Of a stretch of DNA of 64,000 bases, positions 1-64,000 are shown piece after piece. How positions within the stretch are numbered: position 1 is the stretch's first letter; each line of letters starts with the position of its first letter. The notes beneath the pieces were generated by a model. It had not been told where the DNA came from. It saw only the letters and a program-made list of their open reading frames with translations, and ran no database searches. Made by a program: the position numbers and the translations under genes. This DNA comes from an uncultured Coriobacteriaceae bacterium (lineage in GTDB: Bacteria > Actinomycetota > Coriobacteriia > Coriobacteriales > Atopobiaceae): assembly GCA_902779675.1 (NCBI GenBank), contig CACZCK010000013.1, positions 1 through 64,000 of the forward strand, in the 5' to 3' direction.

Positions 1-14
1 CTCGCCATGTGACA

Positions 15-50
15 ACTCCTCCCATCAGTCCGAATGCCGATGGGAGGAGT
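15..50. repeat. 12-bp inverted repeat at the left edge
   Basis: ACTCCTCCCATC (15-26) pairs perfectly with GATGGGAGGAGT (39-50) around a 12-base loop. There is no T-run after it, so it is not a clear terminator. It overlaps the ATG at 34 of the small ORF that follows. Confidence 0.5.
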
Positions 51-249
51 ATCCGTTTGCAAACCGATAATGGCCAGATGCGCTGGTTTATACGCTTACT
101 ACGGGGGCGAGACCTATTCGCTATCTGGGCTTGCGGCGATATTCCTCGGCAAGGAGAACTCGAATGGAATAGCGGGACCCCTCTATTTCACATACGATGG
201 CCAGACACTCTCCGAGATTCGTAATGAAATTGAGGCAAACATGTACTAG
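34..249 (+). pseudogene. C-terminal remnant of an unrecognised protein
   Basis: An open frame runs from just after a stop at 10-12 to 249 and could be read from ATG 34 (71 codons). The C-terminal half looks like real protein, with YSLSGLAAIFLG followed by GIAGPLYFTYDG and an acidic helix, a pattern that resembles the end of a longer protein. The first residues overlap a palindrome and no good ribosome binding site is seen. I read it as the 3' end of a gene whose body is lost or lies outside the window. I do not recognise the family; a functional micro-protein is possible but less likely. Confidence 0.35.
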
Positions 250-583
250 CCAAATAGATGTTGATCACGTCCTTTAAAGCACAGCGAGTGTCCTTTCGCC
301 TTTATGAGGCAATAGGCCAATTTGTGATGTCCACCGATATGTCTCCTGATAGCAGAGGCGGGCATCCTCATCTATCAAGCCCGCCTCACGAGCGACGAGG
401 GGAGTTGCCACCGTGGGAAGTAAGTTCGATGACAAGAGTGGTGATGAATGGGGGTGTAACGGACTACTCAATTTAGCTCAGCAATAAGCGTACAGTAACA
501 TCCGTCGACCATTTCTCTTCAAGATAGTCGCCGGGGATTACCGTTTCCAGGGCTAACTATGACCATGCGTCATTGGACGAGGC
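250..583. other. Intergenic, no gene seen
   Basis: About 330 bases. Short frames on both strands (for example 258-476 plus, 274-471 minus) lack ribosome binding sites and protein-like composition. I see no RNA gene or clear terminator. Confidence 0.5.
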
Positions 584-784
584 TTAGTCCCATTCCCAGT
601 CCATAAGGTCCATCGCGTCTGCCCCTGCGCTCCGATAATCGTCAATGACATCACGAGCACAGTCTTCGCACAGATCCTTGTCATCGATATACTCATCGTA
701 CGCGCCCGCTCCGAAGAGCTGGGCTATGCTTCTTCTGGCGGTAGACAGGTCGAACTCTTCGCCACAGTTTGAGCAAGTTGGCAT
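584..784 (-). CDS. Small zinc-ribbon protein
   Basis: A 66-residue acidic protein that starts MPTCSNCGEEFDL and carries a second CEDC pair near residue 39. The two CxxC knuckles are about 30 residues apart and should bind one zinc ion. ATG at 784 is preceded on the minus strand by GGGAGGTAGCC, a strong Shine-Dalgarno site at good spacing. It is transcribed away from the defence-like operon. The tail is rich in Asp and ends LMDWEWD. Function unknown; small zinc ribbons of this kind often act as adaptors, but nothing here shows a partner. Confidence 0.65.
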   Translation of the reverse strand: MPTCSNCGEEFDLSTARRSIAQLFGAGAYDEYIDDKDLCEDCARDVIDDYRSAGADAMDLMDWEWD

Positions 785-1033
785 GGCTACCTCCCTACGA
801 GTGAGAACGAGTGAATACAGGCTAACACTGTGAACAAGCGCTGGCTTCAGCTATCAGCTCAGTTTCGGTGTACAAACTACAATCGGTAACTTGCGGTCAT
901 GAGTTAGTCCAGTGAAGACAAACTGCCTAAAACGGCTGCGTCGTGATAGTTGAGCTGTTAGTTGAGAGGCTTATCTTTCTTATGGCCTATCCTAGTAATT
1001 GACGACGAGTCACAACTCGCAAAAGGACAAGCT

Positions 1034-2323
1034 ATGCAGATCGGATGGATAGACTTCTCACCAGAGGAACGGAGTCGGACGCTCACGGTCCTCAGCTCAC
1101 TTTCTGAGCCCGGATCGGTCGATGAGCTTGGTGTTGGCATCGTCCGCGATGCTATGGCAGACCGGCTGTTTCCAGGTACCTCAACGCTTCTCACCAAGGC
1201 ACGTTACTTCTTTCTCGTTCCGTACCTATCGCGCTACCTAGAGCGGGGGCACGACAACTCGCGCCAAGACCCCAGAGCTCTTCGCAACGCTTTTCGCGAT
1301 CTGGAGCGGCAATGTGCCGCCGGGCTTAGGAGCTGCGCAAAGGCTAGCGGTCATTCGGACGAGGGAATCATTGGCAGGGTGGCTCTGGCGAGTGGCAAAT
1401 GGGTCACTCGAGGCCCGGGCGAGATCTACTGGGCTTCGCTTCGCACGCTCGGCTTTATGAGGCAAGGCGCTCCGGACAGCTATCAGGCGCAGTTTGCCTA
1501 TCTCTCTGACGTGCGGACACGAGACCAACAGTACCGCACCGCTCCATCCGACGGCGATGAAGGAGATGGTCTTTCGGACGACAGGCTGGCGCTTGGCAGC
1601 ATGTGGAACCTGCCAAGAGACTCGTACGATTGCTGGCGTGAAGCGTGGAAGCAGTGGGACTCAGAAGCCTCCATCGCACTTACGCGCGAGGAGGCGCTGT
1701 TCCTGCGCGATCGCGTCGTGTCATCTCGTCCCGATTCCCTGTATGCGCTCATCCTTACCGATGAACAGTTGCGCCAAATGGCGCTGGCATCCGTTTATGG
1801 CGAAGGTGGTACGCTTGGCGACTCGTCACTTCACGAGTTTCTTTTGCACGGGTTGGCGCGGATACAGAGCCTCTCACCTGAGCTGGCGCAGACGTGTGCG
1901 ATCGCCGACGCGTTCAGCGAGCTGGTTCTTGGTTGTCGCATTGCTTACAACATGCAGCTAAGTGGCCTCGAGGAGTCTGGCTCGCATGAGTGGGATGAGT
2001 TTGCGCCTCGTGTAGCCAGCGTTGCTCGCGATGTCGACCTCACAGCTGTGGGGCATGTGCTTGGCCTCAGCAGCCATCATGGTTTTCATGCCCTGCGAGC
2101 CTTTCTTCTTCGTTCGGCTGCTTGCATAGAAGCTGGAGACCTCGAAGGTCTCAAGGAGCAGGTGAGACGCCGAGAGGCAGCTATCAAGGGCGCAAGACGC
2201 AAGATCGGTGCCAAGAACGCTGGCGAGTTTGCCTGGCGCGGGGGCCATCGGCTGCCGTATCGCTTTGCCAATGCGATGGCAATCGTGCGTGAGATCGAGG
2301 AAGCGGGTGGCTGCAATGCTTGA
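1034..2323 (+). CDS. DUF6361-like protein, first gene of candidate defence operon
   Basis: A cytosolic protein of 429 residues. I chose ATG 1034 (MQIGWIDFSPEERSRTL) because AAAAGGACAAGCT lies just upstream and the alternative ATG at 962 adds residues that look non-coding. The N-terminus IGWIDFSPEE, then LSEPGSVDELGVGIVRDA and FPGTSTLLTKARYFFLVPY, matches what I remember of the uncharacterised DUF6361 family. No nuclease, helicase or membrane motif is visible. A basic helix (EQVRRREAAIKGARRKIG) near the C-terminus could contact nucleic acid. It overlaps the next gene by 8 bases, so the two are probably translationally coupled. Role inferred from context: a sensor or scaffold for the nuclease and helicase downstream. 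Confidence 0.75.
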   Translation: MQIGWIDFSPEERSRTLTVLSSLSEPGSVDELGVGIVRDAMADRLFPGTSTLLTKARYFFLVPYLSRYLERGHDNSRQDPRALRNAFRDLERQCAAGLRSCAKASGHSDEGIIGRVALASGKWVTRGPGEIYWASLRTLGFMRQGAPDSYQAQFAYLSDVRTRDQQYRTAPSDGDEGDGLSDDRLALGSMWNLPRDSYDCWREAWKQWDSEASIALTREEALFLRDRVVSSRPDSLYALILTDEQLRQMALASVYGEGGTLGDSSLHEFLLHGLARIQSLSPELAQTCAIADAFSELVLGCRIAYNMQLSGLEESGSHEWDEFAPRVASVARDVDLTAVGHVLGLSSHHGFHALRAFLLRSAACIEAGDLEGLKEQVRRREAAIKGARRKIGAKNAGEFAWRGGHRLPYRFANAMAIVREIEEAGGCNA

Positions 2324-4232
2324 GATGGATGAGGGGCGCGTCAGCTTCGCGGACGCACTGAGGCCGCCTGAGGGATACGAGCTCTCCTTTGCGGTTGGCA
2401 CTACCTATTCGCTGGACCTCAGAGCTCTGCTCGGTATTTGTATTCCTCTGGGTCTTGGGTTTGAGCCAGAGGCTCTCTACTCGGTAAATCCCATAAGCCT
2501 TTTTGCGGCGCTCAAGACACTGCAGGGCAAGCTTGTGGTGTACTGCGACAAAGGGAGCATGCGTGCGGACGTTGCCGCAAACAGCAAGACGTCAGGCCTC
2601 CTCATGCTGCTCGAGGAGATGGTCCATCAGGTCCATGTGAACCGACATCGCAAGGATGCGCTGTCTTCCTTTCATCCCAAAGTATGGGTTATCGAGTATG
2701 CCGCCCGTGACGGGGGAGCGCCGCTCTACAGGCTCATGGTGATGAGCAGAAACCTGACGTTTGACACCTCGTGGGATGTCGCTGTGTCGTTGGATGGCCA
2801 GCCAGGCGAGGGCAACAGCTGCTCCGAACACGTGGCCCAGTTCCTTGAATTTTTGGCAGGAGGAGACTCTCTGACCACAACTGAGCAAGATGACACGCGC
2901 AAACGCGGCTCGCATACGGCGCGTGTCAGGAAGCTTGCGGACGCAGTGCGTGGGGTGCAATTCAAGGTCGACAACAGAAACTTCGAGGCGGTGGAGTTTC
3001 TTCCGTTTGGCCCTCAGGGTGGTAGGCAGACCGGGCTCTTGGATGCTCGGAAATGCGATCTCCTCACGTGGCGGTGGCGGAGCATGCTTGTGGTGTCGCC
3101 GTTCCTCAGCAGTGGGGACGACTCTCCGTTGGCTGTGATGTCGCGTCACAGAAGTGGAGTTTCGGGCAGGTATGTCTTGCTGAGTAGAGAAGACTCCCTG
3201 ATGGAGCTCCCGAGTGGGATGCGTGACGCCTACGAGTGCTTCTGTCCGGCTTCGTCGCTTGCGGATGTTGAGCTCGAAGGCGATGGCGGCGTCGACGCGT
3301 CGGACTATTCCAACCTGCACGCAAAGCTGTACTTCTCGCAGGATATGGGCGGCAGGCGAAGGCTTTGGGCTGGTTCGCTCAACGCCTCCCGCAACGGCAC
3401 GTTCAACAACGTGGAAGCACTCATTGCGTTGAGCGTAAAGCCGAGCCACCTTACGTTTCATCAGATGCTGAAGCCACTCATTGGGGATGGGGGAAAGGAG
3501 CGCCCTCCCTTTGTACCGTTCGACCCGCCCAGTGTTGCAGAAAGCGTTGCGGAGGACGACCAGGAATTCAGGCGCGCCTTTCGTATTGCATCGCGTCTCG
3601 TGAGTTTCAAGGGTGTGAAGGTGCGTGGCGATGCAGGCGACGCCTCGATGGATGTCACGATCGAGGTGGGATCAGCTGTCAAGGCTTGCAAGGGCGTCTC
3701 CCTCTCGATGAAACCGCTCCTCGCGTCTGAGTACGCGCAGATAGAGATGGGGACGCGTGCCAGCAGGCAAGAGCTATCGTTCATGGGGCTTATCCCCGAA
3801 CAGGTATCAGCCTTCTTTGTTCTTCAGGGCACTGACGATGAAGGTAACACCAGGTGCTGCGTGACGGTCTGTCCGCATGACAAGTTTGATGATGCGGGGC
3901 TCTCGCTTGAAGCTAGGAGTAGCAAGGTCTTGGGCGCCATCCTCTCTCAGAACGACAGGGGGCTTTCGCAGTATCTTGCGCACGCCTTCGACCTGCCCGA
4001 GGCGGCATATGCCATCAATAGCGAAAGCCAGAGCTCTTCCAGCCCAACCACTGCCAAAAGCCTCTCTGTACCAGCAGGGTTCTACGAGCGTCTCCTTGAT
4101 ATGGCGGACACGAGCCCCGACGTGTTTGACCGTGCGACGCAGCTTTTGGAGCTCATACCAGATGACGTGCGAAACGACCAGCTCGATGAGCTTCGCGGCC
4201 TAGTAGAGACGTTTTCGAAGGCGGTGAAGTAG
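2316..4232 (+). CDS. Phospholipase-D-fold nuclease-like protein
   Basis: A 638-residue protein read from ATG 2316, which overlaps the stop of the preceding gene. It has two HxK half-sites, as a complete PLD-fold active site needs: H120PK122 followed by MVMSRNLT, and H335AK337 followed by AGSLNAS and NVEAL. The first third is a Rossmann-like region (VGTTYSLDLRALLG), the C-terminal 250 residues are unassigned. PLD-fold proteins of defence islands (for example DrmC of DISARM) act as nucleases or membrane lipases. With a SNF2 helicase one base away, a DNA nuclease is the more likely role. No signal peptide is present. The family assignment is firm; substrate is inferred. Confidence 0.82.
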   Translation: MLEMDEGRVSFADALRPPEGYELSFAVGTTYSLDLRALLGICIPLGLGFEPEALYSVNPISLFAALKTLQGKLVVYCDKGSMRADVAANSKTSGLLMLLEEMVHQVHVNRHRKDALSSFHPKVWVIEYAARDGGAPLYRLMVMSRNLTFDTSWDVAVSLDGQPGEGNSCSEHVAQFLEFLAGGDSLTTTEQDDTRKRGSHTARVRKLADAVRGVQFKVDNRNFEAVEFLPFGPQGGRQTGLLDARKCDLLTWRWRSMLVVSPFLSSGDDSPLAVMSRHRSGVSGRYVLLSREDSLMELPSGMRDAYECFCPASSLADVELEGDGGVDASDYSNLHAKLYFSQDMGGRRRLWAGSLNASRNGTFNNVEALIALSVKPSHLTFHQMLKPLIGDGGKERPPFVPFDPPSVAESVAEDDQEFRRAFRIASRLVSFKGVKVRGDAGDASMDVTIEVGSAVKACKGVSLSMKPLLASEYAQIEMGTRASRQELSFMGLIPEQVSAFFVLQGTDDEGNTRCCVTVCPHDKFDDAGLSLEARSSKVLGAILSQNDRGLSQYLAHAFDLPEAAYAINSESQSSSSPTTAKSLSVPAGFYERLLDMADTSPDVFDRATQLLELIPDDVRNDQLDELRGLVETFSKAVK

Positions 4233-4233
4233 C

Positions 4234-7200
4234 GTGGCACATGGACCAAGCGTAAGGGAGCGTCTGGAATCCATCGACAAGGCCGTGATGGGTGGCCTTA
4301 CTCCGTTTCAGCGTGCGACGGTCGAGCATATCGCAAAGTTGTACGCAGATGGGCAACAGCGCGTGCTCGTGGCCGATGAGGTCGGGTTGGGAAAGACCCT
4401 GATTGCACGTGGCGTGATTTCAAAGATTGCTCGGTTGCGCGAGGGAGAAGGAGACGACCTCGTCAAGGTTGCCTACGTGTGCTCTAACGCCTCTATCGCT
4501 GCACAGAACATCTCGAAGCTTCGTATTGACGGAGATGTCCAGCTTGCTTCTGCGGGGTCTTCGCGCCTTTCCATGCAGCACCTCAAGATCGCACGAGAAC
4601 GTGGTGACGAGGAGCTAAAGGCTCGCTACATCCAGATAACCCCGCTCACGCCTGGTACTTCGTTCTCCATTAGTTCGGGTACCGGCACTATGCACGAGCG
4701 CGCGCTCATCCTTGCGGTGCTTGCATATGACGGGCGCTTTTCAAGGGACTCGGGCCGCTACGAGCGGTTGGGCGAGCTCATGTGGGACAGAAGAAGTAAC
4801 TCCAACCCTGGCGGTTGGGGATGGTGGCGTCATTGCACAGAGGAGGATGTTTATCGGGTTCGCGAGGGAGATCCGGAGCGTGGGGAAGAAACTGGCTATC
4901 CCTATGATGTGCTCAAGAAGGTCGAGCTAGAGCTTGCAGAATCAGGCGGGCTCACTTTTGCCTCGCTCTGCGAGTATCTCGACTCTGATGAGCGGGACAG
5001 ACGTCGTGAGCGAAGGGCTATCAACGACTTGAGGCGTGCCTTTGCCAAAGTGTGCGTAGACATGCTGAACCCCGATTTTGTCATCATGGACGAGTTCCAG
5101 CGGTTCCGTAGCCTCATCGCCGACAACGACTCCGAGACGTCGATGCTTGCCAAGCGTTTCCTTGGCGGCAAGACAAGGGTCCTGTTGCTTTCGGCCACGC
5201 CGTTTCGCATGTATTCGACTGATGCGGAGCTCGACACGGGTGGGTTCGGCGACTCGTATCATGAGTTCCTCGAGGTCATGGACTTCCTTGGCGAGGGAAA
5301 GGCTGATAAGCATGAAGCGTTCCGGCAGGTTTGGGGCGACTACGCGCTTTCAATAAAGAGCCTTGGTGCCGGGACGTGCGATGTGGTGTCGGTGCGCGCA
5401 TCAAAGGATGCGGCCGAGGCTGTTGCCCGAGGCTATATGACTCGAACGGAGCGGCAGTCTACGGGCGAGCTTGGCTCGATCGTAGAGAATGAGAAGCATG
5501 TTCAGACGATTGAGATTACCCCCAACGACGTGAGGGCGATTGTCCGAATGCGCGGCCTCATGAGGGAAGCGGGCATCAGGCGTGGCCTCATGAGTGCCGA
5601 CTTTGTTAAGTCCTGTCCATTCCCCCTGTCGTTTATGTCGGGGTACAAGCTGTTCAAGGAGCTTGAAGCGAAGTCTGCCAAGAGGCCAAGCTTGATCAGT
5701 GCAAATAAGCGAGCGGACGGCGGGCTGCTCTGGCTGCGCAGATGGGATATTGCCAATTACGACCCGCTAAGTGTGCGCAATGCGCGCTACCAGGCACTTC
5801 TTAAGGACATTGCCGCAAAGGAAGACAGTGAGGATGGAGGCAAGGGAGGCGTGCGAGCCGAGCGTCTTCTCTGGATTCCCGCAAGCAGGCCGTACTATCG
5901 CCCAAGTGCCGATTCTCCGTATACCAGTACCCGTGGGTTCTCAAAGATGATTCTGTTCTCGTCGTGGGCTATGGTTCCGCCGTCGCTTTCATGCCTGCTC
6001 TCTTACGAATTCGAGCGCAGGAATGTGAAGAAGCTGAAGCGGGCAACTGGCAAGGAGTTTCGTTACTTCAAGGATGAGGACGAACGGGTGGACGAGACAA
6101 ACGACTCTCAGGCTCTGCCGCGTCGTCGCATGCGCTTCGACAAGGACCAGCACAATGCGTTTCTCCTGCTCTATCCGTCTCGGTACCTCGCCAGTTTGAT
6201 TAACGTCAAGGAGCTTGCGTCTTCTGAAGGCGCCACGTTGACAGACCTGCGAAGGTCCATGAGGCGTCGTATAGCTGAGGTCCTGCCCAAAGCGTTGGGC
6301 CTCGAGCGGTTGCCTGAGGGTGTCGATGGCCGACGCGCGTCCGTCGATTGGTACGTTGTTGCTGCCCTGAGGCTCGACGAACTGGCTGGTCATAATGTCC
6401 TCGACGAGATTCTCGGACAAGAGGGGATGCGGGGGCTTCAACTCGACAACCATTACGGGACAGAAGTTGCCGTGCTAAAGCAACTCGCCGGGATATCGGA
6501 GAGTTGGGACGCGCGTGATCTCGGACGATTCCCCGCTGACCTGGTGGATGTGCTTGCAGATGCGGCTATCGCATCACCGGCGGTATGCGCTCTGAGGATG
6601 TACGGGGCATACACCGAGCATGTGCCCGCATGGATGGCGTTCCAGTTTGGCCATGCCTTCGTAAAGCGCATGAACACCTCTTCGGCTACGCTCACCGTGG
6701 CAGCCGTGATGGAGCACAGGGATGAGGCCTCGTCTCATTGGAAGAACCTGCTTGACTATTCCTGTGAGGGCAACTTGCAGGCGGTCCTGGACGAGTACGC
6801 CTACCTGCAGAGACCAGTTGGAGTGAGCCTTGACGAGCGGGAGACAGTGCTGCGGATGCACAAAGCGATGGTGGGGCCAGGCGATGAACCCGACCTTCGA
6901 AATGTTGAAGCTGTGCATGGCGTGCGCGTGCCCACATCCGCAGGAACCAAGAAGCGAATCGACAGCATGAGGATGCGGACCAACATCGCAGAGGCATTTA
7001 TGGATGCGAAGTCTCGGGCTACAAGCGATGCGGTCGTATCCCGGGCAAACCTCAGAGAGGCGTTCAACTCGCCGTTTAGACCTTTTGTGCTGGTGAGTAC
7101 CTCTGTTGGCCAGGAGGGTCTCGACTTTCATAGCTACTGCCGCAAGGTGTGTCACTGGAATCTTCCCTCCAACCCTATAGACCTCGAGCAGCGCGAGGGG

Positions 7201-7641
7201 AGGGTGAACCGCTACCAGGGGCTTTCCGTGCGCCAGAGCATTGCAGGTCGTTACGGCAAGATGAGGTTCGATGGCAAGCCGGGCAGCGGGTCAGTCTGGC
7301 AGCAGATGTTTGAAGCTGCGGAACTTGAGGAGCACAAGCGCGAGAATGGCGATCTGGATTCTGGATTGCTCCCAAACTGGGGAGTGACTGATGGGGATGG
7401 ATTGGTGCCAGTTGAGCGCTATGTGTACCTCTATCCCTTCAGCCGAGACGTGGCGCAGTACAAGTCGCTTATTGACCAAGTCTATCACTATCGCATGGTG
7501 ATTGGTCAGCCGGATCAGGAGGAGACGCTACGCCTGCTCCATGAGCGTGTGGAGGACGGCACGCTGAGCGAGGATGAGCTCGGTGATCTATACATCAACC
7601 TGTGTCCGTTTGTGCAGAAATCGGAACAGGTGCGTGATTAA
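4234..7641 (+). CDS. SNF2-type DEAD/DEAH-box helicase
   Basis: A superfamily-2 ATPase of 1,135 residues. It begins at GTG 4234, one base after the stop of the PLD gene. Motifs in order: Walker A DEVGLGKT with K54, Walker B variant D286EFQ, motif III S320ATPF, and motif V-VI as STSVGQEGLDF then QREGRVNR (986-993). The DEFQ box and the GLDF/QREGR signature are those of SNF2/RapA-like DNA translocases used in DISARM and related defence systems. A long insertion of about 450 residues (roughly 450-900) separates the two RecA lobes. It probably moves along or remodels DNA to present it to the PLD protein. Rare and AT-ending codons are more common here than in the housekeeping genes, which suggests transfer. 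Confidence 0.9.
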   Translation: MAHGPSVRERLESIDKAVMGGLTPFQRATVEHIAKLYADGQQRVLVADEVGLGKTLIARGVISKIARLREGEGDDLVKVAYVCSNASIAAQNISKLRIDGDVQLASAGSSRLSMQHLKIARERGDEELKARYIQITPLTPGTSFSISSGTGTMHERALILAVLAYDGRFSRDSGRYERLGELMWDRRSNSNPGGWGWWRHCTEEDVYRVREGDPERGEETGYPYDVLKKVELELAESGGLTFASLCEYLDSDERDRRRERRAINDLRRAFAKVCVDMLNPDFVIMDEFQRFRSLIADNDSETSMLAKRFLGGKTRVLLLSATPFRMYSTDAELDTGGFGDSYHEFLEVMDFLGEGKADKHEAFRQVWGDYALSIKSLGAGTCDVVSVRASKDAAEAVARGYMTRTERQSTGELGSIVENEKHVQTIEITPNDVRAIVRMRGLMREAGIRRGLMSADFVKSCPFPLSFMSGYKLFKELEAKSAKRPSLISANKRADGGLLWLRRWDIANYDPLSVRNARYQALLKDIAAKEDSEDGGKGGVRAERLLWIPASRPYYRPSADSPYTSTRGFSKMILFSSWAMVPPSLSCLLSYEFERRNVKKLKRATGKEFRYFKDEDERVDETNDSQALPRRRMRFDKDQHNAFLLLYPSRYLASLINVKELASSEGATLTDLRRSMRRRIAEVLPKALGLERLPEGVDGRRASVDWYVVAALRLDELAGHNVLDEILGQEGMRGLQLDNHYGTEVAVLKQLAGISESWDARDLGRFPADLVDVLADAAIASPAVCALRMYGAYTEHVPAWMAFQFGHAFVKRMNTSSATLTVAAVMEHRDEASSHWKNLLDYSCEGNLQAVLDEYAYLQRPVGVSLDERETVLRMHKAMVGPGDEPDLRNVEAVHGVRVPTSAGTKKRIDSMRMRTNIAEAFMDAKSRATSDAVVSRANLREAFNSPFRPFVLVSTSVGQEGLDFHSYCRKVCHWNLPSNPIDLEQREGRVNRYQGLSVRQSIAGRYGKMRFDGKPGSGSVWQQMFEAAELEEHKRENGDLDSGLLPNWGVTDGDGLVPVERYVYLYPFSRDVAQYKSLIDQVYHYRMVIGQPDQEETLRLLHERVEDGTLSEDELGDLYINLCPFVQKSEQVRD

Positions 7642-7664
7642 GTTGGTGCGAGAGAGGGTCTGCC

Positions 7665-9245
7665 ATGCAAGACCGCTACGCGGGTGACATCGGGGACTAT
7701 GGCAAGTTTGCCCTGTTGAGGACCCTTGCTGCGAAGGGGCTCTCGATTGGCGTCAACTGGTATCTGGTCGAGACGCCGCCTCAGGAGCTCGCGGTCAACG
7801 ATGGCGGGAAGCTGATACCCAACGGGCTGGCTGCATGTGACCCCGAGCTTGCCGAGGTGCTGCGGGGCATTTCCCGTAGACCAGAGCGTTCTGTGCGCTC
7901 GCTCGAGAAGGCGTGCCTCGTGCCGGGCGCGCGCTATTTCGCCTATGTTGTGCCCGTCGACGGCCGTGCTGCCTGGCATGACCGGGCCCTTTCCGCACTT
8001 GCCGGAGCTGACCTGGTCTTTCTCGACCCAGACAACGGCTTGCTCGTAAAGTCAGTGGGGAAGGGCTCTGCCAAGAGCCCCAAGTACGCCTTCTACGAGG
8101 AGGTAGCCGACTATATTGCCCGGGGCCAGAGCGTGGTGGTGTACAACCATCGCAGCCGCAAGAAAGCCGACGTCTACTTTGGCGAGATCTGTGAGAGACT
8201 GAGGGCTGTCGTGTCGCAGGGGAGCGCAATTGCCGCTATCACGTTCCCCAAGGGCTCCGTGCGTGACTACTTTGCTGTTTGCGCAGGTGACGAGCATGCA
8301 AGCCTCGTGCGCGAGGTGTTCGAGGAAATGGCCGGTGGCGTGTGGGGCGATGCGGGCATGTGCAAGCTGCCGCAACTGCCGGCTCGTAACGTCTCCGTGG
8401 TACGTGAGAAGGGGAAGACCACCACGACTGTTCATACCGGCGCCCCTGCTCCAACCCAACTCGGCTTCTGGCGTGAGACCGAGCCGCTGGGCTTCTGTAG
8501 TAACTGGCATCCTACGGGCTTCGACTTCCGCGGGACGCACTTTGCCACGGGCGAGCACTGGATGATGTGGCAGAAGGCGTGCCTAATGGGCGATGCTGGT
8601 AAGGCCGCCCAGATTCTCTCCGCGCCAACCCCGCGCAAGGCCAAGGAGCTCGGGGGAGAGGTCAAGCCCTACGACGGCGCGCTTTGGGATGCCGTGCGCG
8701 AACAGCTTGTCTATTACGGCGTGCGAGAGAAGTTCCTGGCCAACGATCTGGAGCGCAACCTGCTGCTCTCCACGGGCTCGGCGCTGCTGGCCGAGGCGTC
8801 GCCCTACGACAAAGTCTGGGGCGTGGGCATGACGGCCGATGATCCGCGGTTTGCCAACCCCGCCAAGTGGGAGGGTCAGAACCTACTGGGTCGCGTGTGC
8901 ATGCGCGTGCGCGCCGAAATCCGCCAGCTCTGCGCGCTTGGGTGCCTGGACGAGGCACGTGCGGGAGGTTCCGAGCTGGACGACGCGATTGCACGGATGA
9001 CGCTCTTGCAGCTCTCGCGTGTGCCCGCGGCCAGAGCTGCGGTTTACTGCTATGCGACGATTGCGAGCCGTGCGGCTCCGAAAGCTTATCCCACACCTGG
9101 TGCGTTCCTCAAGAAGGAGCACGACGCGACCGTGGAGGGCATCACCAAGGCGCTGGAGGCTGGTAAGGGTGGCAAGCTGCCCATAACCGGCTGGTACGAG
9201 CTCGTCCGCGAGCTGTGCATCCAGCAGGCCTTGGGGAGGCTGTAG
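7665..9245 (+). CDS. Fusion protein: uncharacterised N-terminal domain plus NADAR domain
   Basis: A three-part protein of 526 residues, 23 bases after the helicase gene, with GAGAGAGGG before ATG 7665. Residues 1-235 match a stand-alone bacterial family that begins QDRYAGDIGDYGKFALLR and has the signature FLD121PDNGL; its function is not known to me. Residues 274-415 are a NADAR (YbiA-like) domain: FCSNWHPTGFDF, the conserved GE297HW, YDKVWGVG and GQNLLGR. NADAR enzymes act on N-glycosidic bonds, and some reverse ADP-ribosylation of guanine bases. The last 110 residues are helical and unassigned. In this operon it may protect host DNA, remove a nucleotide mark or cleave a signal nucleotide; all three are inference. 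Confidence 0.82.
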   Translation: MQDRYAGDIGDYGKFALLRTLAAKGLSIGVNWYLVETPPQELAVNDGGKLIPNGLAACDPELAEVLRGISRRPERSVRSLEKACLVPGARYFAYVVPVDGRAAWHDRALSALAGADLVFLDPDNGLLVKSVGKGSAKSPKYAFYEEVADYIARGQSVVVYNHRSRKKADVYFGEICERLRAVVSQGSAIAAITFPKGSVRDYFAVCAGDEHASLVREVFEEMAGGVWGDAGMCKLPQLPARNVSVVREKGKTTTTVHTGAPAPTQLGFWRETEPLGFCSNWHPTGFDFRGTHFATGEHWMMWQKACLMGDAGKAAQILSAPTPRKAKELGGEVKPYDGALWDAVREQLVYYGVREKFLANDLERNLLLSTGSALLAEASPYDKVWGVGMTADDPRFANPAKWEGQNLLGRVCMRVRAEIRQLCALGCLDEARAGGSELDDAIARMTLLQLSRVPAARAAVYCYATIASRAAPKAYPTPGAFLKKEHDATVEGITKALEAGKGGKLPITGWYELVRELCIQQALGRL

Positions 9246-9299
9246 GTTGGTCTACGTTGGGTATTTCGACCACTCGCAGGTGAGGAGCTGTCTGTACAC

Positions 9300-10058
9300 A
9301 TGAGCCTGCTCAACCTTCTGCGCGGCGAGGAGCCGGGCTACTTCAAGAACATCTCCGTGCAGTGGCGCGAGGGCACGGGCGGTCTGGGGGAGTACTTGAC
9401 CGAGTACGCCCTTGAGCACGGTGACCTGCCCGGCCGCAGGGCGGTGTTCCGCAACGTGCTGGTGCCCCGCAGCTCTGGCCCCACGAGCGAGTCCGAGGTC
9501 GACGTGCTCATGGTCCACGAGACTGGCGTCTACGTGATGGAGTCCAAGAACTACGCGGGCTGGATCTTCGGCGACGCCGAGCAGCGGCAGTGGACGCAGA
9601 CGCTGGAGCGCGGGCACAAGAACCGCTTCTACAACCCCATCATCCAGAACCGCGCGCATGTGAAGGCGCTCGCGGCGTGCCTGGGGCTGCCAGAGGACGC
9701 GTTTCGGTCCTACATTGTGTTCTCGGAGCGCTGCGAGCTTCGCAAGGTGCCGGCGAGCACGGAGGCATACGCGATCTGCCAGCGCCAGCACCTGCTCAAG
9801 GTGCTGCGCAAGGACATCGCCGGGCGTGAGCGCCGCTTCTCCGACGAGGAGTTCGACGCTCTGGCGGCCAAGGTCGGTCAGCTGGTCGCAGCCTCCACCG
9901 ACGAGGCGAAGGCCGAGCACGTGGAGCAGGCTCAGCGTGTGAAGGCCGGCGAGGTCTGCCCCAGGTGCGGCGGAGAGCTGGTCCGCCGCAAGGGCAAGTA
10001 CGGCGAGTTCCTGGGTTGCACAAACTACCCGCGGTGTAGGTTTACGAGGAATGCGTGA
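9300..10058 (+). CDS. NERD-domain nuclease-like protein with topoisomerase-type zinc finger
   Basis: A 252-residue protein. The N-terminal 180 residues are a NERD domain, a member of the restriction-endonuclease fold, with the catalytic pattern D68 ... E81-x-K83 in [20 protein letters not shown]. The C-terminus holds a four-cysteine zinc finger of the type-I-topoisomerase tail kind: C220PRC223 ... C240TNYPRC246. This pairing is widespread and is expected to bind and cut DNA. It lies 54 bases after the NADAR fusion gene on the same strand, so it may be the last gene of the candidate defence operon or an independent neighbour. The only upstream purine-rich site (GTGAGGAG) is further than ideal from ATG 9300. 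Confidence 0.85.
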
Positions 10059-10062
10059 CATC

Positions 10063-10165
10063 CCTTACAAGTCGGTTTCTCGATTTCAGGAGGCAAAACC
10101 GTTCGCAACATAAATGCAACCTTGCGGTAGGGGCTAAAGCTCTTTTTCAACCTTACAATTCGGTT
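10063..10165 (+). repeat. Pair of 15-bp direct repeats before the membrane-protein gene
   Basis: CCTTACAAGTCGGTT (10063-10077) recurs as CCTTACAATTCGGTT (10151-10165), 14 of 15 identical and 88 bases apart. They lie in the leader of the downstream gene and could be binding sites for a regulator. No promoter is obvious. Confidence 0.45.
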
Positions 10166-10263
10166 GTGCGAACTCTTCCGTTTTGACTGATTGAGGAATT
10201 CGCCGATTTCGTCAGAGTGATTTGTTCAGGGGGTAATGGCCCGTTCGAGAAGAGGGGGAACAA

Positions 10264-10719
10264 ATGAGCGAGTATGAACAGGCAACTCTCGCAAAGAACC
10301 AGCGACTGACTATCATCATCAGGTTGATAGCAACTGTAGCCTTTGTTTCTTTGGCACTGATCTCATTCGCTAAACTCTCCGATCGGTTCTCATCTCCAGA
10401 AGCTTATTCTCACGAAATCGAGCAGCTTGACAAAAGAAAAGAAACCGCAGCTACTCTGTCAGTTGTCGCGGCAGCGGCTTCTGCTGGCGTTACAATCATT
10501 CCCGATGATGTCTGCACGCCGATTGCACAACAATTAGCCGAAATCAGCAAGGATCTTGGTATCGTAACGGGTGCGGTGATCTTGGAGAAATACGCGATGA
10601 CCATCTTGGGCTTTGCAGTGTTTCGCTTTATCCTGCCACTGACGATGTTGGTGCTCGCTGTGTGTGCCATAGCACCAGATTCTTCTTCCACTTTTTGGCG
10701 CCGTGCGGTGCTGCTGTAG
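10264..10719 (+). pseudogene. Membrane protein, N-terminal part of a frameshifted gene
   Basis: The frame from ATG 10264 (GAGGGGGAACAA upstream) gives 151 residues: a first membrane helix (TIIIRLIATVAFVSLALISF), a charged stretch, an alanine-rich segment and a second helix (LGFAVFRFILPLTMLVLAV). It resembles the front of a coriobacterial inner-membrane family that continues with a further helix and a long loop. That continuation is found here in the minus-one frame from about base 10690. One extra T in the run at 10692-10696 would join both parts into one protein of about 329 residues. I therefore treat this and the next entry as one gene, broken by mutation or sequencing error. Confidence 0.6.
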
Positions 10720-11252
10720 TTAGAGTGCTTCTGGCTTCACTGATTATCTGGTATTCGGTGCCGCTTGGAGTCAGGGCATCAGATATGATTTTTGATACCT
10801 ACGAAGAGACAATTAACAACGCTATTGAAAACGCTAAGCTTGCGGAGGAGCTGACGAAGCAAAAGGATGAGGCGAGCAGGAGTTCGGATGCTGCTTCGGA
10901 TAGGAAACTCGAGTTCTCTATTGATGGCTTTGTCGACGCGCTGGCATCCATTCCCTCGGCAATTGCCAACGTAGCTGGTTCGGTCGCTTCCTCTGCCAGC
11001 GATAAGGTCTCTGTCTTGGTGGGGTGGGCGAAGGTTGTCCTTACTCAGATTACAGAGGGCTTTGCGGTTCTGGTTGTGACAACCTGCATCATTCCTCTGC
11101 TTGTGCCTTTGTTGATGTTCTGGCTCGCTAAGCTCTTGCTTCAGCCGTCATCTGCGTCGCTTCCTTCGCTCCCGCAATTTGCCAGCGTTTCGCTCCTTCC
11201 CTCTGCAGATCAGAATTCCCTTGGGTCACCAGTTCGCAATCGGAAGAAATAG
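10662..11252 (+). pseudogene. Membrane protein, C-terminal part of a frameshifted gene
   Basis: This frame supplies the second half of the gene that begins at 10264. True homologous sequence seems to start near 10690 (FLAPCGAAVVRVLLASLIIW); the residues before it are out of frame. It has a membrane helix, then a loop with a short coiled coil (NAIENAKLAEELTKQKDEA), an Ala/Ser-rich segment and a last strong membrane helix (AVLVVTTCIIPLLVPLLMFW). No convincing ribosome binding site precedes ATG 10662, which argues against an independent gene. Function unknown. Confidence 0.55.
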
Positions 11253-11297
11253 TATTCCGCGTGCTACAAGCAGCTTTCTTTTGAGTGGGGGTCGGCT

Positions 11298-12005
11298 ATG
11301 AACAAATGCATCAGGTTGGCGCTTATTCCGGGCTTCTGCCTCGCCTTGCTATTGACTGGTTGTGGTCATGAACACGTATGGAAAGATGCTACGTGCGCCG
11401 AGCCCGCCACATGCGAAGAGTGTGGGGAGACCGAAGGCGAACCTCTAGGCCACACCTGGAGTGAAGCGACTTGCACGGATCCCAAGACATGCTCGGTTTG
11501 TGGGGAAACAGAGGGAGAACCTCTTGGTCATGACTGGCAGCCAGCTACGCACGAGAGTCCTGAAACTTGCTCGAGGTGCGGAGAGACTAGAGGAGACGTC
11601 CTTCTCTACGAAGTTCCAGCTGGTCTGACTAGCGGATATGAGTTTGGCGAATTCGATAGGTTCAACAGCTTTGCCAGCGAAAATGGCCTTGGCGGTACGA
11701 TGATTTGGTTCAACGGTTCCTATGAGCATGTTTCCTCAATGGACATGTCTGAAGTACAGGAATCGTTGGAGGTCTTTATCACGATGGCAACAGATGAAGA
11801 CGGTCACGAATGGCTCGTCCAGATGGATCTCAGCGAGTACGGAGCGATAGACAAGTACAAGAACCTAGAGGGTCATCAGCTATGCATATTGGGTCAATAC
11901 GAAGGCTACTCAGAAGTCTACGAAGCGCCCACCATTACGCTTGAGAAGATTTTCGACCGTAGTACGGGAAACATGATTATCTCGACGTGGTTTACGGAAC
12001 TGTGA
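11298..12005 (+). CDS. Lipoprotein with repeated CxxC knuckles
   Basis: A 235-residue lipoprotein. The signal peptide ends in the lipobox LLTGC, so Cys 22 should be lipidated and the protein held on the outer face of the membrane. Three repeats of about 25 residues follow, each of the form H-x-W-x5-C-x2-P-x-T-C-x2-C-G-E, which looks like a small zinc- or disulfide-stabilised module common in gut Firmicutes and Actinobacteria. The C-terminal 140 residues are an unassigned domain. The gene sits 45 bases after the broken membrane-protein gene and ends at a strong shared terminator. Confidence 0.75.
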   Translation: MNKCIRLALIPGFCLALLLTGCGHEHVWKDATCAEPATCEECGETEGEPLGHTWSEATCTDPKTCSVCGETEGEPLGHDWQPATHESPETCSRCGETRGDVLLYEVPAGLTSGYEFGEFDRFNSFASENGLGGTMIWFNGSYEHVSSMDMSEVQESLEVFITMATDEDGHEWLVQMDLSEYGAIDKYKNLEGHQLCILGQYEGYSEVYEAPTITLEKIFDRSTGNMIISTWFTEL

Positions 12006-12046
12006 CGACTGGCGCCTTGCTAGTTTGGGCTGGTCAGACCTTTCTT

Positions 12047-12088
12047 TAGCAGGGCCGGCTGGTACGAAAGTCCCAGCCGGCCCTGCTA
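12047..12088. terminator. Bidirectional terminator
   Basis: A perfect 16-bp stem, TAGCAGGGCCGGCTGG paired with CCAGCCGGCCCTGCTA, around a 10-base loop. It lies between the 3' ends of two convergent genes and can serve both. Confidence 0.85.
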
Positions 12089-12127
12089 TCCTCGCGTTCG
12101 TTCGCTTCGCCTTCTCAATTGTCCAGA

Positions 12128-13570
12128 CTAGCTGACGCTCTTTAGAACGGCCTCTGCCTCAGAAATATCCGTCTTCGTGTACTCCCAGTCGAAGCCACTT
12201 GAATCGGTCAGAATCAGTATCGAGTCGTCTCCTGACCTCTTGAACTTGAGATGCTCTTGGAAGCCATCGTCGACATAATCGACCGTGAGGCCGTTATCAA
12301 GATCGCCCGAGCAAGGCAATACCATAGAGCCTGAATCGTTTGTGCCAAAGTACGTTACCGTCTTGTCGTCAAGGTCGATTAGGTAGTAGAGATCGTAGTT
12401 GGACATACTTCTTATGTAGGCATACTCGTACTTCGAGGTAGCTTTGGGCTTGCTCCCCGCGTTGGTGTTCGTCTTTGTGCTTGTCTCCGCCTGCTTGCTT
12501 GTTTTCTTCTGTGTGGCCGCGTCCTTCTTCGTGGTCTCTGCTTCCTTGTCTGCCTCGACCCCCTTTTCAGCTTCAGCCTTCTTCGCAACCTCAGCCTCGT
12601 CAGCTGTTAGAGCATTGATGATGGATGCCTCAAGCTTCTGCTGTTGAGAATCACTCAGATACCTTGAGGTGCGAATCACATACTCGCCGTTTGTCGTGTG
12701 CGAGCCAGCTAGGCTAAGGAAGCTGCCTGCGGAGCCTAGGTATTCGTCACGTGCCTGGGCGTCCTTCTCATTGCGGAACACCTCTACGCAACCACCGCCG
12801 TCAGTGCCCCTATCGATGACGTCGTCACCCTTCACCTTCTCCTCGACCAGATCTGACGAGAAGAACACTGCCGCGATGTAGCTGTCGTCCTTGCTGAGGC
12901 CCTTATTTGGATCGTGGTCTTTGGTTGCAGCTGTCGGCTCTTGGATATGCTCAACTCCCGTAAGACGGCCGATGACGAATTCTGCTGCCTGACTGCCTGC
13001 ATCCTCGGAGTCTCTTGCATCCGACTTGTTATCGTCGCTGGTCTCCGCCGAATCCGATTTGTCATCTTCGGCTATCGTTTGGCTCGCCTCTATCTCTGAG
13101 CCTGCCCCCTCAGCACTGGCATCAGACTTGTCCTTGCCGGAAGACGCGCCCATACCGATGTAGATAATCCAAGCTATGACGATGATGCCTATGCGGACCT
13201 TCTCATCCAGCTTCTTGTTGCGCATCATCAAGATCGTTAGGGGTATTGGGAAGATGAATATCCAGCCAAGAACCCATAACCACGTCTTGCGCTTCTTCTT
13301 TGGCCGCCCTTGTTGTTCGGGTATTTGCATAGGCTGCGATGGTATCTGATAGGGTTGCTGGGTTGAGCTCTGGGCGAACTCTGCCTGCGCTCTCTGACGA
13401 CCCTTCTCAAATTCATAGCCTGCTTGCTCAGCATTGTCGTAGCGTATATGCTGCGCTTCATCATCAATGGGAAACGTTGTCCCGCAGAACTGACACGAAG
13501 CCTGTCCCTTTTCAATATCCACGTTCAGTTGTGCTCCGCACGCCGGACATGTGAATGCGACCAACTTCAT
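12128..13570 (-). CDS. Zinc-ribbon membrane protein
   Basis: A 480-residue protein. It opens with a zinc ribbon (CPACG ... CQFCG, residues 9-33), then a Gln/Pro-rich linker, a basic patch PKKKRKTW and two membrane helices (near residues 97-120 and 128-145). A long low-complexity stretch rich in Asp, Ser, Glu and Ala follows, then an outside domain that starts FVIGRLTGVEHIQEP. A second low-complexity Lys/Thr/Ala run (near 355-395) leads to a C-terminal beta-rich domain. Proteins with this layout are common in Coriobacteriia and unstudied. The low-complexity parts suggest a spacer through the cell wall. Confidence 0.75.
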   Translation of the reverse strand: MKLVAFTCPACGAQLNVDIEKGQASCQFCGTTFPIDDEAQHIRYDNAEQAGYEFEKGRQRAQAEFAQSSTQQPYQIPSQPMQIPEQQGRPKKKRKTWLWVLGWIFIFPIPLTILMMRNKKLDEKVRIGIIVIAWIIYIGMGASSGKDKSDASAEGAGSEIEASQTIAEDDKSDSAETSDDNKSDARDSEDAGSQAAEFVIGRLTGVEHIQEPTAATKDHDPNKGLSKDDSYIAAVFFSSDLVEEKVKGDDVIDRGTDGGGCVEVFRNEKDAQARDEYLGSAGSFLSLAGSHTTNGEYVIRTSRYLSDSQQQKLEASIINALTADEAEVAKKAEAEKGVEADKEAETTKKDAATQKKTSKQAETSTKTNTNAGSKPKATSKYEYAYIRSMSNYDLYYLIDLDDKTVTYFGTNDSGSMVLPCSGDLDNGLTVDYVDDGFQEHLKFKRSGDDSILILTDSSGFDWEYTKTDISEAEAVLKSVS

Positions 13571-13867
13571 TTAGGCTCCCAACCTTAGCGCGAGGGTTCA
13601 ACAACCTGGTTGTCCCCTAATTCTCGATGAACGACCGCAGTCAGCGCACCTATCTAATACGAGAGGTTGCTCCTGCATTTCGATTGTAGTCACTTTGCCA
13701 GCGGTGCGTCTTTACCTTACAGCTGAAGAGCCCCACGAGCTCTTGTCAACCTTGCTTCACGCCTCAGGTAAAACCTGATTGACGCGGGGTGACTCCGTCC
13801 GCAAGGCAAGTCTCCCTGGAGGCCTGCCACATGTCTTATGCGCAGCTGTCAACTATTGCTGGTAAAA

Positions 13868-13918
13868 CCGCTGGTATGACAGTATCGACGGCCTTATCGC
13901 TTTAAGTGACGTGGCCTG
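13868..13918. repeat. 51-bp dispersed repeat, copy A
   Basis: It starts CCGCTGGTATGACAGTAT and ends AAGTGACGTGGCCTG. It matches copy B at 14242-14292 with about six differences. In copy B the sequence spans the stop codon and terminator of a small minus-strand gene, so copy A looks like the leftover 3' end of a second copy. Confidence 0.7.
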
Positions 13919-13921
13919 GAG

Positions 13922-13955
13922 CTCGCGCAAGAGGGGCTATTCCCTCTTGCGCGAG
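13922..13955. repeat. Intergenic palindrome, dispersed family member 1
   Basis: CTCGCGCAAGAGGG (13922-13935) and CCCTCTTGCGCGAG (13942-13955) are perfect 14-bp arms around GCTATT. A further half-copy, CCCTCTTGCGCGGGCAATC, follows at 13962-13980. Related palindromes occur at 14041, 31105 and 41807. Confidence 0.75.
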
Positions 13956-14040
13956 TAATCTCCCTCTTGCGCGGGCAATCAGCATATTCTCTATCCCTCG
14001 TGCGCGGGCATTCGCGTGCGGGCTCGCAAAGGCAACCTTT

Positions 14041-14068
14041 GCGCATAAGGGGAGTACCCCTTGTGCGC
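14041..14068. repeat. Intergenic palindrome, dispersed family member 2
   Basis: GCGCATAAGGGG and CCCCTTGTGCGC form 12-base arms with one mismatch around AGTA. It has the same GCGCA...GGG / CCC...TGCGC plan as the palindrome at 13922. Confidence 0.65.
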
Positions 14069-14241
14069 GAGCGGATAAATGAGCAGATAAACGAGCGGCT
14101 AAAGCAGAATGTCTCCGCGCGGTGGCGCGAAGGCACCTGTCGTGGCGTCGTTGACTGGAATCCTCGCGCGTGGGTATACTAAGGCCGACGGCCAGCCTAG
14201 TCGTAGTTAACGGGAGCTAGGCAGCGCCATCTTTAGCTAAG

Positions 14242-14292
14242 CCGCTGGTATGGCAGTACCGGCGGCTTTATCGCTTTAAGTGACGTGGCCTG
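14242..14292 (-). terminator. 51-bp repeat copy B, stop codon and terminator of the small gene
   Basis: On the minus strand this repeat encodes the last residues (RPRHLKR) of the small ORF and its TAA. It is followed by a stem, GCCGCCGGTA paired with TACCAGCGGC around CTGCCA. The stem would work as a terminator, although the T-run after it is short. Confidence 0.5.
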
Positions 14293-14417
14293 ACGCGTGC
14301 CCGGTTCGCATCCTCGTTCCCATCCCGGATGTGTCTCAGCAGCTCCAAGAGGGCCTCGACCGCCTCGACGACCCGTGTGAGCAGCCGCAGAGCGGCTAAG
14401 ACGATTTCGTGATCCAT
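14268..14417 (-). CDS. Small amphipathic protein, 49 residues
   Basis: ATG 14417 on the minus strand is preceded by AAAGGAGCTCTGCC, a near-perfect Shine-Dalgarno site. Residues 4-28 (EIVLAALRLLTRVVEAVEAL onward) form one amphipathic or weakly hydrophobic helix, followed by a charged tail with many Arg. The ribosome binding site is locked in an 8-bp hairpin, and the gene lies inside 13-bp inverted repeats. The plan (short helical peptide, sequestered start, own terminator) recalls type I toxins, but no antisense RNA has been shown. It could also be a harmless small protein. Confidence 0.55.
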   Translation of the reverse strand: MDHEIVLAALRLLTRVVEAVEALLELLRHIRDGNEDANRARVRPRHLKR

Positions 14418-14424
14418 GGCAGAG

Positions 14425-14444
14425 CTCCTTTCTCTCGAAAGGAG
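14425..14444 (-). promoter_or_regulatory. Hairpin that sequesters the ribosome binding site
   Basis: In the minus-strand transcript CTCCTTTC pairs with GAAAGGAG through a GAGA loop of the GNRA type. The pairing arm is the Shine-Dalgarno sequence of the 49-residue ORF, so translation should be weak unless the hairpin opens. Confidence 0.55.
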
Positions 14445-14692
14445 GCGCTGCCTAGCACGTAGTAGGCCGACCGTCGACCGGATGCCCATCATATACCGAC
14501 GGACACCTTGCCTTCGCGTGCTTCTTGGGCGGCCCGGCCCGGCCAAAACACATACAACAGCTGTTCATGCAGGCGGACGAGGTGCGTCCTAATTTACACA
14601 CTTGAATACTGTGTGATGAAGCTCGACGCACACCTTGGTACCGCATACCCTATCCTTGAGCTACGACCCGCCCACACCCCTGCGAGGCGCGC

Positions 14693-15568
14693 ATGAAGAC
14701 CGATGTAAAGATTGTGGCCCGCAACCTCAAATGGCTGCGCAACCTGTACGGCGAGAACCAGGTCCAGCTGGGGGCCGCCATTGGCGTCGGCGGCTCGACC
14801 ATCTCGGACATCGAGCGAGGGGTCAAATACAGCACCCACGTCGTCGAGCTCATTGCGCAGCATTACGGCGTGCCCGTCGAGATGCTGTACAGCGACGACT
14901 CCCACAAGAGCAAGAGGTTCACGCCGCACAGCATCGCCGCCTCCGGGCCGCTCGTTGTCAAGGCGTTGGTGGGGTTCTACGCGGGCGACGCGCCCGAGAG
15001 GTCAGACTTCCGCAATGCCTGCGAGGAGTGCGCCTCGCTGACCAGCTCCGAGGCGCTGCGGCTGGACCAGCCCATGCTGCAAGCCCGTCTCGACCGATGC
15101 ATCCGGGTGTTTGCCGCGCACGAGAACAAATACCCCGCCGAGGCCCACGCCAACACGGTCTCGGCCATCGTGCTGCGCTGGTTGCGTGCCGCAGACCCAA
15201 GCGCAACGCTGCTTGCCGACGCGCTTGTGCAAGACCCCGACATGTCTGACGAGGCCTTTGTGCGCCTGCTGCCCAACGCAAACGACCTGCGGGCCATCGA
15301 TGGCAGGTCCCAGCAGCGCAAGATGATCGAGGCCTCCTACCAAGACGTGATGGACCACCTCGAGGCTCTGCGTCAGATTCCCGATTGGTCCGACTACGCC
15401 GAGCGTTGCGTGGCGCTGCTGTACCTGCTGGGGTTGACGGATGCGGACCTCGACCAAGAGACCAGTACGATTGTGGGGCTCGAGATGCTCAAGAGTCAGG
15501 CCCTGCTGGGCAACGAGCCGAGCCTGCTCTTGATGGCGCGCCTGCTAGACCTTCTTGACGGCAACTGA
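14693..15568 (+). CDS. XRE-family transcriptional regulator
   Basis: A 291-residue protein with an N-terminal Cro/C1-type helix-turn-helix at residues 8-64: LKWLRNLYGENQVQLGAAIG, then GGSTISDIERG and HYGVPVEMLY. The remaining 220 residues are helical and probably sense a ligand or dimerise; I do not recognise the domain. A perfect 19-base palindrome sits at its stop codon, directly upstream of the next gene, and is a good candidate for its operator. The adjacent small gene is thus its likely target. Confidence 0.8.
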   Translation: MKTDVKIVARNLKWLRNLYGENQVQLGAAIGVGGSTISDIERGVKYSTHVVELIAQHYGVPVEMLYSDDSHKSKRFTPHSIAASGPLVVKALVGFYAGDAPERSDFRNACEECASLTSSEALRLDQPMLQARLDRCIRVFAAHENKYPAEAHANTVSAIVLRWLRAADPSATLLADALVQDPDMSDEAFVRLLPNANDLRAIDGRSQQRKMIEASYQDVMDHLEALRQIPDWSDYAERCVALLYLLGLTDADLDQETSTIVGLEMLKSQALLGNEPSLLLMARLLDLLDGN

Positions 15569-15586
15569 CTTCGCAACTTGCGAAGT
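15568..15586. promoter_or_regulatory. Perfect 19-base palindrome, candidate operator
   Basis: ACTTCGCAA-C-TTGCGAAGT has 9-bp arms. It begins at the last base of the regulator's stop codon. It lies about 20 bases upstream of a possible -10 box (TAGAAT, 15608-15613) for the next gene. It could alternatively be a hairpin for RNA ends, but it has no T-run. Confidence 0.5.
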
Positions 15587-15646
15587 TGCCGCCTGCGCCG
15601 CCCCTGTAGAATTAGGCTCCAACTGTCAGGGAGAGGGGAGAGCGCA

Positions 15647-16123
15647 ATGAGCGACCGCAACAACGACGCGACCAACAACGAGCTGCCTCGGTACGCACAG
15701 TATACGGACATGATCATGGGGCACGTCGGCTCCACGAATGTCGACCTCGGCTGGCTCGAGGACTACGACCTCGACATGATCGACGGGATCGGGAGCTTTG
15801 TGCATTACGAGGCCTGCAAGCAGGAGATCTTTGTCAAGGACAGCCCGTTTGCGTCGGTGGAGGACCTGGCCGTCTACGGCAACGGCGTGAGCATCTCGTT
15901 CTGGGACGCGTTCTCGGTCCTGCGCAGCCAGTGCAAGGAGCCGACGAACCTGTTTCTGATCCTGCTGCTGCTTTCGGACCTCGCGTACAAGAACGGTGCA
16001 CGCGACGCGTTTGAGGGCCGGCTCTCGGCCGAGGCGCTGCGCAAGCTTGCCGAGAACCGTGCGGCGGCCGACCGCGGACGCCAGGCCCGCAAGGATTTCT
16101 TCGACGACATCCGGGGCTGCTAG
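15647..16123 (+). CDS. Hypothetical cytosolic protein
   Basis: A 158-residue acidic protein that starts at ATG 15647 (GGGAGAGGGGAGAGCGCA upstream; an earlier in-frame ATG at 15578 lacks such a site). It has no membrane helix or known motif; the middle reads SVEDLAVYGNGVSISFWDAF and the C-terminus is an Ala/Arg-rich helix. The XRE gene and palindrome immediately upstream suggest joint regulation. Family not recognised. Confidence 0.65.
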   Translation: MSDRNNDATNNELPRYAQYTDMIMGHVGSTNVDLGWLEDYDLDMIDGIGSFVHYEACKQEIFVKDSPFASVEDLAVYGNGVSISFWDAFSVLRSQCKEPTNLFLILLLLSDLAYKNGARDAFEGRLSAEALRKLAENRAAADRGRQARKDFFDDIRGC

Positions 16124-16212
16124 GAGCGCCGCCGCGCGGCGCTGCGCACGACAAACGCACAGATAATCGCAGCACAAACGCACAAGTAACGCGCTACAAA
16201 CGGGAGGCTCAC

Positions 16213-16752
16213 ATGGACGAGCTCGGGCATATGCAGCTCTTTGGCTTTATGGCGACGGTCATGCTGGCTGCCGTGTGCAAGGAGGGGAGGGACGGCTCGC
16301 ACGGGCAGTTTCTGGCTGTTCATGGGCAGGGCATCCTGACCGTCCTGCGTAGCCTCATTAGGATCACGCTGTCACTGGGGGTTTGGTTCACGATCTGCCT
16401 CTGGACGTACATGCGCTTAACGTCCGCGACCCAAGGGAACCTCTTTGCTTTCATGCGCACCGGCACCCTGTTGCAGCGCATGGCCGGCTATTGCCTGGCG
16501 CGTTCGGTGCCTGCGCTGTTCATGTCCATATTTGCGCTGATGTTTGCCTCGGACGAGTATGGCGACTCCAATGCCGGGCCGGGCGACGTCGTGCTGCTCA
16601 TCTGCCAGGGCCTGCTCGACGGCCTGATGCTTCCGTTTGGGTTTGCGCGCCTACCGTGGGAGACGAGCGGGGCCACTGGCCGTGCGACCGCGCTGTTGGG
16701 GGTGGCGTTTCTCACGTTCTTGGCCTGCGGGACCCTCTCGCTGGCGGTCTGA
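16213..16752 (+). CDS. Hypothetical membrane protein
   Basis: A 179-residue protein with about four membrane helices (near 7-22, 43-66, 86-113 and 158-178) and short loops. ATG 16213 follows GGGAGGCTCAC. It lies 90 bases downstream of the previous gene and may share its transcript. No transporter or enzyme motif is visible. Confidence 0.65.
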   Translation: MDELGHMQLFGFMATVMLAAVCKEGRDGSHGQFLAVHGQGILTVLRSLIRITLSLGVWFTICLWTYMRLTSATQGNLFAFMRTGTLLQRMAGYCLARSVPALFMSIFALMFASDEYGDSNAGPGDVVLLICQGLLDGLMLPFGFARLPWETSGATGRATALLGVAFLTFLACGTLSLAV

Positions 16753-16776
16753 GCCGCTTTGGGTGGCGCATCGCAT

Positions 16777-16903
16777 GAACGTTGTTGCCGTTATGCACGG
16801 ATATATAACCCCATTTCGTGTAGCGGACAAACGGCAACTGGGGTTTTGCCGCGCCTCTACTCGAGTAACCCCTCAGTATCTATACACAGCGCCAACAACG
16901 TTC
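16777..16903. repeat. Structured intergenic element with 11-bp terminal inverted repeats
   Basis: GAACGTTGTTG (16777-16787) and CAACAACGTTC (16893-16903) are exact inverted repeats 105 bases apart. Inside lie AACCCCA and TGGGGTT, which can pair as a second stem. It separates two convergent genes and may be a decayed small element or a structured RNA end. Confidence 0.4.
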
Positions 16904-16913
16904 ACGGTAGGGC

Positions 16914-17171
16914 TTACCAGAGCTCGTCGATGACCTCGCACACGTACGAAAATATGGCTACGCACTCATGCATGTGGTAGCGGGTGCAGGCGACCACGTT
17001 CTCCTGCATCTGGCGGCGCCAGTAGTTGCGCACGTCGGGGCCAAAGCTCTTGCCGCGGCCCACCCATGCGCGCGCGTCGGCCCTGGCCTCGTCGCTCATC
17101 TCGCCGCGCTCGATGTGCACGAGCAGCATGTCGGGAATCATCACGCTGTCAGGAAGGTTGGTCGTGTACAT
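16914..17171 (-). CDS. Small hypothetical protein
   Basis: I chose ATG 17171 (MYTTNLPDSVMIPDMLLVHIERG), which has GGGAGGGACCC upstream; an ATG seven codons earlier has no such site. The 85-residue product has DEARADARAWVGRGKSFGPD in the middle and several His and Cys (ACTRYHMHECVAIF) that could bind metal, though no standard pattern is seen. No membrane segment. Function unknown. Confidence 0.6.
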   Translation of the reverse strand: MYTTNLPDSVMIPDMLLVHIERGEMSDEARADARAWVGRGKSFGPDVRNYWRRQMQENVVACTRYHMHECVAIFSYVCEVIDELW

Positions 17172-17358
17172 GGGTCCCTCCCGTACGGCCATCCAGAATG
17201 CTTGCTTGATTTATGTTATACGCGCTTGCGAGGCGCCTGTCATGCCGCGCAGGCAAAGCATTCGGTACGTGGGTGCGACGCGCACTTGAGACGGGCTGTG
17301 TCCCTACTGGAAACCATATAATGGTTTCAGAATTTGTCTGCATGAGAGAGGCGGAAAC

Positions 17359-18000
17359 ATGGCCGTTGGCGAATCCGAAAAGAACCGAAAGCTGTCCGAG
17401 GCGGAGCAACGCCGCCTGCAGGGCTTCGAGCAGCTGCAGCAGGGCATGGCTGCGCAGGGGTACCGCTGCAACGAGCTGACGGTGAGCATCGTGCGTGCCA
17501 ACATCGTGTCCATGCTCGCCGCCATACCCGTCATGGTGTTGGGCCTGGGCCTGTTCATGGTGGTCAACTTGAACAATGATTGGGGCTTTGACGACGGAGG
17601 CTGGATCGTGCAGATCATCGAGCTTCTGGTGCTCGTGGTGGTGCACGAGGGCATCCATGGGCTCACGTGGTCAATCTTCGCGCCCAACCACCTGTCCGAC
17701 ATCGAGTTCGGCTTCATGAAGGAGTACCTCACGCCGTACTGCACCTGCAAGACCCCGCTGGCCAAGTGGCCCTACATTGCGGGTGCCCTGGCGCCGCTGG
17801 TTCTGCTGGGCATCATTCCCACCGTGGTGGCCATCGCCACGAGCTCGTTCACGCTGCTGGTGACCGGCCTGATCATGATCCTTGCGGCGGGCGGCGACGT
17901 GATGATCGTCTGGATGATCCTGCGCCACCGCACGACGGGCTCCGAGCTGCTGGTGCTCGACCATCCCACGCAGGCGGGCTGCGCGGTCTTCGAGCGCTAG
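17359..18000 (+). CDS. DUF3267-type membrane protein with HExxH
   Basis: A 213-residue membrane protein. A helix near residues 50-70 is followed by VVVHEGIHGLTW, an HExxH zinc-metalloprotease signature at the start of the second helix pair. Two more hydrophobic segments follow (YIAGALAPLVLLGIIPTVVA and LLVTGLIMILAAGGDVMIVW). The GGD near the last helix could supply the third ligand. This is the plan of DUF3267 proteins, which are relatives of intramembrane proteases with unproven activity. It ends at a strong terminator. Confidence 0.8.
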   Translation: MAVGESEKNRKLSEAEQRRLQGFEQLQQGMAAQGYRCNELTVSIVRANIVSMLAAIPVMVLGLGLFMVVNLNNDWGFDDGGWIVQIIELLVLVVVHEGIHGLTWSIFAPNHLSDIEFGFMKEYLTPYCTCKTPLAKWPYIAGALAPLVLLGIIPTVVAIATSSFTLLVTGLIMILAAGGDVMIVWMILRHRTTGSELLVLDHPTQAGCAVFER

Positions 18001-18021
18001 GGGAGAGACACACGAACAGAT

Positions 18022-18055
18022 AGGGCGACCCCCTTCGGCCGAAGGGGGTCGCCCT
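18022..18055. terminator. Bidirectional terminator
   Basis: AGGGCGACCCCCTTC pairs perfectly with GAAGGGGGTCGCCCT around GGCC, a 15-bp stem. It lies between convergent genes. Confidence 0.85.
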
Positions 18056-18093
18056 TGTCATGTGTGGCTAAAGCTCCGCGCTCTGCCTGCGAT

Positions 18094-19593
<1,500 letters not shown>

Positions 19594-19681
19594 CTACGAT
19601 TATTGATGCTGGGGGAGGGGTGTGGGGAGGCCTCTCGGCCAGCGGAGCAAGGGGTGGGTGCGACAAAAAGGGGTAACCCCC

Positions 19682-20860
19682 TGGTACTAAAGATGAGTCA
19701 AGGAGGCCCCCTTTAGCAGGGCGACCTGCGCCACGAGGGTCGCGAGGTCGCGCCGGAACCGCTTCGCCCAGCGGCGCTCGATCCCGCGGTCGTGCCGGTA
19801 GCCCGGGTCCAGCGAGCCCGCGTGCGCTGGCTGCGCCTGCGCGACCCCGCGTATGTCGCGCAGGCGGACGTGCGGCCAGCGGGCGAGCTCCGCGAGCAGG
19901 TCGGCGAGCTGGTCGCCCCTCCTGTGCGAGTACTTCCAGCCGAACTCGTCGAGGTGCTCCTGGAGCCTCCCCGCGGTGACGCCGTGGCAGGTGCCCTGCA
20001 GCTTGGCCTTGAGGTTCGAGACGCAGTGGTGCACGGCGGGCAGCGACGCCTCCGAGTCGCCGTCGGCGGCCGACGGCCGCCCGCGCAGGTCCCAGCCCCC
20101 GGCCAGGGCCTGCCCGTGGGAGGGGTGGGCGTCGAGGCGCACGGGGTGGATGCGGGAGACGTGGGCGGCGCAGAACTCCGACAGGCTCCCCGCGGTGACG
20201 TCGGACAGGGCGCGCGCGACGAGGGCGGAGCCGGAGACGGCCAGCTCGACGGGGGCGTCGCGCAGGCCGCTGCCGGCGTGGCGGACGGCGCCGCCGTTGC
20301 CGCACGGGACGCTGGCGCCGTCGACCTCGACCCAGTCGCCGCCGACCCTGCAGAGCCGCATCGAGAAGCCCATCGCCGCCCTCAGCCGCCTGAGCATCGC
20401 GACCCCCGTCGCGTCGGACACCCCGCACTCCCTGGCGACCGCCTGCGCCGAGGCGCCCCTGGGGTCGGAGCACACCATGTAGGCCGCCCGGAACCACTTC
20501 GTGAGCGGGAGCCTGGTGTGGGCTATGAGCGTCCCGCTGGTCGCGGAGAACTGCCAGGAGCAGCCCGCGCACCTGAACTCCCTGCGCCCGGCCACGCGGG
20601 CGTAGGAGCGGCACCCGCACCTCGGGCACTCGAACCCGCCGGGCCACCTGAGCGCGATCATGTGGGCCTCGCAGGCCCCCTCCGTGCCGAACCTCCCGAC
20701 GAGCTCCGCCATGTTCCCCGCTATCCCGCGCGGCGCGTTCTGCGCCGCGGACCTGGCTGTCGACGCCATCGTGCCCCCTCTGGCCGCATCCGCAACTGGG
20801 GGCATTGTCACCGAGCGCCGTGACAAGAACGGGGCTCCCCTTGACTCATCTTTAGTACTA
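19682..20860. mobile_element. IS1595-type insertion sequence, 1,179 bp
   Basis: The ends are near-perfect inverted repeats: TGGTACTAAAGATGAGTC at the left and, reversed, TAGTACTAAAGATGAGTC at the right. Both ends abut GGGGTAACCCCC (19670-19681 and 20861-20872), a 12-base direct repeat that is either a long target duplication or a shorter one widened by the palindromic site. The element is intact, with one full transposase gene. It split a terminator hairpin, AAAAGGGG-TAAC-CCCCTTTT in the rebuilt site. Confidence 0.85.
19687..20769 (-). CDS. IS1595-family (ISXO2-like) transposase
   Basis: A 360-residue transposase read from ATG 20769, which has AGAGGGGGCACG upstream; an upstream ATG would add 19 residues. 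It has an N-terminal zinc ribbon (FECPRCGCRSYA ... FRCAGCSWQFSATSGT) and the usual ISXO2-like start of the catalytic core, GGDWVEVDGASVPCG. The C-terminal part has HHCVSNLKAKLQGTCHGV and HLDEFGWKYSHRR, a family hallmark. Length is normal and no frameshift is seen, so it may be active. Confidence 0.88.
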   Translation of the reverse strand: MASTARSAAQNAPRGIAGNMAELVGRFGTEGACEAHMIALRWPGGFECPRCGCRSYARVAGRREFRCAGCSWQFSATSGTLIAHTRLPLTKWFRAAYMVCSDPRGASAQAVARECGVSDATGVAMLRRLRAAMGFSMRLCRVGGDWVEVDGASVPCGNGGAVRHAGSGLRDAPVELAVSGSALVARALSDVTAGSLSEFCAAHVSRIHPVRLDAHPSHGQALAGGWDLRGRPSAADGDSEASLPAVHHCVSNLKAKLQGTCHGVTAGRLQEHLDEFGWKYSHRRGDQLADLLAELARWPHVRLRDIRGVAQAQPAHAGSLDPGYRHDRGIERRWAKRFRRDLATLVAQVALLKGASLTHL

Positions 20861-20886
20861 GGGGTAACCCCCTTTTATTCACGTGC

Positions 20887-21168
20887 TTACGTCCAGAGCA
20901 GGACCATGGCTGCAATGACCAGGCCAAAGACAACGATATAGACCATGCCTATGGAAAGCGCTCCCCTGAGGACGCCCAGGATCACCATCAGGCGCTCCTC
21001 GGGGCTCTGCAGCTCCTCGGCAAAGTCGCTCTGCAGGGGCTCGGGGGCCATGGTCTTGGCGCCGCGCGTGCTGCGGGGAGCCCACAGGGGCTGCCGTGCA
21101 TCGCGAACGCCGGACATGTCGGCGATCGTGTAGTTGTCGTCTTCCATGTCCGGCGTTCGCTTGCTCAT
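20887..21168 (-). CDS. Small membrane protein
   Basis: A 93-residue protein with a polar N-terminus (MSKRTPDMEDDNYTIADMSG) and a single C-terminal membrane helix of about 25 residues (IGMVYIVVFGLVIAAMVLLW). It follows oppF by about 37 bases on the same strand and is probably the last gene of the opp operon. Role unknown; a tail-anchored accessory of the transporter is one option. Confidence 0.65.
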   Translation of the reverse strand: MSKRTPDMEDDNYTIADMSGVRDARQPLWAPRSTRGAKTMAPEPLQSDFAEELQSPEERLMVILGVLRGALSIGMVYIVVFGLVIAAMVLLWT

Positions 21169-21205
21169 GCGTTCGTTCCTGTCTACAGCCGTTGCTGCGG
21201 GGCCT

Positions 21206-22258
21206 CTACTCGGCCGTGGTTTCGTCCCCTGCGGCCTTCTCGGCCACGCTGGGAACGTCGTCGTACAGATGGCACACCACGTAGTGCCCCGGCTCGATCT
21301 CCTTCTGCTGCGGCGCCACGTGCTTGCAGCACTCCATGCACTTGCTGCAGCGGGTGTGGAACTTGCAGCCCTCGGGCGGGTTGGCCGGGCTGGGGATCGA
21401 CCCCTCCAGCACGATGCGGTTCATCTTGGCATCGGGGTCGGGGATGGGGATGGCGCTGAACAGGGCCTCGGTGTAGGGGTGCAGCGGGTTGGCAAAGATG
21501 TCCTTCTTCTCGCCGTACTCCACGAGGTTGCCCAGGTACATGACGCCCACGGTGTCGGAGATGTGCTCAACGACCGAGAGGTCGTGGCTGATGAAGAGGT
21601 ACGTGAGCTTGCGCTGCTCCTGCAGATCGTTGAGCAGGTTGATGATCTGCGCCTGGATCGACACGTCGAGTGCCGAGACGGGCTCGTCGCACACCACGAA
21701 CTCGGGGTTGAGCGCGAGGGCGCGGGCGATGCAGATGCGCTGGCGCTGGCCGCCGCTGAACTCGTGCGGGTAGCGTTCCTTCTGGAAGGGCTGCAGGCCG
21801 CACTGGTCCATGACCTCGTCGACGTAGTCGTCGAGCTCGCTCTTGGGCACCAGGCCGTGCTCGCGCACCGCCTCGCCGATGATCTCGGAGATGGGCAGGC
21901 GCGGCGACAGGCTGCTGAACGGGTCCTGGAAGATGATCTGCATCTTGGTGCGCAGGTGACGAAGCTCCTCCTTGGAGAGGTCGTACACCTCCTTGCCGTT
22001 GAACAGCACGTCGCCGCCCGTCTTCTCGCCAGACAGGCGCAGGATGGTGCGGCCGGTGGTGGTCTTGCCACAGCCGGACTCGCCCACGAGACCCATGGTG
22101 GTGCCGCGCTTGAGGTTGAACGTCACGCCGTCGACGGCCTTCACATGGCCCACGACGCGGTTCATCATGCCGCCCTTGATGGGGAAGTACTTCTTGAGGT
22201 CGCGTACCTGCAAGATGTAGTCGGGATCGTTGACGAGCTTGTCGGTTGCCTCGCTCAT
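21206..22258 (-). CDS. oppF: Oligopeptide ABC transporter, ATPase OppF
   Basis: A 350-residue ATPase on the cytosolic face of the peptide importer. Walker A is [11 protein letters not shown], the signature is FSGGQRQRI, and Walker B is [12 protein letters not shown]. The C-terminal oligopeptide-transporter extension holds [14 protein letters not shown], the cysteine cluster that in this subfamily can bind an iron-sulfur cluster. Its ATG overlaps the stop of oppD by four bases, so the pair is coupled. The second ATP site is given by OppD. Confidence 0.93.
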
Positions 22259-23460
22259 GCGGACGCACCTCCCATGCCAAATGCGCTCATGTCGTCCTTG
22301 CCGTCTGCGGCAGCCTCTGCACGATGCTCCTCGTAGTAGCGGTAGCAGCTGACCTTGTGCGTGTCGGACAGGCTGATCTCGCAGGGATACTCGCCATCGC
22401 AGCAGGCCAGACGACGGTCGCAGCGGTCGCGGAAGTAGCAGTAGTCGGGCATGTTGATGGGGTTGGGAACCTTGCCCGGAATGGAGAAGAGCTTCTCCAC
22501 CTCGCGGCCCACCACGGGTTTGGAGGCCATGAGGCCGATGGTGTAGGGGTGCGCCGGGTGATGGAAGATGTCCTCGGCGGTGCCCTTCTCCACCACGCGG
22601 CCGGCGTACATGACCACCACGTAGTCGGCCATCTCGGCGATGACGCCCAGGTCGTGGGTGATGAGCATGATGGACGAGTTGATGCGGTCCTTGAGGTTGC
22701 GCAGCAGGTCCAGGATCTGGGCCTGGATGGTCACGTCAAGGGCGGTGGTGGGCTCGTCGGCGATGATGATCTTGGGGTTGCAGGCCAGTGCCATGGCGAT
22801 CATGATGCGCTGGCGCATGCCGCCGGAGAGCTCGTGGGGGAACATGCCCGCCACGCCCTCGGCGTTGGCGATGCCGACCATCTCGATGGCCTCGATGGTG
22901 CGGCGACGGATCTCCTCGGGGCTCTTGCCCTCGCCGTCGTGCAGGGCGATGACCTCGTCGACCTGGTCGCCGATGCGGAAGACCGGGTTGAGGGAGGTCA
23001 TGGGCTCCTGGAAGATCATGGAGATGTAGTTGCCGCGCAGGTGCTGCATGTGCTCCTGCGTGATCTTGGTGATGTCGTAGGCCTTGTCGCCCAGGTTGAG
23101 GCGGATCTCGCCCGAGACAATCTGGCCCTGCGGGCGCTGCAGCAGCTGCATCAGGCTGAGCGAGGTCACGGACTTGCCGCAGCCGGACTCGCCCACCACC
23201 CCGACGACCTTGCCCTGCGGGACGTTGAAGCTCACGCCGTCAACGGAGCGAACCGTGCCGTTGTCGGTGAAGAAGTAGGTGTGCAGGTCGTCGAACTCCA
23301 CGGCGTTGGCCGGGTCGTGCATCTTGGTGAGGAACTCGCTCTCGGGCACGCCCTTGCGCTTCCACTTCTTCTCGTACTCGCTGGTGATCTTGCGGTTTGC
23401 CTTTGAGATGGCGCGCGACTCGCGTGCGGAAAGGTATCCGTCGTTCTTCTTCTTTGCCAT
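22255..23460 (-). CDS. oppD: Oligopeptide ABC transporter, ATPase OppD
   Basis: A 401-residue ATPase. About 55 extra basic residues (LSARESRAISKANRKITSEY) precede the ABC domain. Walker A is GESGCGKSVTS, signature LSGGMRQRI, Walker B KIIIADEPTTALD. The C-terminal extension again has a Cys cluster (CYFRDRCDRRLACC). It forms the heterodimer with OppF. Thirteen bases separate it from oppC. Confidence 0.93.
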   Translation of the reverse strand: MAKKKNDGYLSARESRAISKANRKITSEYEKKWKRKGVPESEFLTKMHDPANAVEFDDLHTYFFTDNGTVRSVDGVSFNVPQGKVVGVVGESGCGKSVTSLSLMQLLQRPQGQIVSGEIRLNLGDKAYDITKITQEHMQHLRGNYISMIFQEPMTSLNPVFRIGDQVDEVIALHDGEGKSPEEIRRRTIEAIEMVGIANAEGVAGMFPHELSGGMRQRIMIAMALACNPKIIIADEPTTALDVTIQAQILDLLRNLKDRINSSIMLITHDLGVIAEMADYVVVMYAGRVVEKGTAEDIFHHPAHPYTIGLMASKPVVGREVEKLFSIPGKVPNPINMPDYCYFRDRCDRRLACCDGEYPCEISLSDTHKVSCYRYYEEHRAEAAADGKDDMSAFGMGGASA

Positions 23461-23473
23461 GAGTTGCGCCTCC

Positions 23474-25063
23474 TTACCTGTTCATCTTGGGGTCGAAGGC
23501 GTCACGCAGGCCGTCGCCCACCAGGTTAAAGGCCAGGACCGTGGCCAGCAGGCAGACGCCTGCCGGGATCCAGATGAACCAGTAGTTGGTGAGCACGTAG
23601 GTGTCGTTGACGTCGTTGATGATGTTGCCCCACGAGGCGAACGGGAACTTGACGCCCAGGCCGAGGAACGAGAGCGTGGCCTCGGTGATGATCGTGGAAC
23701 CCAGGCTCATGGTCATGGTGACGATGAGCTGCGGGATCACGTTGGGGATCAGGTGACGGAAGATGCGGCGGGACGCACGGATGCCCGTGGCCTCGGCGGC
23801 CGTCATGAACTCCTGCTCGCGCAGCGACAGGATCTGGCCGCGCACCAGGCGCGCGATGCCAGCCCAGCCCAAGAAGCCCAGCAGCAGCATGAGGTAGAGC
23901 ATGCGAATCTGCGGGTCGACGCGCATGGCGTCCATGGTGGCGCCCAGGATGATGATGATCGGCATCGACGGGATGCAGTAGAACACGTCGACGATGCGCA
24001 TGATCAGGTTGTCGACCCATCCGCCCTTGTAGCCGGAGATGCCGCCCAGGATGACGCCGATGATCGTCTCGATGAACACGACGATGAAGCCGATGTAGAG
24101 CGAGACGCGGCCGCCGTACATGAGGCGCGTGAGCATGTCCATGCCGTTGCGGTCGGTGCCCAGGGGGTGCTCCGCACTGGGGGCGGAGTAGGTGTCGAAG
24201 ACCTTGGTCGAGACCGACTGCATGACCGACCAGCTGCTGGTGCCGGCATCATACTTGAGCAGGTAGGTGGCCTCCTCGCCCTCATCGTTGGTGAAGGAGA
24301 ACTTGTTGTCGCCGGCCTCGATGGCCTCGATGAGCTGCTCCTTGAACTGACGGGTCAGGAAGACGTCCTTCATGATGGCCTGCACCACGTAGCGGCTGGC
24401 GTAGGCAACTTCGGTCTCGCCGTCCAGCACGGTGCCGCCGTCGTCGATCGTGTAGCTGGTGCCCTCGTAGTCGAAGGTGCCCTTGCCCTCGGCGATGGCG
24501 GTGAGGACGGCCCGCTGGAACGCGAAGGGCAGCTTCTCGTTGCCGGTGGACGAGCTCACGGTGTCATAGGTGGCAAGCGCGATGGGCTCGGTCTGGCCGT
24601 CTACGTAGAGCGCAAAGAGCTCGTCGCTGAGCTTCTCGTAGCGATAGGTGACGCCAGAGGCCTCGAAGGTGTCCTCGCCCTTCTTCTGAGCGAGCACGAA
24701 CTTGGCGCGCGCCACGGAGGGGAAGTCGGAGTCGTTCTGGGCCACATAGCGTAGGTCTTTGTTCTCTGCCACGGCAGCCCACTGCTTGTTCTGACTGTCA
24801 TAGCGATAGAAGAGCTGGTCCTCGCGATACGGGCTCAGGAGTCCGCCGACAAACGAGAACACGAACATGAAGGCCAGGATGATCAGGCCAGTCACGGCGA
24901 CGCGGTTGCGCAGGAAGCGCTTGACCACCAGCGCGGTGGGGGAGAGGGTCTTGACGCGACGATCGTCGTTGAGCGAGTAGTCCTCTGTGGTGCCTTGGGC
25001 GTTCTGCTCCTGCTCGAGGACGTTCTCGAGCATCTGGTCGGTGTTGTCCGTCTTGTTAGCCAT
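23474..25063 (-). CDS. oppC: Oligopeptide ABC transporter, permease OppC with large external insertion
   Basis: A 529-residue permease, against about 300 for usual OppC. The cytosolic N-tail and first helix (VTGLIILAFMFVFSFVGGLL) are followed by an insertion of some 200 residues (about 85-295) before the normal HPLGTDRNGMDML region. The rest is standard: five helices with the EAA loop TAAEATGIRASRRIFRHLIP. The insert lies outside the cell, is beta-rich, and repeats a short pattern (SGVTYRYEK, EGTSYTIDD). It may contact OppA or handle substrate. Confidence 0.9.
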   Translation of the reverse strand: MANKTDNTDQMLENVLEQEQNAQGTTEDYSLNDDRRVKTLSPTALVVKRFLRNRVAVTGLIILAFMFVFSFVGGLLSPYREDQLFYRYDSQNKQWAAVAENKDLRYVAQNDSDFPSVARAKFVLAQKKGEDTFEASGVTYRYEKLSDELFALYVDGQTEPIALATYDTVSSSTGNEKLPFAFQRAVLTAIAEGKGTFDYEGTSYTIDDGGTVLDGETEVAYASRYVVQAIMKDVFLTRQFKEQLIEAIEAGDNKFSFTNDEGEEATYLLKYDAGTSSWSVMQSVSTKVFDTYSAPSAEHPLGTDRNGMDMLTRLMYGGRVSLYIGFIVVFIETIIGVILGGISGYKGGWVDNLIMRIVDVFYCIPSMPIIIILGATMDAMRVDPQIRMLYLMLLLGFLGWAGIARLVRGQILSLREQEFMTAAEATGIRASRRIFRHLIPNVIPQLIVTMTMSLGSTIITEATLSFLGLGVKFPFASWGNIINDVNDTYVLTNYWFIWIPAGVCLLATVLAFNLVGDGLRDAFDPKMNR

Positions 25064-25075
25064 GAGTCACCTCCC

Positions 25076-26062
25076 TTACGCGATTCGCACGCGCGGATCG
25101 ACCACGGCGTAGAGAATGTCGGATATCAGGTTGCCGAGCAGCGTGAGGATGGCCATGAAGACCAGGTAGAACATGGAGAACGGGATGTCGCCCGCCACCA
25201 TGGACTGGTAGGACACAAAGCCGATGCCCGGAATGGAGTAGAGCGTCTCGGTAATCAGTGCGCCGGCGAACAGGCCCGGCAGCGAGCCACCCAGCATGGT
25301 GACCAGCGGGATGAGCGTGTTGCGGAAGGCGTGGTGGTAGATGACCCTGCTCTCGGGCAGGCCCTTGGCGCGCGCCGTGCGGATGTAGTCGGCGTTGAGC
25401 ACCTCGAGCATGTTGGTGCGCGTGTAGCGCATGAGCGAGCCGATGGAGATGACCACCAGCGTCACGATGGGCAGCACCAGGTGGTTGGCGCGGTCAAAGA
25501 ACTGGCCGATGGGCGAGAGCTGCTCATAGTGACGTCCGATGAGGCCGCCTAGGTCGAACCAGCCCAGCTTGACGCAGAACAGCAGCTTGAGCAGCGACGC
25601 AAAGAAGAAGGTCGGCAGCGAGAAGCAGGCCAGGGCCACGATGGTGATGGTGTAGTCCACCTTGGTGTATTGCTTGGTGGCTGCGATGACGCCCAGCGGA
25701 ATGGCGATGATGATCTCGAAGAAGAAGGCGATGGCGCCCATGATGAACGAGATCCAGACGGAGTCCGCGAACTTCTCGGTCACGGGCACGGTCCACTTCC
25801 AGGAGTCGCCGAAGTCGCCACGCAGGGCACGGCCGCACCACGAGAGGAAGCCGGGGATGATGCCCTTGTCCATGCCATAGGTGGCCGAAAGCTGGGCCAT
25901 CCACTCTTCGAAGCTCTTGGAGCCGGGCTGCTGGGACTTGGCGCGTGCGACCTGCTCGAGGTACGAGGTGGGCAGGCAGCGCATCAGCGCATAAATGATG
26001 AAGGCAACGACTACAAGGATGACAACCGATTGGAGTAGTCGTTTGAGGATGAACTTTCTCAC
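25076..26062 (-). CDS. oppB: Oligopeptide ABC transporter, permease OppB
   Basis: A 328-residue permease with six membrane helices. I start at GTG 26062 (the residues read VRKFILKRLLQSVVILVVV), because GAGGTGAAACCTCC lies upstream and the longer frame adds unrelated residues. The first helix and ALMRCLPTSY are typical of OppB. The EAA loop is TARAKGLPESRVIYHHAFRN. It is separated from oppA by a 23-bp hairpin, which should lower its expression relative to the binding protein. Confidence 0.92.
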   Translation of the reverse strand: MRKFILKRLLQSVVILVVVAFIIYALMRCLPTSYLEQVARAKSQQPGSKSFEEWMAQLSATYGMDKGIIPGFLSWCGRALRGDFGDSWKWTVPVTEKFADSVWISFIMGAIAFFFEIIIAIPLGVIAATKQYTKVDYTITIVALACFSLPTFFFASLLKLLFCVKLGWFDLGGLIGRHYEQLSPIGQFFDRANHLVLPIVTLVVISIGSLMRYTRTNMLEVLNADYIRTARAKGLPESRVIYHHAFRNTLIPLVTMLGGSLPGLFAGALITETLYSIPGIGFVSYQSMVAGDIPFSMFYLVFMAILTLLGNLISDILYAVVDPRVRIA

Positions 26063-26119
26063 GGAGGTTTCACCTCGCTTGATGATTGGGAAGGGCGAGC
26101 GCGAATGGTACGGGCGCAA

Positions 26120-26177
26120 GACACTGAGGGGTAACCCCTTTCTGCCGTTGGGCGGAAAGGGGTTACCCCTCAGTGTC
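26120..26177 (-). terminator. Strong hairpin between oppA and oppB
   Basis: A perfect 23-bp stem (26120-26142 with 26155-26177) with a 12-base loop. It contains the GGGGTAACCCC motif also found at the insertion sequence. As it lies inside the opp operon it is likely a partial terminator or an RNA-stabilising hairpin after the binding-protein message. Confidence 0.8.
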
Positions 26178-26212
26178 CCCCGGTGACCTGAGCCCCCGGG
26201 GGACGGAAGGAA

Positions 26213-28465
26213 CTACTTCATCTTGATGCCTTCGATCTCAGACAGCCACGGATAGAACGTGCTGATGTCGGGCGTGACGGTGTCGATGTCCACGCGCTCG
26301 GTCGAGAAGATGATGGCGTTCTGGCGCTGGTAGGTCGGGATCTCGCAAGCCCAGTCGATGATGATGTCGAGGCAGGCCTTGTACACCTGCTTGCGGTACT
26401 CCTGGTCGGTGGAGGCGCGGGCATCCACGATGAGGGAGTCGAGCTCCTCATCCTCGATCTGATACATGTAGTTGCTGCCGCCGGGCTCCTTGCCGCCGTT
26501 GGCGACGTCGGAGTAGTAGACCTGGGTCATGTCGGGGTCGATGGTGGCACCCCAAGCGGCGCACCAGATCTCGCCCTGCTTGGCCTCGAGCTTGGTCCAC
26601 AGGTCGGAGGAGTTGGAGAGGTCGTTGACGATGAGGTTGAAGCCGATCTTGGCAAAGGCGTCGCTGGCCTCCTTGAGGATCATGAACGCGGGGTGGTCGC
26701 CGGTGCCGTCGGCGGGGATCATGACCTCGTACTCGAGCTTGGCGCCCTCGGGGGCGGCGGTGAGCTTGCCACCCTCGACGGTGTAGCCGGCAGCCTCGAA
26801 GAAGCCGAGTGCGGCCTCGAGAGCGGCGGCGTACTTGTCGTCGGCGCTCATGTCGGAGGTGTAGATCTCGTTGCCCTCGACGTCGACGGAGAAGGCGACC
26901 CTGTAGTCGGGGTCGGTGGCGTGCGGAGCGGCCCAGCTGGTGTTGGAGATGGGATAGTTGATGACCTCTGCAGCCTCGCCGTAGTAGGAGTCGATGGCCA
27001 CGTCGCGGTAGACGGCGAGCACGGTGGCGATGGCCTTGCGCAGGTTCTTGGAGGCGTCGGAGGCGGGCTCGCTGTTGACGCACACGTTGTGGCTGTTCAT
27101 GCCGATGTAGCCGTAGCCCAGGTTGTCCACGGTGGAGGTGGTGATGACGTCGCCGTTGAGCTCTCCGCCGTTGGCGTCGGCGACGGCCTGTGCCTTGTCC
27201 TTGGACCAGCTGGGGTCGGTGATGTCGACGGTGCCGGTCACCAGGCCGTTGAGCTTATCGTCGTCGGACATCTCGCGGAACTGCACGAACTTGGTCGCGG
27301 GAGCGCCCTTGAAGTAGTTCTCGTTAGCCTCGTAGTTGATGACGCCGTTCTCGTACTTGACGAACTTGTAGGGGCCGGCGCCCACGGGCTGGGTGGTCTT
27401 CGCGCGAGCGAGCGAGAGGTCGCCCTTGGGGAAGCCGAACTTGTCGTTGTCATAGTCGAACTGGGCGGAATCGCCATAGTAGTGAAGCGGGGTGATCTGG
27501 GTGCCAAGCTGGTAGATGAGGTTGGCATCGACCTGGGTGGCATGGATGCGGCAGCTGTAGTCGCCGGTCTTCTGGATGCCCTTGATGCTCGTGGCGCTCT
27601 TGCCGGTCTCGACGCCCATCTGGTAGTCGGAGTAGTGCTCCATGACGCCGTCGAGGCTGCCAGCGGTCTCGGTGGCGACCATCTCGGCAACGCTGTCATA
27701 GTTGCCAGCCATCTGGTCGAAGACGTCGGCGTTGGTGGCGTCGGCGGCAACCTCGTAGCCCCAGTTGGCCATCTTGGCGTCGATGCCGTCCTCCTCGGCG
27801 TTGTAGCCGTTCTCGACCACGTAGTTGAGGATGCACTGGACGAAGGCGTCCTTGAACTCGGGCCAGAAGGCCTTCTGAGTCTCCTCGTCCCAGTTGGTGA
27901 AGTCGGTGTTGTCCTCACCAGCGGCGATGAGGAGGTTCATGAGCGTGTCCATGCCGGAGCGGTACTCCTCCATGCCCTCGATCGGCATAGAGAACAGGGT
28001 GGCGGAGCCGTCATAGGTGGGGTCGCAGATGGTGTAGAGGGTGAAGATGTAGTCGTCGATGGTGAGGGGCTCGCCGTCGGAGAACTTGAGGTCGTCGCGC
28101 AGGGTGATGTCGTAGTCGACCGTGCCGTCGGCGTTCTCGGTGACCTCGATGTCGGCGGGGCCGGTGTAGGTGTAGCTGGTGCCGTTGTAGTCGTAGGACT
28201 CACCCTCGATGCCCTTGTAGACGACCTCGCCCAGACGGGTGGTCGGATAGAGCGCGATTTGCGTCAGGTTCTGGGCGTCCTGGTCGTAGGCAGTCTCTGC
28301 AAAGAAGGGCGAGAACTTGCTGTTGAAGTTGGAATAGCCGACGACCATGGGGGTGTCGGAGGCGCCGCCGGCACCGCTGCCGGAGCCGCCGCAGCCAGCC
28401 AGTGCGCCCAGCGCCGCCGTGGCGCCAATGCCCTGCAGGAAGGACCTACGAGTTAGGTTGCTCAT
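26213..28465 (-). CDS. oppA: Oligopeptide-binding lipoprotein OppA, enlarged
   Basis: A 750-residue solute-binding protein, about 150-200 longer than usual. I start at ATG 28465 (MSNLTRRSFLQGIGATAALG), which has AAAGGGAACG upstream. The signal peptide has an RR motif and a lipobox ending ALAGC, so it is lipid-anchored and possibly Tat-exported. The binding-protein family pattern is visible in DLKFSDGEPLTIDDYIFTLY and in YKFVKYENGVINYEANENYF. Extra sequence lies near residues 165-290 and contains many Asp and Glu. It binds peptides for the OppBCDF pump. Confidence 0.92.
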   Translation of the reverse strand: MSNLTRRSFLQGIGATAALGALAGCGGSGSGAGGASDTPMVVGYSNFNSKFSPFFAETAYDQDAQNLTQIALYPTTRLGEVVYKGIEGESYDYNGTSYTYTGPADIEVTENADGTVDYDITLRDDLKFSDGEPLTIDDYIFTLYTICDPTYDGSATLFSMPIEGMEEYRSGMDTLMNLLIAAGEDNTDFTNWDEETQKAFWPEFKDAFVQCILNYVVENGYNAEEDGIDAKMANWGYEVAADATNADVFDQMAGNYDSVAEMVATETAGSLDGVMEHYSDYQMGVETGKSATSIKGIQKTGDYSCRIHATQVDANLIYQLGTQITPLHYYGDSAQFDYDNDKFGFPKGDLSLARAKTTQPVGAGPYKFVKYENGVINYEANENYFKGAPATKFVQFREMSDDDKLNGLVTGTVDITDPSWSKDKAQAVADANGGELNGDVITTSTVDNLGYGYIGMNSHNVCVNSEPASDASKNLRKAIATVLAVYRDVAIDSYYGEAAEVINYPISNTSWAAPHATDPDYRVAFSVDVEGNEIYTSDMSADDKYAAALEAALGFFEAAGYTVEGGKLTAAPEGAKLEYEVMIPADGTGDHPAFMILKEASDAFAKIGFNLIVNDLSNSSDLWTKLEAKQGEIWCAAWGATIDPDMTQVYYSDVANGGKEPGGSNYMYQIEDEELDSLIVDARASTDQEYRKQVYKACLDIIIDWACEIPTYQRQNAIIFSTERVDIDTVTPDISTFYPWLSEIEGIKMK

Positions 28466-28824
28466 CGTTACGTTCCCTTTCTCTCCAACGTATACGTGTG
28501 TCGACGAGGGGCTAGAAGCCCCCACAATCAGATTTTTTAATTGTAGATACATTTGCCGTTCGTTTGCACCAAAGCGGCAAATTGAGGGTCAAATATTAGT
28601 TGCCAATGGCATGGATGGCGCGCGCGGTGGGACGATGCCGCGGCAAAAGCGGGCTGTCGCCGCGGCATCGGCCGAAGGGCAACCTCATTTTTTCCGTCTG
28701 GCCACACTTCGGCAGGACGCGAGGGCCCGCTCTGCGCCTACTCTCCGCTCGGACGCGCCGGCCGGGCAATCGCGCTACACTACTGCCGTTACAACGACCG
28801 TGACTACATCAATAGGAGAAGCAG
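28466..28824. promoter_or_regulatory. Divergent oppA-pepF regulatory region
   Basis: It must hold the promoters of both genes. On the oppA side GGGGCT-AGA-AGCCCC (28508-28522) forms a hairpin in the leader. TTTGCCG (28552-28558) faces CGGCAAA (28575-28581), a possible operator. CGATGCCGCGGC (28633-28644) pairs perfectly with GCCGCGGCATCG (28659-28670), about 155 bases before pepF. No clear -35/-10 pair is seen. Confidence 0.5.
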
Positions 28825-30540
28825 ATGGCAGAGAAGCTCAAGTTCAAGGACATGCCCTACGAGCGCCCCGACGCCGACCAGGTCAAGGCCCAGCTGGCCG
28901 AGCTCACCGCGCGCCTTGCCGCGGCAGCCTCGTATGACGAGGCCAAGGCCGTCTTCCTCGAGAAGGAGACGCTGGAGAAGCATATCGACACGCTCGCCAA
29001 CCTGGCCTACATCCGTCACTCCATCGACACGCGCGACACCTTCTACGACGCCGAGCAGGAGTATTGGGACAACGCGCTTCCCGAGCTGCAAGAGTCGCTG
29101 CAGGCCTGGACGCTGGCCATGCTGCAGAGCCCCTACCGTCCCGACTTCGAGGCCGAGTACGGCGACCTCATGTTCGTGAACGCCGAGATCGAGGCGCGTA
29201 GCTTCTCGCCGCAGATCGTGGCCGAGCTGCAGCAGGAGGGCAAGCTCAAGACCGAGTATGGCAAGCTCATCGCCAGCGCGCAGATTCCGTTCCGTGGCGG
29301 CACCTACACGCTGAGCCAGCTGACCCCCTTCAAGACCGACGCCGACGACGAGGTGCGCCTCGAGGCGTGGAAGGCCGAGGGCGCCTGGTACAAGGAGCAC
29401 CAGGCCGACCTCGACCGCATCTACGACGAGCTGGTGCACCTGCGCGACACCATGGGCAAGAAGCTGGGGCATCCCAACTACATCGGCCTGGGCTACGACC
29501 GCATGACCCGCAACTGCTACGACCAGCACGACATCGAGAAGTTCCGCGAGGCCGTGGTCAAGTACCTGGTGCCGCTCTGCGATCAGATCTACCGTGTGCA
29601 GGCCGAGCGCCTGGGCGTGGCCTACCCGCTGTCGTTTGCCGACGCCGCGCTCATGTTCCGCTCGGGCAACCCGCGCCCGCAAGGCAACGCCGACGACATC
29701 CTTGCCCAGGGCAAGCGCTTCTACGACGAGCTGAGCCCCGAGACCAGCGAGTACTTTAACGCCATGCTCGACCAGCAGATGATGGACGTGCTCTCCACCG
29801 AGGGCAAGGAGGGCGGTGGCTACTGCGAGTCGCTCATGGAGTACGAGATGCCCTTCATCTTTGCCAACTTCAATGGCACGCAGGGCGACGTGGAGGTCAT
29901 CACGCACGAGGCCGGCCACGGCTTTGCCGCCTGGCTCAACCGCAAGCGCGTGCCCATGAGCTATGTGTGGCCCGGCATGGAGGCCTGCGAGGTGCACTCC
30001 ATGAGCATGGAGTTCTTTGCCTGGCCGTGGTGCGAGGGCTTCTTTGGTCCCGACACCCGCAAGTACCTGTACAGTCACCTGGCTGGCGGTGTCACGTTCA
30101 TTCCGTACGGCACCATGGTCGACCACTTCCAGCACCTGGTCTACGAGCAGCCCGAGATGACGCCGGCCGAGCGTCACGCCACTTGGAAGCGCCTGCTGGG
30201 CACCTACATGCCCTGGATGCGCCTGGACGGCGAGATCCCCTTCTACAGCGAGGGCGAGGGCTGGCAGCGCCAGATGCACATCTACGAGGTGCCGTTCTAC
30301 TACATCGACTACTGCCTGGCGCAGACCGTGGCGCTCGAGTTCTGGGAGATGATCCAGGAGGACCAGGCAAACGCCTGGAAGCACTACATGGCCTACACCG
30401 AGCAGGGTGGCAGCCACGTCTTTACCGACCTTCTGGCCAACGCTGGCATGGTGAGCCCCTTTGACGAGGCCTGCCTGCGCGGCATCTGCGAGAAGGCCAG
30501 CGCCTGGCTCGCCGACTACGACCTCACGGGTATCGCGTGA
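28825..30540 (+). CDS. M3-family oligoendopeptidase
   Basis: A 571-residue cytosolic zinc peptidase of the M3 (PepF-like) family, which cuts short peptides. The zinc site is H361EAGH365 in VITHEAGHGFAAW, with the third-ligand region EVHSMSMEFFAWPW downstream. ATG 28825 follows AGGAGAAGCAG. It is divergent from the opp operon, which brings in its likely substrates; peptide import and digestion are probably regulated together. It overlaps the next gene by one base. Confidence 0.92.
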   Translation: MAEKLKFKDMPYERPDADQVKAQLAELTARLAAAASYDEAKAVFLEKETLEKHIDTLANLAYIRHSIDTRDTFYDAEQEYWDNALPELQESLQAWTLAMLQSPYRPDFEAEYGDLMFVNAEIEARSFSPQIVAELQQEGKLKTEYGKLIASAQIPFRGGTYTLSQLTPFKTDADDEVRLEAWKAEGAWYKEHQADLDRIYDELVHLRDTMGKKLGHPNYIGLGYDRMTRNCYDQHDIEKFREAVVKYLVPLCDQIYRVQAERLGVAYPLSFADAALMFRSGNPRPQGNADDILAQGKRFYDELSPETSEYFNAMLDQQMMDVLSTEGKEGGGYCESLMEYEMPFIFANFNGTQGDVEVITHEAGHGFAAWLNRKRVPMSYVWPGMEACEVHSMSMEFFAWPWCEGFFGPDTRKYLYSHLAGGVTFIPYGTMVDHFQHLVYEQPEMTPAERHATWKRLLGTYMPWMRLDGEIPFYSEGEGWQRQMHIYEVPFYYIDYCLAQTVALEFWEMIQEDQANAWKHYMAYTEQGGSHVFTDLLANAGMVSPFDEACLRGICEKASAWLADYDLTGIA

Positions 30541-31055
30541 TGGACAAGCGGTCTCGCGAGCACCTGAGCGACTACCAGCTGGGTGACGACGGCTCCTACG
30601 AGTACCGCGGCGCCTACTGGCGATGGGAGCGTCCGAAGGGGCGTCCGGCGTTGCTGCGGTCGTGCTGGGCCCTGATGGCGGGTACGGGTGCCTGTCTGCT
30701 GGCTGCGGGCTTCGTGCCCGTGAACGGCTTGGGCTCGGCGGCGCTCGTGCTGTTGCCCTATGCGGTGGCGGCGGTGGCCGTGGTTCTGGTTGTGTTTGCC
30801 CTGCTGCGCCTGACGCGCGAGGGAGAGCGCCTGCGTGACCTGACCTACCAGCGCAGTGTGCCCACGCTCGCCGCCAAGGTGGGCCTCGGCATGGTGAGTG
30901 CCATGGCCAGTGGCATTGGCGGTGTCATCAACTTGGTGACGGGCTGGGGTGTCGTGGGGGCGTGTGTACCCTTTGCCGCGCTCATGGTGGTGGCGGGCAT
31001 CCTTCTTGCGCAGCTGCTGCGCAAGGTTCGAACGATCTCGTTCGTGCAAGAGTAG
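30540..31055 (+). CDS. Hypothetical membrane protein
   Basis: A 171-residue protein with the stop-start overlap TGATG with the peptidase gene, so it is translationally coupled. The N-terminal 40 residues are polar (EYRGAYWRWERPKGR), followed by two adjacent membrane helices (WALMAGTGACLLAAGFVPV and ALVLLPYAVAAVAVVLVVFA), a basic loop, and one or two more. No known motif. Coupling suggests a link with peptide use, but that is inference. Confidence 0.65.
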   Translation: MDKRSREHLSDYQLGDDGSYEYRGAYWRWERPKGRPALLRSCWALMAGTGACLLAAGFVPVNGLGSAALVLLPYAVAAVAVVLVVFALLRLTREGERLRDLTYQRSVPTLAAKVGLGMVSAMASGIGGVINLVTGWGVVGACVPFAALMVVAGILLAQLLRKVRTISFVQE

Positions 31056-31059
31056 GAGA

Positions 31060-31092
31060 GAGAGGGTCTGCTGCGGCAGGCCCTCTCTTTTT
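31060..31092 (+). terminator. Rho-independent terminator after the peptidase operon
   Basis: GAGAGGGTCTGC (31060-31071) pairs with GCAGGCCCTCTC (31076-31087), with one G-T wobble, followed by TTTTT. Confidence 0.88.
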
Positions 31093-31104
31093 GCGCACAG
31101 GGGG

Positions 31105-31135
31105 TCGCGCACAGGGGATACTCCCTTTTGCGCGA
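31105..31135. repeat. Intergenic palindrome, dispersed family member 3
   Basis: TCGCGCACAGGGG faces CCCTTTTGCGCGA around ATACT, with two to three mismatches. The half-unit GCGCACAGGGG is also present directly before it at 31093-31103. Confidence 0.55.
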
Positions 31136-31150
31136 GTGTGAGTACGGAGG

Positions 31151-31876
31151 CTAGAGAACGAACAGGGCGCGGGCGCCGACCACGTAGCGAGTGCTCGCGC
31201 AGAGCGGTGCGCCTGTCTGGTCGAGGTAGTGGATGTGCTCGAGCATCAGCGGGTCTCCGGCGCTCACCTCGAGCTCGCTCGCCATGGCCACGCTGGCGGC
31301 GCCGGTCTCGATGGTGCGCCTGGGGTGGTCTGCCGGGGTCTTGCCGGTGTTGCGCTCGATCAGCTCAAAGAACGAGGCGCCCGACAGGTCGTCTTCTAGC
31401 AGGAAGGCGCATGCGTTGTAGTCAAAGAGGCTGTGCTCCTCCATGATGGGCACGCCATCGGCGGTGTAGAGCAGCGCGAGGTACACCAGCTTGTCGTAGT
31501 CGGGGCCAAAGAAGCTGCGCTCGTCGCCGTGGGCCTGGGTCATGCGACGCTCGAGCACGACGATCGCCGGGGCCATGCCCATGTCGGCACAGGAGCTCTC
31601 GAAGCTCTGGGCGTTGCCGCTGCGGCAGATCTTGTGCGCGAGCTTGCGCTGGTTGACGTAGGTGCCCTTGCCCTGGCGCTTGGTGAGATAGCCCTCGCTC
31701 ACCAGCTCCTCGATGGCACGCCGCACGGTGACGCGACTGACGTCGTAGAGCTCCGACAGCTCCGCTTCGGAGGGAATGCGGTTGCCTGGCGCGTACTGGC
31801 CAGAGGAAATGCTTCCCTTGATGTCCTCGAGTACCTGGCGATACAGCGGGGTGAGCGAGTTGTCCCTGAGCTTCAT
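31151..31876 (-). CDS. GntR-family regulator, HutC subfamily
   Basis: A 241-residue repressor. Residues 1-75 form a winged helix of the GntR type: PLYRQVLEDIKGSISSGQY, IPSEAELSELYDVSRVTVRR, EELVSEGYLTKRQGKGTYV. The rest is a UTRA ligand domain that ends in YVVGARALFVL. Such proteins usually sense sugars or amino-acid derivatives. The gene stands alone, so its target is unknown. A TATAAT box sits 42 bases upstream of the ATG. Confidence 0.9.
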   Translation of the reverse strand: MKLRDNSLTPLYRQVLEDIKGSISSGQYAPGNRIPSEAELSELYDVSRVTVRRAIEELVSEGYLTKRQGKGTYVNQRKLAHKICRSGNAQSFESSCADMGMAPAIVVLERRMTQAHGDERSFFGPDYDKLVYLALLYTADGVPIMEEHSLFDYNACAFLLEDDLSGASFFELIERNTGKTPADHPRRTIETGAASVAMASELEVSAGDPLMLEHIHYLDQTGAPLCASTRYVVGARALFVL

Positions 31877-31917
31877 GATGTTCCTCTATAGGTGTCGCGA
31901 CATGCCATAGCAGTCTC

Positions 31918-31923
31918 ATTATA
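31918..31923 (-). promoter_or_regulatory. -10 box upstream of the GntR gene
   Basis: TATAAT on the minus strand, in TTTATATAATGAGACT. No well-spaced -35 box is seen. Confidence 0.5.
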
Positions 31924-32271
31924 TAAAGAGAGGAACAACAGAGCGCAGTTCTTGCAATCATTTCGGCAGGCGCAACTCTTCATAACTGAACAAAATGCAA
32001 GTCAAAAGCATATAACGTGCTAAATATTGATGTCTCGCTGTGCGGGTAGGCTCACGGGCAAATAGCTGCGTACGGTGGCTGAAGGTCGAGGTATCCATCT
32101 CGTGTTCTTTAGACCTTGTTTGTGCAACATGCACTATGATGCACAAGTAGACCGAGTTTTACGTATAGCCATGCTGCGATTTGGCGAGTTTGGTCATATA
32201 CAACCGCAAATCTGGACCAGGGATTGCATGGGGCACGTGCGCCTTGCGGTCCGTGCCAAGGGAGGCCCCAG
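31924..32271. other. AT-richer intergenic region, no gene seen
   Basis: About 350 bases upstream of the GntR gene and of the next lipoprotein gene. It is visibly richer in A and T. Short frames on both strands lack ribosome binding sites. I see no RNA gene. Confidence 0.5.
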
Positions 32272-32757
32272 ATGACGAAGGCCAGAAAGATCGCGCTGTT
32301 TGCCGTCTGCATGACACTCGCGTGCATAGTGGTGATGGGGCAGGGCTGCAGGCACGAACGTCAGAGGACGGCCAATGTCCTCATGGGCACTTGGGAGCTG
32401 TACCAGCGGATTGGCGGCGAGGCTCCGGCGAGCCCCGAGGACGTGGCCAAGGCCAAGGATGAGGGCCTAGTCGTGTACCTGCAGCTCGACGAGGACGGGT
32501 CGGGCACGCTTGACCTGTTTGGCCGCGACATCGACGTCTCGTGGGCGTCGAGGCGGCACAATGCTGGCACGCTCACCATCAGGGACGACTCTGCGATCAT
32601 GAGGGTCGACAGCACCGGCATGCTCTCTGTCGACTTTGGTGACGAGGGAGGCTTGGTGTTTAGGAAGATCGATCCGGCCGATCGTATCGAGAGCACGGGC
32701 GACACCGACGAGCAGGCTGTCAGCGCGGTCGTCGGCGAGCTTGTGGTGGACGACTAG
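32272..32757 (+). CDS. Putative lipoprotein
   Basis: A 161-residue protein from ATG 32272 (GGGAGGCCCCAG upstream). The basic N-terminus and hydrophobic stretch (IALFAVCMTLACIVVMGQGC) form a signal peptide with a weak lipobox ending GQGC. The exported part starts LMGTWELYQRIGG and alternates short strands (GTLTIRDDSAIMRV), like the small lipocalin-type domains seen in other gut bacteria. It is followed two bases later by a second unknown gene. Confidence 0.65.
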   Translation: MTKARKIALFAVCMTLACIVVMGQGCRHERQRTANVLMGTWELYQRIGGEAPASPEDVAKAKDEGLVVYLQLDEDGSGTLDLFGRDIDVSWASRRHNAGTLTIRDDSAIMRVDSTGMLSVDFGDEGGLVFRKIDPADRIESTGDTDEQAVSAVVGELVVDD

Positions 32758-32759
32758 AC

Positions 32760-33323
32760 ATGGACGACGAGCGGGACAGGCGTGACGAGCCGCGAGTCGT
32801 GCCGCTGCTGACGCTGCTCGACCAAGAGCCCGAGCCCGACCTGTCACCACGGCTGCCCTCTCCGCAGCAGGTGGCGAGCATGCTGGCCGTGCTGGCGCTG
32901 GTGGGGCCGGGCATGCTTGGTGGCATGCCGGTGCTGCCCGTCACCCTTGACGACGAGCGCCGTCGCCAGCAGGAGCAGATCCAGCAGCAGAGCGAGTCAA
33001 ACGTGGGCGTCTATCAGGACGCGCAGGAGGCGGCCACCGCTCTTGCGCTCTCGCAGCGGCGCCTGGCGCAGGTTACGCGCGAGGTCACGCGCGACCCGTC
33101 GCGTGTGGTCGACGAGGCCGATGTGGTGCGCGCGGCGCACAGCGTGCTGGCGGGGGAGGTCGGCCCACGCCAGAGCCAGCGCTTCCGCTCCGCCTTGGGC
33201 CGCGTGGCCAACGACTCGGTGGACCTCTTTATCCTGGATGCCGACGAGCGCGCCCGCGCGCGCCGCGATGCCGCCAGCGAGCCCGAGCAGGACCTCGAGG
33301 ACTGGTTGGCTGAGTTCGAGTGA
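32760..33323 (+). CDS. Hypothetical protein with coiled coil
   Basis: A 187-residue protein, two bases after the previous gene. The N-terminus is charged (MDDERDRRDEPRVVPLLTLL). A stretch of about 30 residues rich in Gly, Leu and Val is followed by a Gln/Glu/Arg coiled coil (DDERRRQQEQIQQQSESNV) and a helical C-terminus rich in Arg and Asp. No signal peptide. The hydrophobic part may touch the membrane. Family not recognised. Confidence 0.55.
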   Translation: MDDERDRRDEPRVVPLLTLLDQEPEPDLSPRLPSPQQVASMLAVLALVGPGMLGGMPVLPVTLDDERRRQQEQIQQQSESNVGVYQDAQEAATALALSQRRLAQVTREVTRDPSRVVDEADVVRAAHSVLAGEVGPRQSQRFRSALGRVANDSVDLFILDADERARARRDAASEPEQDLEDWLAEFE

Positions 33324-33329
33324 GACGGA

Positions 33330-33369
33330 CGCCCCGCCACCTGGTGCCGTGCACCTGGCTGGCGGGGCG
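33330..33369. terminator. Bidirectional terminator
   Basis: CGCCCCGCCA (33330-33339) pairs with TGGCGGGGCG (33360-33369); inside, GGTGC pairs with GCACC. It lies between convergent genes. Confidence 0.8.
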
Positions 33370-33391
33370 CCTTGCTTGCTGTGCGTTATGG

Positions 33392-33991
33392 CTAGAGCGC
33401 GGCCTTAAAGGCGGCCAGCAGGTCGTCGAACTCCTCGTAGGCGGGCAGGTCGGGGTTGTCGGCCATGATCTTGTCGGTGGAGCGGAACAGGAATCCTGCC
33501 TTGCTCGCGCGAATCATGGCAAGGTCGTTGAACGAGTCGCCCGTGGCGATGGTGTCGAAGCCAATGGACTGCAGCCCGCGTACCGTGGTGAGCTTGGACT
33601 CGGGGCAGCGCATGGTGAAGTCCTCCACCATGCCGTCGCCGCCGATCACCAGCGTGTTGCAGAAGATGGTGGGCCAGCCAAGCTTGGCCATGAGCGGCTT
33701 GGCAAACTGCTCGAAGGTGTCCGACAGGATGATGACCTGCGAGATGCTGCGCAGCTCGTCGAGGAACTCCTTGGCGCCGGGCAGCGGATCGATGGTGGCG
33801 ATGACGTCCTGAATCTCCTTGAGCCCCAGACCGTGCTCGCGCAGGATGCCCAGGCGCCACTTCATGAGCTTGTCGTAGTCGGGCTCGTCGCGGGTCGTGC
33901 GACGCAGCTCGGGGATACCGCTCGCCTCCGAGAACGCGATCCAGATCTCGGGAACGAGGACGCCTTCCATGTCAAGGCAGCAGACGTTCAT
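33392..33991 (-). CDS. thrH: ThrH-type phosphoserine phosphatase / homoserine phosphotransferase
   Basis: A 199-residue HAD-superfamily enzyme. The nucleophile is in CLDMEGVLVPE, motif II in IILSDT, and motif IV in GDSFNDLAM. The atypical DMEG start and LVPEIW mark the ThrH subfamily. ThrH dephosphorylates phosphoserine and can move the phosphate to homoserine. Here it follows thrB in the thrC-thrB-thrH cluster, so it could add homoserine phosphate or simply make serine. Confidence 0.85.
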   Translation of the reverse strand: MNVCCLDMEGVLVPEIWIAFSEASGIPELRRTTRDEPDYDKLMKWRLGILREHGLGLKEIQDVIATIDPLPGAKEFLDELRSISQVIILSDTFEQFAKPLMAKLGWPTIFCNTLVIGGDGMVEDFTMRCPESKLTTVRGLQSIGFDTIATGDSFNDLAMIRASKAGFLFRSTDKIMADNPDLPAYEEFDDLLAAFKAAL

Positions 33992-34036
33992 GGGACTTCC
34001 TTTCGTTTGGCGGGGCGGTCGGTGCGCCCGTTGCGG

Positions 34037-34942
34037 TCAGTTGTCGAAGGTGACGGAGACGCCGTGCTCGCTCGAGCGCATGGTGCGAACCCACAGCTCG
34101 GGCATCAGGGCGCTCACGGTCTCGCGCACCTGGCGCGCGCTCTGGTCGTTGTCGCAGATGGCGAGCATGGTGGCACCGGATCCCGAGATGAGGAAGGTGC
34201 TGGCGCCCGCCTCGAGCGTGCAGGCGCGCAGGCGCTCGAAGTCGGGGATGAGCGGGGCGCGGTAGGGCTCGTGGATGCGGTCGTGGCAGCAAGCGGCGAT
34301 CTCGGTGCCTACGCCGGAGGCCATGGCGCTGACCATGGCCAGGCAGCGGCCCACCTGCCACGAGACGGAGCTCATGGGAACCATGGCCGGCAGCGCCTTG
34401 CGCGCGTCGACGGTGAGCACCTGATAGGGCGGCGCCATGCACACAAAGCGCAGATTGGGGGCCACGACCCAGCGCGTGGTGACGGTATGGCCGTCTTCCA
34501 CGTAGCTGCTCACCAGGCCTCCCATCACGGCGGGCGCCACGTTGTCGGGGTGTCCCTCGATGCGCGTGGCCAGATCGAGCGTGAGCTGGCGGTTGACCTT
34601 GAGGCCGTGCAGCGCCTGGGCGGCGGCGATGCCGGCCACCACGCAGGTGGAGCTGGAGCCCAAGCCGCCCGAGCTGGGGATGGTGTTGTCCTCGTGGATG
34701 TGCAGTGGCCAGGGCTGGAGGCCCAACTCGTCGCAGGCGGCGAGGTAGGCGGCCCAGACCATGTTATTGGCGCCTTGGTAGCGCTCGTCGCAGCCGGTGA
34801 TGGTCAGCCTTTCGGCACGCTCGAAGGTGTAGGCGGCCTGCAGCTGCAGCGCGAGGCCCAGCACGTCGAAGCCTACGCCCAGGTTGGCCGAGGTGGCAGG
34901 CACGCGCACGGTCAGGCGCGCCGGTGTCGCTTGCACGCTCAT
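34037..34942 (-). CDS. thrB: Homoserine kinase
   Basis: A 301-residue GHMP kinase that phosphorylates homoserine in threonine synthesis. The ATP loop is PSSGGLGSSST; the N-terminal RVPATSANLGVGFD and the late ISGSGATMLA are both typical. ATG 34942 overlaps the stop of thrC by four bases, so longer frames upstream are not used. It lies between thrC and thrH. Confidence 0.93.
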   Translation of the reverse strand: MSVQATPARLTVRVPATSANLGVGFDVLGLALQLQAAYTFERAERLTITGCDERYQGANNMVWAAYLAACDELGLQPWPLHIHEDNTIPSSGGLGSSSTCVVAGIAAAQALHGLKVNRQLTLDLATRIEGHPDNVAPAVMGGLVSSYVEDGHTVTTRWVVAPNLRFVCMAPPYQVLTVDARKALPAMVPMSSVSWQVGRCLAMVSAMASGVGTEIAACCHDRIHEPYRAPLIPDFERLRACTLEAGASTFLISGSGATMLAICDNDQSARQVRETVSALMPELWVRTMRSSEHGVSVTFDN

Positions 34943-36423
34943 GAGAACACCCTTGCGCAGGCGGCTTCCACAAAGTCGGACATCTGGGCCTGGTCGCAGA
35001 CGTCGGGGTGCAGCACCGGGGCGGTGCGTAGCCCGCTGAGCTGGGCGGGAGCGGCCACACCGGTGAGCTGTTGCAGAGCGTCCATGCAGGCGAATCCGTC
35101 CATGCCAGCGGTGTCGGTGCCCAGGGCTGCCAACACGTCGGCGCTGAACTTGTAGGGGTTGGCCGTGGAGAGGCACACGCGCTGGCGTCCGTCGGCCTCA
35201 AACCTGTCGAGCACGCACTTGCCTACGGCGGTGTGCGGGTCGATGAGCACCTGCTCGCTCTCCCAGGCGTTGCGGATGGTGGCGCTCGTCTCGGCGTCGG
35301 TGGCGTATCCGCAGGCAAAGGTCTCGCGCAGGCGGTCCATGACGTCGGTGGGCAGGGTGTAGACGCCTTCGGTGGCAAGCTGGCCCATCCAGCCGGCCAC
35401 ACGCTCGCAGTCGCCGTCGGTCAGGTAGTACAGCAGACGCTCGAGGTTGCTGGACACCAGGATGTCCATGCTGGGCGAGATGGTCTTGGCAAACTCGCGG
35501 CGACGGTCGTAGGTGCCCGTCTGGATGAAGTCGGTAAGCACCTTGTTGGTGTTGGAGGCCACGATGAGCCGGCCCACGGGCAGGCCCAGGAGCTTGGCGT
35601 AGTAGCCGGCCAGCACGTCACCAAAATTGCCGGTGGGCACGCAGAAGTCCACCTCGTCGCCCAGGGTCACGGCGCCGCGACGCACGAGCTGCGCGTAGGC
35701 GTCCAGATAGTAGGTGACCTGCGGCACCAGGCGGCCCACGTTGATGGAGTTGGCGCTGGAGAGCACGCAGTTGGCCTCGGCCAGGCGCGCCGCTACGGTC
35801 TTGTCGGCAAAGATGTTCTTGACCTGCGTCTGCGCGTCGTCAAAGGTGCCGCGGATGCCGGCCACCGCCACGTTGGCGCCGTGCTGCGTGGCCATCTGAA
35901 GGTGCTGGATGTCGCTCACCTTGCCGTCGGGGTAGAACACGGTCACGCCGGTACCGGGCACGTCGGCAAAGCCCTCGAGGGCGGCCTTGCCCGTGTCGCC
36001 GGAGGTGGCGGTCACGATCATGATGTTGCGGCCGTCGCCCTCGCGCGCCACGCTCATGAGGCGCGGCAGCATCTGCAGCGCCACGTCCTTGAAGGCGCAG
36101 GTGGGGCCATGGTAGAGCTCCAGCAGCCAGTCGGCGCTGATGGGCGTGAGCGGGGTGATCTGGGGCGTGTCGAAGTTGCTGCCGTAGGCACCGGCCACGC
36201 AGCCTGCAATCTCGTCGGCGGTGTAGTCGGAAAGGAGCGTGCCCAGCACGTCGCGCGCGATGGCGTGGTAGTCCTGCCCAGCCACGGTCGCGAGATCGAG
36301 CTTGGTTGCGCCGAGCTGGTCGCAGACGTAGAGGCCGCCGTCGCGGGCGATGCCGGCCAGTATTGCTTGCTTGCTTGTTACGACCTCGTCTGAGCTGCGC
36401 GTACTGTGATACAACGTTTCCAC
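34939..36423 (-). CDS. thrC: Threonine synthase
   Basis: A 494-residue PLP enzyme that turns homoserine phosphate into threonine. The PLP lysine lies in HGPTCAFKDVALQ, and TATSGDTGKAAL holds the cofactor's phosphate. I start at GTG 36423 (ETLYHSTRSSDE follows) because GAGGAGTGCCCACC lies upstream. The length fits the larger, bacterial/yeast-type class. It is divergent from hom, with about 150 bases for both promoters, which would allow joint control of the pathway. Confidence 0.93.
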   Translation of the reverse strand: METLYHSTRSSDEVVTSKQAILAGIARDGGLYVCDQLGATKLDLATVAGQDYHAIARDVLGTLLSDYTADEIAGCVAGAYGSNFDTPQITPLTPISADWLLELYHGPTCAFKDVALQMLPRLMSVAREGDGRNIMIVTATSGDTGKAALEGFADVPGTGVTVFYPDGKVSDIQHLQMATQHGANVAVAGIRGTFDDAQTQVKNIFADKTVAARLAEANCVLSSANSINVGRLVPQVTYYLDAYAQLVRRGAVTLGDEVDFCVPTGNFGDVLAGYYAKLLGLPVGRLIVASNTNKVLTDFIQTGTYDRRREFAKTISPSMDILVSSNLERLLYYLTDGDCERVAGWMGQLATEGVYTLPTDVMDRLRETFACGYATDAETSATIRNAWESEQVLIDPHTAVGKCVLDRFEADGRQRVCLSTANPYKFSADVLAALGTDTAGMDGFACMDALQQLTGVAAPAQLSGLRTAPVLHPDVCDQAQMSDFVEAACARVFS

Positions 36424-36575
36424 GGTGGGCACTCCTCGAATGTTTTGATGGATGTCCTGCTTGCAAGTATCATAACCTCGCGCGGGCACGTACCATACCT
36501 CGTGTCACACAAACGAAAGAGTTCGGCCTCGGGGCACGCGCCCCCACGCGGGCCACGGAGAAAGATAGGAAACGC

Positions 36576-37706
36576 ATGAAGATCGCCATCCTGGGCTACG
36601 GCACGGTCGGTCGCGGTGTCGACCAGATCGTGGCGGGCGTCGAGGGCATCGAGGTCACACGCATTCTCGAGCTGCCCGACCGCTGCGAGGGCCCGCGCAT
36701 GACGTCGGATTACGCGAGCATCGTGAGCGACCCCTCCATTGAGGTGGTGCTCGAGTGCATGGGTGGGCTCGAACCCGCCCACACCTTTATCATGCAGGCG
36801 CTTGAGGCCGGCAAGAGCGTCGTCACGTCCAACAAGGCGGTTGTGGCGGCCTTCTTTGACGAGTTCGCGCGTGCGGCCGAGGAGCACGGCGCCAGCCTGC
36901 TCATCGAGGCCACCTGCGGTGGCGGCATTCCGTGGATCGCCAGCATCGAGAAGGTGCGGCGTATCGACGAGGTGAGCAGCCTGTCGGGCATCATGAACGG
37001 CACCACCAACTTCATCGTGGATGCCATGATCAAGAACGACGCCGACTTTGACGAGACGCTGGCCCGCGCTCAGGAGCTGGGCTATGCCGAGGCCGACCCC
37101 TCCGCCGACATCGACGGCATCGACGTCAAGAACAAGACGCGCATCGCTGTGAGCGTGGCCTTTGACACCGCCTGCGAGCCCGAGATCCCGGTGACGGGCA
37201 TCCGCACGCTCACCAAGGCGGACCTCGACCTGTTTGCCGCCCGTGGTTGCACGGTCAAGCTGCTGGGCCGCGCGGTGCAGCGCGACGGTCGCTACGCGGC
37301 ATCCGTCGAGCCTGTGGCTCTGCCGTCCGCCTCGCTCGAGGCCAACGTGCCGGCCAACTTCAACCTCGTCTCGCTCGAGGGCACCACGGTGGGACCTCTC
37401 AAGTTCTATGGCCAGGGGGCGGGAAGCCTGCCCACCGGCAACGCCATGGTGCAGGACGTGATCGACTACGCTGCAGGCAGGCGGCCGCGCTACGACTTCT
37501 CGCGCGCGTTGGCGTACGACCCGGCCCTGCTGGCGGGCGACTACGTGTATCGAACTACCATGCCTGCGCCTGAGGGCGCCGAGGCCTTTGGCTCAGGCGC
37601 TTGGCTCGTGCGTGGCCTCGACCCCGTCTCGGCCCGCACGCTGCTCGACGAGGCCCTCGCGCAGGATCCCACCAGCTTCATGGCCGCACTTTCCCAGGAG
37701 GACTAG
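36576..37706 (+). CDS. hom: Homoserine dehydrogenase without ACT domain
   Basis: A 376-residue enzyme that reduces aspartate semialdehyde to homoserine. NAD(P) binding is through GYGTVGRGV at the N-terminus; SGIMNGTTNFI and AEADPSADIDGIDVKNK mark the active site. Bacterial homologues often have some 430 residues with a C-terminal ACT domain that binds threonine. Here the protein stops shortly after the catalytic domain, so feedback by threonine on this enzyme may be missing. ATG 36576 follows GATAGGAAACGC. It begins the hom-lysC-asd operon. Confidence 0.93.
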   Translation: MKIAILGYGTVGRGVDQIVAGVEGIEVTRILELPDRCEGPRMTSDYASIVSDPSIEVVLECMGGLEPAHTFIMQALEAGKSVVTSNKAVVAAFFDEFARAAEEHGASLLIEATCGGGIPWIASIEKVRRIDEVSSLSGIMNGTTNFIVDAMIKNDADFDETLARAQELGYAEADPSADIDGIDVKNKTRIAVSVAFDTACEPEIPVTGIRTLTKADLDLFAARGCTVKLLGRAVQRDGRYAASVEPVALPSASLEANVPANFNLVSLEGTTVGPLKFYGQGAGSLPTGNAMVQDVIDYAAGRRPRYDFSRALAYDPALLAGDYVYRTTMPAPEGAEAFGSGAWLVRGLDPVSARTLLDEALAQDPTSFMAALSQED

Positions 37707-37712
37707 CTCAAC

Positions 37713-39062
37713 ATGATCAAGGTTGCAAAGTTCGGAGGCTCCAGCGTCGCAGACGCGGGGCAGTTCAAGAAGGTCCGCGACATCGTGCGCGCCGACCGAG
37801 ACCGCCAGTACGTGGTGGTCTCGGCATCGGGCAAGCGCTTTGCCGAGGACAACAAGCTCACCGACCTGCTTCTGCTGGTCAACGCCCACATCGCCTACCA
37901 CGTCGACTGCTCGCAGCTGCTCAAGGACATCGAGACGCGCTTTGTCGAGATTGCCGACGAGCTGGGCGTCAAGTACCCCATCTCCGAGAAGTTCGAGGAG
38001 TTCTCCTCCGTCATCAAGAGCCTCTCGCCCGAGTACATCGTGAGCCGCGGCGAGTGGTTTACCGCGCGCCTGATGTCCGAGTACCTGGGCATGCCCTTCC
38101 TCGACGCCGCCGACGTCATCGTGTTCCATCACGATGGCACCGTCGACATGGAGCGCACCCAGATTCGCCTCAAGGACGCGGCGGTGCGCCTGGGCCGCTT
38201 CGTGCTGCCTGGTTTCTATGGCGCCACGGTCGATGGCACCATCAAGCTGTTCAAGCGCGGTGGCGGCGACATCACCGGCGCCATCGTGGCCCGCTGCCTC
38301 GATGCCACCGTCTACGAGAACTGGACCGACGTCAGCGGGTTCCTCTCTGCCGACCCGCGCGTGGTGGACAACCCCCGCACCATTCACCGCATCACCTTCG
38401 ACGAGATGCGCGAGCTCTCCTACATGGGCGCCTCGGTGCTGCAGGAGGAGGCCATCTTCCCTGTGCGCGAGGTGGGCATCCCCATCCAGATCAAGAACAC
38501 CAACCTGCCCGACAAGCAGGGCACCATTATCCGCGAGACTGCCGAGGACAACGAGCGCGAGCACCTGATCACCGGCATTGCAGGTCGCAAGGACTTTATG
38601 GCCGTGCACATCCAGAAGGCCCATATGTCCGACAAGGTGGGCTTTCTGCGTCGTGCCCTGTCGGTCTTTGAGCGCTACGGCGTCTCCATCGAGCATGTGC
38701 CCACGGGCGTCGACTCGTTTGGCATCGTGGTCAACGGCGCCGACGTACGCGAGACGATCTACTCCATCGTCAACGACCTGCAGCAGGAGCTCAAGCCCGA
38801 CGTGATCAACGTGGTGGACCAGCTGGCGCTGATCAGCGTGGTGGGTCGCAACATGAACCGCCGGGCCGGCACCTCGGGTCGCATCTTCGGGGCGCTTGGC
38901 GAAGCTGGCATTAACATTCGCATGATCACGCAGAGTTCCCAGGAGATCAGCATCATCATGGGTGTCAATAACACGGACTTCGATCGGGCGATCAACGTCA
39001 TCTACCAGACCTTCGTGGAGGGTGAGATGGTCGAGATGCCCAGCAAGGGGGCGGTGCAATGA
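37713..39062 (+). CDS. lysC: Aspartate kinase
   Basis: A 449-residue kinase for the first step of the aspartate pathway. KFGGSSVADAGQFKKV and VVSASGK near the start and the GGGDITGAIVA loop are catalytic. Two ACT domains follow at about 305-449 (FMAVHIQKAHMSDKVGFLRR; LALISVVGRNM), so end-product feedback probably acts here. It lies six bases after hom and overlaps asd by four. Confidence 0.94.
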   Translation: MIKVAKFGGSSVADAGQFKKVRDIVRADRDRQYVVVSASGKRFAEDNKLTDLLLLVNAHIAYHVDCSQLLKDIETRFVEIADELGVKYPISEKFEEFSSVIKSLSPEYIVSRGEWFTARLMSEYLGMPFLDAADVIVFHHDGTVDMERTQIRLKDAAVRLGRFVLPGFYGATVDGTIKLFKRGGGDITGAIVARCLDATVYENWTDVSGFLSADPRVVDNPRTIHRITFDEMRELSYMGASVLQEEAIFPVREVGIPIQIKNTNLPDKQGTIIRETAEDNEREHLITGIAGRKDFMAVHIQKAHMSDKVGFLRRALSVFERYGVSIEHVPTGVDSFGIVVNGADVRETIYSIVNDLQQELKPDVINVVDQLALISVVGRNMNRRAGTSGRIFGALGEAGINIRMITQSSQEISIIMGVNNTDFDRAINVIYQTFVEGEMVEMPSKGAVQ

Positions 39063-40072
39063 GTGGCAAGGTAGTGGCAATCCTCGGCGCGACGGGCGTG
39101 GTGGGCCAGCAGATGCTCCAGTGTCTCGAGGAGCGCAACTTTCCGGTGGAGCGCCTGGTGCCCCTGGCCAGCGCCCGTTCGGTGAGCAAGACGGTGACGT
39201 TCCGCGGCGAGCAGGTGCCCGTCGTGGAGGCCGCGCCCGAGGCCTTTGAGGGAATCGACATCGTGCTGGGCGCCGCGGGCGACGGCACCGCCAAGGCGCT
39301 GCTGCCCGAGGCCGTGAAGCGCGGCGCGGTGTGCGTGGACAACAGCCACGCCTTCCGCATGGACGCCGACGTGCCTCTGGTGATCCCCGAGATCAACGCA
39401 GCCGACGTGGCGTGGCATAACGGCATCATCGCCAACCCCAACTGCGCCACCATCATCGGCCTGGTCCCGCTGTGGCCGCTGCATCAGGCGGCAGGCCTCA
39501 AGCGCATCATTGCCAGCACCTACCAGGCGGCCTCGGGCGCCGGCAAGCCCGGCCTCGACGAGCTGGTGCGCGAGCTGGGCTGCGTGGCCGCAGGCGAGCC
39601 GGTGGGGGAGACCAAGCCCTTCGCCTACCAGCTGGCCGCCAACCTCATCCCGCAGATCAGCAGCTTCAAGGAGGAAGACTACACCGACGAGGAGCTCAAG
39701 ATGGGCCGCGAGGGTCGCAAGATCATGCACCTGCCCGAGCTGCGCGTCAACTGCACCTGCGTGCGCGTGCCCGTGATGCGCTCGCATTCCGAGAGCATCA
39801 CCGCCGAGTTCGACAAGCCCATCAGCCCCGACGAGGCACGCAAGATCCTGGCCCGGGCCCCTGGCGTCAAGGTGGTCGACGACCCGGCCGAGCTGCGCTA
39901 TCCCATGCCGCTCGAGACCAGCGACCAGGACCTCATCTACGTGGGCCGCATCCGTCGCGACCTGAGCGCACCCGACGATGTCAACGCCATCACGCTGTGG
40001 TGCTGCGGCGACCAGATCCGCAAGGGTGCGGCGACCAACGCCGTGCAGATCGCGGAGCTGCTGCTCGACTAG
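39059..40072 (+). CDS. asd: Aspartate-semialdehyde dehydrogenase
   Basis: A 337-residue enzyme that makes aspartate semialdehyde from aspartyl phosphate. The NADP site is GATGVVGQQML, the catalytic cysteine is C129 in NPNCATI, and the base His lies in LRVNCTCVRVPVMRSHSE. The ATG overlaps the lysC stop (ATGA). It ends the operon, at a clear terminator. Its product also feeds lysine and cell-wall diaminopimelate. Confidence 0.95.
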   Translation: MSGKVVAILGATGVVGQQMLQCLEERNFPVERLVPLASARSVSKTVTFRGEQVPVVEAAPEAFEGIDIVLGAAGDGTAKALLPEAVKRGAVCVDNSHAFRMDADVPLVIPEINAADVAWHNGIIANPNCATIIGLVPLWPLHQAAGLKRIIASTYQAASGAGKPGLDELVRELGCVAAGEPVGETKPFAYQLAANLIPQISSFKEEDYTDEELKMGREGRKIMHLPELRVNCTCVRVPVMRSHSESITAEFDKPISPDEARKILARAPGVKVVDDPAELRYPMPLETSDQDLIYVGRIRRDLSAPDDVNAITLWCCGDQIRKGAATNAVQIAELLLD

Positions 40073-40083
40073 ACTGACTGGCT

Positions 40084-40114
40084 GGGGCTGCCCAATAGCG
40101 GGCAGCCCCTTTTC
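40084..40114 (+). terminator. Rho-independent terminator after asd
   Basis: GGGGCTGCCC (40084-40093) pairs with GGGCAGCCCC (40100-40109) around AATAGC, followed by TTTT. Confidence 0.92.
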
Positions 40115-40160
40115 GACCGGGGAGAACCGTCCTGACGTCCCTGCTCCGAGAGGAGATCCC

Positions 40161-41036
40161 ATGATCAAGCTCGTGGTCACTGACATCGACGACACCTTCG
40201 TGGCCGTGGGCCGCGAACACGCGACCGAGCATGCCCTGGCGAGCGTGCATGCGCTCCACGATGCGGGTGTCGAGTTCTCCGTGGTCACGGGTCGTCGCAT
40301 GAGCGCGATCAAGAAGCTCTTCTGCGAGGACGAGGCGTGCTATCAGACGGCCATCACCTCCAACGGGCAGCGCATCTACGCCGACGGCCAGCTCATTCAC
40401 ACCCAGTACCACAGCCACGACGCGCTGGTGCGTGCCGCGGAGGTCATCAGCCAGTACGAGGGCTATGCACTCGGGCTCTACAAGGGCCACGAGGTGGAGC
40501 TCGTCTCGTGCACGGCCGAAGAGGTGGAGAAGTACGGTCTGGCCTTCTGGAACAAGGCGCACCTGGTGGACGGCGTGAGCGACCATCCCTACTACAAGGC
40601 TAACATCCGTGTGGGGCACGGCCCAGGCGTGGCGCCGCGCTTCGAGGTGCGCCAGGCGCTCGTGGCCGCCTGTCCCGAGTTCAACATGGTCTACCCCGGA
40701 CCCAACTACATCGATCTGCTGCCCTCCGGCTGGGGCAAGGACTCTGCCGTCTGCCTGCTCGCGCAGTATCTGGGCTTTGAGTTCGATGAGGTCGCGGCCT
40801 TTGGTGACGAGGAGAACGACCTCAACATGCTCTACTCGGTGCCTAACTCGGTGGCGGTGGCAAACGCCGTGCCCTCGGTGCGCCGCGACGCGCGCTGGCA
40901 GATTGGGGCCTCCGCCGACGATGCGGTGGCCGATGCCTGCTTTGAGATCGCGGCCGCCGCGCGCGAGGGACGCATGCCCTCATTCATGCGCGAGGAGCTG
41001 GCGCACGAGGCGCCGCTGGTGAGTCCGCGCGGCTGA
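40161..41036 (+). CDS. Cof-type HAD phosphatase
   Basis: A 291-residue HAD hydrolase with the C2B cap of the Cof subfamily. Nucleophile motif VVTDIDDTF (D-x-D), motif II VVTGRR, motif III with the lysine in SGWGKDSAVCLL, motif IV AFGDEENDLNML. Such enzymes dephosphorylate sugar phosphates or cofactors such as FMN or PLP; the substrate cannot be read here. ATG 40161 follows AGAGGAGATCCC. Confidence 0.88.
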   Translation: MIKLVVTDIDDTFVAVGREHATEHALASVHALHDAGVEFSVVTGRRMSAIKKLFCEDEACYQTAITSNGQRIYADGQLIHTQYHSHDALVRAAEVISQYEGYALGLYKGHEVELVSCTAEEVEKYGLAFWNKAHLVDGVSDHPYYKANIRVGHGPGVAPRFEVRQALVAACPEFNMVYPGPNYIDLLPSGWGKDSAVCLLAQYLGFEFDEVAAFGDEENDLNMLYSVPNSVAVANAVPSVRRDARWQIGASADDAVADACFEIAAAAREGRMPSFMREELAHEAPLVSPRG

Positions 41037-41363
41037 TCGCCTCGCCCTGCGCTTCTGGGGCTGGGTACACGTTTATTGCGGTTTCGGAGCCGCTCGATTA
41101 GCGATAGTGCCTGTTTATTGCGTTTGAAGGGGTCCCAGATGGCGACATTCTGGGACCCTCGTGCTCAAAACGCAGAATACCGACAATTACTGCGGTTTCT
41201 TTCGCGTGTCCCGGATGGCAAACGCAATAAAAACGAGAGACGGCAGGGGAGGGCGGTAAGCACTCGTGCGCTTGTCCGCCCGATGAGTCCGCTCGCGTGC
41301 CTCAGGGCGCAACAATGGCATAATGTCATAGGAGGTTATTCATACGAGAGAGGTGGTATATCC
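41037..41363. other. Non-coding region with nested inverted repeats
   Basis: TTTATTGCGTTTG (41114-41126) pairs exactly with CAAACGCAATAAA (41219-41231). Inside, GGGTCCCAGA (41130-41139) pairs with TCTGGGACCC (41149-41158). AAACGCAG (41168-41175) pairs with CTGCGGTTT (41190-41198) with one bulge. Together they could fold as a three-way junction. A partial copy, GTTTATTGCGGTTT, lies at 41071-41084. I see no protein-coding frame. It may be a structured RNA or a decayed miniature element. Confidence 0.45.
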
Positions 41364-41765
41364 ATGGCGGCTATCAACGAGGTCTGCGACTTCCTGAAGG
41401 AGGCCGGTACCTACTATCTGGCCACGGTCGATGGCGACCAGCCGCGCGTCCGTCCGTTTGGCACGGCGCACATCTTTGAGGACAAGATCTACATCCAGAC
41501 CGGCAAGGTCAAGGATGTCTCCAAGCAGATCGAGGCCAACGCCAAGTTCGAGATCTGCGCGTTCGTCAAGGGCGTGTGGATCCGCGTGAGCGGCAAGCTG
41601 GTGGAGGATCCGCGCATCGAGGCACAGGAGTCCATGCTCGAGGACTACGAGAGCCTGCGCAAGATGTACGCCGCGGGCGACGGCAACACCGTGGTGTACT
41701 ACATCGCCGACGGCGAGGCCACGTTCTCCAGCTTCACCGATGCGCCGAGGACGGTGCAGTTCTAA
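41364..41765 (+). CDS. Pyridoxamine 5'-phosphate oxidase-family protein
   Basis: A 133-residue split-barrel protein of the flavin/F420-binding PNPOx-like family. It begins INEVCDFLKEAGTYYLATVD and has the family pattern RVRPFGTAHIFEDKIYIQTG and FEICAFVKGVWIRVSGKLVE. Stand-alone members of this size in anaerobes are of unknown substrate, perhaps flavin reductases. ATG 41364 follows AGAGAGGTGG. Confidence 0.83.
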   Translation: MAAINEVCDFLKEAGTYYLATVDGDQPRVRPFGTAHIFEDKIYIQTGKVKDVSKQIEANAKFEICAFVKGVWIRVSGKLVEDPRIEAQESMLEDYESLRKMYAAGDGNTVVYYIADGEATFSSFTDAPRTVQF

Positions 41766-41806
41766 GTCCTGCGCAAGGGCGGAGCCCTGAGCTGGCAAGG
41801 CAGACG

Positions 41807-41841
41807 GTCCCGCGCACTGGGGTATTCCCGGTGCGCGGGAC
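41807..41841. terminator. Intergenic palindrome, dispersed family member 4
   Basis: GTCCCGCGCACTGGG faces CCCGGTGCGCGGGAC around GTATT, 15-base arms with one mismatch. It has the same GCGCA...GGG / CCC...TGCGC core as the palindromes at 13922, 14041 and 31105. It may end the preceding gene. Confidence 0.6.
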
Positions 41842-41894
41842 TTGTTGCGCGTGGCCCCGATTCGAGGAGTATCAAAAAGATTGGAAATTACCCC

Positions 41895-41926
41895 TTGCAT
41901 TCTTCGGTCGGTTGGGGCATTATAAT
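41895..41926 (+). promoter_or_regulatory. Promoter of the tRNA pair
   Basis: TATAAT at 41921-41926, with TTGCAT at 41895-41900 as a possible -35 at the long spacing of 20. Transcription would start about 20 bases before tRNA-His. Confidence 0.55.
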
Positions 41927-41952
41927 CTAGCCGCGTCACGAGGTGACCAAAT

Positions 41953-42029
41953 GGTGGGCGTAGCTCAGTTGGCAGAGCGCTGGGTTGTGGCCCCGGAGGT
42001 CGAGGGTTCGAGTCCCTTCGCCCACCCCA
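41953..42029 (+). tRNA. tRNA-His (GTG)
   Basis: A full cloverleaf. Acceptor GTGGGCG pairs with CGCCCAC. The anticodon arm is CTGGG-TTGTGGC-CCCGG, which reads GTG. The extra G at 41953, opposite the C at 42026, is the G-1 needed by histidyl-tRNA synthetase. CCA is encoded (42027-42029). Confidence 0.95.
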
Positions 42030-42056
42030 TCGTTTGGTTCTCGTACAACAGAATAC

Positions 42057-42132
42057 GGACCGGTAGCTCAGCTGGTAGAGCAGGGGACTCTTAATCCCAA
42101 GGTCCAGGGTTCGAACCCCTGCCGGTCCACCA
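42057..42132 (+). tRNA. tRNA-Lys (CTT)
   Basis: Acceptor GGACCGG pairs with CCGGTCC; the anticodon loop CTCTTAA reads CTT; the T-loop is TTCGAAC; CCA is encoded. Its 3' end is repeated 170 bases downstream. Confidence 0.95.
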
Positions 42133-42373
42133 TTTTAACTCTTGAGCCTCCTCCCCGGAGGCTTTTTCTTTGCCGTGGGACTCGCGGGGGCTCGAACCCG
42201 CGAGGGCTTGCCGTGCCAGTGGTACGGCAAGGGCTGAGGGCGTAAGCCCGAAGCCTATGAGTGTCGCCGTAGGCGACACGGCAAACCCCTGCCGGTCCAC
42301 CATTCGATTACCAAGCCTCCTCCCCGGAGGCTTTTTCTTTGCCGTGGGACTCGCGGGGGCTCGAACCCGCGAG
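42114..42373. repeat. Duplicated tRNA-Lys 3' end with terminator
   Basis: The last 21 bases of tRNA-Lys and flank (42114-42134) recur at 42284-42304. The terminator and a T-arm-like hairpin after it (42145-42204) recur at 42314-42373. The offset is 169-170 bases. The stretch between (42205-42283) holds further hairpins. This is a tandem duplication, or the trace of an element that integrated at the tRNA end. Confidence 0.75.
42145..42168 (+). terminator. Terminator of the tRNA pair
   Basis: AGCCTCC (42145-42151) pairs with GGAGGCT (42157-42163) and leads into TTTTTC. An identical copy is at 42314-42337. Confidence 0.85.
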
Positions 42374-42597
42374 TGGTTGATCCTTCGCTCTTTCCGAAAC
42401 GCCAAAGAACCAGGTTGTAGGTAGCTGGGGAGGAGGGGGACGCCCCGGAAGCACATAAGATTCGGGTTGTAGGTGGTCTGGGCAGGGCGGATGCCGCTCC
42501 CACCCTATGCTTGGTGCATATCAATGGTTGTCCCATGCCTGCTTCGCGAGGCTATACTGCTGTGTGACCAATCGGCACCACCAGAAAAGAGGTTTGC
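42205..42597. other. Repeat-rich intergenic region
   Basis: It holds the second half of the tRNA-end duplication, a GTGTCGCC/GGCGACAC hairpin near 42260, and two GGTTGTAGGT boxes (42413 and 42464). Near its end is a likely promoter for the next gene: TTGTCC (42528-42533), 19 bases, TATACT (42553-42558). No gene is seen. Confidence 0.5.
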
Positions 42598-44109
42598 ATG
42601 GCAGAGACCACCGACCAGACGCCCAAGCAGGAGTCGGGCGTGCCCAACGACACCTTCATGACCGTGCCCGCCGACCCGCGCATCAAGACGCCCGAGCCTG
42701 CTACGGCCCGCCTCGCCTGGGCCTCGGGCGACGAGCACATCGACTACACAGCGACGGCCGCCCATCTCGACGTGCGCAGCGACACCGGCGCCCTCATGGG
42801 CCAGATGTTCTCGCTCTCGTACGTGAGCCTCGACGGGGAGGGTAACCCCGACCCCACCCGTCCGATCACCTTCTGCTACAACGGCGGCCCCGGCTGCGCG
42901 TCGGTACCAATCAACTTTGGCGGCATCGGCCCGCGCCGCGTGAAGACCGACGGCGTCAACCACCTGGCCTATCCCATCGAGGTCGAGGACAACCCCTACA
43001 CGCTGCTGCGTCAGAGCGACCTCGTCTTTCTCGATGCGCTGGGCACCGGCTACTCCACGGTCGCCGAGGGTCAGGACAAGGCCAAGCTCTTTGGCGTTGA
43101 CGGCGATGCGGACTGCTTTGCCCGCGCCATCACCACCTGGCTCGAGGAGAACGGCCGCTGGACCTCGCCGCTCTACCTCTTTGGCGAGAGCTACGGCACC
43201 GTGCGCAACGCCGTGCTCATGCGCCTGTTGGGCGAGCGCTCGGTCAAGGTCTGCGGCGTGGTCATGCTGTCGGCTATCTTCGACTGGGTGCAGACCATCG
43301 AGGGCGAGGACCTCTACCATCTGGGCATGACGCCCACCATGGCTGCGACCGCGCAGTTCTTTGGCCGCGCCGGCGAAGGCGTCGACCCCGACGTGTGGTT
43401 TGACCAGGCCATGGACTTTACCGAGGACGTGCTGGCTCCCGCGCTCCTGCGTGGCGATCGTCTGGCCCCCGAGCGCGAGGAGGAGGTGGCCCGCCAGCTC
43501 GCCGAGATGATCGGCCTTCCCGAGGCCCTGGTACGCCAGCGTCGCCTGCGCATCACGCTCGAGGACTTCCGTCGCAACCTGCTGGCCGACGAGGGCAAGG
43601 CGGTCGGCCGTCTTGACATGCGCTTTGCCTCCGACGCACCGGTGGCGGTGCAGCAATCGTCCGACTGGTTTGCCGGCGAGGATGCGGCCGACGACGCCGT
43701 GGATGCCAGCTGGACCAACGCCTTCCGCGCCTTTTTGCACGACGAACTGCACTACCACGCACCGGCTCGCTACCTCACCAGCAACTACGAGAACGTGGGC
43801 GTCAACTGGAAGTGGGAACACCAGCAGCCCGGATTCTCGTGGCCGAGCGGCTCGCCCAACGTGGCCTACGACATCGCCGTGGCCATGCGTCGCAACCCGC
43901 GCATGAAGGTGTGCATCCTGGGCGGACGCTACGACGCCGCCACCACCTGGTGGAACGTGGCGCACGACATGGCCTGCCAGTTCCTCTCGCCCACGCTCAA
44001 GGAGCGCCTGGAGTGGCACCGCTACGGCTGCGGCCACATGGCCTACGTCGATGTGCCTACGCTGCAGCAGATGGGTGCCGACATGGAGGCCTTCTACGCC
44101 AAAGCGTAA
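42598..44109 (+). CDS. S10-like serine carboxypeptidase
   Basis: A 503-residue alpha/beta-hydrolase of the S10 family. The oxyanion region is NGGPGCAS, the nucleophile S198 in GESYG, the acid D446 in GGRYDAATTWW and the base H480 in CGHMAY. All three catalytic residues are in place. No signal peptide is seen, so it should act inside the cell on short peptides, in keeping with the peptide-based diet suggested by opp and pepF. ATG 42598 follows AAAGAGGTTTGC. Confidence 0.88.
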   Translation: MAETTDQTPKQESGVPNDTFMTVPADPRIKTPEPATARLAWASGDEHIDYTATAAHLDVRSDTGALMGQMFSLSYVSLDGEGNPDPTRPITFCYNGGPGCASVPINFGGIGPRRVKTDGVNHLAYPIEVEDNPYTLLRQSDLVFLDALGTGYSTVAEGQDKAKLFGVDGDADCFARAITTWLEENGRWTSPLYLFGESYGTVRNAVLMRLLGERSVKVCGVVMLSAIFDWVQTIEGEDLYHLGMTPTMAATAQFFGRAGEGVDPDVWFDQAMDFTEDVLAPALLRGDRLAPEREEEVARQLAEMIGLPEALVRQRRLRITLEDFRRNLLADEGKAVGRLDMRFASDAPVAVQQSSDWFAGEDAADDAVDASWTNAFRAFLHDELHYHAPARYLTSNYENVGVNWKWEHQQPGFSWPSGSPNVAYDIAVAMRRNPRMKVCILGGRYDAATTWWNVAHDMACQFLSPTLKERLEWHRYGCGHMAYVDVPTLQQMGADMEAFYAKA

Positions 44110-44145
44110 GGCGGTCCTTGTGGGACAGTCGGCTCCCGGGTACAT

Positions 44146-44183
44146 AAGCGGACCACTGGGTCAGGAGGCCCAGTGGTCCGCTT
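44146..44183. terminator. Bidirectional terminator
   Basis: AAGCGGACCACTGGG pairs perfectly with CCCAGTGGTCCGCTT around TCAGGAGG, followed by TTT. An outer pair, GGGACAGTC and GACTGTCCC, flanks it. Confidence 0.9.
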
Positions 44184-44210
44184 TTTCGTTCGGGGGTTGA
44201 CTGTCCCGCG

Positions 44211-44582
44211 CTATGCCTCGATCTCGACGTTGGCGTCGACGGCGTTCTTGCGCACGCTCTCGATGCCGTTAAGGCAGCTCGTCAGTTTGGTGTAGCCCTC
44301 GCTCGCGGCGATGTTCTGGCCGTTCTTGGCCAGCAGGCGGAAGCGGAACTCGCCGGCCTTGTCGACATAGATCTGGAACTTTGGGCACTTTGCGGGCTCG
44401 TAGTTCTCGGTGGACTGGTCCTCGACGTTGGCCACCGGTGCGCAGGCCTGCACGCTTGCGATGCCGCCCTTGCAGCTGCTCAGCGACTTGTAGGTCTGGG
44501 AGGTGGCGATCACCTGGCCATTGCCTGCTACGAGGTTGAACCTGCTTCCCTTCTCGGTGGACCTGATGACGAACTTACCCAT
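44211..44582 (-). CDS. DUF1508 (YegP-like) protein
   Basis: A 123-residue protein made of two DUF1508 repeats. Each has the pattern F-x-L-x-A-x-N-G-Q-x-I-A-x-S then Y-x-S-L-x-S-C-x-G-I-x-S-V: residues 3-50 (FNLVAGNGQVIATSQTYKSL) and 66-115 (FRFRLLAKNGQNIAASEGY). I start at ATG 44582, with AAGGAGGCCAACC upstream. The family is common and small; function unclear. Confidence 0.9.
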   Translation of the reverse strand: MGKFVIRSTEKGSRFNLVAGNGQVIATSQTYKSLSSCKGGIASVQACAPVANVEDQSTENYEPAKCPKFQIYVDKAGEFRFRLLAKNGQNIAASEGYTKLTSCLNGIESVRKNAVDANVEIEA

Positions 44583-44887
44583 GGTTGGCCTCCTTAGTCC
44601 CCTTATGAGCCTTTGGCTGTCTTGCCTCCTGGTCGGATTGTATGGCTCTGGGCGGCTCGGCAAATGTCGGGAGAGCGTGCAGGTCTGGTAGGCGTGCAAC
44701 AGGCGGCGGTGGGAGGGAGCTTCTGGGCATATGCACGCGGCTGCGCATCTACCTGCGGGGATGCCAGCTGTAACCAAGACGTTACCCAGATGAGACTGTT
44801 CGGTCCGGTGCCCTGCGCTATCCTGTACTCCACCACGCTAAAGTGCGCGATCGGTGCCGACCGGCACCGTCAGAAGGAGGAAATGCC

Positions 44888-45709
44888 ATGTTGCAGATGA
44901 ACCGCCGTCAGTTCCTTACCGGCAGCATCCTGTTTGCCGCTCCTACCATCCTCGGCCTGGCCGGCTGTGGTGGGTCCAAGGAGGTCACTTGGGACGGCAC
45001 CAACTTCAAGCACGGCTTTGACAAGGACTTCCCGCCGTACTCCTACATCGACGACAACGGCGACACCACCGGTTTCGACGTCGAGCTGGCCCAGGCGGTC
45101 TGCGAGTACAAGGGTTGGACCTACGTGCCCGTGCCCGTGAACTGGGACGCCAAGGACGCCGAGCTCAACTCCGGCAGCTGCGACTGCATCTGGTCGGGCT
45201 TCACCAAGAGCCCCGCGCGCGAGGACTCCTACTGCTGGAGCGAGCCGTACTCCATCAACACGCAGATGATCATGGTCAAGGAGGACTCTGACATCAAGAC
45301 GCTCGCCGACCTGGAGGGCAAGAAGGTGGGCGTGCAGACTGGCACCTCCGCCTACGACATGCTCGAGACCGCAGAGGCCGACGGCGGCGTCAAGGAGCTG
45401 GCCGACACCTTTGCATCCGTCGAGGTCTTTGACACCTATACCATCGCCGTCAACGACCTGCTGGCGGGCGCCATCGACGCCGTGGCCATCGACGTGACCA
45501 CGGGCAACTTCCAGATGAGCAACCAGGCCGGTCTCAAGTACCTTGACGAGGAGCTCGGCGACGAGGTCTACGCCATCGGCTTCCGCACCAACGAGAGCGA
45601 CCTGCGCGACCAGGTCAACGAGGCCCTCGCGGCCCTCGCCGCCGACGGCACGATGGATGCCATCGGCAAGAAGTACGAGGACATCTACGAGAACCTCTCG
45701 ATGATCTAG
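44888..45709 (+). CDS. Amino-acid ABC transporter, binding lipoprotein
   Basis: A 273-residue family-3 solute-binding protein. The signal peptide (RRQFLTGSILFAAPTILG) ends in the lipobox LAGC. The mature part has the family start GFDKDFPPYSYIDDNGDTTG and FDVELAQAV, then VGVQTGTSAYDML. It binds polar amino acids at the outer membrane face for the permease and ATPase downstream. ATG 44888 follows AGAAGGAGGAAATGCC. Confidence 0.92.
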   Translation: MLQMNRRQFLTGSILFAAPTILGLAGCGGSKEVTWDGTNFKHGFDKDFPPYSYIDDNGDTTGFDVELAQAVCEYKGWTYVPVPVNWDAKDAELNSGSCDCIWSGFTKSPAREDSYCWSEPYSINTQMIMVKEDSDIKTLADLEGKKVGVQTGTSAYDMLETAEADGGVKELADTFASVEVFDTYTIAVNDLLAGAIDAVAIDVTTGNFQMSNQAGLKYLDEELGDEVYAIGFRTNESDLRDQVNEALAALAADGTMDAIGKKYEDIYENLSMI

Positions 45710-45755
45710 TCCGTGTCCGCGGCGCCCGCGCGGCGCTCGTACCTGCGTAACCTGC

Positions 45756-45792
45756 GACGGCCGTGCCCCGACGCCTCGGCGGCACGGCCGTC
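45756..45792 (+). terminator. Hairpin between binding-protein and permease genes
   Basis: GACGGCCGTGCC (45756-45767) pairs perfectly with GGCACGGCCGTC (45781-45792). It has no T-run, so it may stabilise the upstream message instead of stopping transcription. Confidence 0.6.
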
Positions 45793-45823
45793 CGCGATAA
45801 GTTCAAGACCAGGGGGAACTGCG

Positions 45824-46471
45824 ATGACGCTGTCCACCATGCTCTCCACCATGTCCGCCGGCATGCTGAGGTCCTTTGCGGTCTTCACGTTGACCCTCCT
45901 CGGCTCGCTCCCGCTCGGCATGGTGGTGGCCCTGCTCAAGAAGAGCCGCTTTGGCCTGGTGCGCGCGATCATCAACGTGTACATCTCGGTCATCCGCGGC
46001 ACGCCCCTCATGCTTCAGCTGCTGGTGTGGTACTTCGGCCCGTTCTACCTGCTGGGCATCAACATTGGCGACTGGCGCTTTCCTGCGCTCATATTGGGTT
46101 TCGTGCTCAACTACGCTGCCTACTTTGCCGAGATCTATCGCGGCGGCATCGAGTCGATCCCGGTGGGGCAGTACGAGGCGGCCGAGGTGCTGGGCTACTC
46201 CCGCACCCAGACCTTCATGCGCATCATCCTGCCGCAGGTCGTCAAGCGCATCATGCCGTCGGTGACCAACGAGGTCATCACGCTGGTCAAGGACACCTCG
46301 CTGGCCTTCACCCTTGCCTATCAGGAGGTCTTCTCGCTGGCCAAGCAGATTTCGGCCTCCCAGACCTCGTTCATGCCGTTCCTCATTGCGGGCGTCTTCT
46401 ACTTTGTGGCCAACTACGTGGTGGAGTTTGCCATGAGCCGCATCGAGAAGGCACTCGATTACTACAAGTAG
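45824..46471 (+). CDS. Amino-acid ABC transporter, permease
   Basis: A 215-residue permease of the HisMQ type. I start at ATG 45824 (MTLSTMLSTMSAGMLRSF), preceded by AGGGGGAACTGCG; the upstream frame is GC-rich filler. Early helices carry LTLLGSLPLGMVVALL and VIRGTPLMLQLLVWYF, and the EAA loop is EAAEVLGYSRTQTFMRIILP. Only one permease gene is present, so it should act as a homodimer. Confidence 0.92.
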   Translation: MTLSTMLSTMSAGMLRSFAVFTLTLLGSLPLGMVVALLKKSRFGLVRAIINVYISVIRGTPLMLQLLVWYFGPFYLLGINIGDWRFPALILGFVLNYAAYFAEIYRGGIESIPVGQYEAAEVLGYSRTQTFMRIILPQVVKRIMPSVTNEVITLVKDTSLAFTLAYQEVFSLAKQISASQTSFMPFLIAGVFYFVANYVVEFAMSRIEKALDYYK

Positions 46472-46525
46472 GCGGCTGGCCAGCACAGACGGCGGCACGC
46501 GCCGCGCAGAGGGGACGGTGGCTCC

Positions 46526-47284
46526 ATGATTCTGGAGATGAACAACATCAGCAAGCGCTTCGGGAGCAACGAGGTGCTCAAGGACATCAGCTTCAACGTG
46601 GACAAGGGCGAGGTGGTGAGCATCATCGGCCCGTCCGGTTCGGGCAAGTCGACGCTGCTGCGCTGCGCGACCTTCCTCGAGACCATCGACGGTGGCGAGA
46701 TCGTGTACATGGGGAAGCGCGCGGCGCACACCGACGCCTCGGGCAACGCGGTCTACGTCGACCACAAGGAGTTGCGGCAGTTCCGCAGCTACTGCGGGTT
46801 GGTGTTCCAGCAGTTCAACCTGTTCCCGCACTACAGCATCCTTAAGAACCTCATTGACGCGCCCATGCACGTGCAGGGGCGCAGCAAGGTCGAGGCCGAG
46901 GCGACTGCCATGGACCTGCTGGGCAAGATGGGCATCGCCGACAAGGCGGACGCCTACCCCTATCAGCTCTCCGGCGGCCAGCAGCAGCGCGTGGCCATTG
47001 CCCGCGCGCTGGCCATGAAGCCCGAGATCCTCTTCTTCGACGAGCCCACATCGGCGCTCGACCCCGAGCTGACCGGCGAGGTGCTCAAGGTCATCCGTCG
47101 GCTGGCCGACGAGCACATGACCATGGTGGTGGTAACCCACGAGATGCCCTTTGCCAAGGCGGTGAGCAACCGCGTGCTGTTTATGGACGGCGGCGTGGTC
47201 GTGGAGCAAGGCGACCCCATCTCGGTCTTCGAGAACCCGCAGGAGGAGCGCACCAAGCAGTTCCTGCGCGTGTTCGAGCGCTAG
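46526..47284 (+). CDS. Amino-acid ABC transporter, ATPase
   Basis: A 252-residue ATPase of the GlnQ/HisP type. Walker [12 protein letters not shown], signature LSGGQQQRV, Walker [13 protein letters not shown], switch VVVTHEM. A short insert ([20 protein letters not shown]) is of the kind seen in HisP. It drives the permease encoded just upstream. Confidence 0.94.
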
Positions 47285-47293
47285 GAACGCACG

Positions 47294-48139
47294 ATGGACG
47301 GCCGCGGCGACGCGTTGCGCTATGCCATCCTCGACCCGACGGGCAACGTCACCGCCCTGGTGCGCGACCCGGTGGAGGTTGCCTGCCAGCCCGTGGTGGC
47401 GCGGCAGGTGATGGACCGCCATCCCGAGGTCGAACAGGTGGGCTTTGTGTCAGGCGCGGCGAGCGACCCGTTGGCGCAGGCCGAGCTGCGCATGGCGGGT
47501 GGGGAGTTCTGCGGCAACGCGACCATGAGTGCGGCGGCTTTGTACGCCGTACAGGCTGGTGTGGCTCCCGCCCAAGGCGAGGCGCCCGTCACGGTGCGGA
47601 TGCGCGCATCGGGAGCCGCAGAGCCAGTCGAGGTGCGGCTGTTAGCCGCGGCCGACGGCTACGAAGCGGACGTGCGCATGCCCGAGGCGCTAGGGGTGCG
47701 GCTGATTGCGTTCTCGCACGAGGGTCTGAAGGGTCAGCTCCCGCTCGTGCTGATGGAGGGTATCTCGCACGTGGTAATTGAGACGGTCTCGCCGTTTTAT
47801 GAGCTGCTCGGCGACCGTCCCCGCGCGGAGCGCGCCGTGCGCACCTGGTGCCACGAACTCGGTGCCGACGGGCTGGGCCTCATGTTCCTGGAGGGGGACG
47901 CCCCTGTGTGCCAGTTGACGCCCCTCGTGTACGTGCTGGGCGGCGACACCGTGTTCTGGGAGAACTCGTGCGCCAGCGGCAGTGCCGCAACGGGGCGCTA
48001 CCTGGCCGAACGCACGGGTGAGCCCATGAGCCTCGATTTGCAAGAGCCTGGCGGCACGCTGCACGTGAGCTGCGACGTGGCGGCTGGGCAGACGTGGCTT
48101 CACGGCGCGGTGCGCCTGGTGGGGGAGCATCTGCTCTAG
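47294..48139 (+). CDS. DapF-fold amino-acid racemase/epimerase
   Basis: A 281-residue protein of the diaminopimelate-epimerase fold. Two active-site cysteines are present: C73 in GGEFCGNATM and C226 in ENSCASGSAATG, as for PLP-free two-base racemases. The N-terminus (ALRYAILDPTGNVTALVRD) differs from true DapF and is closer to the DapF-like amino-acid racemases, such as the histidine racemase CntK. It begins ten bases after the transporter ATPase gene, so it probably acts on the imported amino acid. Exact substrate unknown. Confidence 0.78.
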   Translation: MDGRGDALRYAILDPTGNVTALVRDPVEVACQPVVARQVMDRHPEVEQVGFVSGAASDPLAQAELRMAGGEFCGNATMSAAALYAVQAGVAPAQGEAPVTVRMRASGAAEPVEVRLLAAADGYEADVRMPEALGVRLIAFSHEGLKGQLPLVLMEGISHVVIETVSPFYELLGDRPRAERAVRTWCHELGADGLGLMFLEGDAPVCQLTPLVYVLGGDTVFWENSCASGSAATGRYLAERTGEPMSLDLQEPGGTLHVSCDVAAGQTWLHGAVRLVGEHLL

Positions 48140-48219
48140 GCCTGCGGCGCGCGGCGCACCAAAGCGCTATGCTGCTGTGTGGCACCCGTCCCCGACGCCC
48201 AGATTGTGGAGGAGCACTC

Positions 48220-48822
48220 ATGGCCCTTGACCTCATGCCGCCCAAGGCGGACGACCCTCGCCTCGACCGCATTCGCCAGCTGCTGGTAGATGACCCGGCA
48301 CTCGTGGAGCGCGTGGACGAGCGCGAGAACATGTGGCACTGCGGCATCTTCGAGGCGGAGCGCTGGATGGTGACCCAACCCGACGGCCAAGAGGGGGAAC
48401 GCGACATCGTGCTGCACAACGGTGGTGCCGGCGTGTGCGTGGTGCGCGACGGCAGGATGTGCCTGGTGCGGCAGTACCGCGTGGCCCTGGGTCGCATGAC
48501 GCTCGAGATCCCTGCGGGCAAGATCGATGCCAGCGAGGATCCAGCCGTGTGCGCAGCCCGTGAGCTGACCGAGGAGACGGGCCTCGTGGCCGAGCGCCTG
48601 GTGCCCATCGCCGTGAGCCGAAGCGCTCCTGGCTTCACCAACGAGCGGACGCGTGTGTACTTTGCCGAGGGCGTGTCGCAGCATCCCGCGAGCCCCGACC
48701 CCGACGAGTTCGTGGACGTGGTCTGGGTGCCGGTCGACGAGGTGGTGGCTGCCGTGCGTGCGGGCATCATTCAAGACGCCAAGACGGTGATTTCGGCGTT
48801 GTTTGCCGCCTCGCTGGCGTAG
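48220..48822 (+). CDS. Nudix hydrolase, ADP-ribose pyrophosphatase-like
   Basis: A 200-residue Nudix enzyme. The Nudix box is complete: G-KIDAS-E-DPAVCAA-RELTEETGL. The beta-strand before it, LVRQYRVALGRMTLEIPAGK, is typical of ADP-ribose pyrophosphatases, as is the SRSAPGFTNER loop. It would hydrolyse ADP-ribose or related nucleotide sugars. ATG 48220 follows GTGGAGGAGCACTC. It probably ends the transporter-racemase operon. Confidence 0.9.
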   Translation: MALDLMPPKADDPRLDRIRQLLVDDPALVERVDERENMWHCGIFEAERWMVTQPDGQEGERDIVLHNGGAGVCVVRDGRMCLVRQYRVALGRMTLEIPAGKIDASEDPAVCAARELTEETGLVAERLVPIAVSRSAPGFTNERTRVYFAEGVSQHPASPDPDEFVDVVWVPVDEVVAAVRAGIIQDAKTVISALFAASLA

Positions 48823-48849
48823 GCTGCCCGACGCGGCGCGGCTTGGCCG

Positions 48850-49959
48850 CTAGCCGCCGCAGATGCCGCAGGGGTGGCGTCCCATCTGCTCGGCCTCCGA
48901 CACGCTCACCCATTCCATCGACTTGGCGTGGGCAAGGCCGTTGCAGCTCTCGTCGTGGTGGTAGGCCTCGCCCGACCTCGTGACGATGACCATGCGCTCA
49001 CCGGTTTCGCTCGTGGGTGAGCCGGTTGCCTCGACCGGAGCGGTTGGTGCAGCGGGTGTACTGGCTTGCTGATCTGCCGAGAGCGTCGAGCGGATCTGCT
49101 CGGCCGCCTTGTAGGCGTCCTCCGTGACCTCGAAGGTGCCCGTGGCGTAGTTGATGGCAAAGCCGCGCGCCGTGTTGAAGACCTCGATGCGCTGGTCGAG
49201 GGAGCCGTCGCTCGAGCGTATGTCCACGATCACGCTGCGCGGCACCAGTTCGCTGCCCTCGTAGGCAGGCGTGGCGGCGTAGTAGACCCATCCGTCGGGG
49301 TGGTCAAAGAGCCAGTCGCGTACCAGCCCCTCCGCAAAGGCCATGCCGCCGTCGGTGCCGTCGACGTTTGCTCCGACGTTTTGCGTGCGCGTGCCGCAGA
49401 TGAGGTTGGATGTCTGCTCGACCCCGCCTAGCGACTTGGCCACCAGATGCGAGCGGTTAAAGAGAAACCCGTGGTAGACGGTGCCGTTGGGCATGGCGAT
49501 GTCGACCTCGCGGTTGTGACCCCAGCCCGAGGGCTCAATGTCGCTGGTGTCCGACCGAGAGCGGGCGATGCCGGCTTCCATCGAGTCGCGCGTGACGGTT
49601 GCCACGGCGCCTGTGGCACGGCCTAGGGCATCGAGCGGGCCATAGGACACCGTGCCGGGCTCGGGTGCGGCCGCTACCTGGGCGCTGCCGAGAACGCGAT
49701 AGTAGTTTGCGTCGAGCTGGGGGTCCCAGGTGCTGTAGGCGACATTGGTGGGGGAGGGCACTGCCTGTGAAGCCGCGGGGGACTGCTGCTCTGAGGTGGC
49801 TTCGGGAACTGCTGTGGAGCTGGAGGCTTGTGAAGGCGCACCAATGCCTGCCTGCTGAGCGATGCGCGCCACGAGCGAGCCTGCGCCAAAGCCGATGCCG
49901 AGCGCGAGACATAGCATGACGAGCGCCTTGGCGACTCTGGTGGCCCTCTGTGCACCCAT
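48850..49959 (-). CDS. Secreted DNA/RNA non-specific endonuclease
   Basis: A 369-residue exported nuclease. An N-terminal membrane helix (VMLCLALGIGFGAGSLVARI) anchors it or is cut off. A Ser/Ala/Gln-rich linker precedes the nuclease domain, which has FNRSHLVAKSLGG, the NRSH form of the DRGH motif found in streptococcal DNases, and ICGTRTQNVGAN. The tail of about 45 residues has a CNGLAH ... HPCGICGG cluster that may bind zinc. It would degrade outside DNA for nutrients. Confidence 0.87.
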   Translation of the reverse strand: MGAQRATRVAKALVMLCLALGIGFGAGSLVARIAQQAGIGAPSQASSSTAVPEATSEQQSPAASQAVPSPTNVAYSTWDPQLDANYYRVLGSAQVAAAPEPGTVSYGPLDALGRATGAVATVTRDSMEAGIARSRSDTSDIEPSGWGHNREVDIAMPNGTVYHGFLFNRSHLVAKSLGGVEQTSNLICGTRTQNVGANVDGTDGGMAFAEGLVRDWLFDHPDGWVYYAATPAYEGSELVPRSVIVDIRSSDGSLDQRIEVFNTARGFAINYATGTFEVTEDAYKAAEQIRSTLSADQQASTPAAPTAPVEATGSPTSETGERMVIVTRSGEAYHHDESCNGLAHAKSMEWVSVSEAEQMGRHPCGICGG

Positions 49960-50228
49960 GCGATCACGCTCCTCTTTTGACGGTCTACCAAGATGGTACC
50001 CGCTCGGGCGGACATGATGCAGTCGTGTGGTGCGGCTGTGGCCGTGGGGTTTCGCCTACAACCGGGGTTGCAGGTGTTTCGGGTGGAGAGGTGAGCGCTA
50101 GATCCACCTACAACCCGAGTCTTAGGTGCTTGAGGACTGTCGGTACCCTTGTCTTCACATATGGTGCCAGGCCGGGTCGATAACAGAACAGGCCAGGGCA
50201 ACAATGCCTCTGACCTGCGGATAAGCTG
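49960..50228. other. Intergenic, with a dispersed short repeat
   Basis: CCACCTACAACCCGAGTCT (50105-50123) is the reverse complement, with one mismatch, of bases near 42453-42471. A related TACAACC box is at 50058. No gene seen. Confidence 0.4.
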
Positions 50229-50305
50229 TGGTGCGCCATAACGGATTCGAACCGCTGACCTTGGGATTAGAAGTCCCCTGCTCTATCCAACTGAGCTAAT
50301 GGCGC
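50229..50305 (-). tRNA. tRNA-Arg (TCT)
   Basis: On the minus strand the acceptor GCGCCAT pairs with ATGGCGC. The anticodon loop CTTCTAA reads TCT. The T-loop is TTCGAAT and CCA is encoded (50231-50229). Complete cloverleaf. Confidence 0.95.
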
Positions 50306-50443
50306 GTATGCGACGCAAGACATTCTAGCACGCATGCGTGGCAGGCGCGGTGCGACCTTGCGCGAATGCCGCAAATCGTGAAAGGCCCGCACGGGCATCT
50401 GGCAACCGTGCCCGTGGCTGGCTGCGGCTTTGGTCTGGCCTCC

Positions 50444-50947
50444 CTAGAAGGCGCCTCCGGCACTGTGCTGCAGGCGGTCGGCGAAGTCGTCGACCTGCGT
50501 GGCCAGCTCGTCAGCACCCATCTTGCCGGGGTTCTTGAGGCTCAGCGTGGGCATGTTGGCCGTGGCGCGCCCCAGCTTGCCAGCCAGGTCGCGCGCGCAG
50601 CCGCTGGCATCTCCCGAGGCCGAGGCTATGACCAGCGCTATCTTTGCCTTGCCAAAGGTGCGGCCCTCGATGAAGCTGTTGATAGGTGCGGCGGCCTTGC
50701 CGGCCCATACAGGCAGCGCGAGCACTACCAGGTCGTAGGCAGACGGGTCCATCTCGAGGGGCTCGATCTTGGGCGCCTTGCCGAAGGTGGAGTCCTTGCC
50801 GCCCGCGATGAACTTGGCCAGGCCCTTAGTGGGGTAGGCCTTGGTCGGCCTGACCTCAAAGACCTCGGCGCCAAGGCGCTTGGCAAGCTGGTTTGCCACG
50901 GAACGAGTGTTGCCCTCGAGGGAGTAGAAGACGACGGCGGAGCGCAT
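50444..50947 (-). CDS. Flavodoxin-family protein
   Basis: A 167-residue flavodoxin. The FMN-phosphate loop is FYSLEGNTRSVANQLAKRL at the N-terminus; the second FMN loop is near LALPVWAGKAAAPI. No other domain. It may carry electrons or serve as an NAD(P)H-quinone-type reductase. ATG 50947 follows AAAGGACCAGCC. Confidence 0.87.
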   Translation of the reverse strand: MRSAVVFYSLEGNTRSVANQLAKRLGAEVFEVRPTKAYPTKGLAKFIAGGKDSTFGKAPKIEPLEMDPSAYDLVVLALPVWAGKAAAPINSFIEGRTFGKAKIALVIASASGDASGCARDLAGKLGRATANMPTLSLKNPGKMGADELATQVDDFADRLQHSAGGAF

Positions 50948-51168
50948 GGCTGGTCCTTTCGCAGTGGTCGGTCTGTAGGCGAGCGCAACGCAGGGCAGCC
51001 TCGGCTGGCTCGTCTCGCCTGCACACACGCCTATGTTCGCACATGCGCCACGCCTGCAAGACGTCTCGTACCCAGATTGTCATATGGACCAATTTGTGTC
51101 CGAGCCACCTTTTATGCTGGCCATCAACCGATAACGAGGGCCGATGCAGGTCGAGGAGGCGGTGCGAC

Positions 51169-51786
51169 TTGACGATCAACGCTGCTGGGACGGATGGCCA
51201 TTGGGAGGGTGGGGCTCCCGTGTTTGGCACCAGCTTCGAGTACGAATGGGGAGGCAGGCGGTGGACCTATCCCGACGTGTGGCTGAGCGTGCAGAAGGAG
51301 GACCCAACACCAGGGCATACGGGTCGCACGTGCGTGGGACACTACACCCCCGATGTCGACCCGACGGGAGAGATTGCCCTGCGCTATGCGGACCGCTACT
51401 ACCGAGAGGGCATCTCGTGCGCGAGCGAGGAGCTTCACGGCCGGCGCATAAGCTGCTTTCAGGCGGCCGAGCTGCTCTGCCTGCATGCGACTGCGGCAGG
51501 CAACCCGTTCGCACACCTGCTGCTTGGCCGCATGTACGAGCACGACCTCTGCGAAGGCGGCTATTGGGACCGTGCAATGTCGTGGGATCTGTCGGACGAC
51601 CTGCTCACGCCGTTTCCTTGCGAGGGGAAGGCCTACGAGCACTACCTGCAGGCTGCGCAGGCCGACATCCCCGAGGCATGCCGCGCGTTGGGAGACTTGC
51701 TGCGTGACGGACGGGGCTGCGAGGCCGATGCTCGGCGCGCCCGCTTTTGGCATGAGCGCGCACGCGACCTCGAAGCCCGCGGGTGA
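51169..51786 (+). CDS. Sel1-repeat protein
   Basis: A 205-residue protein. I start at TTG 51169, with GAGGAGG nine bases upstream; no ATG or GTG fits the protein-like part of the frame. Residues 24-50 have WTYPDVWLSVQKEDPTPG. Two Sel1-like helical repeats follow: AGNPFAHLLLGRMYEHDLCE and EACRALGDLLRDGRGCEADA. Sel1 repeats hold other proteins. Function unknown; the TTG start makes the exact N-terminus uncertain. Confidence 0.65.
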   Translation: MTINAAGTDGHWEGGAPVFGTSFEYEWGGRRWTYPDVWLSVQKEDPTPGHTGRTCVGHYTPDVDPTGEIALRYADRYYREGISCASEELHGRRISCFQAAELLCLHATAAGNPFAHLLLGRMYEHDLCEGGYWDRAMSWDLSDDLLTPFPCEGKAYEHYLQAAQADIPEACRALGDLLRDGRGCEADARRARFWHERARDLEARG

Positions 51787-51872
51787 CGTCAACCCATCCG
51801 GGCAAACTTGTCCGACGCTCTGGTTAAGGTGGCCGCAGTCAATGGGTCACACGAGAGCAGGGAGTCGGAGCG

Positions 51873-52655
51873 ATGTTGGTACGTCACGTTGCGAAGCAGG
51901 CAGATGGCCTGCTCGAGCTTACGGTCGAGACACGTGGGCGGCGCCCCAGCGCGGGCGACAGACTGGTGCTGCCGATGCCACAGCGAGGCATGATAACGTG
52001 CGAGCTGCTGTCATGTGCGCCGGCAAAAGAGGAGCAGTGCACGCGGCTTGTGGTTGCCGCACCCACGGCGATACCTGTACCTCCGCGACAGGTGGGGCTT
52101 ATCAGTAGGGCGACGGTGTGGTCGGGCAACCTCGAGCTCCCGTATGTGGCATCCGGTCGGCTCGTTTCGGGGCTGTGGTACGTGCCCGACAGCTATGGCA
52201 CCGATCCCATCAATATCGCCCTTGCCGAGCGTGGCCAGGGCCTCTGCGTATACTGGCGGCGTTACCCCAACAGCTACAAGATCCTGGCCGGTGCGGAGAG
52301 AACGGGCAGCCCATTTGCCCGACGCACCAGCGTGACGATGGGCGAGGTGCTCGGTAGCGCCTGGTATCAGCGCTATCTTCAGGGTGCCTGCCAGACGGGA
52401 AGCGCCGTCTTGCAGGGTTCGCGTCTTGCCTGCGCACAAGACTTGCTTGCGGCTCTGCAGGCCGAGGGGGAGGCCTATGAGCCTGTGGAAGACGCCGACG
52501 GTATCGTGCTTGCAACGGTCGTCGGCAATCGCGCTATGGCGTTCGAGGCGCCGCTCGACGCTCGGGAAGGTTGCCTGCGGGCTGCGGCGCTCGCGCGGCT
52601 GCTGCTGGAGTGTGCGGGCTCAGGGATGGGTCTCGCGGGTCCGCTCAGTGCATGA
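51873..52655 (+). CDS. Hypothetical protein
   Basis: A 260-residue cytosolic protein, 87 bases after the Sel1 gene on the same strand. ATG 51873 follows CAGGGAGTCGGAGCG. Visible segments include SGLWYVPDSYGTDPINIALA and RRTSVTMGEVLGSAWYQRYL. It has no membrane helix or cofactor motif that I recognise. It may work with the Sel1 protein. Confidence 0.55.
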   Translation: MLVRHVAKQADGLLELTVETRGRRPSAGDRLVLPMPQRGMITCELLSCAPAKEEQCTRLVVAAPTAIPVPPRQVGLISRATVWSGNLELPYVASGRLVSGLWYVPDSYGTDPINIALAERGQGLCVYWRRYPNSYKILAGAERTGSPFARRTSVTMGEVLGSAWYQRYLQGACQTGSAVLQGSRLACAQDLLAALQAEGEAYEPVEDADGIVLATVVGNRAMAFEAPLDAREGCLRAAALARLLLECAGSGMGLAGPLSA

Positions 52656-52671
52656 CGGGCCGGCTTGCTGC

Positions 52672-53346
52672 TCAGAGCCCGAGGGAGGTTGCCCACACAT
52701 TGACCGTGCCGGCGTTGACCAGATAGGCCAGCAGGGCCAGCTGAGACAGCAGGATCAAGGGGAGGCCCCAGGCGAACTCCGTCGAGCGGATCTTGTGACG
52801 GAACAGGAGCATGCCCAGCATGCCGCCGAGTGTGCCGCCCAGAAGGCAGAGGCCGAGCAGCACGGCCTCGGGGATGCGCCAGCGGTCGTTGATGGCGCAC
52901 CATTTGTCTATGCCAAAGGCAACGAGGGTCGTGCCGCTCGCAGCCGCAAGGGCAATGCTGGCCAGCCGCGCGGCAGGACGCAGGACCAGCAGGTTGCGCA
53001 GGAACGCGTCGGGTTGGGGCGGGCACACATGCGTGAAGGCATACGCGACGCCCCAGAGCACCAGCGACGTAAGGGCAAGCACGTGCTGCCAGGCATTCTC
53101 CTTGGTGGTGCGGCGGTCCCAGACAAGATGCGCGAGGACGGTCGTCGCACTGCCGCCGGCCGCGGTCACTAGTCCCAGCGCCACGGGTCCGATGGCCCGT
53201 CCGTGAGGTCGTAGCGCGGCAAAGTGAATCACGTGCAGCATCAGGGAGGCGCTGCTTGCCACAAGCAGCCAGAGCTGCATGCCGTCAAGCTCTCCCAGGG
53301 CGGGTGGGTTGGAAAGCAGGCTCTGGAAGGGTTCGGGCAGGCTCAC
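52672..53346 (-). CDS. DUF1294 membrane protein
   Basis: A 224-residue protein with six membrane helices. The C-terminal half is a DUF1294 domain: AFGIDKWCAINDRWRIPEAV, then LGGTLGGMLGMLLFRHK and STEFAWGLPLIL. The N-terminal half (three helices) is extra compared with the roughly 90-residue stand-alone DUF1294 proteins. Function unknown. Confidence 0.83.
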   Translation of the reverse strand: MSLPEPFQSLLSNPPALGELDGMQLWLLVASSASLMLHVIHFAALRPHGRAIGPVALGLVTAAGGSATTVLAHLVWDRRTTKENAWQHVLALTSLVLWGVAYAFTHVCPPQPDAFLRNLLVLRPAARLASIALAAASGTTLVAFGIDKWCAINDRWRIPEAVLLGLCLLGGTLGGMLGMLLFRHKIRSTEFAWGLPLILLSQLALLAYLVNAGTVNVWATSLGL

Positions 53347-53409
53347 GGTGATCCTCTCGTCTGGCGTGGTGGTCGCGGATGGGCCGGCGATCGCTCGCGG
53401 TCAAAAGAA

Positions 53410-53439
53410 GCGGGCCAGCCACGGAAGCGGCTGGCCCGC
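53410..53439. terminator. Terminator hairpin
   Basis: GCGGGCCAGCC pairs perfectly with GGCTGGCCCGC around ACGGAAGC. On the minus strand it ends the secreted coiled-coil gene. Confidence 0.7.
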
Positions 53440-53461
53440 AAGAACATGCGACGAGCTGCAG

Positions 53462-55159
53462 CTATTCGATACCGGCGACATCGAAGACGAACTGCACCGA
53501 GCCAGTGGTGCCCTCGGTAATGCCGCCGTAGTTGGTGTAGGGGCTGAGGGAGGTCGTGTCGGCGTCGCCGCCATCAGACTGGTCGAACACCTCGTCCATC
53601 ACCTTGTTGATCTTGTTCAGCATGCCCGTCTCGCTGGTGTCAGCCTCGGCCGTCTGGGCTGAGGCCTTGGGCGCGAGCTCGAGCGGGCCGGCGGCGAGGC
53701 CGGCGGCAGTGGAGCTGGGCAGATCCACCTGGGCATTGAGCTTCTTGATGAGCTCCTCCTGCAGCTTGGTGGTGTCGTAGAAGAGGGTGTCCTTCTCGTC
53801 CTTCTTCTCCATCGAGCCGATGCCCTTCTCTAACAGCTCCTTGAGCTTGTCAGAGAGCGAGGTGCCCTTTTCCGCAAGCTTGTTGAAGTCGATGGCGCGC
53901 AGATCGGTGGCAGCCTGCGTCGTGTTGGAAATGCTATCCGAGATGTCCTGCGAGAGGGTGCTGCCGCTCAGCCCTTCGGCACCCGTCTGGACCTGAGCTA
54001 TGCTGCCTTCGACGTCTGTCTCGTTCCACTTGTCGATGAGCATCGTGCGCTGCGATTCGTCGAGCCCTTCGACGGTCTCGAGGAAGGACCTGTAGTTCTC
54101 CGCGGCCAGGCTGGCATTTGATGCGTCGTTGTAGATGACGCTGGCCTGGGCGCTGATTCCGTCGATGGTGGTGACGACGTCCGAGAGCTCGGTGGTTGCC
54201 TTGTCAAGGGACTTGGCCAACGTGGAGGTGCTCTTGAGGCTGTTTGCGAGCTCCTCGGCCGCCTTCTGCTGCTCCTCGACGGTCTTGCGCAGCTCCTCGA
54301 GCTTCTTGACGTAGTCCTCCATGGCCTTGTCGATGTCGGTGGACACGCCCTTGACTTGGCTCATGTCAGCGCTCAGCGCCTCGAGCAGGTTGGAGGCGGC
54401 GACGGTCGTGGACTTGCCGATATGGAAGTTGCTGACGTCGGCCTCGACCTCGAAGTAGGTGGGAAGGCCGGTCTGGCTCTCGACGTCCTCGCCCGCGGCG
54501 GTAGCGGTCACGCCGCTGCCCATGACCATGATGTTGCCGTCCCTGTCGATGGAGGTCTTGCCGTTGGTGACCTTGACGTTGCCAAAGACGCTGTTGTCGA
54601 GGGTCAGCATGGTCGCGGCAGCGAAAGGCGTATGCGACGTCCTGCCCGTGCTCTGGACCTCGGCGTCAAGGTAGTCGTAGCGAATCACGACGTGGCCGTT
54701 GCGACCGATGAGCTCGGAGGGCGTAACCGTGTTGCCGTCGAGCGTGTAGGTGACCTTGACCTGCATGGGCAGGGCGGTGTTGGACTGGCCGGTGTAGGTG
54801 ATGTCGCGACCGTCGGGGGAGTGCCAGACCAGCTCTCCCTCGTTGCTCGTGTACACGTCATTGTCGGTGGTCGCGAGCCTGCGGAGGTTGGTGCTGTCGG
54901 CCACGCTGGCGTTGCCGCCCGTCTCGAGGGTGGTGGTGACCTCGATGCTGTTGACGCTGCCGCCTGCGCTCGTGCTTGCGCGTACGACTTCGCGCTTTGC
55001 GCGCGCCACGTTGTGGTTGCTCTTGGTGGTGGTCATGCCGGTGCCGGATCCGGTCTCCTCGGCGACGGCCTTCGTTGCCGGGACGGCCAGCATGGAGCAC
55101 AGCGACGCAAAGGTGAGTGCGTAGCCGACGGGCCTCAGCAGTTTGGTACTGGCGGACAT
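53462..55159 (-). CDS. Secreted coiled-coil protein
   Basis: A 565-residue exported protein. I start at ATG 55159 (MSASTKLLRPVGYALTFASL), with GAGGAGGAATACC upstream. The signal peptide is cut near AVAEE. A beta-rich domain (residues 60-270; LVWHSPDGRDITYTGQSN) is followed by a long helical coiled coil (YVKKLEELRKTVEEQQKAAE). This layout resembles the external part of YhgE/Pip-type surface proteins, but without membrane helices at the end. A surface or secretion-linked role is inferred only. Confidence 0.7.
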   Translation of the reverse strand: MSASTKLLRPVGYALTFASLCSMLAVPATKAVAEETGSGTGMTTTKSNHNVARAKREVVRASTSAGGSVNSIEVTTTLETGGNASVADSTNLRRLATTDNDVYTSNEGELVWHSPDGRDITYTGQSNTALPMQVKVTYTLDGNTVTPSELIGRNGHVVIRYDYLDAEVQSTGRTSHTPFAAATMLTLDNSVFGNVKVTNGKTSIDRDGNIMVMGSGVTATAAGEDVESQTGLPTYFEVEADVSNFHIGKSTTVAASNLLEALSADMSQVKGVSTDIDKAMEDYVKKLEELRKTVEEQQKAAEELANSLKSTSTLAKSLDKATTELSDVVTTIDGISAQASVIYNDASNASLAAENYRSFLETVEGLDESQRTMLIDKWNETDVEGSIAQVQTGAEGLSGSTLSQDISDSISNTTQAATDLRAIDFNKLAEKGTSLSDKLKELLEKGIGSMEKKDEKDTLFYDTTKLQEELIKKLNAQVDLPSSTAAGLAAGPLELAPKASAQTAEADTSETGMLNKINKVMDEVFDQSDGGDADTTSLSPYTNYGGITEGTTGSVQFVFDVAGIE

Positions 55160-55533
55160 GGTATTCCTCCTCGTGCGCTTGCACACGGACATGGGCGGGG
55201 CCGTGGCCCCTTTGGCTGCCTCGATAGTCGTTGCGATGCGTGCGTCTGCATGCGCGTGTGTGGTTGAGCTGCGTTTGTGGCGTACAGAAACGGAGTAACT
55301 ATACCCCCGAGCTGGGACGATGCCGCAAAGGTGCGGGTATCGCCACAGAAGGTGGCATATTTATTAACGTTATACAACAAAGCGCCAATCTGGGTAACGA
55401 AAACTTTCTTTTTCCTGCCGTTTTGCACGCAGGCGGGCCCGACCAATTGCCGATGGCGTCATGCGTGACGTCAGCGCACGTCGTATGATTGGGGTGGACG
55501 GAGCCCCCGGAAGGCATGAGAGGAAGTGATCGC
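55160..55533. other. Intergenic, AT-rich centre, no gene seen
   Basis: About 370 bases between divergent genes. The AT-rich part near 55350-55410 probably contains the promoter of the secreted-protein gene, but no clear box pair is seen. CCTGC and GCAGG near 55417-55436 form a weak hairpin. Frames here are short and lack ribosome binding sites. Confidence 0.45.
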
Positions 55534-55977
55534 ATGGGAAGGAAGCTTGGTTGGCATTGTGACAGCTGCGAGAAGGGTGAGGTCTTTCACCTAGGCTATG
55601 GCGCCAATGCGCTCAACCCTCCCGAGTTCGTGGCCGAGGCCGCACGTGGCGACCACGGCAGCCTGCTCAAGGTGCTCTTTGGCGAGAACCCTCCGGTCAA
55701 GGTCGACGTGCGCATGCGCGGGGCCCATTTCCACTGCCCCTACTGCCAGCGCATCTATAGCGGCAAGGTGGCCTACGTGCAGGATGACACCGGTGCCATC
55801 TTCCGCCACACCATCGCGCCGGACCGCTGCCCGCACTGCAACACCGTGGTCGACAACGAGGCCTCGGGTGTGCGCGTGCGCTCCAAGGGCATCCAGCGCT
55901 ATGTCGACCATATCTGGGCCGATGGCTGCCCCTTCTGCGGTGCCGAGGTCGAGCGCATCGACATGACCTGGAGCTAA
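55534..55977 (+). CDS. Small multi-zinc-ribbon protein
   Basis: A 147-residue protein with four CxxC knuckles: CDSC near residue 8, CPYC near 67, CPHC near 100 and CPFC near 135. They should form two zinc ribbons. No signal peptide. I start at ATG 55534, with AGAGGAAGTGATCGC upstream. The middle (GVRVRSKGIQRYVDHIWADG) is polar. Function unknown. Confidence 0.75.
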   Translation: MGRKLGWHCDSCEKGEVFHLGYGANALNPPEFVAEAARGDHGSLLKVLFGENPPVKVDVRMRGAHFHCPYCQRIYSGKVAYVQDDTGAIFRHTIAPDRCPHCNTVVDNEASGVRVRSKGIQRYVDHIWADGCPFCGAEVERIDMTWS

Positions 55978-56019
55978 GACGATCTGTGGTCGCGATGCCG
56001 AGCCATAGGGCTCGTACAG

Positions 56020-56054
56020 CGACGGGGGCGGTCCTTGGTGGACCGCCCCCGTCG
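56020..56054. terminator. Bidirectional terminator
   Basis: CGACGGGGGCGGTCC pairs perfectly with GGACCGCCCCCGTCG around TTGGT, a 15-bp stem between convergent genes. Confidence 0.87.
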
Positions 56055-56076
56055 CCTGCGTTGTGCTGCCTTGTAG

Positions 56077-56556
56077 TTAGAGGAGCTTGGCGATGCTGCT
56101 GTCGATCTGCTCGGGCGTCTTGGTCGGCGCGAAGCGTGCCACCACGTCGCCGTCGCGGTCGACGAGGAACTTGGTGAAGTTCCACTTGATCTTCTTGCCG
56201 CCCATGCCGCCCTTCTGGTCCTTGAGCCAGGTGTAGAGCGGATCCTCGTCTGCGCCGTTGACGTCGATCTTGGAGAACTGCGGGAAGGTCATGGAGAAGC
56301 GGCCCACGCAGAACTCGTGGATCTCGTCGTCAGAGCCGGGGGCCTGGTTGCCAAACTGGTTGCAGGGGAAGTCGAGGATCTCGAAGCCCTGGTCCTTGTA
56401 CTTGTCGTAGAGCTCCTGCAGCCCCACGTACTGAGGGGTGAAGCCACAGCCGGTAGCGGTGTTGACGATCAGGAGGACCTTGCCGGCGTAGGTGCTCATG
56501 CTCACGTCGGTGCCATCCTGTGCCTTGACGGTAAAGTCGTAGATGCTCTGGCTCAT
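56077..56556 (-). CDS. Glutathione peroxidase-family peroxidase
   Basis: A 159-residue thiol peroxidase. The active cysteine is C37 in VNTATGCGFTPQY, where animal enzymes have selenocysteine; the family motifs LDFPCNQFGNQ (with a possible resolving Cys) and WNFTKFLVDRDG follow. Bacterial members usually use thioredoxin instead of glutathione to reduce peroxides. ATG 56556 follows GGGAGACCAGC. Confidence 0.93.
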   Translation of the reverse strand: MSQSIYDFTVKAQDGTDVSMSTYAGKVLLIVNTATGCGFTPQYVGLQELYDKYKDQGFEILDFPCNQFGNQAPGSDDEIHEFCVGRFSMTFPQFSKIDVNGADEDPLYTWLKDQKGGMGGKKIKWNFTKFLVDRDGDVVARFAPTKTPEQIDSSIAKLL

Positions 56557-56670
56557 GCTGGTCTCCCATCTCTTGTGGTGCCCCAAGCCGTGGTCCGGCA
56601 CTGCTTGGGCGCATCGCGCCTGCGCGGGATTCGACCGCGCCTTACGACTGGTGTCATTTCTTGCAACACA

Positions 56671-56699
56671 AATATAGCATACAAATAGTTAACGCACAA
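56671..56699 (-). promoter_or_regulatory. Promoter of the peroxidase gene
   Basis: On the minus strand TTGTGC (56699-56694) and TATATT (56676-56671) are 17 bases apart. It lies about 115 bases upstream of the ATG. Confidence 0.6.
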
Positions 56700-56858
56700 T
56701 ATAGTTATGCGGAGAAGAGAATAAATGGCAAGACTGTCGATTGGACCGAGAACGATACCACTTGGCTTATTCAAGAGGTCGCTCACTAGGTTTTTGTGAA
56801 ACCCACCGTGCACCTTGCAGCATAATGAGTGTCACTGGAGCGCTGGAAGGAGCTTACG

Positions 56859-57788
56859 TTGATTTACACCGTGACTTTGAACCCGGCCATCGACTACGTG
56901 ATGCATCCGTTGACGCTGGACATGGGCTTCACCAACAGGTCTTCAAGCGAAGAGATTCACTGTGGTGGAAACGGTATTAACGTTTCCACCCTCCTCAACG
57001 AGCTGGGCGTGATTAATGTCGCCTTCGGCATCGTTGCGGGATTCACCGGTGAGTATCTGGTCAATCGCCTGCAGGAGAAGGGTATCTCCTGCAACTTCGT
57101 GAAGCTTGACCGCGGCTACACCCGCATCAACGTCAAGATGAACGGCATCGTGATGACCATCGTCAACGGCATGGGTCCCAAGATCCCGCTGAAGAAGGTC
57201 GACGAGCTGCTGGGCCGTATCGATGGCCTGGCCCCTGGTGACACCCTCGTCCTCACGGGCTCCATCCCCAAGTCGCTGCCCGAGGACATGTACAACATCA
57301 TCATGAAGACCCTTGAGGGTCGCGGCATCCGCTTTGTGGTCGACGCCCCTGGCTCGCTGCTCATGGAGTCCCTCGACCGTCAGCCGTTCCTCATCAAGCC
57401 CAACAACCACGAGGTCGGCCGCATCTTTGGCGCCAACCCCGAGACGCCCGAGGAGTGCATCCCGTTTGCCAAGGAGCTGCACGAGCGCGGCGCCCAGAAC
57501 GTCATCGTCTCCTGCGGTGGCCACGGCTCGCTGCTCTACGACGAGTTTGGCAAGATTCACACCGTCCCGACCGCCAAGATCCGCCTAGTCAACGCCACGG
57601 GCGCCGGCGACTCCATGGTCGCAGGTTTCGTCGCCAAGACCGATGCGGGCGAGGACTACGAGACGGCACTGCGCTTTGCGTCCGCCTGCGGTTCCGCCAC
57701 GGCAGCCTCCAAGGGCATCGCCAAGCACAGCACCATCATGCGTGTCTTCGAGGCTCAGGAGAAGCTGATCGCCTCTATGGAGAAGTAG
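56859..57788 (+). CDS. 1-phosphofructokinase-family sugar kinase
   Basis: A 309-residue PfkB-family kinase. The start is TTG 56859 (then IYTVTLNPAIDYVMHP), with GGAAGGAGCTTACG upstream; ATYVTLNPAID-like starts are the mark of the FruK/LacC group. GGNGINVS binds the sugar phosphate, and D251 in ATGAGDSMVAGF is the catalytic base. Substrate is fructose 1-phosphate or tagatose 6-phosphate; the sequence alone does not settle it. ptsI follows about 100 bases later, which fits a PTS sugar route. Confidence 0.85.
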   Translation: MIYTVTLNPAIDYVMHPLTLDMGFTNRSSSEEIHCGGNGINVSTLLNELGVINVAFGIVAGFTGEYLVNRLQEKGISCNFVKLDRGYTRINVKMNGIVMTIVNGMGPKIPLKKVDELLGRIDGLAPGDTLVLTGSIPKSLPEDMYNIIMKTLEGRGIRFVVDAPGSLLMESLDRQPFLIKPNNHEVGRIFGANPETPEECIPFAKELHERGAQNVIVSCGGHGSLLYDEFGKIHTVPTAKIRLVNATGAGDSMVAGFVAKTDAGEDYETALRFASACGSATAASKGIAKHSTIMRVFEAQEKLIASMEK

Positions 57789-57807
57789 AGCAACATATCT
57801 GGCATTT

Positions 57808-57829
57808 TGCGGGGCTTCGGCCCCGCTTT
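57808..57829 (+). terminator. Terminator between the kinase gene and ptsI
   Basis: GCGGGGC-TTCG-GCCCCGC, a stem with a very stable TTCG loop, followed by TTTT. Confidence 0.88.
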
Positions 57830-57884
57830 TGCATAGCTGCAATGCATGCAGAGTCATGTAAGAGGTTTTGACAGGAGGTACCAC

Positions 57885-59588
57885 ATGTTCGAGGGCGTTA
57901 ATGCTTCTGACGGAATTGGCATCGGTGTTGCACAGGTTGCCATTGCTCCCGATCTGTCTTTTGACCCGGTCAAGATTGACGACCCCGAGGCCGAGAAGGC
58001 GCGCTTCGTAGCCGCTCGCGACAAGTTCGTCGCCGCGACCGAGGCTCAGATCGAGCGCATGAAGGCCAACGGCCTCGAGAAGGAAGCCGGCATCATGACG
58101 GCTCACATCGAGTTCGGCACCGATGACGGCATCAAGGACATGGTCTTTGGCTCCATCGACGGCGGCGTCTGCGCCGAGCAGGCCGTCACCGAGGCCTATG
58201 ACATGTACTACAACATGTTCTCCGCCATGGAGGACGAGCTGTTCCGCGAGCGCGCCGCCGACGTCGCCGACGTCAAGGTGGGCCTGCTTGCCGATCTGCT
58301 GGGCAAGGAGGTCGTCGACCTCTCCTCGCTGCCCGAGAACTCCATCGTCGTGGTCGAGGAGCTCACCCCCTCGATGACCGCTGACATCGACAAGGAGAAC
58401 GTGGCCGCTATCGTCACTGAGACCGGTGGCCGCACCTCCCACGCCGCTATCATCTGCCGCGCCCTCGAGATTCCGGCCGTCCTGTCCGTGGCCGACGCCA
58501 CCAAGAACATCAAGCCGGGCGCCCTGGTCATCGTCGACGGCGCCAAGGGCACCGTGCTCGTCGATCCGTCCGACGAGGAGCTCGCCACCTACCGCGAGGC
58601 CGCCAAGAAGCTGGCCGAGGAGAAGGCTGCCCTCGAGGCCTTCCGTGGCGTCCCGACCAAGACCGCCGATGGCATCGAGAAGATCCTCGTCGCCAACATC
58701 GGTAACCCCAACGACGCCAACGCCGCCGTCGAGCACGACGCCGAGGGCGTGGGCCTGTTCCGCTCCGAGTTCCTGTTCATGGACGCCCAGGAGCTCCCCT
58801 CTGAGGACGAGCAGTTTGCCGCCTATCAGAAGGTCGCCCTGCGCATGAAGGACCAGCCGGTCATCATCCGTACGCTCGACGTGGGCGGCGACAAGGAGAT
58901 CCCCTACATGGACCTCCCCAAGGAAGAGAACCCGTTCCTGGGCTATCGCGCCATCCGCTACTGCCTCAACAACCCCGAGGAGTACAAGGTCCAGCTGCGC
59001 GCCCTGCTGCGTGCCTCCGCCTTCGGTGATGTCAAGATCATGGTCCCGCTGGTGACCTGCATCGACGAGATCCGCAAGGTCAAGGCGCTCGTGGAGGAGT
59101 GCAAGGCCGAGCTCGACGCCCGCGGCGTCAAGTACAACCCCGACATTGAGATCGGCACCATGGTCGAGACGCCCGCCGCGTCCCTGATCGCCGACGTCCT
59201 TGCTGACGAGTGCGACTTCTTCTCCATCGGCACCAACGACCTCATCGGCTACACCATGTGCGCCGACCGTGGCCAGGACAAGGTCGCCTACCTGTACAAC
59301 CCGTATCAGCCGGCCGTCCTGCGTTCCCTGCAGCGCATCATCGGCGAGGCCAACAAGGCCGGTATCATGGTCGGTATGTGCGGCGAGGCTGCTGCCGATC
59401 CTCTGTTCATCCCGGTCCTCATCGGCTTCGGCCTGGACGAGTTCTCCGTCTCCGCTCCGTCCATCCTCAAGGCCCGCCGCATCATCTCCCAGTGGACCAA
59501 GGAGGAGGCCGACGCTCTGGTCGCCAAGATCATGACGTTCAAGACCGACGCCGAGGTCAAGGCCGCCCTGCAGGCTGCTGCCAAGTAG
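57885..59588 (+). CDS. ptsI: PTS Enzyme I
   Basis: A 567-residue phosphoenolpyruvate-protein phosphotransferase, the general first enzyme of the sugar PTS. It passes phosphate from PEP to HPr. The phosphorylated H186 is in GGRTSHAAI; the PEP-binding barrel has GVGLFRSEFLFM, and C499 lies in VGMCGEAAAD. Length is normal. ATG 57885 follows AGGAGGTACCAC. No ptsH (HPr) gene adjoins it, unlike in most ptsHI operons. Confidence 0.95.
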   Translation: MFEGVNASDGIGIGVAQVAIAPDLSFDPVKIDDPEAEKARFVAARDKFVAATEAQIERMKANGLEKEAGIMTAHIEFGTDDGIKDMVFGSIDGGVCAEQAVTEAYDMYYNMFSAMEDELFRERAADVADVKVGLLADLLGKEVVDLSSLPENSIVVVEELTPSMTADIDKENVAAIVTETGGRTSHAAIICRALEIPAVLSVADATKNIKPGALVIVDGAKGTVLVDPSDEELATYREAAKKLAEEKAALEAFRGVPTKTADGIEKILVANIGNPNDANAAVEHDAEGVGLFRSEFLFMDAQELPSEDEQFAAYQKVALRMKDQPVIIRTLDVGGDKEIPYMDLPKEENPFLGYRAIRYCLNNPEEYKVQLRALLRASAFGDVKIMVPLVTCIDEIRKVKALVEECKAELDARGVKYNPDIEIGTMVETPAASLIADVLADECDFFSIGTNDLIGYTMCADRGQDKVAYLYNPYQPAVLRSLQRIIGEANKAGIMVGMCGEAAADPLFIPVLIGFGLDEFSVSAPSILKARRIISQWTKEEADALVAKIMTFKTDAEVKAALQAAAK

Positions 59589-59611
59589 TCACGGCTTCAT
59601 AGCACGTCGTG

Positions 59612-59641
59612 GGAGGGGCTCCTTAGGGAGCCCCTCCTTTT
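59612..59641 (+). terminator. Terminator of ptsI
   Basis: GGAGGGGCTCC (59612-59622) pairs with GGAGCCCCTCC (59627-59637) around TTAG, followed by TTTT. Confidence 0.9.
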
Positions 59642-59674
59642 GCATGGGTCGGGCATCGTCGCCCAAAAGAGAGA

Positions 59675-59701
59675 CGAGCCAACCGTGTGAAGGTTGGCTC
59701 G
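59675..59701 (-). terminator. Terminator of the BMP transporter operon
   Basis: CGAGCCAACC pairs with GGTTGGCTCG around seven bases. On the minus strand it is followed by a T-rich tail (TCTCTCTTTT). A second hairpin, GCGGAGCG/CGCTCCGC, lies just before it. Confidence 0.75.
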
Positions 59702-59753
59702 CCTGTCTGGCGGAGCGCAAGCTGACGCTCCGCAATCTGTCCGGCTGTAAGGG

Positions 59754-60749
59754 CTAGCGGTCCTCGCGGAAGTACGGCAAGCCCAGATGCTCGGGTGGTT
59801 GATTCTCGCGCTTGCTACGCATGCTGGTGATGATAAGCACCACGATGGTCACGATGTAGGGGAGCATCTTGTACAGCTCCTTGATGGCCAGGTTCCTGCC
59901 GGTGGGAATGTACAGGTACAGGATGTACAGGCCGCCAAAGAGGATGGAGGCGGGCACGCTCACGCTGGGACGCCAGATGGTAAAGATGACGAGCGCGATG
60001 GCCAGCCAGCCACGGTCGCCAAAGGCGTCGTTACTCCAGATGCCGTTGGCGTAGTCCATGACGTAGTACAGGCCGCCCAGGCCGGCGATCATGCAGCCGA
60101 GGCAGGTGGCCACGTACTTGTAGCGCGTGATGTTGATGCCTGCGGCGTCGGCGGTGGCGGGATCCTCGCCCACGGCGCGCAGCTGCAGGCCGATGCGAGT
60201 CTTGTTGAGTACGTAGGACGCCACAAAGGCGATGGCGATGGCGAGGTAGGCCAAGAAGCCAAAAGAGAGGAACATCTTGCCAAATGCGCCGGTGGAACCG
60301 GCAAAGGGCAGGGTCGTGCGGAACAGCTGGCTGGTGGTGCCCAGGCTGATGGTGGGCACGTCGGCGCCGGTCAGCTTGATGAGGGAGCCGCCGAAAAAGT
60401 TACCGAAGCCCACGCCGAAGGTGGTCATGGCAAGGCCGGTGACGTTCTGGTTGGCGCGCAGGTTGACCGTGAGGAAGCAATACAGCAGCCCCATGAGCAG
60501 CGAGCCCAAAAGGCAGCAGGCCACCGGAATGGCAACGCCCAGAAAGGCGTTGATCTGGGACGGGTCGGAGAGGCTCCGCTCGTAGAGGAACGAGCCGATG
60601 ACACCGCAGATGCCACCCACGTACATGACGCCGGGGATGCCCAGGTTGAGGTTGCCCGACTTCTCGGTGATGATCTCGCCGGTGCTGCCCAGCAAAAGGG
60701 GGATGCTCTGGGCAACCGCCCTGGGGATGAACGAGACGAGGCTAAACAT
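59754..60749 (-). CDS. Nucleoside ABC transporter, second permease
   Basis: A 331-residue permease of the branched-chain/BMP importer type (NupQ-like). About nine membrane helices. The motif STGEIITEKSGNLNLGIPGV is diagnostic of this subfamily, as is AVGEDPATADAAGINITRYK in the cytosolic loop. It overlaps the other permease gene by eight bases. With NupP-like and ATPase partners it should move nucleosides or their bases. Confidence 0.88.
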   Translation of the reverse strand: MFSLVSFIPRAVAQSIPLLLGSTGEIITEKSGNLNLGIPGVMYVGGICGVIGSFLYERSLSDPSQINAFLGVAIPVACCLLGSLLMGLLYCFLTVNLRANQNVTGLAMTTFGVGFGNFFGGSLIKLTGADVPTISLGTTSQLFRTTLPFAGSTGAFGKMFLSFGFLAYLAIAIAFVASYVLNKTRIGLQLRAVGEDPATADAAGINITRYKYVATCLGCMIAGLGGLYYVMDYANGIWSNDAFGDRGWLAIALVIFTIWRPSVSVPASILFGGLYILYLYIPTGRNLAIKELYKMLPYIVTIVVLIITSMRSKRENQPPEHLGLPYFREDR

Positions 60750-61821
60750 CGCTCTTGCCCCCCTTCTTCTGGAAGTTGACCTTGTAGGTGATGAAGAACT
60801 CGCTGCCGATGATGAAGAACAGAATGATGCCGGTCAGGATGTCGCCAAAGCTGTGGTTGAGGCCAAAGGCCGTGGTGATCTCGCCGGCGCCGCGGCCCAT
60901 GAACTCGAGCAGCGCGCTTGAGGCCACCATGACCGCAGGGTTGAACTTGGCGAGCCAGGCCACCATGACCGCGGTGAAGCCGCGTCCGCCCGCGATGGTG
61001 GTGGTGATGGTGTGGTCGGTGCCGGCCACCAGCAGAAGGCCCGCCAGACCGCAGATGGCACCAGACAGCAGCAGGGTGCGGATGATGACGCGCTCGACCT
61101 TGATGCCCACGTAGCGAGCAGTGTTGGTGCTCTCGCCCACGACGCTGATCTCGTAACCGTGCTTGCTGTAGTTGAGGTAGGTGTGCATGGCGATGGTCAC
61201 AATGGCCACCACGATGATGTTGAGCAGGTACTTGTAGCTACCGATCTGCGGCAGCCAGCCGATCTCGGTGCTCTGGTTGATGATGCCGATCTTGCCCGAG
61301 CCCTTGGGGACCTCCCACACGATGACGTAGTAGGCAACGAGCTGGGTGGCCACGTAGTTCATCATGAGGGTGAACAGGGTCTCGTTGGTGTTCCACTTGG
61401 CCTTGAAGATGGCCGGGACCAGCGCCCAGACGGCACCAGCACCGACGGCTGCCACGATCTCGAGCAGGATGACCAGTGCGTTGGGCAGGCGACTGCCAAA
61501 CACCAGCATGACCGCCGCGGCGGCCAGGCCGCCGACGAGCACCTGTCCCTCGCCGCCCAGGTTCCAGAACTTCATGCGGAACGCGGGCGTGAGTGCCAGC
61601 GAGACGCACAGCAGGATGGCCGTCTCCTGCAGCAGGATCCAGATCTTGCGTTGCGATCCGAAGGCGCCGTTGAGCATGGCGCCATAGACGCTGATGGGGT
61701 TGAGGCCCGTCAGCATGGCCGTGATGATGCCGCACACGACCAGTGCCAGGGCAATGGCGCCTAGGCGAATGCCGAGCACCTGCTGCGGCAGGAGCTCCTT
61801 GCGCTTGGTGATGTGGATCAC
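60742..61821 (-). CDS. Nucleoside ABC transporter, first permease
   Basis: A 359-residue permease with about nine helices (NupP-like). Family segments include FRMKFWNLGGEGQVLVGGLA, the counterpart of the SGNLNLG motif in the partner, and AGGRGFTAVMVAWLAKFNPA. It overlaps the ATPase gene by four bases and the second permease gene by eight. Confidence 0.88.
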   Translation of the reverse strand: MIHITKRKELLPQQVLGIRLGAIALALVVCGIITAMLTGLNPISVYGAMLNGAFGSQRKIWILLQETAILLCVSLALTPAFRMKFWNLGGEGQVLVGGLAAAAVMLVFGSRLPNALVILLEIVAAVGAGAVWALVPAIFKAKWNTNETLFTLMMNYVATQLVAYYVIVWEVPKGSGKIGIINQSTEIGWLPQIGSYKYLLNIIVVAIVTIAMHTYLNYSKHGYEISVVGESTNTARYVGIKVERVIIRTLLLSGAICGLAGLLLVAGTDHTITTTIAGGRGFTAVMVAWLAKFNPAVMVASSALLEFMGRGAGEITTAFGLNHSFGDILTGIILFFIIGSEFFITYKVNFQKKGGKSDV

Positions 61822-63353
61822 CGGGCCTCACCTCCTAGCTTGGTCATGAGCATGCCCACCTCGTTCTTGGAGGTGTAGCGCCCGTCGACGATGCCACTCA
61901 CCTTGCCGCCGCACAGCACTAGGATGCGGTCGCAGAGCTCCAGCAGGACGTCGAGGTCCTCGCCCACAAAGAGCACGGCGGTGCCGTTGGCCTTCTGCTT
62001 GTTGATGAGGTCGTAGATCATGTACGACGAGTTGACGTCGAGACCACGCACGGCGTAGGCAGTGAGAAGCACGGTGGGGGAGGACGAGATCTCGCGTCCC
62101 ACCAGCACCTTCTGCACGTTGCCGCCAGACAGGCGACGCACCGGGGTCTCGATGCTGTTGGTGTTGACCTCGAGCTCCTCGACGACCTTCTCGGCTAGCT
62201 CCTTGGGAGCCTTGCGGTCGGTGAAGGGCGACGAGCCGCGGCGGAACGAGCGCAGCATCATGTTGTCGGTGAGGTCCATGCTGGCCACCAGGCCCATGCC
62301 CAGGCGGTCCTCGGGCACGAAGGAGAGGGCTACGCCCAGCTCGGCGATCTCAAGCGGATCCTTGCCGATGAGCTGGTCGATGCTACCGTCGTCCTTGACG
62401 TACTCGATGCTGCCGATCTCGACGGGTTGCAGACCGGCGATGGCTTCGAGCAGCTCCTTCTGGCCCGAGCCCGAGATGCCGGCCACGCCCAGGATCTCGC
62501 CCGAGTACATGGAGAACGACACGTTGTCGAGTTTGAGGATGCCCTCGCTGTTGCGCACGGTGAGGCCGTGCACGCGCACGCGGCGCTTGGGGTTGACGGG
62601 GCGCGGGCGGTCGATGTTGAGCTCCACCTGATGGCCGACCATCATGGTGGTCATCTCCTCGGTGGTCGACTCGGCGGTGATCATCTCGCCCACGTACTCG
62701 CCCTTGCGCAGCACCACCACGCGGTCGGAGATGTCCTGCACCTCGTGGAGCTTGTGGGTGATGATGATAATGGCCTTGCCGTCGTCGCGCATGTTGCGCA
62801 GCACCGCAAAGAGCTTGTCGGTCTCCTGCGGGGTGAGCACGGCGGTGGGCTCGTCGAGGATCAGGATCTCGGCACCGCGGTAGAGCATCTTGACGATCTC
62901 GACGGTCTGCTTCTGCGAGACCGACATGTCGTAGACCTTCTGGTTGGGGTCGACGTCAAAGCCGTAGGCGTCGCAGATCTGGCGGATCCTCTCGGAGGCG
63001 GCCTGTAGGTCGAAGGCGCCCTTCTCCTTGAGGCCCAGCACGATGTTCTCGGCGGCGGTGAACACGTTGACCAGCTTGAAGTGCTGGTGGATCATGCCGA
63101 TGCCGTGGTCGAACGCCACCTTGGGCGAGCTGATGACCACGGGCTTGCCGTCGATCTCGATGCTGCCGCTGTCGGGGAAGTAGATGCCCGACAGCATGTT
63201 CATGAGGGTGGTCTTGCCACTGCCGTTCTCGCCGAGCAAAGCGAGGATCTCTCCGCGGTAGATGTCGAGGTTGACGTGGCTGTTTGCCACGACCTTGCCG
63301 GCAAATGCCTTGGTGATGTCGCGCATGCGCACGACGGGCTGCTTGTCTGCCAT
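61818..63353 (-). CDS. Nucleoside ABC transporter, double ATPase
   Basis: A 511-residue protein with two ABC domains (NupO/RbsA-like). The first is complete: GENGSGKTTL, the signature region DMSVSQKQTVEIVK, LILDEPTAVLTP. The second has the degenerate Walker A GISGSGQKEL normal for this family, the signature LSGGNVQKV and the unusual Walker-B end LLTAYAVRGLDV. I start at ATG 63353 (MADKQPVVRM), with AAAGGGGACC upstream; the longer frame reads into low-complexity residues. It energises the two permeases. Confidence 0.9.
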   Translation of the reverse strand: MADKQPVVRMRDITKAFAGKVVANSHVNLDIYRGEILALLGENGSGKTTLMNMLSGIYFPDSGSIEIDGKPVVISSPKVAFDHGIGMIHQHFKLVNVFTAAENIVLGLKEKGAFDLQAASERIRQICDAYGFDVDPNQKVYDMSVSQKQTVEIVKMLYRGAEILILDEPTAVLTPQETDKLFAVLRNMRDDGKAIIIITHKLHEVQDISDRVVVLRKGEYVGEMITAESTTEEMTTMMVGHQVELNIDRPRPVNPKRRVRVHGLTVRNSEGILKLDNVSFSMYSGEILGVAGISGSGQKELLEAIAGLQPVEIGSIEYVKDDGSIDQLIGKDPLEIAELGVALSFVPEDRLGMGLVASMDLTDNMMLRSFRRGSSPFTDRKAPKELAEKVVEELEVNTNSIETPVRRLSGGNVQKVLVGREISSSPTVLLTAYAVRGLDVNSSYMIYDLINKQKANGTAVLFVGEDLDVLLELCDRILVLCGGKVSGIVDGRYTSKNEVGMLMTKLGGEAR

Positions 63354-63459
63354 GGTCCCCTTTCCTGTGAACTCGAATCCGATGGGGGCAACGGAAGGGA
63401 TGCTCTCGGTCGCGTTTGCGAGCATGCCTTCCGTCGCCTCGACCGAAACGGAAGAAAAA

Positions 63460-63491
63460 GAGGACGGTTCTCGTTGCCGGGAACCGTCCTC
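63460..63491 (-). terminator. Hairpin after the binding-protein gene
   Basis: On the minus strand GAGGACGGTTC pairs with GAACCGTCCTC, followed by TTTTTCTT. It lies between the BMP gene and the ATPase gene, so it is probably a partial terminator inside the operon. Confidence 0.8.
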
Positions 63492-63507
63492 GTGTAGCCC
63501 AGATGGC

Positions 63508-64000
63508 TTAGAACTTGGTGTCGAGCAGGTTGATGCCGTCGATCTGCAGGTCGAAGTACGGAGCGGAACGGAACTCGGACTCGTGGAAGTAGCCATCCGC
63601 GATGACCTCGGTGTCGGGGGTGTAGTCGGCGTCGGTGTCGACGTCGGCCTCGTAGCTGTCGAGGGCCTTGCCGTCGACGGTGAAGTTGGCGGTGTCGAAG
63701 ACGTGGATGGAGCCGTCCTCGAGGCCAGCCTTGACCTCGTCGATCTTCTCCTGGGTGCCAGCAGCGGCGGCATCCTCGTTGACCTCGGTCAGCTCGACGG
63801 AGCCAGTGGCCAGGGTGCCGGTCCAGTCGGCGTCGATGGCCTCGCCGGCGATGGCGGCGTTGATGGCGTACTCATAGTACGGAGCCCAGTTGATGCGGCT
63901 GGAGACGATGAAGGTGGTGGGGCAGGCGTCCTTGGTGCTGCCGTTGTAGGAGATGTTGGGCACGCCGGCGTTCTCGCAGGCGGTGGGGGCGCCCATGGAG
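63508..64000 (-). CDS. BMP-family nucleoside-binding lipoprotein, C-terminal part
   Basis: The gene runs off the right edge; only the last 163 or so residues are seen. INWAPYYEYAINAAIAGEAI and GKALDSYEADVD are the C-terminal pattern of BMP/PnrA binding proteins, which bind purine nucleosides. It is the first gene of the importer operon with the double ATPase and two permeases. Its N-terminus and lipobox lie outside the window. Confidence 0.85.
   Translation of the reverse strand, partial: SMGAPTACENAGVPNISYNGSTKDACPTTFIVSSRINWAPYYEYAINAAIAGEAIDADWTGTLATGSVELTEVNEDAAAAGTQEKIDEVKAGLEDGSIHVFDTANFTVDGKALDSYEADVDTDADYTPDTEVIADGYFHESEFRSAPYFDLQIDGINLLDTKF

Follow-up and report, generated by a model that had tools for sequence, protein, structure and literature searches.

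A Coriobacterial Azaca operon of a distinct ZacA group, with a NADAR fusion gene as a possible ADP-ribose-erasing accessory arm

Introduction

Five genes lie on the plus strand at the start of contig CACZCK010000013.1 of an uncultured Coriobacteriaceae bacterium, and the question they raise is whether a helicase-nuclease defence module and the NADAR-bearing gene that follows it form one system or merely share an island. The window, that is the whole stretch of 64,000 nucleotides analysed, starts at contig base 1, and the view upstream of the operon ends there. According to the open reading frame list the genes are spaced by -8, 1, 23 and 54 bases, as an earlier note on this DNA had also described, and the consensus scan listed no terminator-like site in the gap between zacC and gene 4 or between genes 4 and 5. 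Such spacing is consistent with co-transcription. The features are as follows.

1034 to 2323, plus strand: zacA (DUF6361), 429 aa; PADLOC ZacA 5e-76 (profile positions 4-393 of 396), Pfam DUF6361 1.5e-25
2316 to 4232, plus strand: zacB, 638 aa, PLD-like, HxK at 120 and 335; PADLOC ZacB 9.8e-108 (positions 1-581 of 586)
4234 to 7641, plus strand: zacC, 1135 aa, SF2/SNF2-type helicase; PADLOC ZacC 1.1e-262 (positions 6-1017 of 1019)
7665 to 9245, plus strand: gene 4, 526 aa, fusion of a predicted RlmJ-fold domain and NADAR; three other full fusions (L105, L106 and L107)
7665 to 8384, plus strand: gene 4 N-domain, residues 1-240, predicted RlmJ-like fold (AlphaFold pLDDT 93.7), without a family match
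8466 to 8924, plus strand: gene 4 NADAR domain, residues 268-420; Pfam NADAR 1.9e-42; E297, K304, E377, D382 and W385
8925 to 9242, plus strand: gene 4 C-terminal extension, common to Coriobacterial NADAR proteins; sequence matches in G230, G246, G239, G287 and others reach residues 520-526
9300 to 10058, plus strand: gene 5, 252 aa, NERD nuclease with a topoisomerase-type C4 zinc ribbon; Pfam NERD 5.8e-26, Zn_ribbon_Top1 2.5e-16; phrog_21557 4e-35

Genes 1 to 3 match the Azaca system

Because they match the PADLOC ZacA, ZacB and ZacC profiles over nearly their full length, genes 1 to 3 are identified from their sequences as Azaca, an already named anti-phage system; they are adjacent, on the same strand and in the order A-B-C. 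Azaca was reportedly first described by Millman et al. in 2022. The impression of a defence operon given in the earlier note is thus borne out, and its statement that no named system has a DUF6361 head is overturned for these three genes, a match to a named system being the outcome it had itself set beforehand as telling against its proposal.

Both HxK half-sites that had been read in the PLD protein are present, and H120xK122 and H335xK337 are invariant in all 21 aligned ZacB proteins, although Pfam PLDc_2 matches zacB only at 0.0056, under its cut-off. For zacC the Pfam DEAD and Helicase_C matches are both above cut-off. The SNF2 motif set noted previously also holds: K54, D286EFQ, S320ATP and Q986REGR..R993 are invariant in nine aligned ZacC proteins, with V991, N992 and F324 varying among them. 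DUF6361, phospholipase D and helicase genes are annotated side by side in plasmid records, and the ZacC proteins of the window's group share about 29-33% identity with plasmid ZacC that is well covered.

The literature covered gave no mention of DUF6361, no function for ZacA and no mechanism for Azaca, which is only listed in the passages covered of two papers. Searches of viral contigs with the window ZacC, and with ZacC and ZacA alignments, found no Azaca there.

DISARM likewise combines a PLD protein with a SNF2-type helicase. It was rejected, in line with the earlier note, as none of the five proteins matched DrmB (DUF1998) or a methyltransferase at E 0.05 in Pfam, PADLOC or NCBIfam (for ZacC, among the best 25 of 27 PADLOC families). 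DrmD matches ZacC only locally (3e-13), and none of the other four proteins has a Drm match.

Gene 4 is a fusion with a NADAR module

Gene 4 does carry the NADAR domain that had been reported. By motif spacing against the P. nicotianae NADAR, as described in section 12 of PMC11543638, E43, K50 and E125 correspond to E297, K304 and E377, which is the E/K/E set of NADAR hydrolases; D130 and W133 correspond to D382 and W385, and Y84, W89 and R93 to Y336, W341 and R345. R79 and D86 are not preserved. Gene 4 is a previously unnamed fusion that probably removes ADP-ribose tags from DNA or RNA.

The 240-residue N-domain has no family match in Pfam, NCBIfam, PADLOC or PHROGs and no sequence match to solved structures, and 201 related stretches were found in genome_contigs. 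All nine best structural matches (VIA) to its model are RlmJ, with Z scores of 9.5-10.5, the next unrelated fold scoring 8.5; the best superposition has Z 10.5 and an rmsd of 4.3 over 208 residues. Foldseek against 2oo3 gave E 3.5e-5, with a TM-score of only 0.43. The domain is therefore predicted to have the RlmJ variant of the Rossmann fold. RlmJ is the 23S rRNA m6A2030 methyltransferase (PMC3814359, in the part covered). Only the fold is claimed, because the profile comparison with E. coli RlmJ was unsupportive (hhalign probability 0.2%). Assignment to RlmJ/DUF519 methyltransferases by sequence was rejected on the same value, the absence of DPPY and the lack of a Pfam match. Where RlmJ has DPPY, the N-domain has DPDN in 57 of 57 aligned sequences, and GxG occurs at the motif I region in only seven of the 57. 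Read by eye, D11 and K14 of AG[ND]xxDxxK correspond to RlmJ D15 and K18, and D121-P122 to D164-P165; the same reading gives no counterpart of Y4/H6.

Macro genes lie wholly within 5 kb of the N-domain at 6 of 80 loci versus 0.43 expected (P 6e-6), the Macro density being taken from 50 of the 80 genomes, author-chosen with all Macro-positive ones included, and the flanks of all 80 entering the expectation. A seventh (L162) starts 4.9 kb away, extends past 5 kb and was not counted. This excess ties the N-domain to ADP-ribose chemistry on its own account, across several bacterial families. Clustering of the neighbours put ABC-transporter ATPases first (7 of 76 loci, on mixed strands), and these were taken as generic; Macro and ARH followed with six each. 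The N-domain was found at 13 loci in viral contigs and in no phage records.

Gene 5 has the NERD site D68...E82-K84, as had been read before. It also has a zinc ribbon (Zn_ribbon_Top1), which is absent from the earlier note. Matches to gene 5 occur in 57 of 197 genomes of the class, mostly through this ribbon, and cover most of the protein in eight genomes besides its own. Among the three nearest genes per side at five relatives (L233, L235, L238, L239 and L240) there were no zac, NADAR, Macro or ARH markers.

ADP-ribose removers recur beside one ZacA group

In the ZacA tree a branch with 100/100 support and length 1.4 separates 13 of the 34 rows, including the window. Every locus seen to have an ARH, Macro or NADAR gene in the same orientation falls among these 13. 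L198 and L199 (a zacA piece only), L258 (a near copy of L257) and L266 (zacA broken) were left out of the tree, and the tree program warned of long branches, among them L263 and L264, and of odd composition, among them L259, L260 and L274. Of the 49 matched plasmid records 15 were fetched; L267 was fetched and found not to be Azaca.

The removers differ from locus to locus within the group. L089 has Macro and vWA-like genes after zacC; L259 and its near copy L260 have the order vWA-like, ARH, zacA, with a 4-base gap; L275 has N-domain, DnaJ-like, HIRAN, zacABC, ARH; and L274 has WYL, HIRAN, an ARH remnant, zacABC. L262 carries WYL, SseB and zacABC without an ADP-ribose enzyme, and no eraser was found at L088, L261 or L264. 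None was seen at L087, the closest relative (zacA 78% identical), where only 647 bases are visible past zacC. Neither the gene 4 NADAR module nor a full gene 5 turned up in a scan of 35 further Azaca loci, several of them with short flanks; L275 has just the N-domain, and a zinc-ribbon match is present at L277. A weak NADAR match in Phaeobacter (L244, 3e-4) was gone at 1e-4 and was dropped.

The ARH beside zacA is the sole ARH of genome G692 and one of two in G663, and the remnant is the only ARH match in G1237; the chance of an ARH within 1 kb of the operon is about 0.004-0.006 in each. G692 was in the sample beforehand through its N-domain locus L156, and the near-identical twin locus L260 is a fresh draw. 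With the window and L275 excluded, as both were found through the pattern itself, and L259/L260 merged, erasers occur at 3 of 9 loci in the group versus 0 of 17 outside it (Fisher, P 0.03). Without the ARH remnant the group has 2 of 9 (P 0.11), and with the DarT-DarG pair of L194 counted for the other side the contrast is 3 of 9 versus 1 of 17 (P 0.10). L279, L086, L195, L196 and L278 were kept out of these counts for little or one-sided flank, although L259/L260, also one-sided, were retained as one positive; the contrast would only sharpen if L195, L196 and L278 were added as negatives. The label tested on the tree (seven rows, L262 included) requires five changes, of which four are forced, and as low a number came up in 23 of 500 shuffles. 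Without the pattern-found loci, support for the eraser-Azaca link is thus modest (P 0.03-0.11).

Section 3.8 of PMC9503650 predicts ARH-centred host systems against viral ADP-ribosylation, with Macro, NADAR, vWA, SseB, WYL/Nudix regulators and nuclease/helicase effectors. The window resembles these ARG-centric systems in having an ADP-ribose remover, its NADAR, next to nuclease/helicase genes. It differs in that none of its five genes is an ARH, which stands beside zac in L259, L260 and L275 and as a remnant in L274, and in that the listed vWA-like, SseB, WYL and Nudix kinds are found only in sister loci. PLD, phospholipase, SNF2, methyltransferase and RlmJ do not occur in the main text of that paper.

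Alternative explanations

The strongest alternative, which falls somewhat short of even odds, is that Azaca and genes 4 and 5 are separate modules stacked at a hotspot, with gene 4 a stand-alone anti-ADP-ribosylation protein that has no role in Azaca. GC is 57-59% in the three zac genes versus 63.6% in gene 4 and 66.4% in gene 5, and GC3 is 0.62-0.68 versus 0.76 and 0.90; as these values differ, they suggest that zacABC and genes 4 and 5 have different histories and arrived separately. The earlier claim that codon use departs from that of housekeeping genes held as a compositional difference for the zac genes and failed for genes 4 and 5, and in overall codon distance all five stay within the range of 30 other window reading frames, some of which are probably wrong frames. 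The fetched stretches of L105, L106 and L107 also contain full gene 4 fusions, with 70-72% identity, and no Azaca; in L105 a gap of 12 bases separates the fusion gene from a preceding one whose product matches PDC-S30, a PADLOC candidate. The flanking Zn-ribbon gene (12128-13570) is common to the window, L105 and L107 despite a different upstream module. Some plasmid Azaca loci are adjoined instead by restriction or toxin genes. Against stacking, eraser genes of differing composition recur within this one ZacA group, a single pair being only 4 bases apart, and the 23 bases between zacC and gene 4 hold no listed terminator-like site.

It is much less probable that the operon follows toxin-antitoxin logic, in which an ADP-ribosyltransferase within it, for example the uncharacterised ZacA, would modify DNA or proteins on infection and NADAR would be the antitoxin or signal eraser. 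NADARs do serve as antitoxins of DarT1, and YbiA-like ones of YarT (PMC11125620 and PMC11543638, in the parts covered), the gene 4 NADAR has the same E/K/E set, and no function for ZacA was found in the literature covered. However, Pfam matched none of the five proteins to DarT or another ART family at E 0.05, and ZacA also occurs in loci without a visible eraser, which should then be toxic. Unlike the NADARs of those pairs, this one is joined to a predicted RlmJ-fold domain and to an extension at its C-terminus. The ZacA model, predicted from a two-row alignment, had a pLDDT of 36.9, too low for a judgement, and was set aside.

Least credible of all is a metabolic reading, with the gene 4 NADAR acting outside defence as a YbiA-like N-glycosidase of riboflavin intermediates. 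In its favour, the model TIGR02464 ('riboflavin biosynthesis intermediates N-glycosidase') scores above cut-off at 1.4e-42, and the anti-phage NADAR model NF053876 far below its own at 6e-10. Against it, relatives have this module fused to ARH and Macro domains, and the N-domain adjoins Macro and ARH genes elsewhere.

Proposed role and significance

The reading preferred here, with a probability of about 0.5, is that the operon is an Azaca system of a distinct group with an ADP-ribose-erasing accessory arm. Recognition and cleavage of invading DNA would fall to the helicase ZacC and the PLD-type phosphodiesterase ZacB, together with ZacA. Gene 4 would bind nucleic acid via its predicted RlmJ-fold domain, and its NADAR domain would remove ADP-ribose from guanine in DNA or RNA, undoing modification by the ADP-ribosyltransferase of a phage or rival so that the host and its defence machinery stay functional; the NERD protein may act as an additional nuclease. 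We infer that the eraser serves Azaca rather than merely sharing its island. The earlier suggestion of self-protection or signal control by the NADAR protein gains indirect support, as removers recurring beside the same ZacA group fit it.

A bolder extension, which is speculative and rather unlikely as a whole, is that one branch of Azaca is two-armed. A helicase-nuclease arm would act against phage DNA, and an interchangeable eraser arm (ARH, Macro or the NADAR-RlmJ-fold fusion) would shield the cell or the nuclease arm from phage-injected or phage-made ADP-ribosyltransferases; the RlmJ-fold family with DPDN would then represent a novel enzyme acting on ADP-ribosylated nucleic acid, or a reader of it.

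If the partnership with ADP-ribose removers is steady, it would give a first handle on the foe of this Azaca branch, namely phages able to ADP-ribosylate targets in the host. The analysis further brings out a family of predicted RlmJ fold, conserved but still unnamed, which is tied to ADP-ribose chemistry and here fused to NADAR.

Azaca genes in the window

The five co-oriented genes claimed in the earlier note were borne out at their positions, with overlaps or gaps of -8, 1, 23 and 54 bases. Pfam matched the five proteins to DUF6361, PLDc_2 (sub-threshold), DEAD/Helicase_C, NADAR, and NERD with a C4 zinc ribbon, respectively.

1034-2323, + strand, zacA
2316-4232, + strand, zacB
4234-7641, + strand, zacC
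7665-9245, + strand, gene 4, N-terminal domain (N-domain) fused to NADAR
9300-10058, + strand, gene 5, NERD nuclease with zinc ribbon

ZacA, ZacB and ZacC were matched in PADLOC by genes 1-3 across nearly the entire profiles, and by these matches the three genes are Azaca, the core of which is already known. The HxK residues proposed for ZacB are present and invariant in all 21 aligned proteins. The named helicase residues are invariant in 9/9 ZacC proteins, apart from V991, N992 and F324. The window begins at base 1 of its 67,663-base contig and the upstream side is therefore cut off. Directly upstream of zacA is an ORF of 66 aa (585-784, minus strand) with two CxxC pairs, which had no relative among 35 other Azaca loci at 1e-4.

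Azaca is rare. With the window's own genome counted, 6 of the 296 class genomes carried a nearly full-length ZacB, and ZacA was detected in 8 of 396 from the phylum draw (two as fragments); further draws gave ZacA in 5/391, 2/180 (centre genome counted) and 4/189. Among 72,556 plasmid records, 49 matched ZacC (tblastn, 1e-20), 26 of these spanning at least 80% of it, and several plasmid Azaca records are annotated as DUF6361, phospholipase D and helicase. PD-(D/E)XK nuclease and UvrD helicase genes precede Azaca on rhizobial plasmids (L243, L246, L247, L255 and L258; L-numbers denote fetched loci), and in L257 by its older annotation. Some Azaca genes appear to be broken, as zacB of L247 is annotated as two ORFs and zacA of L266 is in pieces. 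The zacC frame of L275 (7999-12231, minus strand) has 1410 residues, approximately 275 above that of the window.

ADP-ribose removers beside one ZacA group

In a tree of 34 ZacA proteins (midpoint-rooted for drawing only), a branch with 100/100 support separates 13 rows, including the window. Several of these carry genes for NADAR, Macro or ADP-ribosylglycohydrolase (ARH), or for associated proteins.

Genes at loci of the 13-row ZacA group; the vWA and DnaJ matches fall under Pfam cut-offs
Window: NADAR (gene 4)
L089: zacABC, Macro, vWA-like
L259 and near copy L260: vWA-like, ARH, zacA, gap of 4 bases
L275: TPR, unknown, N-domain, DnaJ-like, HIRAN, zacABC, ARH, all on one strand
L274: WYL, HIRAN, unknown, ARH remnant, zacABC
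L262: WYL, SseB, zacABC
L263: Nudix gene preceding zacA by 28 bases

None of these accompanying genes was present in L087, L088, L261 and L264 of the same group; L279 shows hardly any flanking sequence. They were also lacking in the 21 remaining rows, except for the actinobacterial locus L194, where zacC is followed after 16 bases by a DarT (6e-60) and Macro (DarG-like) pair at 14775-16487, encoded on the opposite strand. In genome G692, the ARH beside zacA is the sole ARH of the genome. The NADAR module of gene 4 and a full gene 5 were absent from the 35 other Azaca loci scanned, the flanks of which are uneven and some very short; L277 has a match to the zinc ribbon without the full gene 5.

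With L259 and L260 merged, and five loci with little or one-sided flank left out (L279, L086, L195, L196 and L278), removers were found at 5/11 loci of the group vs 0/17 on the other side (Fisher, P 0.005; 0.02 with L194 counted against). A stricter count, which drops the window and L275 as both were found via the pattern, gave 3/9 vs 0/17 (P 0.03), falling to 2/9 (P 0.11) without the L274 remnant and to 3/9 vs 1/17 (P 0.10) with L194. Labelling seven rows of the tree, L262 counted, required five changes, which argues for repeated association; equally low values arose in 23 of 500 shuffles. A host range in common (gut anaerobes) may account for part of the association; the few other-side loci in related hosts, L085 and L277, had no removers.

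The two parts of gene 4

Gene 4 can be divided into two parts. A NADAR domain and an extension make up its C-terminal 270 residues, and this module is fused to ADP_ribosyl_GH in L092, L093 and L096 and to Macro in L093, all from other Coriobacterial genomes. SseB is fused to NADAR without the extension in L102 and L103 (also Coriobacterial). Across L092, L093, L096 and L094, NADAR is fused or adjacent to ARH and Macro, with all three in the L093 protein (1023 aa). Reversal of guanine ADP-ribosylation in DNA or RNA is a known NADAR activity, according to PMC11543638. By motif spacing, most of the positions at which characterised NADARs contact or cleave ADP-ribose are retained in gene 4, as E297, K304, E377, D382 and W385; those of R79 and D86 in the enzyme from P. 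nicotianae are not.

None of Pfam, PADLOC, NCBIfam and PHROGs gave a match to the N-terminal 240 residues. Relatives are encoded in 201 genome_contigs stretches, of which 80 were kept. The entire fusion occurs in three of the 80 (L105, L106 and L107); most others have a short open frame, so that the domain stands alone there, and seven have frames of 374-495 residues. A second, apparently solitary copy is found in the window's own genome (G000:C18:47063-47797, L071). In L106 (730-3519) the fusion has 398 further in-frame N-terminal residues without a Pfam match, either a genuine fusion or an open upstream frame. A Zn-ribbon protein gene at 12128-13570 of the window is also found near the fusion in L105 (76% over 126 residues) and L107 (68% over 336), and two window ORFs at 10264-11252 match a single L105 gene.

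The confident AlphaFold model of the N-domain (pLDDT 93.7, pTM 0.90) had the RlmJ homologue 2oo3 as top Foldseek match (E 3.5e-5, TM-score 0.43), and the top nine VIA entries were all RlmJ (Z 9.5-10.5; unrelated spermidine synthases, 8.5). Sequence comparisons with solved structures and the RlmJ profile gave no support for the relation, and the RlmJ-like fold is therefore a prediction from the model. D11, K14, D121, P122, D123 and N124 are invariant in 57/57 sequences; aligned by eye, D11, K14 and D121 correspond to RlmJ D15, K18 and D164, of which K18 and D164 are reported in PMC3814359 as essential. The DPPY motif of RlmJ is DPDN here, and residues for RlmJ Y4 and H6 are lacking. The domain may bind nucleic acid or catalyse another reaction; methylation is not claimed.

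Macro genes are close to the N-domain in L108, L133, L143, L148, L163 and L184, ARH genes in L108, L122, L133, L144, L147 and L184, and vWA-like genes in L122, L143 and L148, with similar company on the viral contigs L200 and L201. In L148 the Macro gene shares 4 bases with the N-domain gene; the two are separated by 13 bases in L108 and by 19 in L143. Of the host genomes, 50 hold 100 Macro genes in 144 Mb, so that 0.43 would be expected wholly inside the 613 kb of N-domain flank, where six were observed (P 6e-6). Some marker was present at 18 of 93 N-domain loci, counting in the three fusions, the zac genes of L116, a distant ARH (L132), a distant Macro (L162) and a zinc-ribbon match (L153). 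The most frequent neighbour cluster was an ABC-transporter ATPase (7/76 loci, mixed strands).

Possible function

Section 3.8 of PMC9503650 describes predicted host systems against viral ADP-ribosylation, in which ARH occurs with Macro/NADAR and vWA or SseB chaperones, together with WYL or Nudix regulators and nuclease/helicase effectors. In such systems, the window's Azaca group would take the effector role. Under the reading judged most likely, gene 4 would strip ADP-ribose that an invader has attached to guanine in DNA or RNA, while ZacABC would attack the invader DNA. It is nearly as likely that Azaca and genes 4-5 are separate modules stacked in an island: the GC content of the zac genes (57-59%) differs from that of genes 4-5 (64-66%), and gene 4 fusions occur elsewhere without Azaca, with one fusion following a match to PDC-S30, a candidate defence protein, at a distance of 12 bases.

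The main texts searched, from outside most subscription journals, yielded neither a link of ADP-ribose removers to the ZacA group of the window nor a fusion of an RlmJ fold with NADAR. Within them, no two of Azaca, DUF6361 and ADP-ribosylglycohydrolase were found together, RlmJ was absent from the 8 listed of 17 papers matching NADAR, ADP-ribosyl or RlmJ, and the main text of PMC9503650 (figures and supplements aside) mentions no PLD, SNF2, methyltransferase or RlmJ. An Azaca variant linked to ADP-ribose removers would give testable predictions.

Follow-up and report, generated by a model that had tools for sequence, protein, structure and literature searches.

A 64,000-nt stretch of DNA from an uncultured Coriobacteriaceae bacterium (the window, meaning the whole stretch that was analysed) encodes a 526-residue protein in which an unannotated domain with a modelled RlmJ-like fold is joined to a NADAR domain and a helical C-terminal tail, and we found that the position of its gene is best explained by a defence hotspot in which the neighbouring genes are exchanged. 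Relatives of the unannotated N-terminal domain (N-domain) recur beside ADP-ribosyl hydrolases and beside genes for the restriction of modified DNA. Our tentative proposal is that the protein removes ADP-ribose in an accessory role, with an N-domain that binds a substrate containing adenine, beside the restriction of modified DNA.

A three-part protein encoded in four Coriobacteriia genomes

The fusion gene begins 23 bp after the end of the helicase gene (zacC) and ends 54 bp before the NERD gene, its ATG is preceded by a purine-rich, ribosome-binding-like stretch, and its product divides into the following parts:

7665-9245, + strand: fusion protein gene, 526 aa, intact ORF with no internal stop
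7665-8369, + strand: N-domain, residues 1-235, RlmJ-like fold in the model, no family match
8370-8465, + strand: linker, residues 236-267, varying across the four fusions in the alignment
8466-8924, + strand: NADAR domain, residues 268-420, PF08719 (E 1.9e-42)
8925-9242, + strand: C-tail, residues 421-526, helical, AlphaFold2 (AF2) pLDDT 89

Full-length three-part homologues with 71-73% identity end to end were found in three other Coriobacteriia loci (L029, L030 and L031), giving four Coriobacteriia genomes with the fusion, the window's included. Among 398 genomes of the class, a search found three with the full-length fusion: the window's own and two same-genus genomes, which by coordinates are those of L029 and L031. 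Its recurrence at full length in three further genomes ruled out a chance joining of frames or a frameshift artefact. The intact ORF and its homologues bear out the first-pass annotation, which had described a NADAR domain fused to an uncharacterised domain and had placed E297 and the YDKVWGVG and GQNLLGR motifs where we find them. Its NADAR match at residues 274-415 was confirmed by Pfam, with borders at 268 and 420, and the third module, residues 421-526, had been left unseparated. Stand-alone copies of the N-domain, which it had also described, were seen as well, including in the same genome.

The C-tail accompanies NADAR without the N-domain in many Coriobacteriia proteins, whose other domain is DUF6508 or ADP-ribosylglycohydrolase (ARH; L173, L180), and its AF2 model had no fold match in the PDB. 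Two of these proteins carry two unrelated ADP-ribosyl hydrolases, ARH and NADAR, on one chain (L180, 6758-9808, - strand; L173, 370-2583, + strand), and the one in L180 also has a DUF6508-like domain and Sel1 repeats. In L030, a 398-residue open frame (730-1923, + strand) without Pfam or PADLOC match runs in frame into the N-domain of the fusion, and the fusion there has a good ribosome-binding site before an internal ATG.

The NADAR half retains its catalytic set

NADAR enzymes are erasers of guanine ADP-ribose whose physiological substrate is known in only a minority of cases. The NADAR half of the fusion scored 145.8 bits against PF08719 (cut-off 35.1) and 145.6 bits against TIGR02464 of NCBIfam (curated cut-off 73.7). 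In the P. nicotianae NADAR, E43, K50, E125, D130 and W133 are the catalytic or ligand residues, each of which binds ADP-ribose or is required for its removal from guanine (PMC11543638). Their counterparts in the fusion, E297, K304, E377, D382 and W385, have identical spacing and are invariant in an alignment of all four fusions. The loss of such residues in close homologues, to which the first-pass annotation had pointed as grounds against its reading, was thus not seen in any of the four, and because the catalytic set is intact and conserved, the base-ADP-ribose or N-glycoside chemistry that it had predicted is plausible.

The fusion shares this catalytic set with the YbiA-type NADARs (E. coli YbiA, P. 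nicotianae NADAR), scores far over the curated cut-offs and, like them, has Glu at the catalytic-acid position (E377), but it differs in the RlmJ-like domain in front, the helical C-tail behind and the location in a defence hotspot. YbiA and stand-alone NADARs remove ADP-ribose from guanine in vitro (PMC11125620, PMC11833690). The DarT1-NADAR (DarTG1) toxin-antitoxin systems are alike in having NADAR as a candidate base-ADP-ribose eraser in a defence setting, whereas DarT1-linked NADARs (BC4488 subfamily) have Asp where the fusion has E377, and the fusion has no DarT partner: DarT was found neither in the operon (Pfam, PADLOC) nor in the genome assembly. Pfam, NCBIfam and PADLOC also recognised no ADP-ribosyltransferase in the operon as a source of the adduct.

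The defence systems that DefensePredictor has turned up include NADAR proteins (PMC13092281). The NADAR anti-phage protein DS32_2 (NF053876) and PDC-M42C have the NADAR domain in common with the fusion, but their models are about the length of the NADAR domain alone, and the fusion scored 38.5 against NF053876, for which the cut-off is 240.

The N-domain has an RlmJ-like fold without the cofactor motifs

Residues 1-235 matched no family in Pfam, NCBIfam, PHROGs or PADLOC and nothing by sequence in the PDB. An alignment of 72 homologues, in which G7, D8, D11, K14, W32, R101, D121-P-D-N-G125, E146, Y160 and H162 are invariant, was used as input for an AF2 model with very high mean pLDDT (95.8). 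Foldseek matched this model to RlmJ (E 9.5e-4), and the top ten VIA-align rows were all RlmJ/DUF519 (Z 9.1-10.5, 190-204 residues aligned), followed at a moderate margin by other methyltransferase-fold proteins (Z ≤8.2). A TIR, ART or nuclease fold was set aside, with none among the listed Foldseek or VIA rows.

RlmJ (DUF519, PF04378) is the 23S rRNA m6A2030 methyltransferase. Its residues K18 and D164 are essential (PMC3814359). In several rows the superposition starts with the RlmJ numbering four ahead of the model (n+4 against n), and in this register G7, D11 and K14 fall on RlmJ G11, D15 and K18, which are invariant in an alignment of eight RlmJ sequences. D121 comes directly after the strand preceding RlmJ motif IV and was matched to D164 by topology only. 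On this model, the N-domain would have a counterpart of Lys18 and probably one of Asp164. The N-domain also departs from RlmJ: the motif IV DPP(Y/F) is replaced by DPDNG in all 72 sequences, NWYL follows the first strand where RlmJ has the glycine loop of motif I that binds SAM (DTHAGAG), and Y4 and H6, also essential in RlmJ, have no counterpart.

Sequence comparison gave no significant link between the two. PF04378 was not matched by the N-domain at E ≤1 in Pfam, and a search for it across the phylum returned sub-threshold matches only, none of them in the window's genome. When the N-domain profile was compared by hhalign with the eight-sequence RlmJ alignment, p was 0.065, inside the range of 100 column-shuffled controls, and the comparison with E. 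coli RlmJ alone was not significant. With profile similarity not significant, homology to RlmJ is argued from the fold (Z about 10) and three residues. The model suggests an RlmJ-like scaffold that has largely kept the adenine-reading residues and lacks the features by which RlmJ methyltransferases are recognised. Since the cofactor and DPPY motifs are not conserved, methyltransferase function is not readable from the fold, which by itself establishes no function for the N-domain. An N-terminal fold of known, unrelated function had been named in the first-pass annotation as evidence against its view, and the result is divided: the fold is that of an m6A methyltransferase, but the motifs that accompany that function are not there.

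The fusion gene occupies a defence hotspot

Directly upstream of the fusion gene, PADLOC identified ZacA, ZacB and ZacC in order on the same strand, and a NERD gene follows downstream:

1034-2323, + strand: ZacA (DUF6361), PADLOC ZacA 4.4e-76, Pfam DUF6361 1.7e-25; the start is the ATG at 1034, picked within a longer ORF
2316-4232, + strand: ZacB (PLD-like), PADLOC ZacB 1.2e-107, weak PLDc_2
4234-7641, + strand: ZacC, SNF2/DEAD-type helicase, PADLOC ZacC 1.1e-262, DEAD and Helicase_C
9300-10058, + strand: NERD with topoisomerase-type zinc ribbon, PF08378 5.8e-26, PF01396 2.5e-16

The first-pass annotation had assigned the fusion to this helicase-nuclease machine, an assignment that did not survive comparison with other loci. 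Among the seven ZacC-bearing Coriobacteriia genomes, the fusion follows ZacC in the window's only and is missing from the six other Zac loci (PADLOC ZacABC) examined, some of which end near a contig end, while three of the four fusions (L029, L030 and L031) have no Zac in the stretch read. The downstream side, in turn, is partly shared: the zinc-ribbon membrane protein gene that comes after the fusion gene in the window (12128-13570) also comes after it in L029 and L031, and the genes at 10264-11252 of the window are also present in L029. Upstream, L029 and L031 have PDC-S30 with or without HNH, and the window has Zac. GC3 is 0.76 in the fusion gene versus 0.62-0.66 in the Zac genes; it reaches 0.90, above the neighbours, in the NERD and zinc-ribbon gene, which is absent beside the other fusions. 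Because other Zac loci are without the fusion and different defence genes stand upstream in sister genomes, a role as Zac subunit was ruled out in favour of a hotspot accessory.

Two further observations concern these loci. The overlapping ORFs at 10264-10719 and 10662-11252 (+ strand) of the window each match part of one 314-aa protein of L029 (10215-11159), so that the gene may be split by a frameshift. In L191 (5288-7309, - strand), macrodomain and VWA genes lie directly after ZacC, in the place that the fusion has in the window.

N-domain relatives recur beside ADP-ribosyl hydrolases

A scan of about 85,000 species genomes yielded at least 296 N-domain loci, of which the best 80 were examined, and 15 N-domain loci were present in IMG/VR; none was found in deposited phages. 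Neighbourhood genes were called as greedy longest ORFs, so some neighbours were missed or are spurious (e.g. L067, L089 and L188).

Four types of ADP-ribosyl hydrolase accompany the N-domain, namely NADAR (fused), macrodomain, ARH and microbial PARG. Macrodomain genes lie near it in L004/L109, L032, L053, L056, L110, L086, L089 and L094 and farther off in L067, ADP-ribosylglycohydrolase genes in L004, L032, L054 and L055, and a microbial PARG gene 20 bp upstream of it in L054. L004 and L032 have further genes in common and were therefore counted as related elements. ADP-ribosyl hydrolases made up 10 of the 241 genes within 1.5 kb of the N-domain gene and 1 of the 452 genes farther away (OR 20, p 1.7e-4, by a test that takes genes as independent and is therefore generous). 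On a tree of 73 N-domains, the hydrolase label required 10 changes, at least 6 of them forced by well-supported branches, indicating that the pairing arose or was lost repeatedly. These recurrent neighbours and the tree extend beyond a single fusion the tie between the unknown domain and ADP-ribose chemistry that had been suggested from the window. About 80% of 67 non-redundant N-domain loci had no hydrolase inside 1.5 kb in the scan.

Other arrangements were seen as well. In L054 (682-4435, + strand), four consecutive genes encode SseB-like, ARH, microbial PARG and N-domain proteins and form a compact operon for the removal of ADP-ribose. Five N-domain proteins from Ruminococcus and relatives have an SDR-like C-terminal domain, which Pfam recognised in L050 and which was assigned from sequence similarity in L051, L059, L061 and L074. 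In L062 the SDR-like protein is encoded by a separate gene, the next one, 19 bp downstream of the N-domain gene. A divergent N-domain gene on an Ensifer plasmid (L026, 9014-11319, + strand) is flanked by two GIY-YIG nuclease genes.

Genes for restriction of modified DNA lie nearby

The McrBC and GmrSD/DUF262 families restrict modified DNA. McrBC was found directly upstream of the N-domain, or of a macrodomain and N-domain pair, in L004, L056, L110 and L058, a McrB-like gene near the N-domain in L116, and a GmrSD/DUF262-type gene before it in L032 and L122; a VWA gene comes after the N-domain locus in L053, L056, L086 and L110. The enrichment of restriction genes beside the N-domain was modest (8/241 near versus 3/452 far, p 0.02). 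NADAR-C-tail genes without the N-domain adjoin GmrSD-like genes and genes for Mrr, another modification-dependent family, in L176, L177, L179 and L181. In L177, from a same-genus genome, the segment 5607-18649 (- strand) contains McrB, McrC, GmrSD-like, DUF6508-NADAR-C-tail and Mrr genes together with an N-terminally truncated N-domain gene.

Discussion

We tentatively propose that the fusion protein has an accessory role as an eraser of ADP-ribose adducts. Its gene would travel in a defence hotspot of Coriobacteriia, behind whichever DNA-targeting defence cassette fills the site, which in the window is Zac. By analogy with characterised NADARs, the NADAR half of the protein would release ADP-ribose from a base of DNA, RNA or a nucleotide by cutting the N-glycosidic bond that joins them, the base being guanine in the known cases. 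The N-domain would be a repurposed RlmJ-like fold in which the adenine-reading pocket is kept, with K14 and D121 corresponding to Lys18 and Asp164. Because this pocket appears to be kept and the SAM glycine loop and DPPY are lost, the domain would most likely bind adenine, either that of ADP-ribose or that of nucleic acid, and deliver or process the adduct rather than methylate. Working next to enzymes that cleave modified DNA, such an activity might clear self nucleic acid of ADP-ribose or take it off phage DNA; the ligand of the N-domain, the substrate and the direction, self-protection or attack, are what we infer here. Against the eraser reading count the absence of a recognised ADP-ribosyltransferase from the operon and of DarT from the genome, the large share of N-domain loci without a nearby hydrolase in the scan, the non-significant profile similarity to RlmJ, the loss of Y4 and H6 and the modest restriction enrichment, and the clade with the SDR-like protein fused or adjacent, like the many stand-alone copies in ordinary-looking surroundings, fits it less easily.

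Other readings divide the evidence differently. The N-domain could be an active SAM-dependent base methyltransferase (adenine N6 or similar) whose mark on host DNA or RNA spares it from the neighbouring cassette, with NADAR as a separate repair activity on the same chain. RlmJ as the best fold match, the catalytic positions of K14 and, by topology, D121, and neighbours that include McrBC, GmrSD-like genes and Zac would all agree with this, but we consider it unlikely, given that no methyltransferase family of Pfam or NCBIfam is matched and that NWYL and invariant DPDNG stand in place of DTHAGAG and DPPY. Methylation would, moreover, not be protective in the usual way, because McrBC- and GmrSD-type enzymes restrict modified DNA. 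We are also doubtful that NADAR and N-domain together degrade an NAD- or ADP-ribose-derived signal, or a toxic metabolite of infection, and so set a threshold for defence with no part in nucleic-acid repair. One survey describes the co-occurrence of macro, NADAR and related domains in NAD/ADP-ribose conflict networks and proposes low-molecular-weight substrates (PMC9503650), which speaks for a small molecule, as do the N-domains fused to or beside an SDR-fold protein of NAD(P)-binding type; the neighbours, however, are DNA-acting enzymes, and Pfam, NCBIfam and PADLOC recognised no TIR, SLOG, sirtuin or other signal-making gene in the window operon.

It is quite improbable that the N-domain is itself an effector or toxin, a writer whose antidotes would be the ADP-ribosyl hydrolases fused to it or lying next to it, on the model of DarT-NADAR pairs. 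Unrelated hydrolases paired with it in several lineages are what interchangeable erasers would produce, yet the fold is that of a methyltransferase and not of an ADP-ribosyltransferase, many copies stand alone in hydrolase-free surroundings, and a permanent fusion of toxin and antidote would be unusual. We likewise give little credence to a mainly metabolic repair enzyme that would share the annotation of E. coli YbiA, riboflavin-intermediate N-glycosidase, and would have come to the hotspot by chance: the TIGR02464 score over its cut-off and the YbiA-like E377 fit, but the neighbours of the fusion are defence candidates, and NADAR-C-tail proteins lie repeatedly beside GmrSD-like, Mrr or McrBC genes or are fused to ARH. 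Among these readings, the accessory eraser is the one that we prefer.

A wider generalisation, which we regard as somewhat unlikely, would make the N-domain the founder of a group of RlmJ-derived, SAM-independent enzymes or readers of the adenine end of ADP-ribose or of ADP-ribosylated bases. Together with NADAR, macro, ARH and PARG domains, it would couple ADP-ribose chemistry to modification-dependent restriction (McrBC, GmrSD, Zac), which would sense, or be licensed by, ADP-ribosylated nucleic acid.

Of the components, NADAR chemistry, Zac and RlmJ have been described before. Neither the family libraries nor the literature searched yielded the N-domain family, its joining to NADAR or its repeated association with ADP-ribosyl hydrolases and McrBC/GmrSD-type genes. 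The macro/NADAR/SLOG toolkits of NAD-ADP-ribose conflict systems (PMC9503650) are alike in grouping unrelated ADP-ribosyl-processing domains by operon or fusion; the RlmJ-like N-domain and its pairing with McrBC, GmrSD or Zac were not found in the searchable literature, passages of that survey included.

Fusion or adjacency connects the unannotated N-domain, which has more than 290 relatives, with ADP-ribosyl hydrolases of four kinds and with genes of McrBC/GmrSD type, and does so in several independent lineages. If true, this link would identify a missing component of NAD/ADP-ribose conflict networks and would offer the testable idea that some type IV restriction operons handle ADP-ribosylated DNA. 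The N-domain is also an example of how a methyltransferase fold may come to serve another base chemistry.
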